64,000 nt of DNA from Sipunculus nudus. Taxonomy: Eukaryota > Annelida > Sipuncula > Golfingiida > Sipunculidae. The stretch spans positions 25,944,401 through 26,008,400 of the forward strand of contig CM049317.1 in the NCBI GenBank assembly GCA_026874595.1. Reading direction: 5' to 3'. Shown piece after piece: positions 1 through 64,000 of this stretch. The stretch's first letter is position 1. Each line of letters opens with the position of its first letter. Under the pieces are notes generated by a model. That model ran no database searches and was not told the DNA's origin. It was given only the letters and a program-made list of their open reading frames with translations. A program made the position numbers and the translations under genes.

Positions 1-1550
1 TATGACCTGCGTAACAGCGTGCATGCACAATTTTTTCCGGCGTAAGGTAAAATAAATGTTTAATTCACTTCTAGATCATCAACAGTATATGTGTGCTTAT
101 CAAGAAGAACTTCCTCCTGTCAGCTTCCCCTTCTCTGATCGACTTAACTACACGAAGCTGTGTCGCTCTTCTACAAATGGAGGATGGATGCTTGTCGACA
201 TTTAATCATTTCTTAACTAAATATACTATTTGCCTTGGAAATCTGTACATAACAATGTATATAATGAATATAATATTTGCTTTGTAAATCTGTACATTAC
301 GTAATGTTAACGCATGCAAACATATACCTTGCGTTCTCCATAAGATGTAACTCGGCTTCCGGTAGTAGAGGTATTTCATTTTTATTCAATATTATTTTTC
401 CATAACCAGGGCATCATGTCGTTCAACAGAAACTTTCCGCGATATTACCGATGAATATATGTGTGATCGGTTTTTAACATTTCCTTTTCAGGAAAATCAC
501 CTGATGTTATCACGTTAATTCAGAAACTAGAGTGGTCTCCTGTGAAACTTTTTTAAAGCAAATTTGAAACTGTTATTATTATATAATCGACGACAAAACG
601 CTGGATGTATTCAATATTGGGCTGCGGTACATGCCAACCAAAACATTAGTTTAGGGTCAGAATTCCAGTTGGAATCTTTTTTGAACAATTAGCTTTTTTA
701 ATGTTAACAGTTTTTCAAATTACGTGCTTATATTCCCCTAAATTAAGCTTGGGTGGACAAATCCAGATCTGCTAAGAATATGCAGCAGACGTTAGAAATA
801 GCCGGCAATAAGTACTAAAGACTGCTTGACCCTATAATAATGAAATTTATGCTAATTTAACACTGACAAGGATTACAAAAGAAATAATCAATGGATGTTA
901 ACACACATTACTATTTAACAAAACACACTAAATTACTTTTTGTATTTTTCTCGTTTATAATTATGAAAAATGACACCTAGAAACGGTTTGAATAAATATG
1001 TAAATTAGGCTAACCGAATATGTTTTAAGAAATCTGTATATTTCTATAAGATCCGTTTCTAGTGGTTATAGATTGGTCATCTTCAAAATATCTAAATATT
1101 AATCGAAATATCTTAAAGGATTGATTTACCTCATAACCTATCAGTAAAACAAATAAATATACACAAGCTATTTCATTAACAATGTAAAATACGAAAGAAC
1201 AATCACTGGACCTTTGATATTCCTATCGTTGAATACTTTCAGTATTTTCCATTATCTAAAACTTATAAGTTTTACATATAGATTTAATCTATATTCAAAT
1301 AAGTTAATTCAAAATGTTTTTAATACAAAATGATACAAAATAATTTGTAATATCAACCAGTTTTTTTTTATTATGCAAATATGCAAATTATCCTGTTTGG
1401 TTATACAAGGTACGGAAAGGTCTTAGGACTCATTTGATCCTACGGAAGGAAGCAGAGGACCGTTGACTTTCCATAAAACAGTTTTACTTTGCTCCCGTCT
1501 AGAAAAAAAAAACGTTTAAATTTCAATTGATTAAACGATACTCCTAAACG
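1..1550. other. Intergenic, no gene seen
   Basis: AT-rich sequence with only short open frames on both strands. I saw no splice-bounded exon, RNA gene or terminal-repeat element here. The short frame around 93-287 has no recognisable domain or splice context. Confidence 0.5.
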
Positions 1551-1577
1551 CTCAAATTAAAACTAAAATGGACTTAC

Positions 1578-1709
1578 TTCCTCTTATGTTTATTGCATAT
1601 GAAGAATTTATTTCTTGGCATTGTTGATCAATTTTGAAGTAGCATATTTCATTGCAAATGTGGCTTATCTGGTTTGATCCGAAAATACTTTCGCAGCACC
1701 ACTTCTTCC
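1578..1709 (-). CDS. Possible cysteine-rich internal exon
   Basis: On the minus strand a frame of about 43 codons lies between an AACAG acceptor (exon from 1709) and a strong GTAAGT donor (exon end 1578). Both boundaries are phase 1, like the CTLD-gene exons elsewhere in this window. The peptide has five cysteines, including a WCC triplet. It could be a distal exon of the CTLD gene that starts at 7,220 on the same strand. It does not align convincingly with a CTLD second half, so this is weak. Confidence 0.2.
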
Positions 1710-1739
1710 CTGTTTGAAACCTGCCATTTATCTGAAACA

Positions 1740-3250
1740 TACATGGCTAAATCACAAATAGATAAATGTCCGACAGTTGTTTATGCTTTATGTATTTCAT
1801 TACTGTCTATGTACATTATTATATATTGCAATGCATCGCGACTCAACAACACGTGCTGCAAAAACAGAACATAAAAGAGTGCATTTGTCACCCAACTGTG
1901 AGAAAAAGATATGATAAAAACCGATGTCGCAATAGTTAAACTTCACTCCCTTTATTAACCGATGAGGCGAAACCTGTGGTAATGGTTGAGATCCATTACA
2001 TACTTAACATATCATGCTTTCTTGCTAAATACGTGTATAGAGCGCTAATTGACCGCGGAGGATAGATTGCATGCTCACGGACCATTCCGAGGTTTTTGAA
2101 CTCACTATTAATAGAGTGGCCATGGATCTCTTTGTTTGTACCTTTTTCTGAAGCTGTTGTAGCGTTGGGGCAGAAGGGTTCCTCCTCTTATTAAAACAAC
2201 CTCGATCATGTATTTTTTCAGTGGTTCCGTTGGCTGATCCCAAAGTACATGTGAATAAAAAAACAGGGGAGAAATAGAAATATACATTAATAAAAAAAGT
2301 AATATAAAAACACATCACCTGATTCCAAGGGGGGGGGGGGGGTCATACCAAAATCCATTGGTGATAGGTCAAACAAAGATCAAGAGGATGGAAATGTTGG
2401 AAATGTAACCAGGGAAACAAAAAACTTCCCTATCTTGGTCAGACTAGAGTTTTCTAATTTATGAGAATCTGGCACATGTTGGCAGATCTGATCATCCCAG
2501 TGTAACGCCTGCGCACAGCTCACCGATTAAAAATAAAAACTTTGACCCAGTCAAGGTGTCTCACACGTCCACATTTGAGTCAAAGAGTCACCAATGCGAA
2601 AATCTGCCTGTATATAAGGTCTTCTTCGGACGTAATAACTGCCACAAAATATAAAGAAAACGTTTACTGAGTAAGATCAATGTTGAGGGGGTACTTACAA
2701 GGATTATAGCTTGTACTCCAAGAGTTTTGAACATTTTAAATTTAAATGCGGATATAAGTTTCAACCAGCCAGGTACCATTTCAACAGAAGTAATTACAGC
2801 TGACAATGAACTTTTTCCAGTTAGATATTCTCGGACTACTTATCTCAACTATCAAACCTAAAATTAATTGTTGTAGTAATCCAATAAGCTGTTTACAATG
2901 CACATACCAGATATTCCTCAATTCGTCTATATCACAAAAATAACATGAAACAAAATGTGACAATTAATGTTATTTGTTGTTGAACAATTATCTTACCGGA
3001 TGTTTTAATTAACTAAATCTATTCTCGCGATGACACACGCCCCATGCTATATGCATATATGGCTATATAATAACCACCGTACATTGTTGGGAAATGATTC
3101 ATGTGACAATTACCATCACTTGACGGTGTAATCGCTACTCTTTTGAATATTTTACAGCGCAGATTTAATTTTTAATATTGCACTCATAGCTTTTATGATA
3201 ATATGTTAGAAGGAGTGTCAGCTTACCAGAGTTTGGTTAAATTGTAAAAA
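1740..3250. other. Intergenic or intronic, poly-G tract
   Basis: No certain gene. A run of 14 G lies near 2,329-2,342. Two minus-strand frames near 2,700-2,820 and 2,150-2,250 have plausible acceptors and donors (GTAAGT near 2,695), but their peptides have no recognisable domain. They could be exons of a minus-strand gene or chance. Confidence 0.3.
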
Positions 3251-3256
3251 TTGTAA

Positions 3257-4960
3257 ACGTACGGACTACTTAACAGAGTACGGGGTTGGTTATTAGAGAG
3301 TGGGTTGCTGACCAGGAAAAAGGCTGCTTTTCACAGAATGCGCTACTTATCAGGGTACAGCCTAATTAGAAGTGTACGGACAGGGATGACTTTCCAGAGT
3401 ACGGGCTGCTAACCAGAGTACGGCCTACTCACCAGAAAACGGGCTACTTACCCGAGTACTAGCTACTTGCTAGAGTACGGTCTCCTTACATTAGGGGCTA
3501 ATTACCAGGGTATTGGCTTCCTACCAGAGAACGGGATACTAACGAGAGAATGGGCTAATTACCAGAGAACGGGCTACTCACCTGAGTACGGGCCACTCAA
3601 CAGAGTACGCGCTACTCACAAGAGTACGGGCTAATTACCAGGGTACGACTATAAACAGGAGTACGGGCTACTCAACAGAGTACGAGATACTCACCAGAGT
3701 ACGGGCTACTTGCCAGAGTACAGGTTATTTCCAATATGCAGTCAACTTAACCATGTAGGGTTCTTTGTCAGAGTCCACGAGACTTCCTGGAAAAGGGACT
3801 ACCTCCAAGAGTGGGGGCTTGTTACCAAAGTTGGGAGTACCATCCAGAGTGCGTGCTAATTACCAGAGTACTGAATAATTACCAGACTATGATTACTTAC
3901 CAGAGTACGGAGTACTCAGCAGAGTACGAGCTGCTTACCATGGTAGGGGCTACTCACAAGCGTACGGGCGTATTACGAGAGTACGACTACTTACAAGATT
4001 ACGGGCTACTCAACTGAGTATAGGCTACTTGCCAGAGTACGGAGTACTTACCAGAGTAGGGGCTACTTAACAGACCACTGGCTAAATACTAGAGTAGGAG
4101 CCAATTGCCAGGGTATAGGTTACTTCCAATGTGCCGTCCACTTAACCGTGTATGGGTTCTTTATCAGAGTAAACGTCATTTCCATGGGTAGGGGCAACTT
4201 ACAAGACTACTTGAGTAGGGGCTTCTAACCAGAGTGAGGGCTGATTACAAGGGTAAGGGCTATTTACCCGAGTACGGCTACTTAGCAGAGCACGGGCTAC
4301 TTACTAGAGAAGGGGTTTATTACGAGAGTACGGGCTATATACCAGACTACGGGCTACTCACTATAGTATGGTGGACTTACAAGAGTAGGGGCTACTTACC
4401 AGACTGCGGACCAATTACCAGAGTACGGGCTTATTGTCAGAGTACAGGTTACTTCCAGAATGGAGCCCACTTAAAAGTGCATGGGCTCTTTATCTTAGTA
4501 CACGTCACTTCGATGAGCAGGGGCTACTTACCAGAGTACGGACTTTTTACCACAGTAGGGGCTACTTACAAGAGTACGGGCTACTTCCAGAATGCGGCCC
4601 ACTTAACAGAGTATGGGCCCTTTACCAGAGTACACGTCACTCCCCATAGTAGGGGCTACTGATCAGGGTAGTGCTCCTTACCAGAGTATTGGCTACTTGC
4701 AAGATTACCTGCGACATATTTGTGTATGGCATAGTTATAAGAGTATGGGCTACTTAACGTTAGTTTCCAGATTATGTGCTCCATACCAGTGCATGGGCTA
4801 CCTTGTAAATTATTAGCTTGCCGCTTCAGACAGGAGCATGGCCTACTTAACAAAATTTGTGCTGCTTTCTGTAGTACGGGTTTGTTACCAGATCGTGCAT
4901 TTATGATTGTGAGGAAACAGGTTATCCCTTATAGGGATCATGAATTCTCAATTTATAGGT
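3257..4960 (+). repeat. Diverged 19-bp minisatellite array
   Basis: About 1.7 kb of imperfect tandem copies with consensus gagtacgggctacttacca (19 bp). Adjacent units near 3,415-3,480 keep exact 19-bp spacing, while others vary. A longer variant segment (gggttctttatcagagta-like) recurs near 3,760, 4,150, 4,480 and 4,610. These spacings are roughly multiples of the monomer, so a higher-order structure is likely. Since 19 is not divisible by 3, the open frames across it (for example 4,234-4,662, with repeated Tyr/Leu/Gly patterns) cycle through phases and are not a believable protein. Confidence 0.85.
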
Positions 4961-4964
4961 GCTG

Positions 4965-5850
4965 ATATGAAGGGCAGAATTGTTAAACATATTTTGGTAC
5001 ATTGGAAGGCCAATTAGATAACATGTAAAGGAAAACACGTTAACATCTCCGTATATTTGAATACTCATGGTGAAAATCCAGCATAGCATATGCCACATTG
5101 AACCCTAAGCTTTTGCTTTACCAGCTCAATACACGTTGTGAACGATGTACAAGCGATATCTCACCAGGATGGCACAGGGTGAATAATTAATGGGTAAACA
5201 GGAGAGTATATGTTCATACCATCAAGCTCCTGTCAGCTACGTTTTCATGGGCCTTGATTCAACCAGCCGCTCCGGCTGAACAAGGCAACTGAACCAATCA
5301 ATATCACACCTTTGATACGGGGCTGCTTGAGTCCGTTTAGTGCAATATTTTGATAAAACGTGTAGCATTACCGTTAGGGCATCGGTAATCTGACAAATCA
5401 AGTAAAGTCATATAACCCTGTTCCGTTTCTGGCGCATGTTCTTGTTCAAGTTTGCGTAAAAAGTGTATTGTTTTCATTTATCTCGTGGAATTTGGTTCAT
5501 ATTCGTGATTTCTGTCTAGGCACTTGCAGGCTTGATCATTATTCATGGAATAGAGCTATTCCTTAAGCAAGGCATCTAAAAGTGTAGGTTCCAGAAGCTT
5601 GATAGTATTAATTGTCATAATACGGGTTGGGTATGTCCAAAGAAAGGGTGGCTTTAATTCGGATAAATAAGGGGGATAGTTTGTGGACTTTGAGGTCATT
5701 TGAGTACAAGAAAGTCTTTGATATTGAACTTGCGCCTAATAAAGAATAAAAGAGTCAAAATAAAATTTTAAAAGTGCGGCGAATTCCCTTTTTTATTTTT
5801 GAAATTTGAAAATGAAACATTGAGCTTCATATATCATATATATTCTAAGG
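4965..5850. other. Non-coding, probable intron
   Basis: No exon could be supported. If the CTLD gene read from 7,220 downwards is real, this is where the second half of its lectin fold would be expected. I found no matching Cys-rich FVCE-type exon, so the gene may be partial. Confidence 0.35.
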
Positions 5851-5858
5851 AGTCTCAC

Positions 5859-7220
5859 CGTGTATCCAGTTCCAGCTCAGTGGCCTACTTTTACCACCGA
5901 GCCAGGCGTTATTGAAATTTGTTTTATTTAGGAGATGTATTAGAACATCATGGACATCATCTGTTTCATCAGATGCAAGGCGTCCGTAGTTCTGTTTACA
6001 AACCGAGTGTGCTTCATACCAGGATACTCTTCTTCGGAACAAACAAAACGTCTCTGAAAGAAGAATGCTCATGCACACACACACATATATAATATATTAT
6101 ATATATTTCAATACATGCATACGTATATAGTTCAAATAAACATATTGTTGTACATTCTAATAACATATTTTTTTTTTGTATTTCTTTGTAAATTCATTTT
6201 TTATGCAAATAAGAAAAATGTTTAGAAAAAATTGCAGGGTTATGTTATTTCATAAAAGATATTAACTAGTCAATAGTCATGTGTCATTTATCAATCACTA
6301 GGCCAATGATTGAGTCAATAAAGGTAATAATGCATATATAATGTCCCTTTTTATAGAAACGTACTTATGTGTTTTATAGTATCATATAAAAAGTACGAGA
6401 GAGATATATTTTTATCTTATATTTTCTTTTTTTTTTGGGGGGGGGGGGGTCAAGTTGATGACATGCAAGAAACGAATACTCTGCTGGGAATAACAGTGTT
6501 AGAGCACCTTTCTAAGTCTGAACTTTGGTGGAAGAAACTGCCATTATTTTCATGCTTGCTTAATTATTTACTATGTATGCATAGTATGCACAGCTGCAGA
6601 GTCGAATTCGAGTTTCGGACTACGTTACAGGGGCTTATACTAGATTATCCTGGTATCACCGTGGCTTGGTTTAGCACTCCTGTGGGCCCTAGGTATCTGC
6701 CAGTCCCATTTCTGGGTCATAGCAACTAGGAACCCTCGAAAGGGTAGGAAACCGGCATGTAACTGTTAAATGGAATCGAACGTAAATAAATGTGGATATA
6801 AATATTAATATTCCATGAAATTCCAAGTTGTGTATGTAAGTTTTGTCCCAACGATGAGTACCCTTCTACGCCCTCCCCCCCCCCCCCCCTTCCCCTCCCC
6901 CCCCACCTCCCACGTCCACCATTACCAGTCATTTTGCCACCGTGCGAGTCACCCCCCACCCTCACCGGGGAAGATAAATTGACGCCACTGAAAGAAACCT
7001 TTATACGGCAAATGTATTTAGTATATATAATGAAATTAAACAAAACAGACCATGAAGACCTTACGGATGCATGGTTAAGGGTGTATGTAAAAATCTGTGT
7101 GTATGCTTTCCTACCATTTCCAACGTTCTGGCAAATTCTGTCAGTAGCAGCTGCCTGTGAAGCAAACAACAGTAGCAACTGCAGAATACTTGAGCCAAGA
7201 TTCACCAGCGGTTTATTCAT
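5859..7220 (-). CDS. CTLD gene, 5' part: signal-peptide exon plus first CTLD half-exon
   Basis: Two minus-strand exons fit together. Exon 1 (7,220-7,115) starts with ATG and encodes 35 residues with a hydrophobic core SILQLLLLFASQAAA, a typical signal peptide. It ends at a phase-1 donor (G|GTAGGA). Exon 2 (6,053-5,859, 195 nt) starts at TTTCAG in phase 1 and ends at a phase-1 donor (G|GTGAGA). It encodes the first half of a C-type-lectin-like fold: SWYEAHSVCKQNYGRLAS, then AWLGG and W-x-W. Family knowledge says this is the helix-1 and WIGL part. The upstream frame to 7,283 is open, but the ATG at 7,220 gives the better signal peptide. The second CTLD half was not found, so the gene may be partial or a remnant. 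Ligand unknown. Confidence 0.6.
6435..6450 (+). repeat. Poly-G tract
   Basis: A run of about 13 G after a run of T, inside the intron between the signal-peptide exon and the CTLD exon. A matching poly-C tract lies at 6,878-6,900. Both can cause assembly errors. Confidence 0.8.
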
Positions 7221-7299
7221 GTTGGTCGACCTGTCTTTACGGTAACATTGTGAAATAATAATGATCAAGTGTTCAGGGGACATACGATAAACAATAAAA

Positions 7300-9600
7300 G
7301 GATATACCTGTTCTGTATAACCAACGTGCGTTAACGTCGGTCACAGGACGTACATCTGCTGATTAGATGCTTATCGCATATCCTGTATAAGCGTCACGTT
7401 ATCAGGTCAGCTGAGTATCAGTCTACTCTTCTGTAGGGATGACCATCACGGATTTTAAACTCATGCGAGCACCTTTTGTAAACCTTGAACTTTAACTCCT
7501 TGTGAATCGATATGCTTCCCGAACAGGCATATCTTTACCTCCTTCTAGTTATTCAGAAAACGAATCTTCTTATTTGTGGTATTTCTTTTAAAATTTCTTT
7601 GCAATTCTGTTCCATTGTGCACATATCAGGCATCAAAAGCAATATTTATGTAAATAAATCACTCGATATATTTGGCTTATTTTTTTTACTGTGTATTGGT
7701 TCTCAATGGATACATCCACGTATCCATGTAGATGACGGCATTAAATTTATACATATCATGATATTATTGTTAATGAATCGACAGAGGCAGGTATAAGTCA
7801 CATCCGTGTTACAGTAATGGCGTTCCTTGTATTTTATAAGCCGCACAATTAATTATCATTTAACCACAGATTCAACGGCCGCCCTGTTGTATGGCAAAAA
7901 AACGCAGGAGAGCCCGTGGTATATATATATATATATATATATATATTAATAAATGCGTGAATATAAAGGATTATATACCAGCACTTACATGCAAATAATC
8001 TATGGAAATTGCGGAATTAATTGAGATTAATTAATGTAAATGACCATAGCCCGAATTATGCAAAGAGACGAAGTGTCTGCATCCAGTTTGTTTTTCTCTG
8101 TTGTCTTGGAGTATGACATCACTGTCAATAAGACATGGAGGATATCTGCAATTGGCACCGTGCCAGTATAGGTAATTGGGACGAGGGCTTCTTGATTAAA
8201 CACACTGATATTAGCATGCAATATTATATTGTTTCGTTCGTTTTTTGCCCTCTGAACACCCCGATGTCCAAAACACATGAATAATTACAATATTAAAGAG
8301 TGATTACATAGTAAAAGGTTAAGATGTGGCAAACTGGGATTCGGCAAACTCAACTCAGCATTCTGGAGGTCGGCAAAATGGGAATCGGGAGACAAGGAGG
8401 ATACCCAACAGGTTAATGACGTAGTCATAGTGACTTCACAATGATTGAAGATTAGTGCATAAACAGCGATCATCTGAACGCGATGACATAAATAAATAAA
8501 GGGAATATAAAACAGTTGGGACGGATAACCTAACTGGAATTTTCCGTAGTCAGTGTAAATTAAACAAGCTTTCTCAAATCGACGAAAGGTGTGGCCAATG
8601 TATATTTGTTGTCAATATCTCTAAAAATTATCAAGGATATCCAGCAAAGAGTCCAATAACGAACCACTTTTGAATGCTGGCCATTGGTTGTCAATTTCAC
8701 GACATACAGTTTAACCTGTGAGCCGGATTTGATAGCAACCAGGCATTGACGGAGGTATGCGCTCTCTGATGATTATCAATGCGTTCATGTCTCATTCATC
8801 ACTACAACAATTGAATATCTATTCCACCATGCTGGCTATACCACTGGTGATTTACAATAAATCCGTTGCCAAAATTTATAATGAAGTGCTATACTTACAA
8901 CATGCACCATAAGGGCTGGGTATCGCCTACACATTTTATATTGCAATATATTGCGATATGTGATAGCGTTTTGCCATCACGTTATTCCCATCACATGAAA
9001 TTCATATGGAATCAGTGTATTTTATATTGTATATATGTTTTATTAATATTTTTAATAATAATAATTCATCCTTTATCAAGTTAAATATATTTACATAATA
9101 TAAGCTGATGCGGATCAGTCTATTCTTAAAACAAAATATAATAATGTTACTTTCTATATACTAAGAAAAGCATATGAAAAGAATGATTTAAAATCTTTTC
9201 TTTTTGGCCTTACATTTGCGAATAACATGGAAAATAGAGCAGTCTGGAGTGCGGTTTAGCACAGAGAGGGATAAATGGTTAGCACAATCACAGCTGTGTT
9301 TTTTTTTATTGATCAATTGTTGTATTTTCTCTTTTTATGTAGTTGGCACGTATATTGATGCCGTTTTTACGGTTAAATATTTTGTGGTTCCATTTAACCT
9401 TGATTCATATGATCTGTATTGAAAATATTCCATTGGGTCCAAGTGGACCCCAGTGGAAAACAATGCACGACAGAAGATTATTGTGTAAATATTGTCTCTT
9501 GTGTTACTTTTGATTTAGCAATTCTTCATCTATCATATTGTTATTAACATAGGGATATAATATTTTGCATTTATTTCACATCCCATTCAAGCACAGTTAG
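7300..9600. other. No gene seen; (AT)n microsatellite at 7,921-7,947
   Basis: AT-rich sequence with scattered short frames and one 27-bp (AT)n run. No domain, splice-bounded exon or terminal repeat could be supported. Confidence 0.45.
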
Positions 9601-9628
9601 AAATCAGACAAGCTACACCATATTTCAG

Positions 9629-9841
9629 ACGCTTAGTATAATTCTTGAGCGCTACAGTGACCCTTCAAATGCTGAATTATGTGATGTGGGCGAGAATGAT
9701 GGCGATGATCGTATTGGTTGTCCTGAAACTGATTGTCCCAAAGTTACTTTTGAAGTTTCTTCTGTTTGTCATGCCTTCCTTGTGCAAGACCTTTATGACG
9801 GCCTTCTTCTTCAACGTTTGCAAAGTCTCCAGGCAATCTAG
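9629..9841 (+). CDS. Possible terminal exon, acidic peptide of unknown function
   Basis: Directly after a good acceptor (ATATTTCAG) a frame of 70 codons runs to TAG. It has no ATG at its start, so it would be a last exon. The peptide is acidic in its middle (GENDGDDR), has Cys residues, and ends LYDGLLLQRLQSLQAI. Its composition looks coding. It is read in a different frame from the hydrophobic frame with ATG at 9,645, which I regard as its shadow. No partner exon was identified and no family is recognised. It could come from a transposon. Confidence 0.3.
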   Translation, partial: TLSIILERYSDPSNAELCDVGENDGDDRIGCPETDCPKVTFEVSSVCHAFLVQDLYDGLLLQRLQSLQAI

Positions 9842-9849
9842 AAATCTGT

Positions 9850-10408
9850 GAACTCAGCGTTTTTTAAACCTTAGGATGTATGATGTTCTCCTACACGCGG
9901 CCTAGGGAACCCCAACAGCCGAAAAGCGTTGCTACCCCTGTCTCACACCAGACAGGCAGACACAAAAGTTTGCCAATGCTGCACCATCTGTGACAGTCAT
10001 GCCTCCGCTGATCATTCTATCCTTAGCATACAATGCGGTGAGTGTCGGGTAAGCTATATGTAAGACTGGAAGCAGTTTATTATCATTTTCATTTCCTTTG
10101 AGACTTTTGATGAGTTTCTTTAATACCAAAGATAAACAAGACTTTAAGCAGTTCATTCCTATTTATATCTCACTTTGTCATTATTTTTAATCAAAGTCTT
10201 CGGACAACTGGAACTGGAACCAGTGAATTTCTCCTGTCCTTTATAATTTTAGTTATACATTTGATAGAAGCAACTCTATTTATCATAGTGTGTTTTAATG
10301 TGAATAATATAAGCTTGATCATTTACTTTTAAAAGTAAATTTATAGGTTTTTTCTTTTACTGCAGAGAAATTTCAACTTTATCCGTATAATAAAAACAGT
10401 CCGGTAAA

Positions 10409-10456
<48 letters not shown>

Positions 10457-12640
10457 GTGTTCATGTAACGACCATAACATAATGAAAGGAAATGACTTTA
10501 TCGCCATTAGGAGGCCATTTAGATAGCCATTTTGGATTTTAAGGCAGGCCTTTCTTAAATTTATCTAAAGCATCATTTAAGATTCCCAGATATCCACAGC
10601 TAGCTGCTGATAAAAACATCTTTGTATGCTACTACCTGTTATATAGAAGTTTTTAAGGAAAAACATTGCTCATGGCCCATATATTGGCTGCAGTCCTAGA
10701 TTTTTACTCTGTTATCATCTACATGTTTCAAAGGAAGACAATTTAGGAGATAGACCGGCCAAGTTCAAGAAATGGTTAAGACTTAACTGTTGCCTCTGAC
10801 AGAGAATTCCAACGTTCTCGCACAGTCTTGTGACGCTAAGTGTCGGTACTGCCACCTTGCGGTAAATTATATAACTATTGTCTATCCTTTTATTTCTTGG
10901 ACTGGTGAAATAGGGTTGGTCCGGGTATTCAGCGCCACTTATCACGGCCTCGCTGAACTAAGGTCTTTCCAAGTGATGTCAGCACTTATTGCGGTCGTTC
11001 ATTTAGTCCGTGTGTTATTATACCTCATATGTCGTTTGCCACCTCTGTTCGACTGGCTTAGCTGCTTTACTCTTGGAGCGAGTAAATAAAACATGAAATC
11101 TCTGTCAACTTTAACTTTTCATGGATATTATACATGTACACTTATGTGGTGTACTGGTGAAATTGTAGAAGGCACCAAACAACTTTCAAAGTGCTAAATA
11201 TACACATCAAAATACACCTGGGCGTGTTTTCGGTAGTAAATTTGACTAGCTGACCCTATTACCACATTCACCCCTAAATATTTCAATGAAACATCATCCA
11301 CTACGTTACTTGTAAGCCCGCCCTTATTAAAACATCACAGACTTTATTAACTTGTTGTGAGCAGACGTTGATCAACTGGTACCCTGCACTAACGCCTACT
11401 TTTTCCAGTTCCAACGGCGATAATAGCGGAGCAGGGTCCCAGTCTAAATTTCATAGCAAAAGACTGTGGGACAGTCCATACAATCATGGCGACTATTTCT
11501 CGATGTAAAATTAGATGTCTTGGTTTTATTATGGATGTGTAGGCAACTCAGAATTACATTGGTGCTTGGACCTTTCAGAAGTTTTATAAAATATCCAAAG
11601 GCAACGAAAAGGTAATTATCTTATGCTGACACCGCCTAAAAAGATCACACGATTCCGAAGGGTCCCCCATTCGGAACCATACACGACTTTTTCATAAAAG
11701 TCCGCCTCAAGCGTTTTACCAACTTTAACAACTGGGAGGGCAACAAACCTTAATCAACTCTATTTGATACTGATAAATTAAACGCTAGCAATACGACCTG
11801 TCCAGCTTCCCTGAATACATTATTTTCCTGCAAATGTCAAGCACCAGCGCGTGCTTGGATCTGTTGATAGCTTGTCCTTCTACACGAAAAGCGTAATGTA
11901 GTAATATGCAAATGAGAGGGAATCGCCAGGTCGTCAAAGAGCCTTGTGACACTCTGATAAGCAAATCGCAGGGATACCCCCCCCCCTCCATTATGTTAGG
12001 GCGTTAGTTAAAAAGAGTAAACACGGAGCTTCGTGTAGCAGTGAATTTAATCACGTACTATTTACGTATTAAAGTAGAAAGAAAAATTCTTACACCTTGG
12101 CAGGGCTATGCAGGAGATTACATATTTGGTTTCGTTTCGCCTTGGGGTAGTGCAGGGAACCACCTTATAAGCTGATCGTGTACCTATTCAAGGAAACAGT
12201 TGTAATATGATTTCTGGACTTCAGTTGGATTTCGGACTACTCGAACATTCCATGACCTCACTACCCCTTGCACATTCAGCTCACATGAGCTTAGCATAAG
12301 CAATGATTTGTAAGGTAGTGTATTAAAATAGGTTATTTTTTTTTAAAACTTGCCATTTTATTTAACCTACCCCGGATAGGGAGCTTTTATCACAAAATAA
12401 CTTACAATTGACTGACCTGATATGTCCAAGTTCTCTTATTTTTAGATATTAATGGCCATGTGTAAGCCGAAACTGTCAGAATATATGTTAATAAACCGTA
12501 TTTTTATATATCATACGATTATATGATCTATTTCTACCCTTTATATTGATGATGAGTCATCAGTTTCTTCAGTTTGGTAGAGGTCTCATGACCTATTGTC
12601 ACCTGATAACCTAAATACTGACCTATTTACATATTTTATA
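9850..12640. other. No gene seen; (AT)n at 10,412-10,451
   Basis: Contains a roughly 40-bp (AT)n tract. The short frames near 10,715-11,089 on both strands overlap each other and have no recognisable domain. No supported gene. Confidence 0.4.
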
Positions 12641-12839
12641 AATCATCTAAACATGCATGGCAGAAGCAAAAGTTGGATGAGAACCTTATTTTCAAAATTA
12701 ATAAGTGACCAAGCTGAGAAGGAAGACATTCCCAAAAGGAATTTCATCATCTGAATGCCAAATTTTGTAAGTGGTATCACAATTCAACTGAAGCATAGCA
12801 CAGAGGATAACATAGACCTAATTTCTGGTTTACAAGAAG

Positions 12840-13405
12840 GTTTTGTACGGACCTCCCAGAATGTCAAGTTAGAAGATTGCAAGTCCAATGGTTACGATTT
12901 GTGCCTTGTTAAGGGGCGTCCGCATCTTTGAAGATCTGAAGATCTAAAAAAAAAAGAATTTAAAGAAATTTTGAAAAATCCAGTTGGTGCCATTAGTCTA
13001 CAGGAACTGATGAAACACCTCACGATTAATCTGCATGTAAAGAATCATGGTGATGAATGTATGAGTTCAGAAACTGAAGATTTTTGTTTTCAATTTTTTA
13101 TTATACTATGGGTACTCACAGGCCCTATAGCTGAAAGGATATGGGTAATAGAGGCTTAACTTTAAGTTTCCTAGGAAACTTTTTATGGACCTCCCTGAAT
13201 GTCAAGTTAGAAGATTGCAGGTCCAATGGTTACGATTTTTGCCTGGTAAAGGACGACCGCATCTTTGAAGGTCTCAAAAAGGGGAATAAATGCGTAAAAA
13301 TTAGAAAAAAAATTAGTCGGCGCCACCAGTCTGCAGGAACTGACGAAACACTGAATGATGAATATGCATGCAAAGAATGTTCATGCAAAGATGTTCAATG
13401 CATTA
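12840..13405 (+). repeat. Direct duplication of an about 220-bp segment
   Basis: Two related copies, about 12,842-13,065 and 13,178-13,405, share gaatgtcaagttagaagatt followed by near-identical sequence (tccaatggttacgat, then caggaactga.gaaacac). The second copy keeps an open frame (13,141-13,581) while the first is broken by stops. The encoded peptide (NVKLEDC.SNGYD) is not recognised and may be transposon-derived. Confidence 0.6.
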
Positions 13406-13483
13406 GTGCACAAACCGGCATATGGTCCCACAAAGTACGGCAAAGACATAGGCCGTCTTGGCGAAACACCCGCCACCAATCGA

Positions 13484-13587
13484 GAGCACAGGGGCGTAGC
13501 CAAGGGGGGGCCGCAGGGTGCCATGCCCCCCCCCCGGCCACTCGTAACCAGGATTCGCCGTCATTTCGATATTTCACTTAATTTAAT

Positions 13588-13633
<46 letters not shown>

Positions 13634-14530
13634 GCATTAATATAGTGGCGGATATATGCTATCAGTGGCGGATCCAGAGGGGACGCCTTCGGCGCGCAGC
13701 CCCCCGTAGAGCTGCAATATCTATCATTTTATCATATTTTCGATTTTAGTGATTAATTTTCGTTTTCCATGTTTCTTATGATTATTAAGGAATTAGACTT
13801 TATTTAAGTTATCTGCAGTTACAATTACTTTCAAATTTATTTACTGAGTATAAGGATATTTATTAACAGCTGCAGAACAACTGCAGATCGATCGAGCACC
13901 GGGCCCTGGTTTGGATCGACCGTGAACAATCTTACGGCTCCTCTGGTGATACCGGTACTCAAACTCGCAATCTGTGTTGAGCTCTTAGGAGTCCCGTGTG
14001 CTGTCGAGACCACGGAACCCGGTAAAATGCAAAGTCTAACATAATAATTCAGTTTATCAGTTATTTCACCACGGGAATTACATTTAATAGATAATATTTT
14101 GATAGTTACAGACGTTATTGCGCTCTTGCACCATTGACTCGTTTGAAAGCGATTGAAATTTTATATCGTAATTTTGAAGAAATATTAAATATTGAACCTC
14201 TCAACAGTTTGACTACATAACGCAATGACATAAGGGAACAGTTTTTCAGGAACAGGAAACCCTGATTTTTCTGGTGAAAATTGCCTCAAAATGTCCTCTT
14301 TATATTGTATATTCAAAAATTTCCCAATATGTGAGAAAAACCTCCCCATGTATCTGTAACTAACCTTAATTACACCATGGTTCATAATTGAAAATAAAAA
14401 AATATATATTTTCATACACGAAAATATATAAAGTATAGTAAAAATTTACATCGGAGGGTAACACTACCTTGTATATATAACCGTATGCCAATTGCCCATA
14501 CATGCAAATTAGCGCCCCCCCGCCACTACA
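13484..14530. mobile_element. Nested non-autonomous DNA transposon debris (hAT-like ends)
   Basis: caggggcgtagccaaggggg at about 13,484 and cagtggcggatccagagggg at about 13,664 resemble the G-rich terminal inverted repeats of hAT-type elements. A cccccccgccactac end lies near 14,514-14,529, an approximate inverse of the second. A (TA)n tract (13,592-13,628) lies between. I could not confirm 8-bp target duplications, so element limits are approximate. No transposase frame is present. Confidence 0.4.
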
Positions 14531-14939
14531 TTAATTTAACATTAGATACATACACCACCTTTTTATCATAGCTATATAAAAAAGGATTTTAATCCATTAT
14601 CAGGTATCCTATGGTTATTATGATTAAATAAATCTTAACAGTGCTAAGGAGATTGATCATAAGTGTTTATATAACACTTAAAGCAAATACGAGTGGTTTC
14701 ATGGTTCATCAAAGAGAAAACTAGTTTGCTTATGCGCCTGGTCAAATGTTATTGGGCTAGAATGAACGTAGGAGAATAGCAGGTTTACTCTGCAATTAAC
14801 ACTTAATTATTAGTAATGTTTCGGAAGGAATTTACCTGAACCTTCTGGGTTTATTTAAAATACATCTTATATACAAAGAGCGGGGATTATTCATTAGTTT
14901 TATTCTCAAGGGCCAGATGGCAGCACCAGTTTAACAGAT

Positions 14940-15180
14940 CTAGTTAGAGCCCTGCGCGGTCTGGAATTTCGAGCCCGCACCCGCCATGAAAAACAAACTT
15001 TTTGCCATCAACCGCCCTGCCCCGCAGTTAAGAAAAACCCGCCCAACACCGCTCCGCACCTATAAAAAATATATAGCCCCGCAACCGCCCCGCAGGTTAA
15101 GCTTTCAGCCCACATCTGCCCCGCCCGCAGTTTTACCAAGAAAGTCAGCCGCATTCAACCCGCAAATAAAAACAAGGGAC
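14940..15180. mobile_element. CCCGC-rich repeat, possible hAT-like end
   Basis: gccctgcgcggtctggaatt is followed by many cccgc / ccccgc motifs over about 230 bp in an otherwise AT-rich region. Such clustered short subterminal motifs occur at ends of hAT-type transposons. A minus-strand stretch near 15,830-15,990 keeps a CxxH-type fragment that could be transposase remnant, but this is weak. The frame at 14,986-15,288 is a product of the repeat, not a gene. Confidence 0.35.
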
Positions 15181-15199
15181 AACCAAAAAGGTAGCCGAC

Positions 15200-16830
15200 T
15201 AAAGAAAAATAAAATTTATTTTCATTTATTTATAATTAATGACCATCTTTTGAAGCAGACAGCATCACCATGTTTGTTGATGGTATGAACGTTTCAGTTT
15301 TTTTCGCTGGTAAGGACAGAGTGTCACTTGCACAAAATTAAGGATTTTTATTTTATTTTTAAAAATGTTTTAAAAATTATTTGCTGGAACGTAAGTGATA
15401 TTGTTAGACACACTAATCAAATGCTGCCTTTGTGTTTCCTTTAAATATTTCAGGCAATCATAAATTCAACCAATTCAAATGTTTAGCTACCAAAATTTAC
15501 ATAATTAAAGTGTAAACATATTTACGCTGCATATGTTGCCATACACGATAATATAAAATAGAATTCAACCATGAAGCAATCAATTTCTATAAAGTACATA
15601 TACTTAAGACTAGTATGTTACACTGCTGGTCACCAGCTGCACTGCTTGGAGGACAGTATTTGCTCACCAAAGTTCACATCTTTTATTAAACAAACAGATA
15701 ATCCTGATCAGTGAGGATCAGCTATAATGGGAGTCAACTCTATTTCATGGTCTCAAATGAGCATCATGCTCTTTATCTCATTCTGCTTTGCCAATGCATT
15801 CATCTAAACTTACCAGTGCTTTTTGGCTCATCCACGATGAGCACACCTCAGTCTTTGTGAGTTGTGGATTAAAGCTATATCCAGCTGTTGACAGAGCCAG
15901 ATGCAATCTATGCATGCAGTGAGTATTTTAAGATCACTGGTGCAGGTAATACTCCTGGTGCTCTACTCTGAACAATGTTATGTAATAACTGTGACCGGCC
16001 ACAACCGCCAAATATAATCTTTAAGAAAAATGTTGTTCACTTTGCGTCGTTTTCAACATTTTATCACCGCTTAAATATTATTCAGCTTGTATAAGGATCG
16101 GGTCACCACGTTGGTATAATTTATTAAACAACCACTTAATATATTTAAACAGGCTTGGACAAAATATACTCTTTAACAAGTGACTTTGTTTCTTTTTAGG
16201 CTTTCATGGCCTCGACACGCATGTTTTGTTTTGTGCGATTCATTGTCGCAGGTCAATTCAAATCCAAATTGACCCAGATGACCATTATTATGCTTCTAAA
16301 GGAATTTCACTCCCTGAAGGGGAAGTAATTTTTTTTAAATTAAAGCGCTATACATAGACCACATTACTACGCTTTCAATGCCAGGGTTTTTCAGTTAAAT
16401 CAACAAGAGAAACGGAGAATGGAGAATGGAGAATGAGAAGGTCGTAACATATATTACTAGATTGGCTCTAAGGTCTGTCACTAAGACTATATTTCGCAGG
16501 CCGAAAGGCAAAACGAATCAAGCTGAAAGGTTCAAGCTTCAGAAGTCATAATATGTGAATTCTCTAAAGTTTTATGTTCACTCGTAATGATGCCTATCTC
16601 AGTAGCTTGCTACAAATAAAAGTGCTTTTGTTTTTCAATTTTGGCTCGATTCTTACTCTTACAGATAACTCTTAAGTGTTCAGTGCACTCAACTTTATGT
16701 TCTTAAGTGTGACAAGTTAGCTATAATGACATAATATATTTTATAGCATGCAATTATTTGGCCTCATAAAAAGTTAAGTACTATCGACTTGCTGTCAGGC
16801 TCGTTATAAATATTTTAATGTTTCTGTTTC
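15200..16830. other. No gene seen
   Basis: AT-rich, with only short frames. Possibly old transposon sequence linked to the CCCGC-rich end at 14.94 kb. Confidence 0.35.
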
Positions 16831-16835
16831 TGCAG

Positions 16836-17061
16836 AACATGTTACCAAAGGTGAAATGATCAATATTGACAGTGTCTTGATCAATGACTTCGTTCTAGCG
16901 ATCAAAACACTCAGCGCGACAACAGTTCACCAAACCCTAAAGTTTTATCGGGCTATAAATCAGAGTTGTAATGATAAGATACACGTTTCTACTAGCTTAA
17001 TCATTCTTCGAACACTGGTCCGCTTCTCACATTGTACATGTGTTTCCTCTGAACTTAATAG
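16836..17061 (+). CDS. Possible internal exon of unknown function
   Basis: A 226-bp frame lies between a good acceptor (TTTCTGCAG) and a perfect donor (AATAG|GTGAGT). It enters in phase 1 and leaves in phase 2, and has no stop across its 75 codons. The peptide (starting HVTKGEMINIDSVLINDF) has no recognised domain. No neighbouring exon could be joined to it. Confidence 0.3.
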
Positions 17062-17099
17062 GTGAGTATTCATTTGTTCCCTATAAATACTGTATATTT

Positions 17100-18340
17100 A
17101 AATACGTTTTCATCAGGATGCCGAAAATTTTTTTTTATCAGAGTCTACGTACACATCATTTTCTGTTTGGGCACGATCTGTACACCGTGTCCATTTAGAG
17201 TAAGAAAGTATTTTGCAGATACCCTCAGCTCCAAGTTATTTAGTGTTTACTTTCAATTGAAAATGGCTCGATACTGATAACATGCTATTTCACTGTAACG
17301 CATACTGTGATGAAAATAATGTCTGTTGAGCAATAAATTAAACCAACAAAACGAAACCTATTTATCGGTTTGCTGTTTGTTAACCGGGAGCAAATCCACC
17401 ACGGATATAAACAAGAGGGTCCGCATTCCCGGTAACTCTATATATACCAGAATTTTATATTGGTAGAGTATCCAGTTTTAGATAAGGCAACTCATTTATT
17501 TTCACACATGCTTTCGAAGTGCCTAATGTTCGTCGTCTGTTGGTGATACGATCGGGTAGAAAGGTGTTTATATGTAGTAAATAAGTTAATAATGCAAGAT
17601 ACAGTGTATTTACAATTTGATTGGCTATAAGTAATGCATTAAACATGATACTGTGTGTCGGCGTGGTATACAGCAATGCACATTACAGTAATCAGCAATG
17701 CATCGGATCTACATATATGCGCACATCATTAAAATTATGACGTCACACCAAAGATTCTTTGGGGCAAGGTGCTGCGAAATTCCAATCGCAGCCATGCAAA
17801 AGTCGTCTGTAAAACACCATAAATCGTTCGAAGGCATAACACGAGTCGAATACTGATTTCTTCTGTCTCTGTGAAATAGTGAGAGGTAAACTTTCAAAAT
17901 GCTTCGTCCTGAACATGAGTTGTTTCTCCGGATACGACCATCGGACCCGTTAGGTGTTCCAACCTAAGTCGCCACTATGTAAAGTTATAATAAAAATAAG
18001 TAAGTGGCATGACGCATGCATAACTTAATAAAGTACAATATACCTTGTTCACCGAGAGATCCGTGACTTGTGTCTAATATGGATCATGTGGGCATACATG
18101 CAAAATCGCGGAATTTCCTGAGTTGCACGTTCCGTACTACACGGTTCCGCGCCGACACACGGCATATTAGGTTTTATGTTACTTAATATCCAATAAGTAT
18201 GTAAACAGGGCTTACTCTTCCTCTTACTCATAACATGTATGCATATATGTATGTATATGCCTTTAAAGGACGAAGAGCAATCAACAACCCCTTATTTTCA
18301 TTATTGTTGTAGAGTTTCTTACTTTTGTTTCGCGAAGCAA
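17100..18340. other. No gene seen
   Basis: Short frames on both strands with no domain, splice context or repeat structure that I could support. Confidence 0.4.
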
Positions 18341-18529
18341 CTAATATTTGGTAAAGATATTGTTCAAAGGAATAAAACGACAGAACATAAAGAGAATTAA
18401 ATACAGCGAGGTGAGCGAGATATTCGTCCTGCAAAGTAAACAGCAAAATATAAGGCCTTTATTAAGGCGTACGGTCATATGGGCCACCGTAGATATGGGT
18501 TTTAATCTAATCCAAAATAACTGTATAGT

Positions 18530-19035
18530 ATGTTTCCAAACACCCAGTGGATTTCCAATGGATAAAGTAAAACAATGAAGCTAGTATAGTTTCTTATATA
18601 TGGAAAACAGATGAAAACTGTTCCCGAGACATTTTATTTCGATTTTAACACCTCTGTGTGCATAGTAGAATTTGAAGAAAGATCTCATGTATTTTCTAAA
18701 ATTAATATAGCTACCCCTTGACACATAAACATTTTAGTTCTGGTTTAGCCCAACCATTCAAGATGCGGTTGAATAACACATACCATTCTCAAATGAAAAG
18801 TACAGTCCACAATAACTTTTTTGGAGTAGGTTACTTAACCATTCGTATATCAGGCTTACATGACCTTGCAAAACGTCATATTCATTTTGATGTGTACTGC
18901 TATGTGTACTTCTATAATGAGAGTCTCTATTTGTCCATTTGATGGTCCATTAACAACAGTAGTATAATGCTCATATCTGTTAACTGTAGTCATACGTCGA
19001 GGTAAAACCTTTATGTGAGGTCAGATTGGCAAAAG
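18530..19035. mobile_element. About 0.5-kb insertion in the 5' flank of the CARD gene
   Basis: In unit B the homologous flank runs straight from aaactgtataactgtatgtt into the ttatcttacatcgg sequence (about 37,895-37,930). In unit A these are separated by about 510 bp. The insert has no coding signal. No clear terminal repeats were seen, so its class is unknown. Confidence 0.45.
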
Positions 19036-19539
19036 TATATGTATGTTATCTTACACCGGAGGCGTACCAACCCGTCCCAAACGACATGAATGTATTAACA
19101 CTGAAAGAAAAACAGCATTTTACAACCATTCATCAAACCATTAACGGAAATTCCTACACGCCGACAAGCGTTCAAAGATAAGACCTGCCAGGTGTACCGT
19201 CATAAAATAATATTTATTTGTCGACAGAATACCAACCAAGGAATGTCTACTACCCTGTTGGATAGCAGCTAGCGATGACACAGACGTTCATTATGTTCTG
19301 CCATTAGTGTGTATATAAAGCTTATACTTAGTCTTGATATCGCTGCATTACCTATTTTACATTAAAATCCGCCAAATATAAAGAAAACGGAAAGCTCAAA
19401 GATCGAAGTATAAATGTCTGTGTGTGAAAAATTTAAGTATATTCAATCCTATTCTATAGGAGATAAAATTATGGATAATCTACAAGACCGAATAAAAAAA
19501 AGACTATATTAAGATATAATCTGAATGTTTTAGATAAAA

Positions 19540-20039
19540 ATGGACAAGAAGAAGTTACAGCTCATCACCACTAGCGTAGCTTACCTTCAGGCGCACCTTG
19601 ACCCTTCTGACGACTTCATCGAGGCATTATGGGAAGGCGGTACAATCACCTCTGGCGAAGTAATCAAGATAAAAGTAAACCCACATTTTCGGCCATCAGC
19701 TGATATGAAACGCAAAATAAGGCAGTGTACTACCTTGCTTTGTTGTAGTTTAATTCCAAAACATGATGCCAATTATTTTTGAATTTGAACATTTTCTTTC
19801 ATGCAGAATGAACAATCTCGCTGTGGCAGAATCGTGGATCTTGTGTCAATACTTAAGCACAAGAACAGCCGAGCTATAAGTCAGTTTGTCTCTATCAGTG
19901 ACCAGTATGGATTCAAGCCAGTTGCTCAAATGTTCAAAACGGACCAAAAGTCAGGTGACAATTTTTATTCATTGAGGGGGCACTAAGGCTCAATTTTATA
20001 TTATTTTTTTTTTATAAAAAATCATGTTTAGACTGTTTA

Positions 20040-20070
<31 letters not shown>

Positions 20071-20200
20071 CATATCTTTATCTTTGGCATACAAGGAGGC
20101 TATACTGAAGTACAAAATTACTATATATATATTACATTTTCAGAACCATGGATATGCAACTTGAAAAATGAGATCCCTTATCTAAATGTTCCACACAAAA

Positions 20201-20258
<58 letters not shown>

Positions 20259-23200
20259 TATATAATATGATGAAACAAAGTCTTGGGGAAATATACATAC
20301 TAATAATTGTGTTTTGAGCAAAAAAAAATATAAATATATAATAGTAAATTATTACATGATCCATGCAGTAAATGTAAGGAAAACTATCTATCTGTCCATA
20401 GTTATACAGAAATTATGGTTTTGTTTAACGAAATATCACTGAATTTAAAATAGCACTGATCACACACAACAGTATTCTAATATAAAAGATTACAAAATTT
20501 AATTACATAAAAAAACTAAACAGTAAACAGTTCCCTTCCTAATCCTCCCTCCCCCTTCCCCCAGGATAACAGATACACGCACAACCATAACCAAAACACA
20601 CCCAAATCACCAGACATATAAACCACCACAAACTAACCTCCACTTCCCATCTCCATCCTCACTCTCCTCCTACAACCCTGCCCCCCCCAAATAATAGCCA
20701 CGCACACAACCACCACCAAAACACACGGAATCACCAGACATATAATTATCAAGCAAACTAAACCTCCACTCCCCATCCTCATCCTTTTCCTCACTCTCCT
20801 CCTACAAAACAACAAACTCAGGACTCTTCCATCCTTTCTTACTAACAACATCCAGCACTCTGCCCTTCCGCCAACTTCCACACCTATCATCCTCAAACCG
20901 CTGCTCAACATTCATCCAAACAAAATCTGCACACACCAAACTCACCAAACGTACAACACCACACTTAAAACTATTCACCAAATCACATTCAGACGATTCA
21001 CCACCAACATTCTGCACAACGTCAACAAGCGAACGCTTACTCCTAAGAACACATTCTTTCACCTCAATCACACAGCATCTCTCCCATTCAGACTCATTCA
21101 ATCTTTCAATCACCTTTCCGAGAAAATCGTCCACACAGTGAACAAAAGGCAAATCTCGCTTAGCCATTCTCCTACCTTCATTCACACAGTCATTTTCATC
21201 CATTATCAAAAACTTCTCTTTCTCATCATCAAGTTCACTATCAGACACACACACACACACACCGGTAAACAAAACATCTGCTTTCTTCACATTCTCGCAA
21301 TCCTCATTGCTCATGCTCACAACCTTCTTCAAATTCACCACAAGCTCACCATACGTATACACTCGACCTCCATTGCTGAAATTTAGACATCCATCCACAT
21401 TCACACACTTCAACACATGTTTTCGAAAACGCATTTGCACCTCAACCGCACGTCTCCTTCTGTCAACCCTGCATGCACACAACCTTTCATCCACCTCTTT
21501 CTCACTCATCCACAACCCCCCAAACTCATTCAGCTGCACAGTCAAATCCTCTGCTTTCACTCTGTCACGCGTATCCCTTCTTTTCTGCACACACCGTTTC
21601 TCCCTCTTTCTCTACGCTCTTCTTGCACCAACAACAACTCTCCTCTTTCGAAACACACTCAGCTGCTCTTTCACACTACACTCGCTCGCTCGCTCTACAT
21701 GCTCTCTAAACTGATCATCACCCATACTCTGCTCCCTTCCTCGGGTGTCATTCCTTCGAAACATAATGACACCCTCCATCGCACACGTACTTGCATTCGG
21801 TCTTTCACGAATCAGGTAATCTAACATCCCAAAATCTCGTTCGCACCCTACATTCGTCATGGGCACACTAGCAGTCTCACTCACATCAGCATATACTCCA
21901 CCTCGTAGCTGATCTTGAAGCAACCTCTGGGTCTTACTGAAGATTGGAACCAGAAGCAGCTCCAAGACCTGCTGAGTCATATGATCATTCTCACACTGTT
22001 TCACATCATCATACACCCAGTCCTTTCTGACACTGACATCCTCATACAAATATTCCGACCCTTTCATCAAACTACATGCATCCTGAGCCCATGACTGCAA
22101 ACACACCAGTAACCTTTCAAACCTGGTATTCAGTCCACTCATGTGAGTCTCACTCTAAACCACTCTCCACAATGTCCCAGCCAGCAACATGTCGATCAGC
22201 TCCAAAGCACGCATTCCACACACAAACTGCTCCACGCCTAGGTCAGCATGCTTTTCATCAACAGATTATCATCTTTCACGCACTCAAAAAAACTCACACA
22301 ACAAGGGGTAAAGAGCATATACCCCTGCACCATTATGGAACAGTAAATTAAATCTCTTCCCTCTGAATAGTTCAAGGGATACATGTCCCTTCCCATCTCT
22401 CACACACATAAACTCACGAAACCACACAGGCTTTCCTCTCTTCTCATACCCTCTATCTTGCACAGCCTTGCATACCGTTCTGACCATTCGTACAGTTCCA
22501 CTCTCACCCTTCTTAGACCCTTTCGCAACAGCACCCATCGCACTCTCACCAAATATCATGCCACATACACAGAGTCACATTCGCCTGCTCGGCCAAGCCG
22601 ACAATGTAGTGCAGGCCACAAAAAAAAATTATCATTCTTACACATCTCTCACGCTCACTGTCACTCGTCCCATTCCATTCATTTAACACATGCGGCAACA
22701 CATATCTCCTGTAGTCGTACAACAACTCGCAAAACTTCTTACCTGCAGCAGCCCTATCACTCATGGTATTTTTCATGCTAACAATCATGCCCTGCACATG
22801 CTTACACACATCTCCCCCTTTCATGCTAGCCACATCCATCAAAATCTCACGCAGCACACACAACAGGCTTTCAGCATCCACACTAGCAACATCTCTTACA
22901 CCAAGAGTTAGACTTTCACTACCAGCCGATCTCACACCTAAACTTTCATAATGTCTGCCATACTTTGTCTTTCCATCACTCATCAAAGTCACCTTCTCAC
23001 TCTCTATACATTCACTGCATCCGTGCCAGCGCTCTACATTCATACACCATTCTCTCAGCACACATCTCTCTCGGCAATCTATCCACACTCTTTCCCAGAC
23101 CTTCAATCACACATCTCACAATCGACTCACACTTGCTCGCACTCACACCCATACCAATCAGATCCAAATACACTCCTCTGATCTCACTCGTATACATTCC

Positions 23201-26200
23201 TTCCTGAAAACAACGCACACAGTCACTCCGCACAAAATCTTCCATCCTCTCTTCCAACATACACTCATTCTCCAAATCACGCACTCTCTCACTCAGACTT
23301 ACCAGCTTGTCATGCGCACACTCAACACTTTCACAGGCACTCCTCCTGTACCAAAGTGCCTTTCTTGCAGCATCATACTTACTTCTCAGACATGCGTATC
23401 TTTCACACTGTGCTTTCACTTCCACACATGCATCCACATACAGGTCATCAAGCTCACTCTCCAGTCTAAAACACTCACCCTCACATTCACTCAACCTGGC
23501 CTCCAGTTAAAACATTCGACCATCCTTCTCATTCAGCTCATCTGTCAACTCAGCAATCACACCCTCTATCTGGCAAGCTTCTTTCTTAAATTTCTCACGT
23601 CACACACACTCCTTTCTTTCACACTTACATCCATCAACAGCTTCCTCACCATCTCAACCAGCTCCTTCTCCCGCTCTGACATAACCTCCACACTGCTCTC
23701 ACAACATGTCTCTGTCCCCACCCTACCCTCAGAATTACTCTCCCTCATTCCACTCCGCACACACAGACTATACTCCCTCCCCCTCATTCCACCCCCTCCC
23801 ATTCCACTATGCACACACACACACTATCCTCACCCCCCTTCCCCATTCCACTCTGCACACAATCACTATCCCAACTACCCCCCCCCCATTCAACTCCCCG
23901 GTAAATGTAACACACCATTCAAAAACTCATGAGACATACCTTTCTTTCGTGACTTGGTCAGCTCAGACTTACATTTCCCACACCAGTGATGAAATGCACG
24001 CACACTCATCCAGTCGTCCACACACTCATATCCCATCAACCTGCTAAGGCACCTCACAACATGCAACTCGGTCCCAGATTCCATCACACACTCATACACC
24101 TCCATCACCAACCCATTCGTCAATTCATTCTCACTCACACACACAACAGACCCCCCCCCCCCCCCGTCACTAAGACAACTTATCAAATTCTTCGTCAGTC
24201 CCAGTTTCTACGAAAATGGCCGTTGCCAGTCATCCTCTTCATCCTTGCCCGGACATTACAAAAACAAAAAAAAAGGTTACTAAGCTTTGTCATTTTCTTA
24301 AGAGCCTGATTTGCTAAAATGGGCTAACCCTATAGTATCATTTAATGGGGGAAAGGGGGGCCTTTAAACAACTAATAAATACATGAGTGAAATAAATACA
24401 TAAATGAAATAAAGTTAATTAACATTTTATGTTATGAAGCGGTGAAAATATGTGTATACTGATGCACAAACCAAAAAAAATTCTTTTTTCAGACACCTTT
24501 GGTAATGTCAAGACCCATTTGGCAAGCCTATCCATAAACATACTTTGTAACAATGAAAGTTTTGTTTAAATGTTTCCATTCTGTCCACATCTTTTGAAAT
24601 GTATAGGCACTCTTATAAATGGTGGACTGATGTTTCGGACACGGACATTCTGGACTAGGACGTTTCGGACAGACCTTTTTTCAAGGGAACACGTTTCGGA
24701 CAGATCAATATTATTACCAGAAAATGACCTTATGTTATTATAATTTTTAGCGTATCAATGAACCCACATGTTTAATGATATAATATTCATTTGTTTAAAA
24801 AATATGGGGATGAACTGGGGGTTCATTTTGTGGTATTTGTCCTAGTCCGCAACGTCCCTGTCCTAAACGACCTACATTCCTTATAAGCAGTGGTAGATTC
24901 TCAGTAATGTTCTGATTTGACTCAGTATATACATAAGATAACAAGGTTTGTTCCAAAAAACTACAACATTTTTGTTAAAAAAAGTCTCATATAGTCCAGG
25001 ACATCAATTGCTGTAACCCGGCCCTTTTTTGCGATTAAATGTGATGAAATCCCCTAAAAGTTAAACACATTTATAATACTAAAAGGGCTTTCTGATATCA
25101 TGGAGCAGGATAAAAAATCATTTATTTTTTTAAGAAAAAAAAAAGTTTTTCCCCATTAAAATTGATACAGAAACGCAAATATAAATTGATATACTTATTT
25201 TTTTCTACCCATCCCCCAACCTCAAAACATTTAGCCATATTAATAAATAACAAGAACACTTGAAGTTGTTTACATGTCATCAACGCAAAACTTTTATATA
25301 AATGTAAAAGATTTCCTACATGAACTTAGTTCCAGACTCACAAAGAAAATCAATTGTAATTTTCTCATCTCCACAAAATTAAGACATACTATACACACTT
25401 ACTAAATAGAAGTATTAACTTGGAAAAAAAAGGTGAAAACTTACACACCCAGTCATATTTTATAATTAGTGATGATCCGGAAATGTATTAAACGTCATGA
25501 AAAAGGATAATATTCAATATAAAGACAAAATAGATAATCAATATCCCTCCTGACAACAATTTTCTGTGACAAAAAAGACTAATAGCTAAATTAAAACAGG
25601 TCCATATCATGTACACAATACACCATTTATAACCATAGCATTGCTTTTACCCCAATTATCGCCCACTAAAATCCCCTATTATCGTTCACCCAAACAACAC
25701 GCACCCCTTTTACAAATTAATTTTTGTGGCGTTCATAAAACACGCCAGAAAATAAATAAAGTTATTTTTATGCACCATAAGCATATTCCTACATGGAAGC
25801 AATGCTCAAACACTTAAATTTAATTAAAGACGGGAACCTGTGTTTTCCTTTAAAATTGCCGCTTTACATAGCTTATTTGTTTTGAACAACAACAATAACA
25901 ACGGCATCTCTTGAAACAAATATTCTTATTTAAAGGAAGTTTTTCATATTTAGGGGTTTATTTTACATATCAGGGCACACATGTTTTATATATGTTGTCA
26001 GATGGGGCTTAATTATGGGCAAGATCAAAAGTTCCTACTCACCGAGGGCATCCTGGCTTCAGGGCAGCTGGTCTTCACAGCGGACTTTTGACAGTTGGTT
26101 TTTAAATGGCTCGGGGTGCCCAGGTTATTTACGTATCATAAAATAAAAATCGCTAAACTTATTAAAAGTACACCCCATGAGCAACATTTTCTGATGAGAT

Positions 26201-29071
26201 TCGGATAAAAAATGTCATATTTTGATAGCATTCGGAAGTGCAAATTTAAAAGAAAAACATATTTATGATTATATGAAACGGTCAAACCTTATTTGAGTAA
26301 AATCTGCACAATGTATCCTGTAATTCTGTAAACAACTCGAGAGAAAATATATAAATGTGACCAAGCCGCGACGATTAGAAACGCATGTGCCACGGGGTGC
26401 TACAGCGAAAATGTAAACCATTTTTAATCCATTTCAAGTCGCCATAACTTTTAGAATATAGTCGGAGGTACAAAACAATTCATGGTCATTTCAAATTTTT
26501 CCTAGTCAGTTAAATAATGGGTTTGATGGACGTAAGCAATTTGATAAAAAAAAAAAAAAAAACAGCGCCCTGTCAAAAATTGCGGAAAACGTTTCTGTCC
26601 TCTGTACTTAAGGCGCTGTCAAATGGAACGGCGCGTCTAGCAAGGTCCCTTCTACTTGGCAAACCAAAAATATTTTAGCTGCGAGATATGGGACCAGACT
26701 CCCTATTTGAGCATCCTGCATTAAAAATCTAAAAATATATTGACCCAGTTTTAGATTCAGATCTATAACAATTTTAAGAAAATTTTAAATGCAAGCAGCC
26801 AAAATGTAATGACCGTCACCAAATATCCCAATTTAGTCAAGTTTATCATCGGTTTATTAGTATCAGACAACGAAACCTACTTTGATCTTTCTGTACGTAA
26901 AATAAAAATATTTAATGATAGCTATCATTTCATGATTAACTATTGATCACAGTATTTAGAAATTATTTAAAATAGTTTCAGAAATTTTATCTTTCAGATG
27001 ATTAAAAGTGTTTGTGTACGTGTCAAGAAATCTCAGGAACTGCTTGGGTTATGAAGTCAAATTGATCTTATGCCGGGTCGTGCCTCCTTCCTTACCTTAC
27101 TTTTGTTAATATAGACAATCTTTTCACTTCTGCCTGGTAAAGTCAGAAAATATTAACACTTTAGATTTGAAGTGAAATTTTAAACTGTTTCTGTGAAAGT
27201 AAAATTAAATGGGTACGAAATTGAAATAAAATATTTTGAACATATCACCTTTTTATAGTTAAATGTGTATTGATTTACTTAACCATTTCTGTGGTGCTTA
27301 TAACATTTTATGTCCGTTGTCATATATTGATAACATAGATCTAACCTACAGATCGATGAGTATAAAAACTATGTGTGCCTAATTTCTCCGAGCCAAAATT
27401 GTAAATTTTATTTTCTTTTGAAGCGTGTGAGGATTTTGACCATAACCGGCTCCACGTAAGGCGGTAACTTCTGAAATGATAGTTTCTTTTCCACTCTATG
27501 ATATTTATTTTAAATTATTGCCAACAATTATTTGTCTTGTCGAAAATACCAGACGACAATTATCAGTTTGATTCAAAGCATTGTACAAGCCCTATCAATT
27601 GACTTATTCAAGGGCAGTTCTTGTAAACCCTTGTTAAAACTGTTTATCAGTTTGTTTTATATTTATGGGCTATGCCTTACACGGTGCGTTATATTCAGGT
27701 GGGCGTCATATTCCTCCATTTACAATTCATGATATGTAGTCTTGAGGATGAAATATTCAGACGTCTTTTTGGATGAATTTGATGAACTAATTCTTTACTA
27801 TTAAAATGCAAGTAAATAATAATAACAACACAATATAAATAAAAGAGATTGAAAAAAAGCAATATCTATGCATGCATTTCTAAGTTTAAAATATAATTTT
27901 CAAGAAGCGTGCCTTAGACAAGGCCTTGGCTTATTTGGCATCCACATGATCAGATTGAACAACATTTCCATAGAATGCATATCTTGCAGCTTCGACCCAG
28001 TCTGACCCGAGAACCCTTGAGTATGTTGATCGTATTCTAGGAAAGGTTGCCTTAAAAGCCGATGAAAAAGAGAAATTGGCCGTCGGTGTTGTATTGAAAG
28101 AAATTCACGAAGAAGAGATACAGTTCTTAAGGAAAGAAATATTTCAACTCAAGGAGAAATTGGCTGACAAGCCAAGTGTGATGAAGGAAACTACGGATAC
28201 AAAAACGTCAAGAAAAGAGTCTTCTTCTAAGATCGGTGCAGTGAAAGATGGTGAGATACTCAAGCTCCATAAAACAATTTCGACTTTGTTGGGGGAGTTA
28301 GAGCAAACCAAAGAACTCTCTCAAATGAAAGAAGATGAACTAAATTTAGCCCTCCATGGGCATCTTCAGCTAATTAGCTCTTTGAAAGGAGAAAATGAAT
28401 CGCTGAGTGATGGTATCCGTTTCATGAAAATCAACATGGATGAGTTGGAAGGGAAGTTATTGAACAGTGAGTCTAAGATTCAAGCAATGTCAGCACAGAT
28501 CGAGAAGATCGACCAGGAGTTGAAAGAGAGTCAGGAAGAATTGTCTGTTGTAAAGAAGAGGGAAGATGATATTAAGAAAATGTTCGGCCTAGATTATTCT
28601 GTAGAAGGAGAAGATCTACTCAAGCAAATTAAAAGAAAAGCTGAACACACAATGAAACCGGAAATAATAAATGATGTCCAGAAAGTAGAAAGAGAAAAGG
28701 AGTTCCTTGAGAAGAAAATAAAGGTCCTTGTGGATTCCAAGAATCGTGCAGAATTTCTTTGCCGGCAATATGAGTTAATAAACAAAAGGGAGAAGCACAG
28801 ACTAAATGAAGAAATTAAACAAGGCAGAAAAGCGAAGGGACCCGTAAAGTTTTGTGTTTTATGCCGTAGCGGACACGCTAAGCGACCTGAAACAGGTTGT
28901 ATAGTGCATAGACAGCCATATGCTGACGGTAAGTGGCCCTGCTGCAAGGCTGCGTCACGTGATCAACCAGGATGCCTCCATCTGCCACACATTTACCTGA
29001 ACCTGACGACAGATTTCAAAGTTAGGCTTGAGAAATGGGAGGAGGCCAAATATTGGCGCATTGATAATTAA
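19540..29071 (+). CDS. CARD - coiled-coil - Cys/His module protein (intact copy)
   Basis: Three exons join in frame. Exon 1 (19,540-19,674, ATG, donor AAA|GTAAAC, phase 0) and exon 2 (19,807-19,954, acceptor CATGCAG, donor CAG|GTGACA, phase 1) encode a 94-residue death-fold domain best read as a CARD: helix pattern with LDPSDDFIEALWEGG.IT..EV..I, then R.VDLVSIL and YGF..VA. Exon 3 (27,990-29,071, acceptor TTGCAG, phase 1) encodes 359 residues to TAA: a Glu/Lys-rich coiled coil (about 110-370), then a module with C383, C386, C398, H401, a W-x-C-C at 410-413, C423 and nearby His. Total about 454 aa. Known CARD/coiled-coil proteins are cytosolic adaptors that oligomerise; such a role here is inferred. 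Intron 2 holds a 6.5-kb insertion. Extra exons in it cannot be excluded, though the phases match directly. Confidence 0.8.
20203..20253. repeat. (TA)n microsatellite
   Basis: About 50 bp of perfect (AT)n. A (CA)n(TA)n tract precedes it at 20,041-20,070. Both lie at the left side of the intron insertion. Confidence 0.95.
20802..24186 (-). pseudogene. Decayed DNA-transposon protein, RNase H-fold (DDE) transposase-like
   Basis: Seven minus-strand fragments in N-to-C order look like one broken gene: 24,186-23,890; 23,820-23,566; 23,494-23,012 (coiled coil, then VDRLP); 23,106-22,546; 22,559-22,284; 22,142-21,612; 21,590-20,802. The fourth carries SDGKTKYGRHY, then KNTMSDRAA and FFCGLHYIVGLAEQ. 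I read these as the acidic positions and CxxH-type element of an RNase H-fold transposase. Later parts contain GTVRMVRTVCKA, FRGKRFNLLFHN, GCERDFGMLDYL and QMRFRKHVL, which I recognise as a recurrent animal transposon-protein pattern without being sure of the superfamily name. Frameshifts separate the parts. The coding strand is extremely poor in C and rich in G and T. Plus-strand frames here are shadows. Confidence 0.65.
24200..26580. other. AT-rich filler of the intron insertion, no gene seen
   Basis: Apart from the inverted-repeat element at 24,632-24,868 I saw no gene. Frames are short on both strands. Confidence 0.4.
24632..24868. mobile_element. Small inverted-repeat element (MITE-like)
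   Basis: The 30-bp arm 24,632-24,661 (gtttcggacacggacattct and on to ggactaggac) matches the reverse complement of 24,839-24,868 at about 23 of 30 positions. The 177-bp loop is AT-rich and non-coding. It could form a hairpin or be a short non-autonomous transposon. Confidence 0.5.
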
Positions 29072-29818
29072 GCTAAAGAAAGATATAAAAATAAATATAG
29101 TAAATGTATTAAATATAACATACCGGGTAATATTTGTATTATGAGAAATTGAAATTTTTTATCCATCTCTAAAATTTTAAAATTTATTATATGTATCTTT
29201 ACCTTCAGTTATGACAATTCTACTTTAGTTTTTTAAAGACCAAATGTTTGAGCCTGCAACTTCCAGTGAGACCTCGTTTTATGCTGGCAGTGTTCTGTGC
29301 TTAATCGTTTCTACAAGATATTATATTCATATTCTGTGTTTTGAATCAGAGGAATTCTCACAGACTGAGGGACATTCATTTTCCAGAAATACAACCTTTG
29401 TAACATTATGAATATTATATCGTTATAAACATTTGTGGGTTCAGAATTAATGGAATATTTAGTGTACTATATAGTTTTTTTCCCGCTTGAAAACAATTAT
29501 AATAAAAAGGTGATTCAAATAAACCATTGTGTTTTTCAATCTATTTAGCTATCATTTCTAATCCACATAGACTTAAGGCAAGCGGAAGAATTAATATTTT
29601 TTTTTCTTATCTAATTCGCGTTAGAATTTTCTTGATAAAAGTGTCTCCAGTTAATCTGATGTGTACAGATGCAAACTGCCTTAACAATCCTTATTAGTAC
29701 CAACATTATATCACCGCGAAAAGCAACTTTTTTTGCAAGATTTTGTTGCTCTACTTCACAATTTAAGATATCCATCGCAGGCGACCAAGTTTGATTACAT
29801 ATTACCGCATACAGTAAA

Positions 29819-29900
29819 ATATATATATATATATATATATATATTACTGTATGCATATATATATATATAAATGTATATATTACTGTATACATATATATAA
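29819..29900. repeat. (TA)n microsatellite cluster
   Basis: Two (AT)n runs separated by tactgtatgcata-type spacers, downstream of the CARD gene stop codon. Confidence 0.9.
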
Positions 29901-29913
29901 GTATATATTCATG

Positions 29914-30620
29914 TTGCCGTTGTAATGTTCAGTTAGTCTGCCTTCACAGCAGGGCTACCACCTATAGTTTTTTTTTATTAATTAGAGGTATTCAGTTCTG
30001 CCACCTGTCAGTTATTTACCCACACTGATTGCTGTCATCGTAGAACTAGTTTGCAATAGCAATTTTTGAATCAATGTAATGAATATAGGATAATGTTTAG
30101 TATCAGTGTATTTAATGTATGATGATGTTTATTATCAGTGTGTTTAATGTATTATGATGTATAGTTGCCCATGTCGATTAATGGAGTTAATGGAGTTAAT
30201 GGTTATACATTATATGACGATGTATTATTTATCCGGAACATGTATATTTTTATGAATTATGGATTACACATTTTCACTGCGGCGATATAAACTTGACATC
30301 TAAATGAATTTGTTTTTGTATGAATTGAATTGTCATTTGTGAATATATTAAAATGTTTATTGTCCAAGGAACATTATGGATGAAATTAATGATGAATAAT
30401 GATACCTTATCGTATGTACATACATTATTATTATTTGTGATTTTTTGTGAATTTTTGGTTTCCGGGACGGAATATATGTCAGTTGGGGAGTATGATGCCG
30501 TTATAAAGTTTAGTTAGTCTGCTGTCACAGCAGTGCTACCACCTATAAGTACTTTCATTTATCACACAGAGGCGTTTAGTGCTGCCACATGAAATTGATT
30601 TACCTATTGGTCAAATTGTC
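29914..30620. repeat. Local duplication of an about 120-bp segment downstream of the CARD gene
   Basis: 29,925-30,030 and 30,500-30,610 both contain ttagtctgc, then tcacagcag.gctaccacc and, further on, gtgctgccac or tctgccacc. Unit B has a single equivalent at about 41,935-42,015. The extra copy is therefore local to unit A. No coding sense was seen. Confidence 0.6.
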
Positions 30621-31677
30621 TCATGTGACATGACAACTGTATTGACCAGGTTACTTGGTACCTGTGAGTATTTATCATTCTGTCTGTGATTATCTGACGG
30701 GGAAAGGTATGATAACAGCTCCAAGCAGTTTTAGTTATTTCATTTAAGTTATTTTAGTTAATTTATCTATTTAATAGTCTCATGAAGGTGTCATTTTCTT
30801 TAAATGAATACTAACCATTTGCCCTTGTGGCAGTTATTATAACCAAAATGGTTTATTTATATAATGGTTCAAGATCATGGGCCTTCATGTACGACCTGAT
30901 GTAATGTTGCAATTATATTTAGTTTGTAAGAACAGGATATAAACATTTACATGTATTGCGAAATGTATTCTTGTATGCACACCGTTAAGCACATTTATTT
31001 AATATTGTCAGTATTCTTTGCATAATTTAATTTAACCTTGCAACTACTTTAGAATAAACAGATATTCCCAGCAAAATCGAGTTCTTGATTCTATATAGCC
31101 AACCCAGCAACTGCACCTTGCTCCTTTTTCTGTACATCTTTGACAAACAAGAGAAATATTAACAAAATCCCTTACACAAAGGGATCCATCAGAAAACTGA
31201 CTTAGTTTGCTCACTGACCAAGGAAGTTTTCTCAACTTTGCACAGAATACGCTTCTTACACGCAGTGATATTACTATCTTTGATTTGAGAACGTGTTCAC
31301 ATAAATTTGGACGTGTTAACATATAGTTAGAACATTTTTGGTTTTTACATACGTATATACAGACGTGTTTTTTATTCTTTATTTGGTCCAAAATGTATAA
31401 GAACATCTCACATGATTCACAAAAGCTATTTAGATTATGTTGCAATTCATAGTGCATGCAAGTTTATGCATAGTTCATAGGTTTACTCACCATACCCTTA
31501 TCAATGTCTTATCAAGAATATTAGTCAGTGTCTCAAGTAATGTACTGCTCAATTTCACTGGATTGTTCGAGTACCGCACAACGTCCAACTCAATTTGCAA
31601 CTTAGGTGTGGAAGTTCTAAATCTTTCATTAATAATCATCTCGCTGATTTATGACCCAATCAAATAAACACTCTGGT

Positions 31678-34343
31678 TCAAATGTTTTCATACCTTGGTA
31701 TGATATATTCCTTAGGTTCCACAGCTTCAGTTGCTTCATGCAAGCTTGTATTTGGTCGTTTATTCCTCTCGGGTCTAATCGGCTCTACCAAGCACAGATT
31801 GGTGGTACCAATGTCTTCGGCAGCATTGCCATAAAACCTCAGCGGTTCATATTGTGTTCTGGTTGTGTAGCATACTTTTACTTCATTTAGCAAACTGTTC
31901 GGATTGTTTTCATGCGCAGGAACGTTCTGCTCTTCAACAATTTCTGTTCCTGGTATATTGACATGGAATGACGTAGAGGCAACGGTTGACTTTTCCTCTG
32001 AAGCAAGCTTTTCAATATCATGTAAAGGGCCAGGCTGGCGATTGGTGGCGACATTCCCAGATTCAAATATTCTGATTTCTTCTCTTTCACCATCAAAAGT
32101 AATTATTTTTGCTGATGTATTTAACTCAAATATGGACGATGATTCCACATTTTCATACATATCCCCATCGTCGCTACTATAATAGAGTACCTCGCTGACA
32201 CAAGGATCTGACATTTGGGAACTATAAAAGGAAGACGCCCGGGATATTCTTCTCTCCAACGATAGATTAGGAGTCGGCAATCTTCGGCAACGATATCCTA
32301 AAAAAGTTTCTTTTGTTATCATATTCATTTTTCATTTTATTTTAGTTGTATACATATCATACATTAAAGTCAGGTCGGAAATCGCTTTTATTTCTCTTTT
32401 AATTATGAAAATATGTTGGCCTTTTGCATTTTTACATAGTTAAGTAATTTCTAACCTGTAACACCAGCAAAGTAATGCTACGCCACCAAGAAAAAGAATA
32501 ATCATTCCAGAGGCGATGACCGGTGTATAAATGTACATTTTGCTATTCCGTACAAATACAGCTTAAATAGGGACCATATAATTATTTGATAAAACATTAC
32601 ATTTACGGATTAATTTTTTATATAATAATCAATCATGCCCGGCCATCTATTTGATATATTTCGTGCCACCTTGTATAATGTCTGAATTTACAAGTATATA
32701 GTTTATATATATTATAAGTTTATAATGTCTAAATTTTACTAAATGTACAAACCTGTTACTTCCTCAGTGTAAGATGTTATTCCCAAAGAGGAATTTGTGG
32801 TCTTGATACTGGCAAACGGATCTTTAAAATGATGGAAAATAGCATTTTATATGCTGACATATAACGGTTATTGAAAACAATCGAATGATAATGATTTTAA
32901 TGTTCGGTATTACAACTGGATTATCATAAGTTTGATCAAGACAAAAACATATATAAACAATCACACCTTCATCACAGAAGAAATGCTTGGGATTGTTACA
33001 AGATGAGGGGGCCCACTTGTACATGTAAGTAGCAGAAACCGTCACGCACTGCATCTCTTCAGCATCAGCATTTGCCCGAAACCCGCCATCCAGAATGTCT
33101 GTCCGACTGGCATCGCAATGGCTGTGTTGAAATAGTCGATACACTCCGATATGGTTCTGCAAGTAAACTCATAAGTAATATTTGAAAAATCGAACAATAA
33201 TTTTAATATGATACCTTCTTTATATAAGATGACCCAGTCGCTCCTCCGTAAGCCGACCCAGAGCTCCGAGCATATCCCTTCTTCATAAATACGTTTGTAT
33301 GTAACATGAAAAGGCGCAGTTTCTTCTGTCAGCTGTCTACCGTTTTTTGTACGTGGAACACTTATAACGAGCATCAAACCAATTGCTGACGTTACAATGA
33401 ATCATCAGACAATAGTCTCCTTGACAAAGGCAGGAGCCTTTAGGACAAATGACACACCCTACAATGTATTTTTAACTTGTTGAGTGCATTTTAAGCAATC
33501 ATATAAACATGACATCTAAGATATTAATGCGCTTAGTTCTCGTGTAAAACAGCACAAGTCTCTTACATTTTTGTTGACATAGAAATCCCTCGTAATGTTC
33601 AAAACAATTCGCAGCATATATTCCTCCCTGTTTTACCACCCCACAGTCAGATCCGATTTCCTGGCGATAGGGCTGTGTGGCTATAACAATGATAGTGGCT
33701 TTCGTCAGTAAATCACTCGTTCAGTATATGTAGCAATGATGTAAAGTTTTAAAATGCTGTGCTAGTCTTTAACTTACAAAAAGTAATTTAAATGGTTGAC
33801 ACTTTTTCAAAGACTAGCTGTATGTAGGTTCTTGTACATATGTGGCAATGTAATCTTACCAGTGGGCTCTTTCAATATGTTTGGAATTTTTTATTTTGTC
33901 AGATATTTTTGTAATATTTGATAGTCTCCATACGGATATTCTATTACAGATGGGAATCAATACTTTTCACTTTGCCATCTCGCGCAGAAAATAGAATAAA
34001 ATGACAAATATTTTAAGGAGTAGTCTTAAAGATTTCTACAATCCGTAGTCAGCTTATCAACAGTAAAGACAACATAAGGGTATAACAGGCGCCACTGAGC
34101 TTGTGGTCTTAATTATTTGTTTTTAGCACTGATACTTACGAGAAGCCTTGTTGCTGGTATACTGCCATTCCGAAAATCTCCTCTGTTTAACGTCAATCCA
34201 CAAACTGTCAAGACCAAATTTTTTCTGACTTCTAACTAAAGATTGTTGATCCTTAATGCTTAAAATTATTGGAAGCCGCATCCCTTTAGCCAGACAGGAA
34301 TCATATGCATTTTCGAAAGTGTCAAATCCAAAGCCCCGTAAAC
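31678..34343 (-). pseudogene. Double-CTLD transmembrane receptor, unit A copy (broken)
   Basis: Exons match the intact unit B gene: 34,343-34,140 and 33,680-33,567 (CTLD1), 33,458-33,215 and 33,121-32,967 (CTLD2), 32,821-32,753 (linker), 32,561-32,456 (TM), 32,297-31,678 (tail). Three indels break it against unit B: an extra A in a six-A run in CTLD2 (244 against 243 nt, soon giving TAG), a one-base loss in the next exon at GGGTTTCGGG, and one extra base at the start of the tail exon, which puts a stop just after the transmembrane helix. The tail frame itself is still open over 206 codons and ends RYENI. Recent decay is likely. Homopolymer error could explain the first lesion but hardly all three. 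No signal-peptide exon was found. Confidence 0.75.
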
Positions 34344-34344
34344 C

Positions 34345-35330
34345 TTGGTGTTCAAGACTTATTAAGACATAAGGATAAATTGAACAGTCTTATTTAAATC
34401 GACATGCAATTGCACTTTCGGCTAAGCGATTTATATTTTTACCAATAATCAATTATCTACCTTAATTACTTGCTTGTGCGGACAGTGTATTGGCTGTATT
34501 GTTTATGTATTTTAACTTCGCTTTGTCTTACCGCCAGTGGAATCCAGGATTTTTTAAGCCAAAAGTTTATATTTTCCAAGCAAGCTATAGCGTCCCAACA
34601 GCAAGATACTATTTTACGTGACTGATTGAAATTGGTTTATTTCCGTCCCCTTACAGATCCATTGGGTCTTGGAGAAGAAAAGGTTCGATATGCTTTGCTT
34701 AGCTGACTCATTGGTGAGTGAACACGCCCTGGTGGCTGCAAACTCAGGCCGGAAATATTGGTAAATATTCTTTGAGAGTTCAAATACCCAGTGGGTACTC
34801 TCTGGAGCACGGAGTCAAGGGAGTATAGTTAGTCAGGACCTCTTGTATGAAGCGCATAAAGCCGATGGTTCGCTTAACCTATCAGCTTACGGTAGCTTCT
34901 ACTTTCTACGACCCATTAGGCTAGACCAAGCGAGGCCAATTCTGACGGGTTTGACATCCAGCATCCGCGATATTCACACCCTGGGGAGGCCACTACAGTC
35001 TCGCTTTTTGTGAGGAAGCTGTCCTTTAAATTCGGAAGTTGTTCTTTAAAGGATTATAACTCTCAACCGATTGTTTCATACTCTAGTTCAGCTTAGATGG
35101 GCAGCCTTTTGATAAAAAAGAATATACTGGCCATCAAACCTCTGCCTGCCCCCTTTAGTTACTTGGAGTCTATTGTACCTCCAAACATAAAGATCAGTCG
35201 AGAACCTATCTCCAGGTAAATGCATGGAGTTAAAAAACTCATGCTTGTCTGACACGCTGGAATGTATGTATCATGCACACGGGTAACCCTTGTGAGTCAC
35301 GGTAGGTGGACACTTCTAGGAGGATGGTGA
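34345..35330. other. 5' flank of the unit A receptor copy, no gene seen
   Basis: Partly similar to 45,850-46,470 in unit B (shared gagtactctctgga and cctatcatgtcagctt-type stretches). The missing signal-peptide exon should lie here or further up, but no phase-1 hydrophobic exon was convincing. Confidence 0.4.
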
Positions 35331-35333
35331 TCA

Positions 35334-35621
35334 TTGACAGAAAACTCAAGTGTGCAGTGCGCATCAGAAAATACAAGGAAGGAGAAGCCAGCTTCAATAA
35401 CCAAGACATTTAAATTTCAAAGCAGATTTGCACCAGATAAACAGGAAATGCCACCAACAGATTGCTTGCTCCACGAACGCATGGAACATGGTTTTCCTGA
35501 AATGATGCTTCAGCTTATCACAGATCGGCCAGTTGATGAACTACATATTTCGTGTAACATTTTTATTGTCAAATGCACTTTCATGCTTACAGCCTATATG
35601 TCGCCAACTGTCTGTTTTTAA
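35334..35621 (+). CDS. Possible exon of unknown function
   Basis: A 95-codon frame begins near an acceptor-like TCATTGACAG. Its first about 75 residues are polar and look coding (SITKTFKFQSRFAPDKQE, then DCLLHERMEHGFPEMMLQ). No domain is recognised and no clear counterpart was seen in unit B, so it may be retrocopied or spurious. Confidence 0.25.
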   Translation: MTENSSVQCASENTRKEKPASITKTFKFQSRFAPDKQEMPPTDCLLHERMEHGFPEMMLQLITDRPVDELHISCNIFIVKCTFMLTAYMSPTVCF

Positions 35622-36572
35622 TACGTACAATTCATGTACCACAAACTGAGTTGTAAACGAAATATAATTTGTGTTTTCTGGTTTGAAAATATTCTGATAA
35701 ACATTTAAATATTTATTTATATATTGGAAATATTGGAATATTGGAAACCACTTTACATTGCGTTTGATACATTCACATTTGTGTAATTATCAGATCTTTA
35801 AACAGGAAATATTTGGACTCTGATCAACAGCCTTTTTTCATCATAGACAAACAAACTTACGTCATCTGAATACACGTTTGCCCTTGTAAGACATAATGCA
35901 AAAAAAAGACACATTACATCATTAATATATCCACATAGGAAGTAGTCTATATACGTCAACAAGAGTTCCCTCTGGGCAAGGCAAAGAGCAAGCACTATGA
36001 TCTTGTTTGCAGCAACCTTCATTTAACTGACATATCACAAACTGTTATTACAAAACCAGCCGTATTGAATTTTTTTTCAATGCAAACACATTAATACAAT
36101 GAAACACAATCACTTGATCAATTTTAAGAAATGGCGAACAAAACGGAGTATACATGTGACATTGATAATCATATAAGCTAACCATAGGAGGAAGTCATTC
36201 TAATATATGTGCCCATTGTCCTTTCACGACAAATACACACAGCGGGTCCTTGACAAAATTAAGTATTTACAAGGCTGTGTGAATTGCCGTAATTAGTTTC
36301 CGAATAAATAATAATAATAACCTCACTGAGAAATCCATCCAAATATATTTGTAAAAATGAAGTTATATTTGATCATAAGCTCTCTTTCCCATTTAAGTCA
36401 ATCTTCCACCATAAACGAATATCTAACGTTGCCGAAAGCAGCCTTTGTAAAGTATGTACAGCAAATCACCAGGATATGGCAGTCTCACTGATGAATTGGT
36501 AACTAATTTCCACATCGTCTGCTAAGGGTAAGTCATAAACGGCGTAGGTTATTATCGTACATTATCGTTATA

Positions 36573-37450
36573 TTACATGGTCTGTATACCATGGTCATTA
36601 CATTTTGAGCGTCTGTCATCATATGAGCACTCGTACATTGACTCTCTTTTTTCTGCGCGCCTAGACTCTCTCTTTGTTTGCTGATAAGAAGTAATGTCTA
36701 TTCTTAAGTTGCACACTTGTTAAAAAAGTTTACGGAAAAGTCACATAACTGCTCAAATCGTTATACACGTTTGAACATGTTTACAGTGAATCCATAATTA
36801 ACGAAACAGTTACTGCATTTCTAATGAAGAGGCGTTCTCTCACCTCCGCGGCTAACCAAAGTATGTTTACATCCGGGTGGTTCAGCATATCGTGCAAAGT
36901 AGTTATAGTGGCGTCGGTGTCGTTAGCCCATTCTAACACCCTCTCCTTTGCTGAAAGTTCGCGATCTTCTTCATTTCTTCAAAATGTGATCGTCGATTAG
37001 CTTTGTAGAGATTTCATAAATGTTTGGACATTTATGCATTTCCTGTTTTTAATTTTCTGTCGTTTAGCATGGTTTAATCATTACATATGTTGTAAATGCT
37101 TTCCTTATATTATAATATTATGTGTTAATATAATATTGGATCTGAGTAAACATGATTTTATATTAATGACAAGATATACCGGTAATATATAAAACCAAAC
37201 GAAAATAATATTGATAATAAGAATTTCGATATATATTTTATGAGAATATATATTCAATGTTGAAAAAAACAGACACATTTCTATACATGTTCCTAATTTG
37301 TTCAAAGAAACATAGTCTATGAGAAAAAATACCTGATAAGTATTTGTGTATCCTGTATCTGTTTTGGACTGTATCGTTTGCGTCTCCCAAATTATCCGCC
37401 ACAAGGTTGATCGCTTCTTTCAAGGTAAACGACAATGGGATATTCCCAGT
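36573..37450 (-). pseudogene. Death-domain gene 3' end, unit A copy (truncated, frameshifted)
   Basis: Three exons match the last three exons of the ZU5-UPA-Death gene. The first (about 37,450-37,327) starts the Death domain (SFTLKEAINLVADNLG), has lost a clear acceptor, and has a 31-nt deletion that shifts the frame. The second (36,976-36,814, 163 nt) and the last (36,680-36,573, 108 nt) keep the exact lengths and open frames of the full gene, ending in GIQTM. No ZU5, UPA or ectodomain exons lie upstream; unit B begins there instead. The fragment was therefore cut off by the duplication boundary. Confidence 0.8.
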
Positions 37451-38407
37451 TTTTATTCCTAATAAAAATATTTAAGATCCATACGTTTAAAAAGTTCCTC
37501 CCAATTTAACGTTCCAACTGGAAGGGTAATTAAAAAATAAGTAAATGTTCAGGGCTTTACAAATAACGAAATATATTTCTTTTAAGTTCCATTTTTAAAT
37601 TAAAATTGCATGAATATTTAAATAAATCATAAAATTACAAATATAATTATTAATTTATAAATTAGATGAATATTTTATCCAGGATAATGAAAGTTATTAT
37701 TAATCGTATCTAAGTCAGTTTAAGAGTAGTTTAATGGAACACCTGTTTAAAGGCCTTTTATAAATAAAAATTAAATACAGCGATGTAAGCGAAATAATCG
37801 GCCTGCACAATGACCAGGAAAATATATATTAGGCATATGAATGTATGTGGTCATATCGACCGCCGTAGATGTGGGCCTTGATCCCAACCAAAGAAACTGT
37901 ATAACTGTATGTTATCTTACATCGGCGGTGTACCAAGGCGTCTTTAACAATATAAATGTATTTACTTTGAAAGAAAAACGGCTGTTCGCCACCATTTATC
38001 AAATCATTAACGAAAATTCCTACACGCTGACCCTCATTCACCGGAGGTGTACCGTCATAAAATGTTTACTTTTCGACAGAGTACCAACCATGGAATGTCT
38101 AATTCCCTGTTGATAATCAGGTAGCGATGACACAGGGACATTCATTATGTACTACCATCAGTGTATATAAGGCTTCTGCTTAGTCTAGCCATTGCTACAT
38201 CACCCATTATCTTTTATATTTACTTTCATCAACTAGAAGGAAAATAGAAGGCCCGAAGATGGAAGTATAAAGGAGACATTTAAGGCTGAGTTTGGAAAAT
38301 TAAAGTAATCAGTCCTATCCTATGGAAGGTAAAATTATGAACAATCTACAAAACCGAATCCCCGACAGACTATATTAAGACGTATAATCTTAATGATACA
38401 GATAAAA

Positions 38408-41400
38408 ATGGACAAGAAGAAGTTACAGCTCATCACCACCAGCGTAGCTTACATTCAGGCTCACCTTGACCCTTTTGACGAGTTGATCGAGGCATTATGG
38501 GAAGGCGGTACGATCACCTCCGGTGAAGTAATCAAGAAAAAATGTAAACCCACATCGAACATAAGCTGATATTTAGAACAAAATAAGGTAGTGTATTATG
38601 CTGTTTTATTTATGTTAAACTCAGAAACTTGATGCTAATGGTAGATTATTTTGAATATATTCTTGCAGAATGAACGATCTCGCTGTGGCAGAATCGTGGA
38701 TCTTGTGTCGATACTTAAGGAGAAGAAAAACCAAGGTATTAGTCAGTTTGCCATTACCAGTGACCAGTATGAATTCAAGTCAGTTGCTCAAATGTTCAAA
38801 GCGGATCAACAGTCAGTTGACAATTTTTATTCATTGAGGGTGCACTAAGTATACTGGACTTTGAAAAGGCTCAGTTTTATAATACTTTTATAAATACCAT
38901 ATTTAGACTGTTTTGCGGGGTCATTGTTTGCTCGGCTAAGGTTAAGGGTCATTTGTTCGTAATATTTCCGTCTGTTCGTCTCTCCGTCAAATGCCACAAT
39001 TTATATCCGTTAGACCATGAAACGTGTTACTTTAAACCGTTTAAAAGTTTGTGAACATCTATTTGAAAACCAGAAAATATTTATTGTCGGAGCTATGGGA
39101 CCAGACTCCTATTTTGAGCATCCTGCATGTAAAATCTTTCCCAGTGATCAAGGTTGTTTGTTTTTTAATATTAAAATATATTGAATCAGTCAGAACTTCA
39201 GGACTATAAAAAGTACGAGAAACATATGTATGCATGCAGACAAAATGTAATGTTTATCACCAAATATACCAAATTAGTAAAAAAAAATCATTTGTTATAT
39301 AAGTAGCAGGCGGCGAAAACGGCTTTGCTCTTATGTATGTAAACAAACAATAAAATATACCAGCTATCATTTCTTGATTACTATTTATTATAGTATTGAG
39401 AAATTGTTTAAATTAGTTTTGGTAAATTCATCTTTATGATGAATTAGGGTTTGTGTACATGTGAAGACAATCTCAGGAACTGCTTGGGTTATGAAGTCCC
39501 AAATGATTTTATGCCGGGTCGTGCCACCTCTGGTCACTTAATTTTGTTAATTTAGACAATATTTTCCACTTTTGTCTGGTCAAGTCTGAAAATATTAACA
39601 CGTCAAATTTTAAGTGATATTTTAAATAGTTTCTGTTAATGTAAAATTGATTGGGTACGAAGTTGAAATAAAATATTTTGAACATATCACCTTTAAAGAG
39701 TCAAATGTGTATTTATTGACTTAATCATTTCTGTGTTGCTTAAACAATGTTATGTCTTTTGCCATGTATTGATAACATAGATGAAAGCTACAGATCGATG
39801 AGATTAAAAGCTATATGTACCTAGCATCTCTGAGCCAAAATTGTAAATTTTCTTTTCTTTTCAGCCATGTAAGGATTTTGACCATAACTGGCTCCATGTA
39901 AGGCAGTACCTGCTGAAATAATAGTTTTCATTTCACTCTATAATATTAATTATGAATTATAGCCAACAATTATTTGTTTTGTTGATAATACCAGACGACA
40001 ACTATCAGTTTGATTCAAAGCAAGGTACAAGCCATATCATTTGACACATTCAAGGACGGTTCTTGTAAACCCTGTTTAAAAAAAATGTTTTTCAGTTTGG
40101 TCTATATTTATAGGTTATGCATTACACGCTGCGTAATATTAAGTTGAGCGTCATATTCCTCCATGTACAATTCAGGATATGTAGCCTGGAGGATGAAACT
40201 TTCAGACGTCTTTTTGAATGAATTAGATTTGAACAATTCTTTACTATTTAAATGCACGATAATAATAATAACAACACACTATAAATTAAAGGATTTGAAC
40301 AAGCAAGCAATACCTTTGCATGCAATTCTCAGTTAAAATAAAATTTTCAAGTAGCGTGCTTTAGACAAGGCCTAGGCTAATTTGGCACCAACATGATCAG
40401 ATTGAACTAAATTTCCATAAAAAACATATCTTGTAGCTTCGACCCTGTCTGACCCGAGGACGCTTGAGTATGTTGATTGTAAGTTGTCTTAAAAGCCGAT
40501 GAAAAAGAGATATAAGCCTCGGTGTTGTATTGAAAGAAATCTACGAAGAGGAGATACATTTCCTGAAGAAAGAAATAATTCAGCTCAAGGAGAAACCGGC
40601 TGACAGGCCAAATGTTATGAAAGAAACTACGGATACAAAAACATCAAGAAAAGCGTCTTCTTTTTTGATCTAGGCAGTGAAAGAAGGTGGGATACTCAAG
40701 CTCCAGAGAACAATTTCGACATTGTCGGCGGAGTTGGAACAAACCCAAGAACTCTCTCAAATGAAAGAAGATGAACTAAACTTGGCCCTCCATAGGCATC
40801 TCCAGCTCACTAGCTCTTTGGAAGGAGAAAACGAATCACTGAGTGTTGGTATCCGTTTCATTAGAACCTACGCGGATGAGTTGGAAGAGAAGTTATTGAA
40901 CAGTGAGTCTAAGATTCAAGCAACGTCCAGAAGAAGATCCAGAAGAAGCAACATCGGAAGATCGACCAGGAGTTGAAAGAGAGTCAGGAAGAAATTTCTG
41001 TTGTCAAGAAGAGGGAAGACGATATTAAGAGAATGTTCGGCCTAACTTCTTCTGTAGAAGGAGAAGATCTACTCAAGCAAATAAAAAGAAAGCTGAAAAA
41101 TGGAACCGGAAATAATAAATAATGTATAGAAACTTGAAAGAGAAAAGGAGATTCTTGAGAAGAAAATAAAGGTCTTTGTGGATTCCAAGAACCAGGTAGA
41201 ATTTCTTTGCCGGCAATATAAGTAAATAAACAAAAGAGAAAAGTACAGACTAAATGAAGAAATTAAACATTGCAGAAAAGTGAAGGGACCCGTAAAGTTT
41301 TGTGTTTTATGCCGTAGCGGAGACGCTAAGCGACCTGAAACAGATTATATAGTACATAGACTGCCGTATGCTGACCGAAAGTGGCCCTGCTGTAAGGCTG

Positions 41401-41504
41401 CGTCACGTGATCAACCAGGATGCCCCCATTTGCCACAAATTAACCTGAACCCGACGACACATTTCAAAGTAAGGCTCGAAAAATGGGAGGAGGGCAAATA
41501 TTGA
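38408..41504 (+). pseudogene. CARD - coiled-coil gene, unit B copy (broken)
   Basis: Exon 1 (38,408 on) reads the same CARD start (MDKKKLQLITTSVAY) but has one extra base before its donor (AAAAAAT|GTAAAC), which puts it out of phase with exon 2. Exon 2 (38,669-38,816) is open, but its donor has changed from CAGGTGACA to CAGTTGACA. The coiled-coil exon (about 40,437-41,504) has an in-frame stop near 40,672, an imperfect internal repeat near 40,930-40,950 and further stops and shifts at 41,100-41,225. The C-terminal Cys/His module (41,280-41,504) is well preserved as a separate frame. By comparison with unit A this copy is a pseudogene. Confidence 0.8.
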
Positions 41505-41509
41505 TAATT

Positions 41510-43100
41510 AAGCAAAAAAAAAAAAAATGTAAATATAGTAAATGTGTTAAATATGATATAACGGGCATTATTTGTATTATGAGAAATTAAAATTTGTTAT
41601 CACTTTCTAAGAATTAAAACTTATGACATGTATCTTAACCTTCAGTTGTGATAAATCAAAAATAGTTTGTTTTTAAAGACGAAATGTATCATATGACAAT
41701 GTACTATTTATCCTGAACATGCTTATTTTCATGAATTATCGATGACACAGTGGCGATATGAGCTTGATCTAAATGAATTTGTCATTTGTATAAATTAAAA
41801 ATGTCATTTGTGAATATTTTAAAATGTATATTGTCGATTAATAATGATGGACTTATCGTATGTACAAAAAGTATTGTAGTTTGTGAATGTTAAGTTTCCG
41901 GGACGGAAAATTTGACAGTTGGGGAGCATGGTGCCGTCTGCGATCACAACAGTGCTACCACCTACAAGTACTTTCTTATATAAAATAGAGCCATTTAGTC
42001 CCGCCACATGTCAGTGTTTTATTTATTGGTTAAACCGTCTCATCTGACATGACAACTGTGTTGACCTGCTAACTTGGTAATTGTGTATATTTTTCATTCT
42101 GTCTGTTGTTCTCTGACGGGGAAGGGTATGATAACAACTCCAAGCACTTATTTTAGGTTATTTTAGTTAATACATCTCTCAAATATTTAATAGTTTACTC
42201 TTGAAGTGTGTCATTGTCTTTTAATGAATATCTACTAATTGCCCGTGTAACAGTTATTATAGCCTTAATGGTTTATTTATATAATGGGTCAAGATCATGT
42301 GCCTTCTTGTACGACCTGATGTAATCTTACAATTATATTTAATTTGTGAGAGCAGGATATAAACATTTACATGTAATGCGAAGTGTATTCATGTACGCAC
42401 ACCGTTAAGCACATTTATTTATTATTGTCAGTATTCTTTGCATAATCTAATTTAACCTTGCAACTACTCAAGAATAAACAGATATTACCCACAAAATCGA
42501 ATTCTTGATTCTATATAGCCAACCCAGCTACTGGACCTTGATTCTTTTTCTGTACATCTCTGACAAGAAAGAGAAATATAAACAAAAAATCCTTTAAACA
42601 AAGTGATCCATTAGAAAACTGACTCAGTTTGCTCACTGACCATAGAACTTTCCACAGAATACACTTCTGGCCCGCAATGATATAACTGTTCATAACTCCT
42701 TTTCTCTCTGATTTGAGAACGTGTTTACATATATATGAACGTGTTGACATATAATTAGCTCATTTTTGTTTTTTAAAACGTATAAACGGACAGGTTAGTT
42801 ATTCTTTATTTGGTCCAAAATGTATGGAAACATCGCAAATGATTCACAAAAGCTATATAGATTATGTTGCAATTCATAGTTCATGGAAGTTCATGCATAG
42901 TTCATGGTTATACTCACCATACCCTTATCAATGTCTTATCAAGAATATTAGTCAGTGTCTGAATTAATATACTGCTCAGTTTCACTGGATTGGTCGAGTA
43001 TCGCACACCGTCACCCTCTGTTTGCAAATTAGGTGTCGAAGTTCGTATTCTTTTATTTATTAATCATCTCGCTGAATTATGACCGAATCAAATGAACATT
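41510..43100. other. Shared downstream flank, no gene
   Basis: Matches 29,080-31,670 in unit A with deletions. The frames at 42,511-42,750 (-) and 31,044-31,457 (-) are conserved as DNA but not as protein because of frame changes. They are probably 3' flank or UTR of the receptor genes. Confidence 0.55.
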
Positions 43101-43105
43101 CCGGT

Positions 43106-45844
43106 TCAAATGTTTTCATACTTCGGTATGAGATATTCCTTAGGTTCCATAGCTTCAATTGCTTCATGCACGCTTGTATTCGGTCGTTTATTTCTCTTGG
43201 GTCTGATCGGCTCTACCAAGCACGGATTGGTGGTATTAACATCTTCTACAGAATTTTCGTAATATCTCAGTGGTTCATATTGTGTTCCGGTTGTGTTGCA
43301 TAATCCTACCTTATTTAGCAAACCGTTTGGATTGTTTTCATACGCAGGCACGCTTAACCCTTTAACTTTTTCTTCCTTAGGAATATGAACATGGACTGGT
43401 GCAGAGAAATCGGTTGAATTTGTCTCGGAAGCAAGCTTGTCTGTATCCTGTAGAAGGCCAGGTTGGAGGTTGGTGACGAAGTTCCCAGAATCCAATATTC
43501 TGATTTTTTCTCTTTCAATATCAAAAGTAGATATTTTTGCTGATGTGTTTAACTCGAATGTTGACGATGATTCCATATTTTCATACATATCCTCTTCGTC
43601 GCTATTATAATAGGGTAATTCGCCGTCACAAGGTTCGGGCCTTTCGGAACTACAAATGGAAGATGCCCTGGATGGCCCTCTCTCCTGTGATAGAGTAGGA
43701 GTCGGCGATCTTCGACAACGACGTCTTCAAAAATATAATTATTTTTGTCATTTTTGTCTTTTAATGGTTTAATATAAGTTATATACATATCATATATAGA
43801 AGTCAGATACGAGGCTGCTTTTATCTTTCTCTTAATTATGAAAATATGTGTTGTTTCATTTTCACATAGAGAAGTAATTGCTAACCTGTACCACCAGCGC
43901 AGGAATGCTACGACACCAAGAAAGAGAATAATTATGTCAGAAGCGATGATCGGTGTATAAACGTGCATTCTGCTGTTTTGTACTAATACAGCTAAAAATG
44001 GAGACAATACAATTATTTGTGGAAAAATTAAATGAATTTTATATAAAAATTAGCCATGAACCGCCAGCTATATTAATTACTTGAGCGGCCTCCTACTTGA
44101 GTAATGTCTTAAGTTAAATTTTTGACTCGGTCAATATTCTACATATACATGCCTGTTACATCCTCAGTGTATGATGATATTCCCAAAGAGGCATTTGTGG
44201 TCACGATACCGGCGAACTGGTCTTAAAAATGTAGAAAATATGCACTGTATACATGCTGAAAAGTACGTTTATTAAAAGAAAGTAAAATGATAATATTTTA
44301 ATGGTTCGCTATTGCAACTGGATTATAATCAGAAAAGTATACGTATAGAAAATCAAACCTTCCTCGCAGAAAAAATGCCTCAGATCGTTACAATAAGTCG
44401 GAGCCCACTTGTACATGTAGACAGCTGAAACAGTCACGCATTGCATCTTTTCAGCATCCCCATTCGCCCGATAACCCGCCATCCAGAATGTTTGTCTTAC
44501 TGGAATCGCACCTGCTGTGTATTAAATAGTTTATTATCCTTTAATAACCGCTGATAGTCGTATTATAGTACACTTGGTTCTCTTTCAATTGCACTCATTA
44601 ATAAAGTTAAAAATCGAACTGTTATTCGAATATAATACCTTTTCGATATGAGATGACCCAGTCGCTCTTGCGTAAGCCGACCCAGAACTCAGAGCACATC
44701 CCTTCATCATAAATTCGTTTGTATGTATCAGAAAACGGCGCACTTTCTTGGGTCAGCAGCCTTCCGTTTTTGTACGTGGAACACTTATAGCGAGCATCAA
44801 ACCAATTTCCAACGTTACAATTAATCCTCAGACAATAGTCTCCTTGACGTAGACAGGAGCCTTTAGGACATATGTCGCAGGCTACAATGTATAATTAAAT
44901 TCGAGAGTGCTTTGTTTATTTATACAGATATACATATATATTTATATTCATATTACCATATCCATGACATATACTCATATGTGGATAAATATGTAAATGG
45001 TTTCTAAGATATTAATATTTTAAAACAGTCCTCGTGTGTAACACAATTAATCCCTTACATTTCTGTTCACAAACAAATCCCTCATAATGTTCAAAACAAT
45101 TGGCAGCATACGTTCCTCCCTGATTCATCACCGCACAGTCAGAACCTATTTCCTGGCGATACGGTTTTATAGCTAGAAAAATGATAATATTTCTAGTTAA
45201 TTAACCTTAATAAAAGTAACATTATATAAAAAAACCCTGTATATTAACAATTTGTCAAGTGGTTATTGTTTTACCAGCCATTCGTTTAAACTCTACTCTA
45301 AACAATATTTGATTGGCAATTCTTTGATCTCCCCTTACGTATAACATATTGAAATGGCATGTTAGTGACTCTATACTTAGCAACCACGTCGAGAGATCAA
45401 ATATATATTAAGAAAAGGCAAATAAAAGAAATAGTTGGACGATTTATAAAACTCGTAATAACAAAATTAGCGCATTGTTAAATCTATTGTAGTCCTGGTC
45501 TTTCATATCTAGGATAAGCACGAATACATTGTGAAAATATTGCAGCGTGAATAAACTCGAAGATAATAGGGAAAAGCCACATAATCTTGTATAAATAAAA
45601 TATATTAAAAGTGACAAAATCGTATTTACACTTTCCTTACTAGAAGGCTTGTTGCTGGTGTACTTCCATTCTGAGAATCTCTTCTGTTTAACGTTGATCC
45701 ATAGACCCTTAAGACCAAATTTTCTCTGATAACTAATTAGAGATTGTTGATCTTTTATATTTGAAATTATTGGGAGTCTCATCCTCTCAGCCTGACATGC
45801 TTTGTATGCATTTTCGAAAGTGTCAAATCCGAAGCCCCGTAAGC
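43106..45844 (-). CDS. Double-CTLD transmembrane receptor with Y-E-N tail (intact copy)
   Basis: Seven exons join in frame: 45,844-45,641 and 45,172-45,059 (CTLD1: FENAYKACQAERMRL, GLWI, then DCAVMNQGG and FVCEQ), 44,881-44,639 and 44,511-44,359 (CTLD2: YCLRINC, NWFDARYKC, FWVGL, then QCVTVSA and HFFCEE), 44,221-44,153 (linker), 43,991-43,886 (TM, IIASDIIILFLGVVAFL), 43,724-43,106 (about 205-residue tail, stop TAA). All extracellular introns are phase 1. The tail has DEEDMYENM, PAYENNP and C-terminal KYENI, possible SH2 or endocytic motifs. I see no EPN/QPD sugar-binding motif or ZU5/death domain. The linker exon donor is GC (CAG|GCATGT) where unit A has GT. The signal-peptide exon was not found. 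Likely a cell-surface immune-type receptor; ligand unknown. Confidence 0.8.
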
Positions 45845-45849
45845 CTGAG

Positions 45850-47300
45850 TTCCAGAATCATGAATTGAAAATAAATCAATATTTATTAATATAAGTAACA
45901 AACTCTCGCGCTTACGGATCAGCGATGTTATATGTTTAATGCAAATTATAATTTGTCTACACGTATGACTGAATGGAGGGCAGAGTGTTTGTGCTGCACT
46001 GTTCCTGCCTTTAACCTTGATGAACCGATGATGTAAAATGTGAAGCCTATGGTTTGATTTTTTCTAGCCAGCTATATATTTCCTGCAGTGTAATTCTCCT
46101 TAAAGTGGTAGATAGAAATTCGTCCGGTGTCCAAAAGCAGAACTGTAGGATCTCACTGGACATAAAGTTTCGAATACAGGGCGAATGTGACTCGCCGGTG
46201 AGTGGCGGCTGTGTACTAAGGTTGTACTATTTCTAAATAGTCTTGGCCACTGAAAAACGGTTCATATGACCTGTGAGTACTCTCTGGAAGAGAAAAGTCT
46301 ATAGGAGTTTACAGGGAAGGTCCATGGGAAGTTTCATAGAACATGGGATGTAAGTCGCTGAAGCTGATTAATTGTTTACCTATCATGTCAGCTTCTGCCA
46401 GCTTCTGTATCTCTACGACTCCGTAAGTAAGATCGGGCATTGGATTATAAAAGGTTGACACTTCAGATAATAAGGTTATGTACTGCAGACATATGAGTGC
46501 CAAACTGGGGGTTTCAAAGCCTTGTGTTCTGTGAAACATAAATCAGAAGAGAACCTTGCTTCTCGAGTTGCAAGCCGGAAAGTCCGTTCATGGCCACACG
46601 ATCAGGTTCTTTTAAAGGTCAAACCAACAAACTGAAAAGGTCACACGCATAGTTTCTAAAAACTGAATAAGAAATATGTTTACAAAACAAATCAATATAT
46701 TAAATTGGAGCACTAGAGAGATGTTCGATATGTAGGAGCGCTGATGATTACTAACGTCCGATAATCAACATAGAATTAAGCACCATGTCGGTTAGACACG
46801 CTTTACAGAGCAGTATCTTTGTTTTCACTTCTCCTAGTCACAAGACGTACGTGCCATTAGAATTTTTCTTGCCAAGCTCACCATCTGTACACGCTGAGTT
46901 CATAGTACAATATGTCCGCTTTTAAATACATGGAGATACAAACACCAACAATCCTTACTGGTTTAACTCTCAAGGCTCAGATCACGCATTACTTTCTAAC
47001 TTGAGCACAGATGATTCTATCTTGACTCAGAATAAAATGTGTATCACAGCTGATGTCTCCTGGAATCATCCAGTTCTAGGTAACTGAACTTGCTTCGACC
47101 AAGCGATACCCGGTGTCTCCACAGTTACGCGCTAAAATAAAGTCCTTGGTCTGTGCCTTTTACATCCGGTATAATCGCCAGATTTTTAGTCCATCGGCAA
47201 AATGCGTTACTCGCTCTGAAATTAGTTAAGGAGAAATCACCGTGGCTTCCTAAGACATCGACTATCTACGCTTACAGACATCATATCTGAGCTGTTTCGA
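45850..47300. other. 5' flank of the unit B receptor, no gene seen
   Basis: The minus-strand frame 46,539-46,309 and other short frames have no domain. The signal-peptide exon of the receptor gene should lie here or beyond but was not recognised. Confidence 0.35.
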
Positions 47301-47302
47301 CA

Positions 47303-47734
47303 TTGATGCAGGCATGCCTACCCCTGGACTGTAGACATCGTCAAGCTTTACCGAAACCGGTACGCTTACCGGGCACTTATGCCGCATATCCCCTTCATCA
47401 CAACTTTTATTTGCTTACTGACGTCATAAATCCTGACCGTCCTCTAGCAAATCACAAATCCTTTGTATGCCGACCGTCCATTTCAACATTAAATTATAAT
47501 ATTAATACTCCTTCAGAGATAAACCCTGGGAAAACTATACTAAGCAGGTTTTATTCCTTTGAATTCTACAACAAACATTTATTACCTTTGAGACCGCCTG
47601 TTTGGTTAACATATGTTTTATTCGGTTTTTGGAGTGTACGTGTGTATCAGCCAGCTGGTTTGACTTTCAAAGAACCTTGTTATTCACATCTTTACTGGGG
47701 TGATACACAATTGCAAGTATGCTTTCAGGATTGA
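47303..47734 (+). CDS. Hypothetical 143-codon frame near the gypsy element
   Basis: An open frame from ATG to TGA, rich in Pro, Leu and Tyr. No domain recognised. It lies just upstream of the gag remnant of the retroelement and may be part of that insertion, or chance. No splice signal or homologous copy supports it. Confidence 0.2.
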   Translation: MMQACLPLDCRHRQALPKPVRLPGTYAAYPLHHNFYLLTDVINPDRPLANHKSFVCRPSISTLNYNINTPSEINPGKTILSRFYSFEFYNKHLLPLRPPVWLTYVLFGFWSVRVYQPAGLTFKEPCYSHLYWGDTQLQVCFQD

Positions 47735-48255
47735 TTTAGCCGTTTGAGAGCTAACGTTCTGTCAGGAAATTTATTTCCTGAGTATTTGGTGACATTTTCA
47801 TACTGATTATTGATGTAACTTCTTTAAATTACTTAAAGGAAGTCAGGGCTGAACCTTGACACATGCACAATCCCCTTGGAGTTAATGCAGGTTATTTGAT
47901 AAATAGAGTTATACTTGATAGGTAATCAGTGATATGGTAAACCACTGTTATACGTTTGTCAATTGTAGCGATTTGACAATAAGAGATGTTAGGTTTATTT
48001 AATTTCCTTGGTTTGTTATTAGTTGTTGAATGATGTCAAACGACAGGTAAAAAGTTTCCTTATGATAAGTATACTCAGACTTTAATATCACATACTTGAT
48101 GTTCATCTGTCAGTACGTGCGTCTTTAATTTTCGGTGCAACCCACGTTGGTTTGCAAGGATACCACCGGTTAACTATGTCAGCGTTGACTGTTCACGTGT
48201 GCGGGATTTTGTGTAGATTATGCGGTTCACTTACATAGTCAGTTTAGCCGTTACC

Positions 48256-50720
48256 ATGGAGTCATTGAAGTCCATTATCGAATGTCTACAAGCATTAGGC
48301 TACAAGGACGTTGCTCTTTAAGAGTATGTTAACACGCGTGTAGAGGCATAAGATACCATGCAGGGGGAAGACGCGAGACAGGGCCAGACGGGAACGTGAA
48401 GTATCAGAGCGGGAACCCGAGCGTGAACGTGAAGCCAGAGTACACGAGATAGAGGTGCTGAAGTTGAAATCGGCATCCAGTACAAGCGAGTAAGCAGAGT
48501 AGGAGTTGGGGATAGGTCCAGAAACTCAAGCTAGCCCCGTTAGACGAGCACCACGATGAACCAGACGCGTTTCTGGAGCGTTTTGAGCGTTTAGCCCTGT
48601 GTCAAAATTACGATCGTGATAGCTGGACATTGTGCTTATGTCCTTTGTTAGGTGGTAAAGCACTTGATACTAACGCGCATTTAGTAGTTAGCGACACCAT
48701 GGACTACGATAAGCTCAAGTCAGCTTTTTTAAAGCCTTACCAGATGACTTAGGCAGGTTATCGTAAAAATGTTCCGTATTTGTAGACCAGAGTGGCAAAA
48801 CTCTCTGTCAGCTCGCGGGAAGGCTAAGTGGACACCTTGACCTTTGGATGGAGATGGCGGGTATAGGCGATGACGTCAACTATTGATTGACTTGCTGATG
48901 CATGAACAGTATTTGCACTCTTTCAGAAAGAACTTCTCTTTGTTCTTGTAGGCGAGACAGTGTCGAGAAATAGATAGCATGGTAGAGATGGCCGAGCGGT
49001 GTACGAAGGCCCACTGCTTTCACAGTTTTACGGCGATTTCCCGTAGTAGTGTTTTCCGAACAAAGCAGCATGTAACTCAGCCAAGAGAGATACGTGATAC
49101 AGATGGCGGATTACCTGAACAGTCTGTTAAGCCATTGGAAGGCTTATGTTGCATTATTTGTAAGGTTTTGGAGCATATAAATATGAAAATACCAATAAAT
49201 GTAAATAAACACGTGCCAGGTCTGGGCCAAGGTCTACCCCACAAGCGTTGCACTCAGCTATTGAACAGCGTTGGGATAACTGAGAAATGGTCACGGGGCT
49301 TTACCAAAGCGTAAGCTTGAATCGATATCAACGGCTGTTACGGAATCCGAGCCGGCAACCCTCAGTCCTGTCAGGATTCGGTTCACAGATTCAGCCATAC
49401 CGATTGACTTCTCTGGAAGAGAACGTGGAATCCCCTGTGGAAGTGTTTACTAGTCCGTATACGCGTGATAAACGCAGTCATCTGGATGGACCAAGTATCG
49501 TGGTTCACGAGTCGTTACGGACTGATGTTGTGCAAATGGGGCACGAGGCGAATATGGCCGGCCATCACGGCGTTGATCTAACATATGAGCGTGCAAGTGG
49601 CCAGTTCAACTGAAAGGTGTGTAAGGCGACACTGCCGAGTTCAGCATGTCGTTTACCATTCATGAGAAAAGAACTGGATCTCAGCATGTCTCTTGTATTA
49701 TGCTACCTATACTATTCGGAAAGATCCGATTCGTGATCATTAACCGTAAGTTGAATCAGTCGGTTGTATCCGATCCAGAACCGATGCCGGTATCAAAAAC
49801 ACTGTTCACGGAAGTATCCAAAAGACGATACTTTACAAAGATTGAACCGACGAAAGACTACTGGTAGATTCCGGTGTTGGAAGAATCCAGAGGCAAAACG
49901 ATGATGCGGAAGCTGTTCAGTGACATGCGAGCGTGATCTGCAACATAGACGACGTGCAAGAACACGCGGAATCATGGGACGAGCATGTAAGAATACGTAG
50001 AGAAGTGCTAACTAATTTTTGAGCGCGCCAACGTGCTGCTAACCCAGGGGAAAAACGTTCTTAGAATATTTTTACCACTTTGTGAGCTCCGAATACTTAG
50101 CTACAAACCCATCGCTCTTTGAGAAAATCCAAAGCACAGAAAGACTTAAACCAAGAAAGCCGTGCGCAGCTTTCTAGGCCTAACCGGTTATTACCGGAAG
50201 TTCGTGCCAAACTTTTCTGAGATTCCGCCAATGAACCCTACGCGGAAAGGACTGTCTAATAGATTGGATTGGAAAGAGGTTCAAAAGAACGCGTACAGCT
50301 CACTTAAAGCTAAGCTTGCTAATCCCCCCATTCTGAGACTGCCTGGTTTCAGTAACCTTTACTACCCGAAATACGACGCGTCGAATTTCGGAATCGGAAA
50401 CACCCTTATGCAGGAACACTATGGGATGATGCAGCTGACAGCTTAAGCTGGCAGAAATGTACAGGCTAGAGAGAGAGAGAAATTACTCTACCATTGAGAG
50501 AGAATATTTGGCTATTGTTCGTGCAGTGCAGAAATTTGAGATACACTTGCAATGTAGGCAGTTCACGTTATAAACAAACCACAAACCACTCGAGTGTATT
50601 AGCAAAGCCAATTGCGAAAACAAGAAAGTGATGATATAGGCTTTAGTGTTACAAGAGTTTAGGTCTGAGATACAGGCTATCTCTGGCAAGTTAAACCATG
50701 GGCCAGACTTTTGTAGGAGA
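48256..50720 (+). mobile_element. Degenerate Ty3/gypsy LTR retrotransposon (gag-pol remnants)
   Basis: Multiple stops throughout. A gag-like start (MESLKSIIECLQALGYKDVA) is followed by an Arg/Glu-rich stretch and a SCAN-like gag core (48,540-48,750: FLERFERLAL, LLGGKAL, MDYDKLK). A zinc-binding integrase-type fragment follows at 49,490-49,610 (HEANMAGHHGV). Reverse-transcriptase pieces follow at 49,690-50,100 (KIRFVI, NRKLN, DYW, then DDV and HAESWDEH in shifted frames). The connection and RNase H region is 50,160-50,720 (SFLGLTGYYRKFVPNFSEI). LTRs were not identified. The integrase-like piece lies before the reverse transcriptase, the reverse of the usual Ty3/gypsy order. The element is dead and interrupts unit B. 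Confidence 0.75.
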
Positions 50721-50869
50721 ATTACCAGTGTTGAACTGGATTGGATATTGTGGATATTTGTTAAGACATAGAGTTTATATAGGTATGAGTTGTAAATGTT
50801 TTCACATTACTTCTAATGGATCAGTATTTTATTATGTCCTCTCATAGCTTGTAATGGATCGATACTGGG

Positions 50870-50912
50870 TATCGACAAAAAAAACTAAAAAAAAAAAAAA
50901 AAAAAAAAAAGA
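50870..50912 (+). repeat. Poly-A tract
   Basis: An A-rich run, interrupted once by CT, about 150 bp after the last retroelement remnant. It may be the tail of another retroposed sequence. Confidence 0.7.
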
Positions 50913-50914
50913 CT

Positions 50915-52170
50915 GATCAAACGGAATTAAACTGTGCCCGAATTAAACTCAAACGAGACATCTGTGTTTTCTAACCAAAGATCTCACGCTAATATCTAAA
51001 CATTCATATAAATGTGCACTAAATAATTATTTGAACAAGCAATACAATAACTAAGTCACAGTTGTCTGGTGTCAATATCTTACTCCAAAAACGCATCTAC
51101 CGAGGTTTATCAGCCAATGATGATGCTCTGTTTTTTTATCAAGGAAGTGGCCAGTTGTAACATTTGTTTTTTTGCACTTCTCAGCTAACAGCCTATTCCT
51201 GGTGAAGAATTATGCTTCATTTTTGGAAAGACTGATCAAAATGTTATTTTACGTGATATATAACTAATTTATCACACATGACCTTGTACAGTAAATTTGA
51301 TTTGAAGTTTGGTGAATACTATGTTCTGATATATAGTTAGAGTATTAAAATCATATATTTGATGTGTTCACGTGCATTATAAGATTTTATACAGAAAATA
51401 ATTGAAATCTGCTCATATGGTAGTTGCTCATCAAGGACAAATACACTTACTGTGTACATCATCAGAAGATACTTTTACCCTTATATGGCACAAAAAGAAA
51501 CAAAAGACGCAGAGCGTTCTTAATATGTCCATAATGGAAAGAACCCATGGACGTCTGCCACTGACATTGCAAGGAACATTATGATGTTTGCAGTAACCTT
51601 TATTTTAAGCACATATTACAAACTGTTTATTGTTAAAAGGTCATCAGTATTGTCTTAGTTCAAGGCAAACATGTTATAGCAATGAAACAGTCAATGGATT
51701 ATTTTCAAGTAATGGCAAGCAAATCGTCATGGCGGTGGGTGTTTATAACATCACTAATCATTAAAGCTAACACTGTACGAGGAAGTCTCTGTAATATATG
51801 TGCAGATAATGTTGTAATTATTTGACGACAAATACGCACAGCATATCGAAAACAAAAATAAGTTATTCATACGAGCCTTGGCAAATTACCTTAGTTTCCG
51901 AATAAATAGTAATAACCTTACTGGGAAGTCCAAACAATTTCATATATTTACAGTTATGTAGTAATAATTGGTCATAAGCTATCTCCCTTACTAAGGTCAA
52001 AGTCTCAACACATAATTTACAACGCTGCAAATGCAGCCATACTAAAGCAAGTGTGAACAGAAAATGATCAGGATATGGCAGGATCAGAAGCAAATTTGTA
52101 GGGTGAATAATTTTCACATCCTTTGTTTAGAGCTATTCATAAATGGCGTATGTCATCATCGTGAATTATC
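50915..52170. other. 3' flank of the Death-domain gene
   Basis: From about 51,560 the sequence matches 36,000-36,570 in unit A in the same order, as expected for the 3' flank or UTR of the Death-domain gene. The minus-strand frame 52,117-51,863 is not preserved in unit A and is not considered a gene. Confidence 0.5.
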
Positions 52171-52177
52171 GTAATGT

Positions 52178-53038
52178 TCAGATTGTCTGTATGCCCCGGT
52201 CATAACATTTTGTTCTTCCGTCATCAATAGAGCTCTCATACATTGACTCTCTTTTTTCTGGGCGTCTTGACTCTCTTTTTGTTTGCTGAAAAGGTATAAT
52301 AACTATTATTAGGACGGGTTTGCAAATATCACATCAGTATTGTTAGAAATCGCGTAACGTTCAATCGTTATACTTTGAACACACATACAGTGAATTCATT
52401 ATAACTTAATACTTACTGCATTCCTGATGAAGAACCGATCTCTTACTTCTTCTGCCAACCAAGGTATATTAACATCTTGATGGTTAAGCATGTCGTGCAG
52501 AGTGGTTATAGTGGCGTCGGTGTCGTTGGCCCATTCTAAGAGCCTCTCCTTTGCTACACGTTTTCGATCATTCTCATTTCTAAAAAAAATTATAGAAATA
52601 TTCATTAGCGTCTGATGTGACACACCTATATATGTATATAAATTAAAATACACCAACATCAGGAAAATCTTTTTTTTTAATGTTTACAATTATAATAAAA
52701 ATGTAAATATAATACATTGTATTAAAATATGACTTGCGTGATGTACAATTGGGAATTTGGAATTGTACATAATTCTATGATAGATCCGGTCCTTTGAAAC
52801 ACTCTGATAAGTGTGTTTGATTATTTATAGCTGAGAATAAGCCCAAGAATCAGGCTGTCTGGCATTTTCGATGCAATTTATACCTGATTGACATTTGTAT
52901 GTCCTGTTTCTGTTTTAGACTGTACCGGAACCCGTTCATAAGCAGCCTGTCAAAGTCATTTGCACCTCCTAAATTGTCAGCTACAAGATTGATCGCCTCT
53001 TTTAGAGAGTAAGACAATGGAATATTCCCCGTCTTCAG
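52178..53038 (-). other. Death domain and conserved C-terminal tail exons
   Basis: Exon 53,038-52,884 (SLKEAINLVADNLGGANDF, DRLLMNGF) and exon 52,579-52,417 (RLLEWANDTDATITTLHDML, then WLAEEVRDRF) make a six-helix Death domain, split in phase 2. The last exon (52,285-52,178) begins QTKRESRR and ends GIQTI before TGA. The unit A fragment keeps the same exon lengths and a very similar tail (ending GIQTM), which supports this last exon as truly coding. Confidence 0.85.
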
Positions 53039-56000
53039 CTGTAGTTGCACAAAAAATAAGACAATTTTGAAAACGATGATCTGATTGTCTTTATAAGTAT
53101 TATATTGTTTTTAATGAGTGAACAAGAACGAAAAGATATTTCTGAAAGATTCATATTGTCACATATACCAAAAATTAACATAAAACAGTATGACTAACCG
53201 ATACTCAATATACTCAATATCAGCCATAGATATCATATGTGAGGTGAACATAATAAGCGTGTTTTGCAAACGACGGGCATTCATTAGATTGCATTTTATG
53301 ACACAGTAACAAGAAGATTATTAGAGAACGAACTAATAACATAAAGAAAAATATACTAAACAACGAATTCATATGGATAATGGGAAAGGATATGTCAGAT
53401 TTTTTATAAACTTGATGTAATAATCACCTGACTCATTTTTATGATAAAGTACAATGATGTTTCCAGTTTGTGTGTATACTGTTTACGGGCACTTGATTTC
53501 CTTAATCTGAAGACACTCTTATCAGGAGTTTCCTCAAATAAAACAGAAAACTGAAACTCCCCGGCAAAGTTTGTGTCTTGCATATTTTCAGTAGTTAGAA
53601 TGAATTGAAGTGGTGAAGGGAGACTCCCAGAGTGGCAACTAACGAATGATGATAGACTTCTCCTCTAAAAGTATAGAAAACTATAGTCAAAATATAAATT
53701 ATATAATTTAATGCAACAATTTTACAGAGGCTAATAAATATTTTTTTTAGAATTAAGGGAATGTTCCGAAACCGTTAAGTATCCTCGTATAAAATGGTTT
53801 TACCAAGAATAGCCTTGTTAAATTGTTTCTCTTAATCGCATGGTAAACATAACATAAAACATGTCAGAGTAGACGCTTGTATATGGAAAAGAAGACAGCC
53901 AGGCAGTTTTACATATACCATCTTCAAAGAACACCTTTCTGAAAACTTTTCAAAAGCAGATATTGAGTTTATAATATCTAATGTCTAGTCTAGTTTTATC
54001 ATTTTGTTCCCAGGTTTTTCATTTTTCGTAAATTATCGTTTTCTTTAATACGATGTTTTGATTTTCTGCAATAGGTAATCAACGTTTAAAGCATAAAAAA
54101 CATAACGGACCAGAAACAGGGTCACCCCTTCAGTGGAGCTTCTTCTACCTGGTCTCAAGATACTACCAGAATCAGGGTTGATAGCCACCTTTAAAGAAAA
54201 GCAAAACCGATTTAGAAATAAAATGAATATGATTGGCTGACAACAGTGCATCGTTAATACATTTAGAGGTTTTAACTGAAGGAAAGCTATGGATATTTAT
54301 ATATAACATATATGACGTTTAAAAGGTCCAAGGCATTTCGGTTGCAGTATCTTTTAGATAAAGATAAATTTTTACCATATGATCTCAATCGTTTATGTCT
54401 AGTACATAACCGAATAGACATACAATAGTACATGGTATTGTAATACCAAATGATTACGATTTTGGCGAATTGGCACAAAATTTCAGTCTTCCACCATACA
54501 TATTTATAAACAAAATATAGTTTGTTTTCCATTTGACAAATAGACAAATTATCACATGACTTTTGCATGTGCATTTTTTGCCAGTAGTCTCTGTAGGGGA
54601 TAAATATATTTGGATATGTTACCTCTCCTAAGATATGTGTGATTTTCATTGGATAAAAACCCTGGGTGGATGTTATGTGAACACGATTGCAGGTGGTGCC
54701 AGCAGAATGGATTTAACATAAAACTATCCAAGAATTATTATAAATCAACTATGTTGTCATGGGGCTCATGGTAGACGAATGCGGCGACGGTGTAGCCCGC
54801 TTGAAAATATCGACCTTCCATATAAATACGATAATCATTGGACTGTTGCTGCTAAGTGTTGAATCAGGAAATTAGGATATACCTTTTCATCAGTCCTTTT
54901 TACCATTGAGTGAAGGGTCTTGTCCCAGGATCCTCCTATCACATGAAGTTCTACCTCCAACTTGTCTGTGGCATGAATAGTTTTTATTCCAGTGACATTT
55001 GACAGCGGTATGTTTGCGTGAAAAGGCAGTGGTTCACATTGTTCTCTTTGTGCAAGGTCCTACAACGTAGCAGTATTCAAATCTAAAGAAAACAGTCGTG
55101 CCATATTAAGTTAACACTTTCGCTGCCTATGACGAGTACACTCGTCATATTTTTTTATTCCCCCAGTGCCTATGACGGGTATACTCGTCATGAATTTATC
55201 AGCAATTTTCAGTAGGAAATCTCTTAAATTTATCAATAAAATCTGCGCAGGTGAGTAGTAGTTCATTAATAAATTGGTTTCTTGTCATGAAATAGTAAAA
55301 TTTATTATTCATCAGTCCGCTTGATAACTCAAAAGCAAGAAAGGTTTTGGGAACGTGAAAATATCCACGGCTCTCGTTCTTTACCGTGTATAAGTTCATG
55401 ACCCGCTGTAGTGTAAAATTAATACCGTGTAGGAGTTTTCCTTAGAATCAAACGAAAACGAGGATTGCAATAAAAATCGGTCTAGTTTTATATTTGGGTG
55501 TATTTTGGCCACTTATTTTCGGCAAACCCGCTGGTGAGACGGAGGTGTGCCATATCGCACCTGAGGTGCGTGAAGTCGTTCAGGTTTATTGCCCCGCGAG
55601 GACAGCCTATTGCGCAATCAACAACAATAGGGCGCGTGCCACTTGCCTGATACACAGATCGGCAGGGTAATCAGAACGCGGCTGCATATTATTGGTTTGG
55701 CATATTTGGAGCTATCTCGCGCATCCTATACATTTAGAGATAGCAATATGCTTGTGTAAATTGTAAAATTCTGAAAGCAAACTCTGACGATCACTTGCGG
55801 AACATGTTGACCCTTTAGTATAGGCCTACCGACAATCCCAACGCACTTTGGAATTCACCATATGCAACCCCGACGTATGACTTTCAGACAATTCATAATA
55901 AAGCATTATAAGCCTTGAGTTGATCATATTAGGTTACACTTTGATCACACGCAATTTTCGTATAATTCCCGGCATCGTTTGACGGTGACAATGACGAGGT

Positions 56001-56504
56001 CCACTGTATCATGCTATCGCCTCGGTATGTAAATAACTCTATGACTGTGTGTAATAAAATATAATACCATTTTTAGAATTATAATGATTGGTAGAATCAG
56101 TTTGTTCGTAATGAAAAGCAAAATAGTAAATTTTTCAGTAAAAATACAAGTTTGTAAAATGAAAGAAAAAGAAAAAAAAACGAAGCGAGGAATCGAACTT
56201 GCGCGGTGTTCCGTCGCGTGTTATTTGACCTACTACATAACTCCTGAGCCATCTTTCCACAGGTGTAATTGTAAGTTTATAGCAATCATAAACCAGACTA
56301 AGACACAAACCCCCGCGAGTTCTACCAGATCGATGAAGTGATATCAGAACTTTGATGATCATACATGATAAGAACTGTGACGTTTTATAAATCTTCATCT
56401 ATTATTTCAACTAATATCTCGAAGGTCGATCCGAGTGGGTACAGGAGCCGCTATTGCATGAACCGCTGGACTTTCCCGGGCCTGGTGTAAACATATGAAT
56501 TCTT

Positions 56505-56579
<75 letters not shown>

Positions 56580-56597
56580 CATATATTACATATATAC

Positions 56598-56656
<59 letters not shown>

Positions 56657-59600
56657 TTGTGCGTGTGAGGGCGCATCTGTGCTTGTGTGCGCATTTTTCC
56701 TTTGAAGTCCCTTCTGGCTGTAAGCCTACTTACCTAATAAGGCCGAACAGGGTTATGACATCCTTCTGTGCATAACACCTCGGGCAAGTTTTATGGCCTT
56801 TGGACCAGGTGGACTTCATACCCTCGTTATCAGCTTTTCACACCTAGAACTTACTCACCCGGACCTACTCGAGACTTTTGCAGGCCCTGGCACTAGGGGA
56901 ATATTTGGCTGGGCAGTGAATGTGTTAATTGTTTTGTTTCAGTTCCAGGACATTCATCATTTAATCATAACATTATCGATATCTCTGTCAAAAATAAACC
57001 ATAGGAAAGTTATTTATGTGAGAAATAAAGGTAAGCTACATTATACATAAATCCAAGTCACCTAGAAAGATGCTATAGAAAATATATGACATTTCAGTAT
57101 AAAGAAAATAACGGAGCTTTATCATGATATTTTAAAAATGAAATTAAGGAATTGATATAAGAACATGTAAGCAGAAGACAAAAAGGTGTCTTTCAGATAT
57201 TAAATGGAAAGCTTCTCTTAGTATTCCATACCATGTTCCCTCATTTCATGGGTGGAGCATCCAATTTTTACCACCTATGGTAATCTTAATATATCTCCTA
57301 TTATATACAATGGATGAATGTTTAAAGAACACACGTACATTCAGAAATTATATACTAATTTTACCTTCCTGTAATCCTTAATTGTATGGAGCTGGTCAAC
57401 AAGGTACATATGAATCAGCAGGTCTCGCTTTCTCGCTGGTTCATACGCCTCGTTCAAGTGTCCGAACAACATCACCTGTAAGTCCAGCCATTTATTGCTT
57501 CTTTGTTTACATACACATTTGAACTGTGTAAAATGTAGTGTGTACACCTTAACATGGTCACCAAACCATTCCCAGTACAAGGTTTCTTTGATATTATTTC
57601 TCTGATCATCCTTCTTTATCTCTTTCCACGGTTCTTCGTTGTTGGCCCGAAAGAAAACCCCTACAAATGGTGATAACTTTTCAGGCACACAGTGAGGTAT
57701 ACGGATGACCACGTGTCTCCTGAACCGTCCTGTAGTTTCGTATTCAACTACCGGGCCTGCAAGCGTTTCTGTCGTCTCATCCACATATGTGATACAGTTT
57801 AAGTGAATATTTTCTTTGATTATAATTGTTTTGCCTGAATCTATTGCTTCAGGTGGAACTTGTAAAGAGACCAAAGAGTTTTCCCTTTGGAAGCGTCCCC
57901 CTTCGTGATTTGCTTCGTACTGGTTTTGCCAAGGGATACTCTCTTGCAACTTTAATGGGTTCTCTTTCTGTTGTTCTCTTTTGTGATTCGACACCGATTG
58001 AAGGGTTGATTGGTTTTCATTGTAATAGTTCACATCATTGAGACCGTTTTTGATGGCTGTGGCTTGCAGCTCTGACTCAGAGTTAGAGGCTCCATTGGAT
58101 GCCTTAGCTTGCGTGTTGTGTGCTTCAAGGAGTGAAGTCATTCGGTACCCTTCCTGTTAAAACGTCAAATTATTTTTAAAAATGTAAGGCAGGTATTAGC
58201 AGATAAATGATGTTTCTTCTGATATATAATTAATGTCTTTACGTGCCGGATTAAGCTGATGGATTCGTAATGTTACATCAAATTCTTACCCGGAGACGTG
58301 CAGAGTGCCGACGGGATGGCCGTACATAAAATCTATGTATGGCCCATAGTGCTGTTACGATACTCACAAGAACACCAAGGGCTCCTACCAGACCAATCAA
58401 TGAATCCAACTTTATTGAATGGTTGTGATGCCAACCTGAGCCTGGAGTAGATAAAACTTAGAAAATTATTTGCTGGTTGAAACGTTGAATCATGTTTCAT
58501 TTGCATCATGTCATGTATCGGTCTGTTGATTACTTCTGTCTCTGACGATTATAATCACAACCCATTCGAACTCATCATGATTCATCAATTTTATCTTGGA
58601 TCCTTTTACATTCAATCAAGTCATTTATGCTTAAGATGGGTGACAAGGTAAATTGGACATAACCTCTCTGTAATTCATATACATGGTATATCTATTTATC
58701 TACAAAATGAGTAACTGCTGACCAGGCCATAATGATTGTGCTGTCCCCTTTTCTTTGTCATCAGGTGTTGTTCCATTTTCACCGTTTCCTATTGGAAAGC
58801 TTGTTAGAACGTTCCCTTCTGTTACCAATCCTATTGAAAAAAATGACTAATTGTACAGAGCGCCTTAGTTTCTCCAATGTTTACAAAGAAATATATTTTA
58901 GATTTCGTTAAATACACAGTATTGCAATATACATATCACTGTAGCAGTAACGAACACCTAAATACGGAGATCAAGTAATTTACATTTGCTATAAAACGCC
59001 TTTTCCATATATTTCGATTCATAAGGATAAATTAACCGAATCTAAATATATAAGGTGAAAACACAGCCTACCTGAACTGAAAACACATATAAACTCGTGT
59101 AGTTCTTCACAACCGACTGCTTTCCATACGAACCGATTGGACGCCTGACTCTTGGTCATTAGGGAACAATCACCACCTCGCGAAGGCTCGTTTGGTCCCC
59201 ACAATGACAAACTATCTATTTCTGTTTAAAAAAATGGTGTAAACCTTAATCAAGTAGAATGTGTTTAATAAAGTCTTCTACACACAGGGTGTGTCAATTA
59301 AGAAGAACGTCAATTTAATCAGTTCTATTTACATGATCTAAGCAGAGTAGAAGACTGCCTGAATTATATGATCTGTATATGACAATGTAAAACAAAAGCA
59401 AAATTATTTTTGTTAACGTTACTGACAAAAACAAATGTCCTTACAAAATCCTATATGTAAACACGTGCACGGATAATGAAGGAATTGTTTTTTCTTCACG
59501 CGCTTGTACATGCAAGAACACGTTTATTTGTATCGTCGAGCAAAGCAAAATCTACATGCATTTCTGAAGATAAAGTATGTTGTTTTCCATATCTTGTATC

Positions 59601-61469
59601 GTGTATTGTAGGATTAATACCTTCTCCCGATGCTGAGGACCAGACCTCCCGCCGTGAACCTATCCAGGATGGCTTACAATGCTTGTACATCTTATCCTTC
59701 TGTAAATCCTGCATCAGTTGAATCAGACTGTCATTGTTCAACTTAGCAAGCTCTCCTCCGATTCGGTGACACTTAGCTCTGGCATCGTACCAATTCTCTG
59801 CTTTACAGGAATGAATGTAACAACGGTTCTCACGCCAAACACAGTCCGATCCAGGAAAGCCGATGTGACTACATCCATGACAATCTGAAATAAACATTAG
59901 CTTATATATTAGGATAAATCTACCTTGTATACCATTAGATGATAGTTTGCTGATGGTTTAAATTGATGTATATCACTCATTAACTGAGCAGCTTATATAA
60001 TGGTCTTTTAAAGAATTAACATTTGACTTTCGCCACAACTTTTTGTTCAGTACTATAAAGAATTTCAGCATGATTGGTCATAACTGTGTACTCTGCTAAG
60101 GATAACCGTGTCATTCTTACAAGATATAAATTAAAGCATTAACTATGCAATATAAAGGAAATGCTGTCATCATATCATTGATAATTATATTTGGGTGTCG
60201 TACCCTTTTTCTCACACAGGTAGCTCAGTCCTTGCATGTTACAGTGATGAAAGTCATATTTTATTTTTCTTCGTTGCAAGTCAACTGTACCACAGTCTTT
60301 GTTGATGCTCGCTGCTACTGATTTCTCTTGATTAGCTGCAATATACAGATTCATTAGGTGTGGCAATGTAATAAAAGTGGAACATATATCTATAAGAACA
60401 TTTATAATTAGTATATATATACAGCAGACCTGAGGACGTTGAGAAATAATACAGAAGAACCCAGTGATCCATTTTAATGTATATTAACTGTCCGACTGAT
60501 TAAATTATTATTTATGATATATTCAGTTCAAACAACCATAATTTGTGTTCTGTCTAAAAAGACTAAAACCAGTGAAAAGGACACCGTGAAAATCCAAGCT
60601 TAATTCTGCTTTTCGGTTTATGATCTAGATGTTAAAAAGGAACATCTGTGCCACAGCATTTCTACACACCAGGTAAATTTTTGCTCATTCTACATTACAG
60701 TATGTAAAATTCATTAATTGTTTGCTTCATGGGTTTCCTTAAAGAGTACCAAAATAGGCCCTCTTCCAAAATGCTTAATAGCAGGGCAAAATAAAAGGTA
60801 CTAGCTAACAACTAGTAAAGAAGGGCAAATATCTCCAAATAAATCCATATTTACATAATATACTGCCATCCACATAGGACCAGTCTTCCAACCGATGTCT
60901 TTGATACGCCAACCAGGACTCTGTGAGGATAACTTCGTGAAGATGCAGGTTATCTTCATTTGACGAAATTGTTGGTAGGGAAAAGGGAGAGCCGATGTCT
61001 TTACAAACCTTCCTGGCTTGTTCGAAGGAAAGCTTGTCTTTCACAATACGTGTACTTGAGTAGTCTATCAATAGAAAATGATATTATGGTTGTGAAAGTA
61101 TGGCGGGATAAAGAATCAACATGTATGTAGCTGGTATTTACATTTGCATAATTCTTACACAAATGGACACAACTATCTATGAATGCTCTTTCCAACATTC
61201 TTTGGTGGCATCATTCCCGACGTTTTGAGTAATTGTCACATCATGACACCAGCATTCGGCCAATGAAATATTGAAAATTATTGTAATGTGTATGCATAAA
61301 CAAAGTTTTTTCCCTAGGTTCATTAGCGTTCACATTATAAATATATTAAAAAATGGTATTTGGTCACAGCAAAAGAATGGCGTCAATAATAATGGCGTAA
61401 ATAACAATACTTACCTGAAGTTACCGACCAGATTTCAACTATGACCAGAACTATTCTAGATAGCCACAT
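52178..61469 (-). CDS. C-type lectin receptor with ZU5-UPA-Death signalling tail
   Basis: Fourteen exons join in frame at every boundary: 61,469-61,415; 61,064-60,864; 60,335-60,204; 59,884-59,621; 59,221-59,072; 58,830-58,723; 58,441-58,290; 58,153-57,365; 55,059-54,883; 54,188-54,126; 53,664-53,428; 53,038-52,884; 52,579-52,417; 52,285-52,178. The product is about 917 aa: signal peptide 1-19, CTLD1 20-129, CTLD2 130-267, linker, TM about 318-338, Asn/Ser/Gln-rich stretch, ZU5 about 438-570, UPA about 571-770, Death domain about 785-880, 35-residue tail ending GIQTI. Family knowledge: ZU5-UPA-Death is the signalling block of UNC5 netrin receptors and PIDD. Here it sits behind lectin-like domains. 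The weakest junctions are exon 2 (an alternative end at 60,855 is also in phase) and exon 10 (donor GGG|GTGACC). A role as a ligand-triggered death or NF-kB type receptor is inferred. Confidence 0.85.
53428..55059 (-). other. UPA domain exons
   Basis: Exons 55,059-54,883, 54,188-54,126 and 53,664-53,428 are all phase 0. They continue the UPA fold (PLPFHANIPLSNVTG, DKLEVELHVIGGSWDK; then LPSPLQFILTTENM and GEFQFSVLFEETPD). UPA is conserved in UNC5, PIDD and ankyrins and packs against ZU5 and Death domains. The small middle exon is the least certain part, because its donor is weak. Confidence 0.65.
56181..56260 (-). ncRNA. tRNA-like sequence (tRNA pseudogene or SINE head)
   Basis: On the minus strand, TGGCTCAGGAGTTATGTAG resembles a tRNA A box. 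About 30 bases on, AGTTCGATTCC fits the B box (T-arm). A run of T follows, as at a Pol III terminator (56,169-56,180). Spacing fits a tRNA, but I could not fold a convincing acceptor stem, so a tRNA-derived SINE or pseudogene is more likely than a working tRNA. Confidence 0.45.
56500..56655. repeat. (TC)n and (TA)n compound microsatellite
   Basis: About 40 bp of (TC)n passes directly into (TA)n. A second (TA)n of about 48 bp lies at 56,606-56,653. Both are inside the piggyBac-like element. Confidence 0.95.
57365..58153 (-). other. ZU5 domain exon with HFT motif
   Basis: A single 263-codon exon, phase 0 at both ends. After a polar Ser/Asn/Gln-rich stretch it reads GGRF, SLVSLQVPPEAIDSG, TLAGPVVEY, RRHVVIRIPHC, PWKEI and VYTLHFTQFKCVC. 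These follow the ZU5 consensus (vPpGAi, SPvV, V.lriPHC). The HFT (57,535-57,527 on the minus strand) lies where PIDD has an HFS used for self-cleavage. The UPA domain begins at the exon end (DLLIHMYLVDQ) and continues in the next three exons. Confidence 0.85.
58723..61469 (-). other. Signal peptide and double-CTLD ectodomain of the ZU5-Death receptor
   Basis: Exon 1 encodes MWLSRIVLVIVEIWSVTS, a signal peptide, with a perfect donor CAG|GTAAG. CTLD1 spans exons 2-3 (LSFEQARKVCKDIG, SWLAYQ, DWSYVDG; then DCGTVDL and LSYLCEKK). CTLD2 spans exons 4-5 (CVWRENRCYIHSC, NWYDARAKC, PSWIGSRR; then LWGPNEPSRGGDCSLM and HEFICVF). Exon 6 is a Gly/Thr/Asn-rich stalk. All these introns are phase 1, the classic shuffling phase. 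The W-G-P-N-E-P-S stretch lies where calcium-dependent lectins carry EPN/QPD, but the second ligand motif (WND) is not evident, so sugar binding is uncertain. Confidence 0.8.
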
Positions 61470-61474
61470 TGTCG

Positions 61475-63410
61475 CTAGTAGAGACACTGAAAATAAAAAA
61501 AGAGGAAGAAGTATACTAAACGCGTGTGAGAAAGAAATTATTCATTCAACTCCATAAACAAGGGTTAAGTTGGTCATGATGCTCCTTGACTAGCATGATG
61601 TTACAACCTTAGATTCACAATATGAATTTTACGAAATTGAAAACCAAATTGATGATAACTTCAGATGTTATCTTGACCTTTGACCGTGTGACATAAAATT
61701 ATTTTATGGGATGCGTCACGCATACGTGAAAATTGAATCCATTCATGAAGGATCTATACAGGTTGTTCAAGAGTAGAATAGGATTTCCGAAAAGTTGCGT
61801 ACTAGAATAGTGTTTTTTTTCAATACTTACTGATATATACCAATACTATATTTCCGCAGAATCAAACTTGACAATCAAAGAAAATGTCTTCAGTTTTGAA
61901 AATCTGTCTTTTTTTGATCGAATGAAAAAGAATAGCATCAACCCATAATGTAGCTTCATCTTGAAGATCAAGGTCAAATAACCAGTTTGCAAGATCGGCC
62001 TTTGTAATGGGTGCCGCAATTCGGGCATCATGTGTGAGGGCAGAACATGCTATACTTCAAACACTTACATAATAGGTCACATTGACCCAGTTTCTGGATT
62101 CTTGGATGATTTCTCCAGGGTCTCCTTGAATGTTGAGTTATAGCTTTCTGAGTCAAATGATTATCAATTGTGCCATTTAAACGGATGACATCACTGAAAG
62201 TCAACTGAGCTGAAAATACAGGTGTTGCTAACGGTATTCTATAAGTGGTTTAACTAGACATGATGAATAATCCTATCAGGTATACCGATAATAGTATAGA
62301 CCAGATGTAGAAAATGGTAAAATGGTAAGTCATTTTACGTTCTAAAAATAGAAAAAAATGCGCCTAAACAAAAAAACAGCAACTGATGAAACAATTTATG
62401 ATAAAACGAACAAACCAGGTTTCCGGAAAGTAGATAAATCCTTAAAACTGGGTCTGAAAGCTGACACTATTAATATATTTTTCCCACCCAATATAAAAAA
62501 AAGGCGTCCAATTTAGAAAAATAAAAGGAAATGGCGCCACCAGTCTTCTGATAACACAAGCCAAAGTCGTTAAACGTACATTGTGTACGAACACTCCACA
62601 AACAGCTGAGCTAATAACCGTGGCAATTGTTACAATTTATACTAATATGAATTTATTGATTCTAGGATGCTTTAAGTCCACTCGTCGCAGAATTTGCTTA
62701 TTGTTAGATATAAACGAAATCAACCTGTCTTCGTTACGGATCAAATGACCACCAGCCTTTACATTTATTTTTTATTCAAATCATGTTTGTAAATGTTCTG
62801 AAAGTAATGCTCGTATCTTAATTACAAAAAAAATCGTCTTCAAGTTGTATTTGTCTAAGTAATTCCATTTGTCATGTGCAGGTGTTGGCTTTTCATGCAA
62901 CATTTACCCTACACTATCATTATTTTGACATTTTCTATTGAATTGCCTACTGATTAAGTTCACTGAGTTTACCCCATTTCCTGGGAACTGATCACTTATA
63001 GCTGATATCAGATTGAAAGTAGCTACAGAGACGTTCCATTTTGCTTGGTGTTAACTGGCTTAAAGCAGTTTGTAATTGTTGGTAGACATTTGGTCAATGT
63101 GTAAATATGGACCAGAGTGTGTGTGGGTGTGTTTGGAAAGAGTCAATTGAAGATATACCATAAATAAAACCATCATAAAAGGGACACGGTCGTTATAGAG
63201 TTCAATCATGTGGTGCACGGGTGGATCCAGAGAAGGTACCCTCCAATCACCATGCTATGGAGATATTACCTTTTCAACAGTGTTAACAGAATCGATTGTT
63301 CAACAACTCCAAACTGCTTTCGTGACTTGTAACCTTTTCAAGTAATGGAACATAAAACTCATCCCAAATTCTAAAACACCCTGTTTTAAAGTCTTTTAAC
63401 ACACACGTTT
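61475..63410. other. 5' flank of the ZU5-Death receptor gene, no gene seen
   Basis: Promoter of the receptor gene presumably lies in the first part, but I saw no clear core element. Frames are short, and no homology to other parts of the window was noticed. Confidence 0.4.

Positions 63411-63415
<5 letters not shown>

Positions 63416-63456
<41 letters not shown>
63416..63456. repeat. (TA)n microsatellite
   Basis: About 40 bp of perfect (AT)n. The rest of the sequence to 64,000 holds no supported gene. Confidence 0.95.
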
Positions 63457-63459
<3 letters not shown>

Positions 63460-64000
63460 TATGATAAATAGTTTGTAGAGCCGAACTTATTATATTTAAG
63501 TATAACACATATCACAGCAGTAGGGTACACCCACGAGTTAACACACACGGCATAATTTGATAGAGTTATACAAATTAATGCCAATACACATGGGATATTT
63601 ATATATTAACGGCACGGAATTGCCAATACAATTTATATTAAATAATTTTCAAACATGTACCTGAATCGTGAAGAATAAACTTGACAAAAAGTTCGAGCCT
63701 CTGTTTCAAACTTATACTTCGGCGGACCAAACATTACAATCGGTCCCACTATGCAGTATACACAGTCGACCTAACAGTGGTGTTGTTTCCTTGCAATAAA
63801 TTGGACCCATATTTACCAAGCGCGCCTGGACTTTGGACTACATTATGTTCCTTGTGCCTTCAAAAGTGTCACAGGTAAACGCGCACTAATCAGTATACTA
63901 TGCAGTATAATATGCAAGCTCATTCCTATAACCCGTAACCTAACATCCGCTGTAGATATCTACCTGTTACAAAACATAAGCTAAGCATACTGGAGAGGGC

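Follow-up and report, generated by a model that had tools for sequence, protein, structure and literature searches.

A single minus-strand gene in a 64,000-nucleotide stretch of the Sipunculus nudus genome (CM049317.1, 25,944,401 to 26,008,400; the window) is predicted to encode a type I receptor in which two C-type lectin-like domains outside and a membrane span are joined to a ZU5-UPA module and a death-fold-like tail inside. We give this reading, together with the signalling mechanism set out below, a probability of about 0.6. UNC5, PIDD and the NLRP1/CARD8 inflammasomes share one common module, and the ZU5-UPA module is not known to be driven by a lectin sensor in these or related families. 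The initial annotation spoke of a new class of receptor; this is fair for the architecture, as no lectin-ZU5 receptor was found among the titles, abstracts and passages listed from the open-access literature, while ZU5-UPA receptors and lectin receptors are each already known.

Gene structure and lectin ectodomain

Splicing and translation of the window DNA yielded 14 exons which join into a single frame of 2,763 bases (stop included) encoding 920 residues (Table 1). All 13 introns begin with GT and end with AG, and the exon phases agree throughout, with phase 1 at junctions 1/2 to 6/7, phase 0 at 7/8 to 11/12 and 13/14, and phase 2 at 12/13. The chain of 14 exons proposed earlier, with its boundaries and phases, was therefore borne out.

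Table 1. Exons of the lectin-ZU5 gene and the putative self-cleavage position (coordinates of the window).
Feature	Position	Strand	Assignment	Basis or remark
Exon 1	61415..61469	-	start codon and signal peptide MWLSRIVLVIVEIWSVTS	translation and donor; signal peptide by eye
Exon 2	60855..61064	-	first half of C-type lectin-like domain 1	homologous exon in 7 of 17 C12 paralog loci, E <1e-10 (trained profiles)
Exon 3	60204..60335	-	second half of C-type lectin-like domain 1	homologue recognised in none of the paralog loci
Exon 4	59621..59884	-	first half of C-type lectin-like domain 2	precedes ZU5 on the same strand in 10 of 17 paralog loci (trained profiles)
Exon 5	59072..59221	-	second half of C-type lectin-like domain 2	Pfam and paralog profiles
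Exon 6	58723..58830	-	stalk	weak donor GTCAGC
Exon 7	58290..58441	-	transmembrane helix and basic stop-transfer	phase-0 donor
Exon 8	57365..58153	-	juxtamembrane region, ZU5 domain and first UPA strands	
His564-Phe565-Thr566	57527..57535	-	predicted position of the CARD8/PIDD self-cleavage site	Phe565 = UNC5B Leu677; mapping via a passage of PMC3210808
Exon 9	54883..55059	-	UPA middle	by eye like a paralog frame in L055
Exon 10	54126..54188	-	UPA linker, uncertain	63 nt; weak donor GTGACC; in phase, can be skipped with the frame unchanged
Exon 11	53428..53664	-	last UPA strands, VSCH motif	homologous exons in paralog stretches
Exon 12	52884..53038	-	Death-like region, first half	
Exon 13	52417..52579	-	Death-like region, second half	purifying selection against second copy
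Exon 14	52178..52285	-	C-terminal tail and stop	stop at 52,178

Pfam Lectin_C matched twice above its curated cut-offs, at residues 29-131 (E 1e-6) and 161-268 (E 1.5e-11; halves scanned apart), which confirmed both lectin domains of the initial annotation. Besides these and ZU5, the remaining Pfam matches of the protein lay below their cut-offs; immunoglobulin or thrombospondin type 1 domains were not found in the ectodomain, where Pfam returned Lectin_C only. Among solved structures, those closest to the second domain include CLEC4A, the mannose receptor and codakine (E 6e-5 to 1.3e-4).

The canonical calcium and sugar residues of C-type lectins are EPN or QPD, and WND. By eye, lectin domain 2 carries EPS and WKA instead, and measured against these motifs both lectin domains of the window protein are without canonical sugar-binding residues. 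In the family, the second lectin-like domain mostly has the pattern W-x-x-x-[EQ]-P-[STA] and no WND, so that ordinary calcium-dependent sugar binding by the family's lectin-like domains appears doubtful.

Other lectin sequences occur in the window and elsewhere in the genome. Next to the gene, two tandem lectin-like genes on the minus strand (31681-34389 and 43109-45857) have DNA blocks that are 77-85% identical. Their lectin exons are recognised by the family profiles, with Pfam Lectin_C just under its cut-off, and the final long frame of each codes for a tyrosine-rich tail that has YEN/YEPL-type motifs but lacks ZU5. They are predicted to carry the same kind of ectodomain on a different tail. 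A further C-type lectin exon lies at 5848-6096 (minus strand, Pfam E 1.3e-5). On the plus strand at 50150-50443, immediately beyond the gene's 3' end, an open frame resembles by eye a piece of retroelement reverse transcriptase/RNase H. Dozens of dispersed lectin-domain matches on many contigs, within open frames some 362 or 382 residues long and with near-equal scores, look like a mobile element carrying a C-type lectin domain.

Transmembrane C-type lectins in expanded families are described for bivalves in passages of PMC10140915 and PMC12842671 and likewise place a lectin-like ectodomain on a membrane protein; by word search, neither ZU5 nor UNC5 occurs in the main text of these two papers. 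A protein with ZU5 and Death is listed for a mussel shell proteome in a passage of PMC6641155, and receptor-like proteins with TRADD-N domains are mentioned for the oyster Crassostrea in one of PMC8195603.

The ZU5-UPA module and the Death-like tail

Pfam ZU5 matched residues 439-513 (E 8e-9) above its curated cut-off which, together with the fold match of the structure model, bears out this domain, and in all 18 family members the ZU5 match had an E of at most 1. The UPA and Death domains, also named in the initial annotation, found no Pfam match in the window protein at E up to 10. For UPA, the claim is supported as far as the first strands: the family profile matched UNC5B (PDB 3g5b) at E 4.3e-12 with an alignment that runs into them, and the structure model of exon 8 matched the ZU5-UPA fold, its 180-residue alignment with UNC5B reaching the same strands. 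Exon 8 is thus shown as a predicted ZU5-UPA fold; a single-sequence AlphaFold model of this exon (mean pLDDT 31) was set aside. Homologous exons follow ZU5 in five of the seven paralog stretches read downstream, and the family profile of exon 11 found no match in the PDB. A protein search with residues 290-920 against 5.8 billion sequences gave none at E 0.001 among the best 7,996 candidates scored.

Among the closest known designs are the UNC5 netrin receptors, type I receptors with ZU5 and then UPA inside, the order predicted for the window protein. The UNC5 ectodomain consists of immunoglobulin and thrombospondin domains, whereas the window protein has two lectin-like domains outside and a Death domain that is suggestive at most. 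Elsewhere in the S. nudus genome, near 33.68 Mb on contig C2, a distinct UNC5-like gene shows consecutive ZU5, UPA and Death matches; the three Pfam UPA matches of the genome all lie in it, with ZU5 before and Death after. NLRP1 and CARD8 (FIIND) have the ZU5-UPA fold in common with the modelled window module. The FIIND proteins NLRP1 and CARD8, as well as PIDD, are cytosolic, whereas the window module would hang on a membrane lectin receptor, with cleavage as a prediction. The GAIN domain of adhesion GPCRs, unlike the window ZU5, is extracellular and precedes a seven-helix receptor; matches to it were taken as fold kinship instead of membership.

Exons 12 and 13 look Death-like. A profile of 20 Death domains of the same genome gave a score reached by 40 of 2000 shuffles; comparison by HHalign with the genome's Death domains was weak (53 of 300), and pairwise comparison over 21 of them was reached by 5 of 500 shuffles for the mean local and 23 of 500 for the mean global score. 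With the genome's UNC5 as the only partner, 215 of 500 shuffles reached the local score, and sequence tests against the PDB were weak or negative. A Death domain in these exons is therefore suggestive at most. The intron inside the Death domain of the UNC5-like gene and that between exons 12 and 13 of the window gene are both of phase 2 and split an Arg codon; this likeness was discounted because the positions differ by a few residues.

Exons 12-14 occur a second time, in degenerate form, on the minus strand at 36576-37471, where exon 12 is out of register. Exon 13 and its counterpart are 81% identical in protein (dN 0.10, dS 1.16, dN/dS about 0.09); for exon 14, dN is 0.14 and dS 0.61 (dN/dS about 0.22). 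These low ratios rule out that exons 12-14 are noise and argue that they are real coding exons and that the second copy has been under past purifying selection. Of the Death tail claimed initially, the coding exons thus stood and the resemblance is suggestive, while Pfam and the shuffle tests did not establish the domain. Apart from this gene and its copy in the window, a whole-genome search with exons 10-14 returned a single match, at chance level (E 3.5), and relatives of exons 12-14 were recognised in none of seven 8-kb stretches downstream of paralogs; hence other family members may end differently.

Putative self-cleavage position and proposed mechanism

Self-cleaving ZU5/FIIND proteins carry H-F-S or S-F-S (GAIN domains, H-x-S/T) before the last ZU5 strand. 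The window site matches the H-F-S type with Thr replacing Ser (HFT, 564-566), and in the structure model HFT forms residues 135-137, with strand 128-133 before it and strand 138-143 after it. The profile alignment pairs H-F-T of the family with Gln-Leu-Gly of UNC5B (chain residues 136-138). According to a passage of PMC3210808, CARD8 Phe296, the residue before the cut, corresponds to UNC5B Leu677; an alignment offset of 540 turns chain Leu137 into Leu677 and also places two cysteines at 663 and 670, the disulphide named in that passage. From this mapping, the profile alignment and the offset we infer that the CARD8 cleavage position (Phe296/Ser297) corresponds to Phe565-Thr566 in the window protein, with Thr there versus Ser in CARD8. 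Threonine can act as nucleophile in GAIN domains, as stated in a passage of PMC13062082.

Among the 18 family members, HFT occupies this position in eight and HLS in one. The eight HFT members share 31% mean identity over 159 gap-free columns, and the block T--HFTQF-C holds seven of their 15 invariant columns, three of these seven following from the choice of HFT members. H-F-T at the self-cleavage position, which the initial annotation did not mention, is the likely functional point. The lectin-bearing members (ten and the window gene) keep H-x-S/T in four of 11, namely the window gene, L009, L010 and L011, so not all of them can depend on self-cleavage. By eye, the genome's UNC5-like gene has S-L-S here; a serine at this place is therefore not special to the lectin-ZU5 family.

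For UNC5 and PIDD, an opening of the tail that exposes the C-terminal region to partners has been proposed. The window protein, presumably located at the cell surface, would work along similar lines. Its ligand is probably a protein or an atypical glycan, since the canonical sugar-binding residues are missing. Binding would cluster the receptor or loosen the packing of ZU5, UPA and tail, and the loosened packing would expose the C-terminal region to signalling partners. At the H-F-T near the end of ZU5 the chain may cut itself between Phe565 and Thr566; the UPA-tail fragment would then be held non-covalently and could be released. The output might concern immunity or cell fate. The role in immune recognition or cell-death control that had been suggested initially rests, for cell death, on the Death domain, which the statistics leave suggestive at most.

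Chances are even, in our estimate, that the tail works as in UNC5, by closed and open packing and partner binding with no self-cleavage. UNC5B is both the best sequence match of the family profile and the first Foldseek row for the model, and the cleavage position is not H-x-S/T in nine of the 18 members, three of which end in Gly as UNC5B does; however, in eight diverged members the invariant columns are most densely packed at H-F-T-Q-F, which lies exactly at the CARD8/PIDD site. It is unlikely that the ZU5-UPA tail instead provides anchorage to the cytoskeleton or a scaffold, in the manner of ankyrin or ZO-1, in a receptor for adhesion and not signalling: the structural alignment covers 180 residues with UNC5B versus at most 150 with ankyrins, UNC5B has the best E-value by sequence with ankyrin at E 0.69, and Pfam finds neither ankyrin repeats nor PDZ domains in the window protein.

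Paralog family on the chromosome

The fused-receptor reading draws on a family of related genes. Searching the whole genome (1.43 Gb, 153 contigs) for ZU5 yielded at least 24 exons, at least 18 of them, including that of the window gene, on the window's contig (C12); the search scores the best candidates, which makes these counts lower bounds. The other 17 C12 loci were compared over 10 kb each (about 9 kb upstream of ZU5), as were three (two on C3, one on C2) of the six ZU5 places on other contigs. A tblastn search with just the window protein found exon 4 upstream of ZU5 in nine of the 17 loci (E <1e-4). Trained profiles placed exons 4 and 5 there, with order and strand preserved, in ten (L009, L010, L011, L013, L015, L019, L021, L022, L024 and L025); as these profiles were trained on the very loci searched, the nine are the untrained count for exon 4. 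By chance about 0.01 lectin candidates are expected per 10 kb per strand, a rough rate from 2,756 first-look candidates in 1.43 Gb of which 150 were scored. The lectin exons of L023 run on the opposite strand, and this locus was left out of the upstream count; six C12 loci showed none, and none lie upstream of ZU5 in the 10 kb fetched at each of the three loci off C12.

A transmembrane candidate, mostly followed by basic residues, precedes ZU5 in 12 of the 17 loci (hydrophobic stretches judged by eye; L018, with an ambiguous candidate, excluded). The first donor-like site after it, in 13 sequences including the window's, is of phase 0 in ten and phase 1 in one, with none in two. In a C3 relative (L008/L026) the membrane span and ZU5 lie within one open frame. 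The recurrence of lectin, transmembrane and ZU5 exons across paralog loci indicates an architecture with an inherited order and not exons that became neighbours by chance, and the fusion of lectin domains, membrane span and ZU5-UPA put forward initially is supported by the family as well. That two adjoining genes, a lectin receptor and a cytosolic ZU5-UPA protein, were wrongly joined across the gap between exons 7 and 8 is thus very unlikely: although the gene was joined by prediction from DNA, and although five of 17 paralog loci have no clear transmembrane exon within 3.5 kb and seven of 17 miss same-strand lectin exons in the 10 kb fetched (so that some members may be without an ectodomain), exons 7 and 8 are just 136 bases apart, the arrangement recurs in diverged paralogs and the C3 relative has span and ZU5 in a single frame.

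The family is not uniform. L008/L026 and L027 on C3 are a second kind of ZU5 gene, with lectin exons in neither place (10 kb fetched). Five C12 loci (L012, L016, L018, L020 and L023) have HFT at the cleavage position, no same-strand upstream lectin exons and no clear membrane span; their products are perhaps cytosolic or bear other ectodomains. L013 and L015 are 96% identical in their exon 4 homologues and 77-82% in other shared exons, as after gene conversion. Between L022 and L024 the block of transmembrane and ZU5 exons is 94.5% identical and the lectin exons 45-50%, with the break just upstream of the transmembrane exon, which looks like ectodomain exchange over a conserved tail.

Tentatively, the single-gene receptor reading may be extended to a lectin-receptor family with a cytosolic ZU5 that cuts itself at H-F/T, in which recognition outside would free a UPA-death-like fragment, a break-apart switch in the style of NLRP1 and PIDD with ectodomains exchanged between copies. 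If the family is real, the module of UNC5, PIDD, NLRP1 and CARD8 would have been coupled to a domain for recognition at the cell surface, and this in many copies on a single chromosome. The family would then provide a natural set of cleavable-looking and non-cleavable versions of the module for comparison, and a concrete path from recognition outside the cell to a cytosolic signalling tail.
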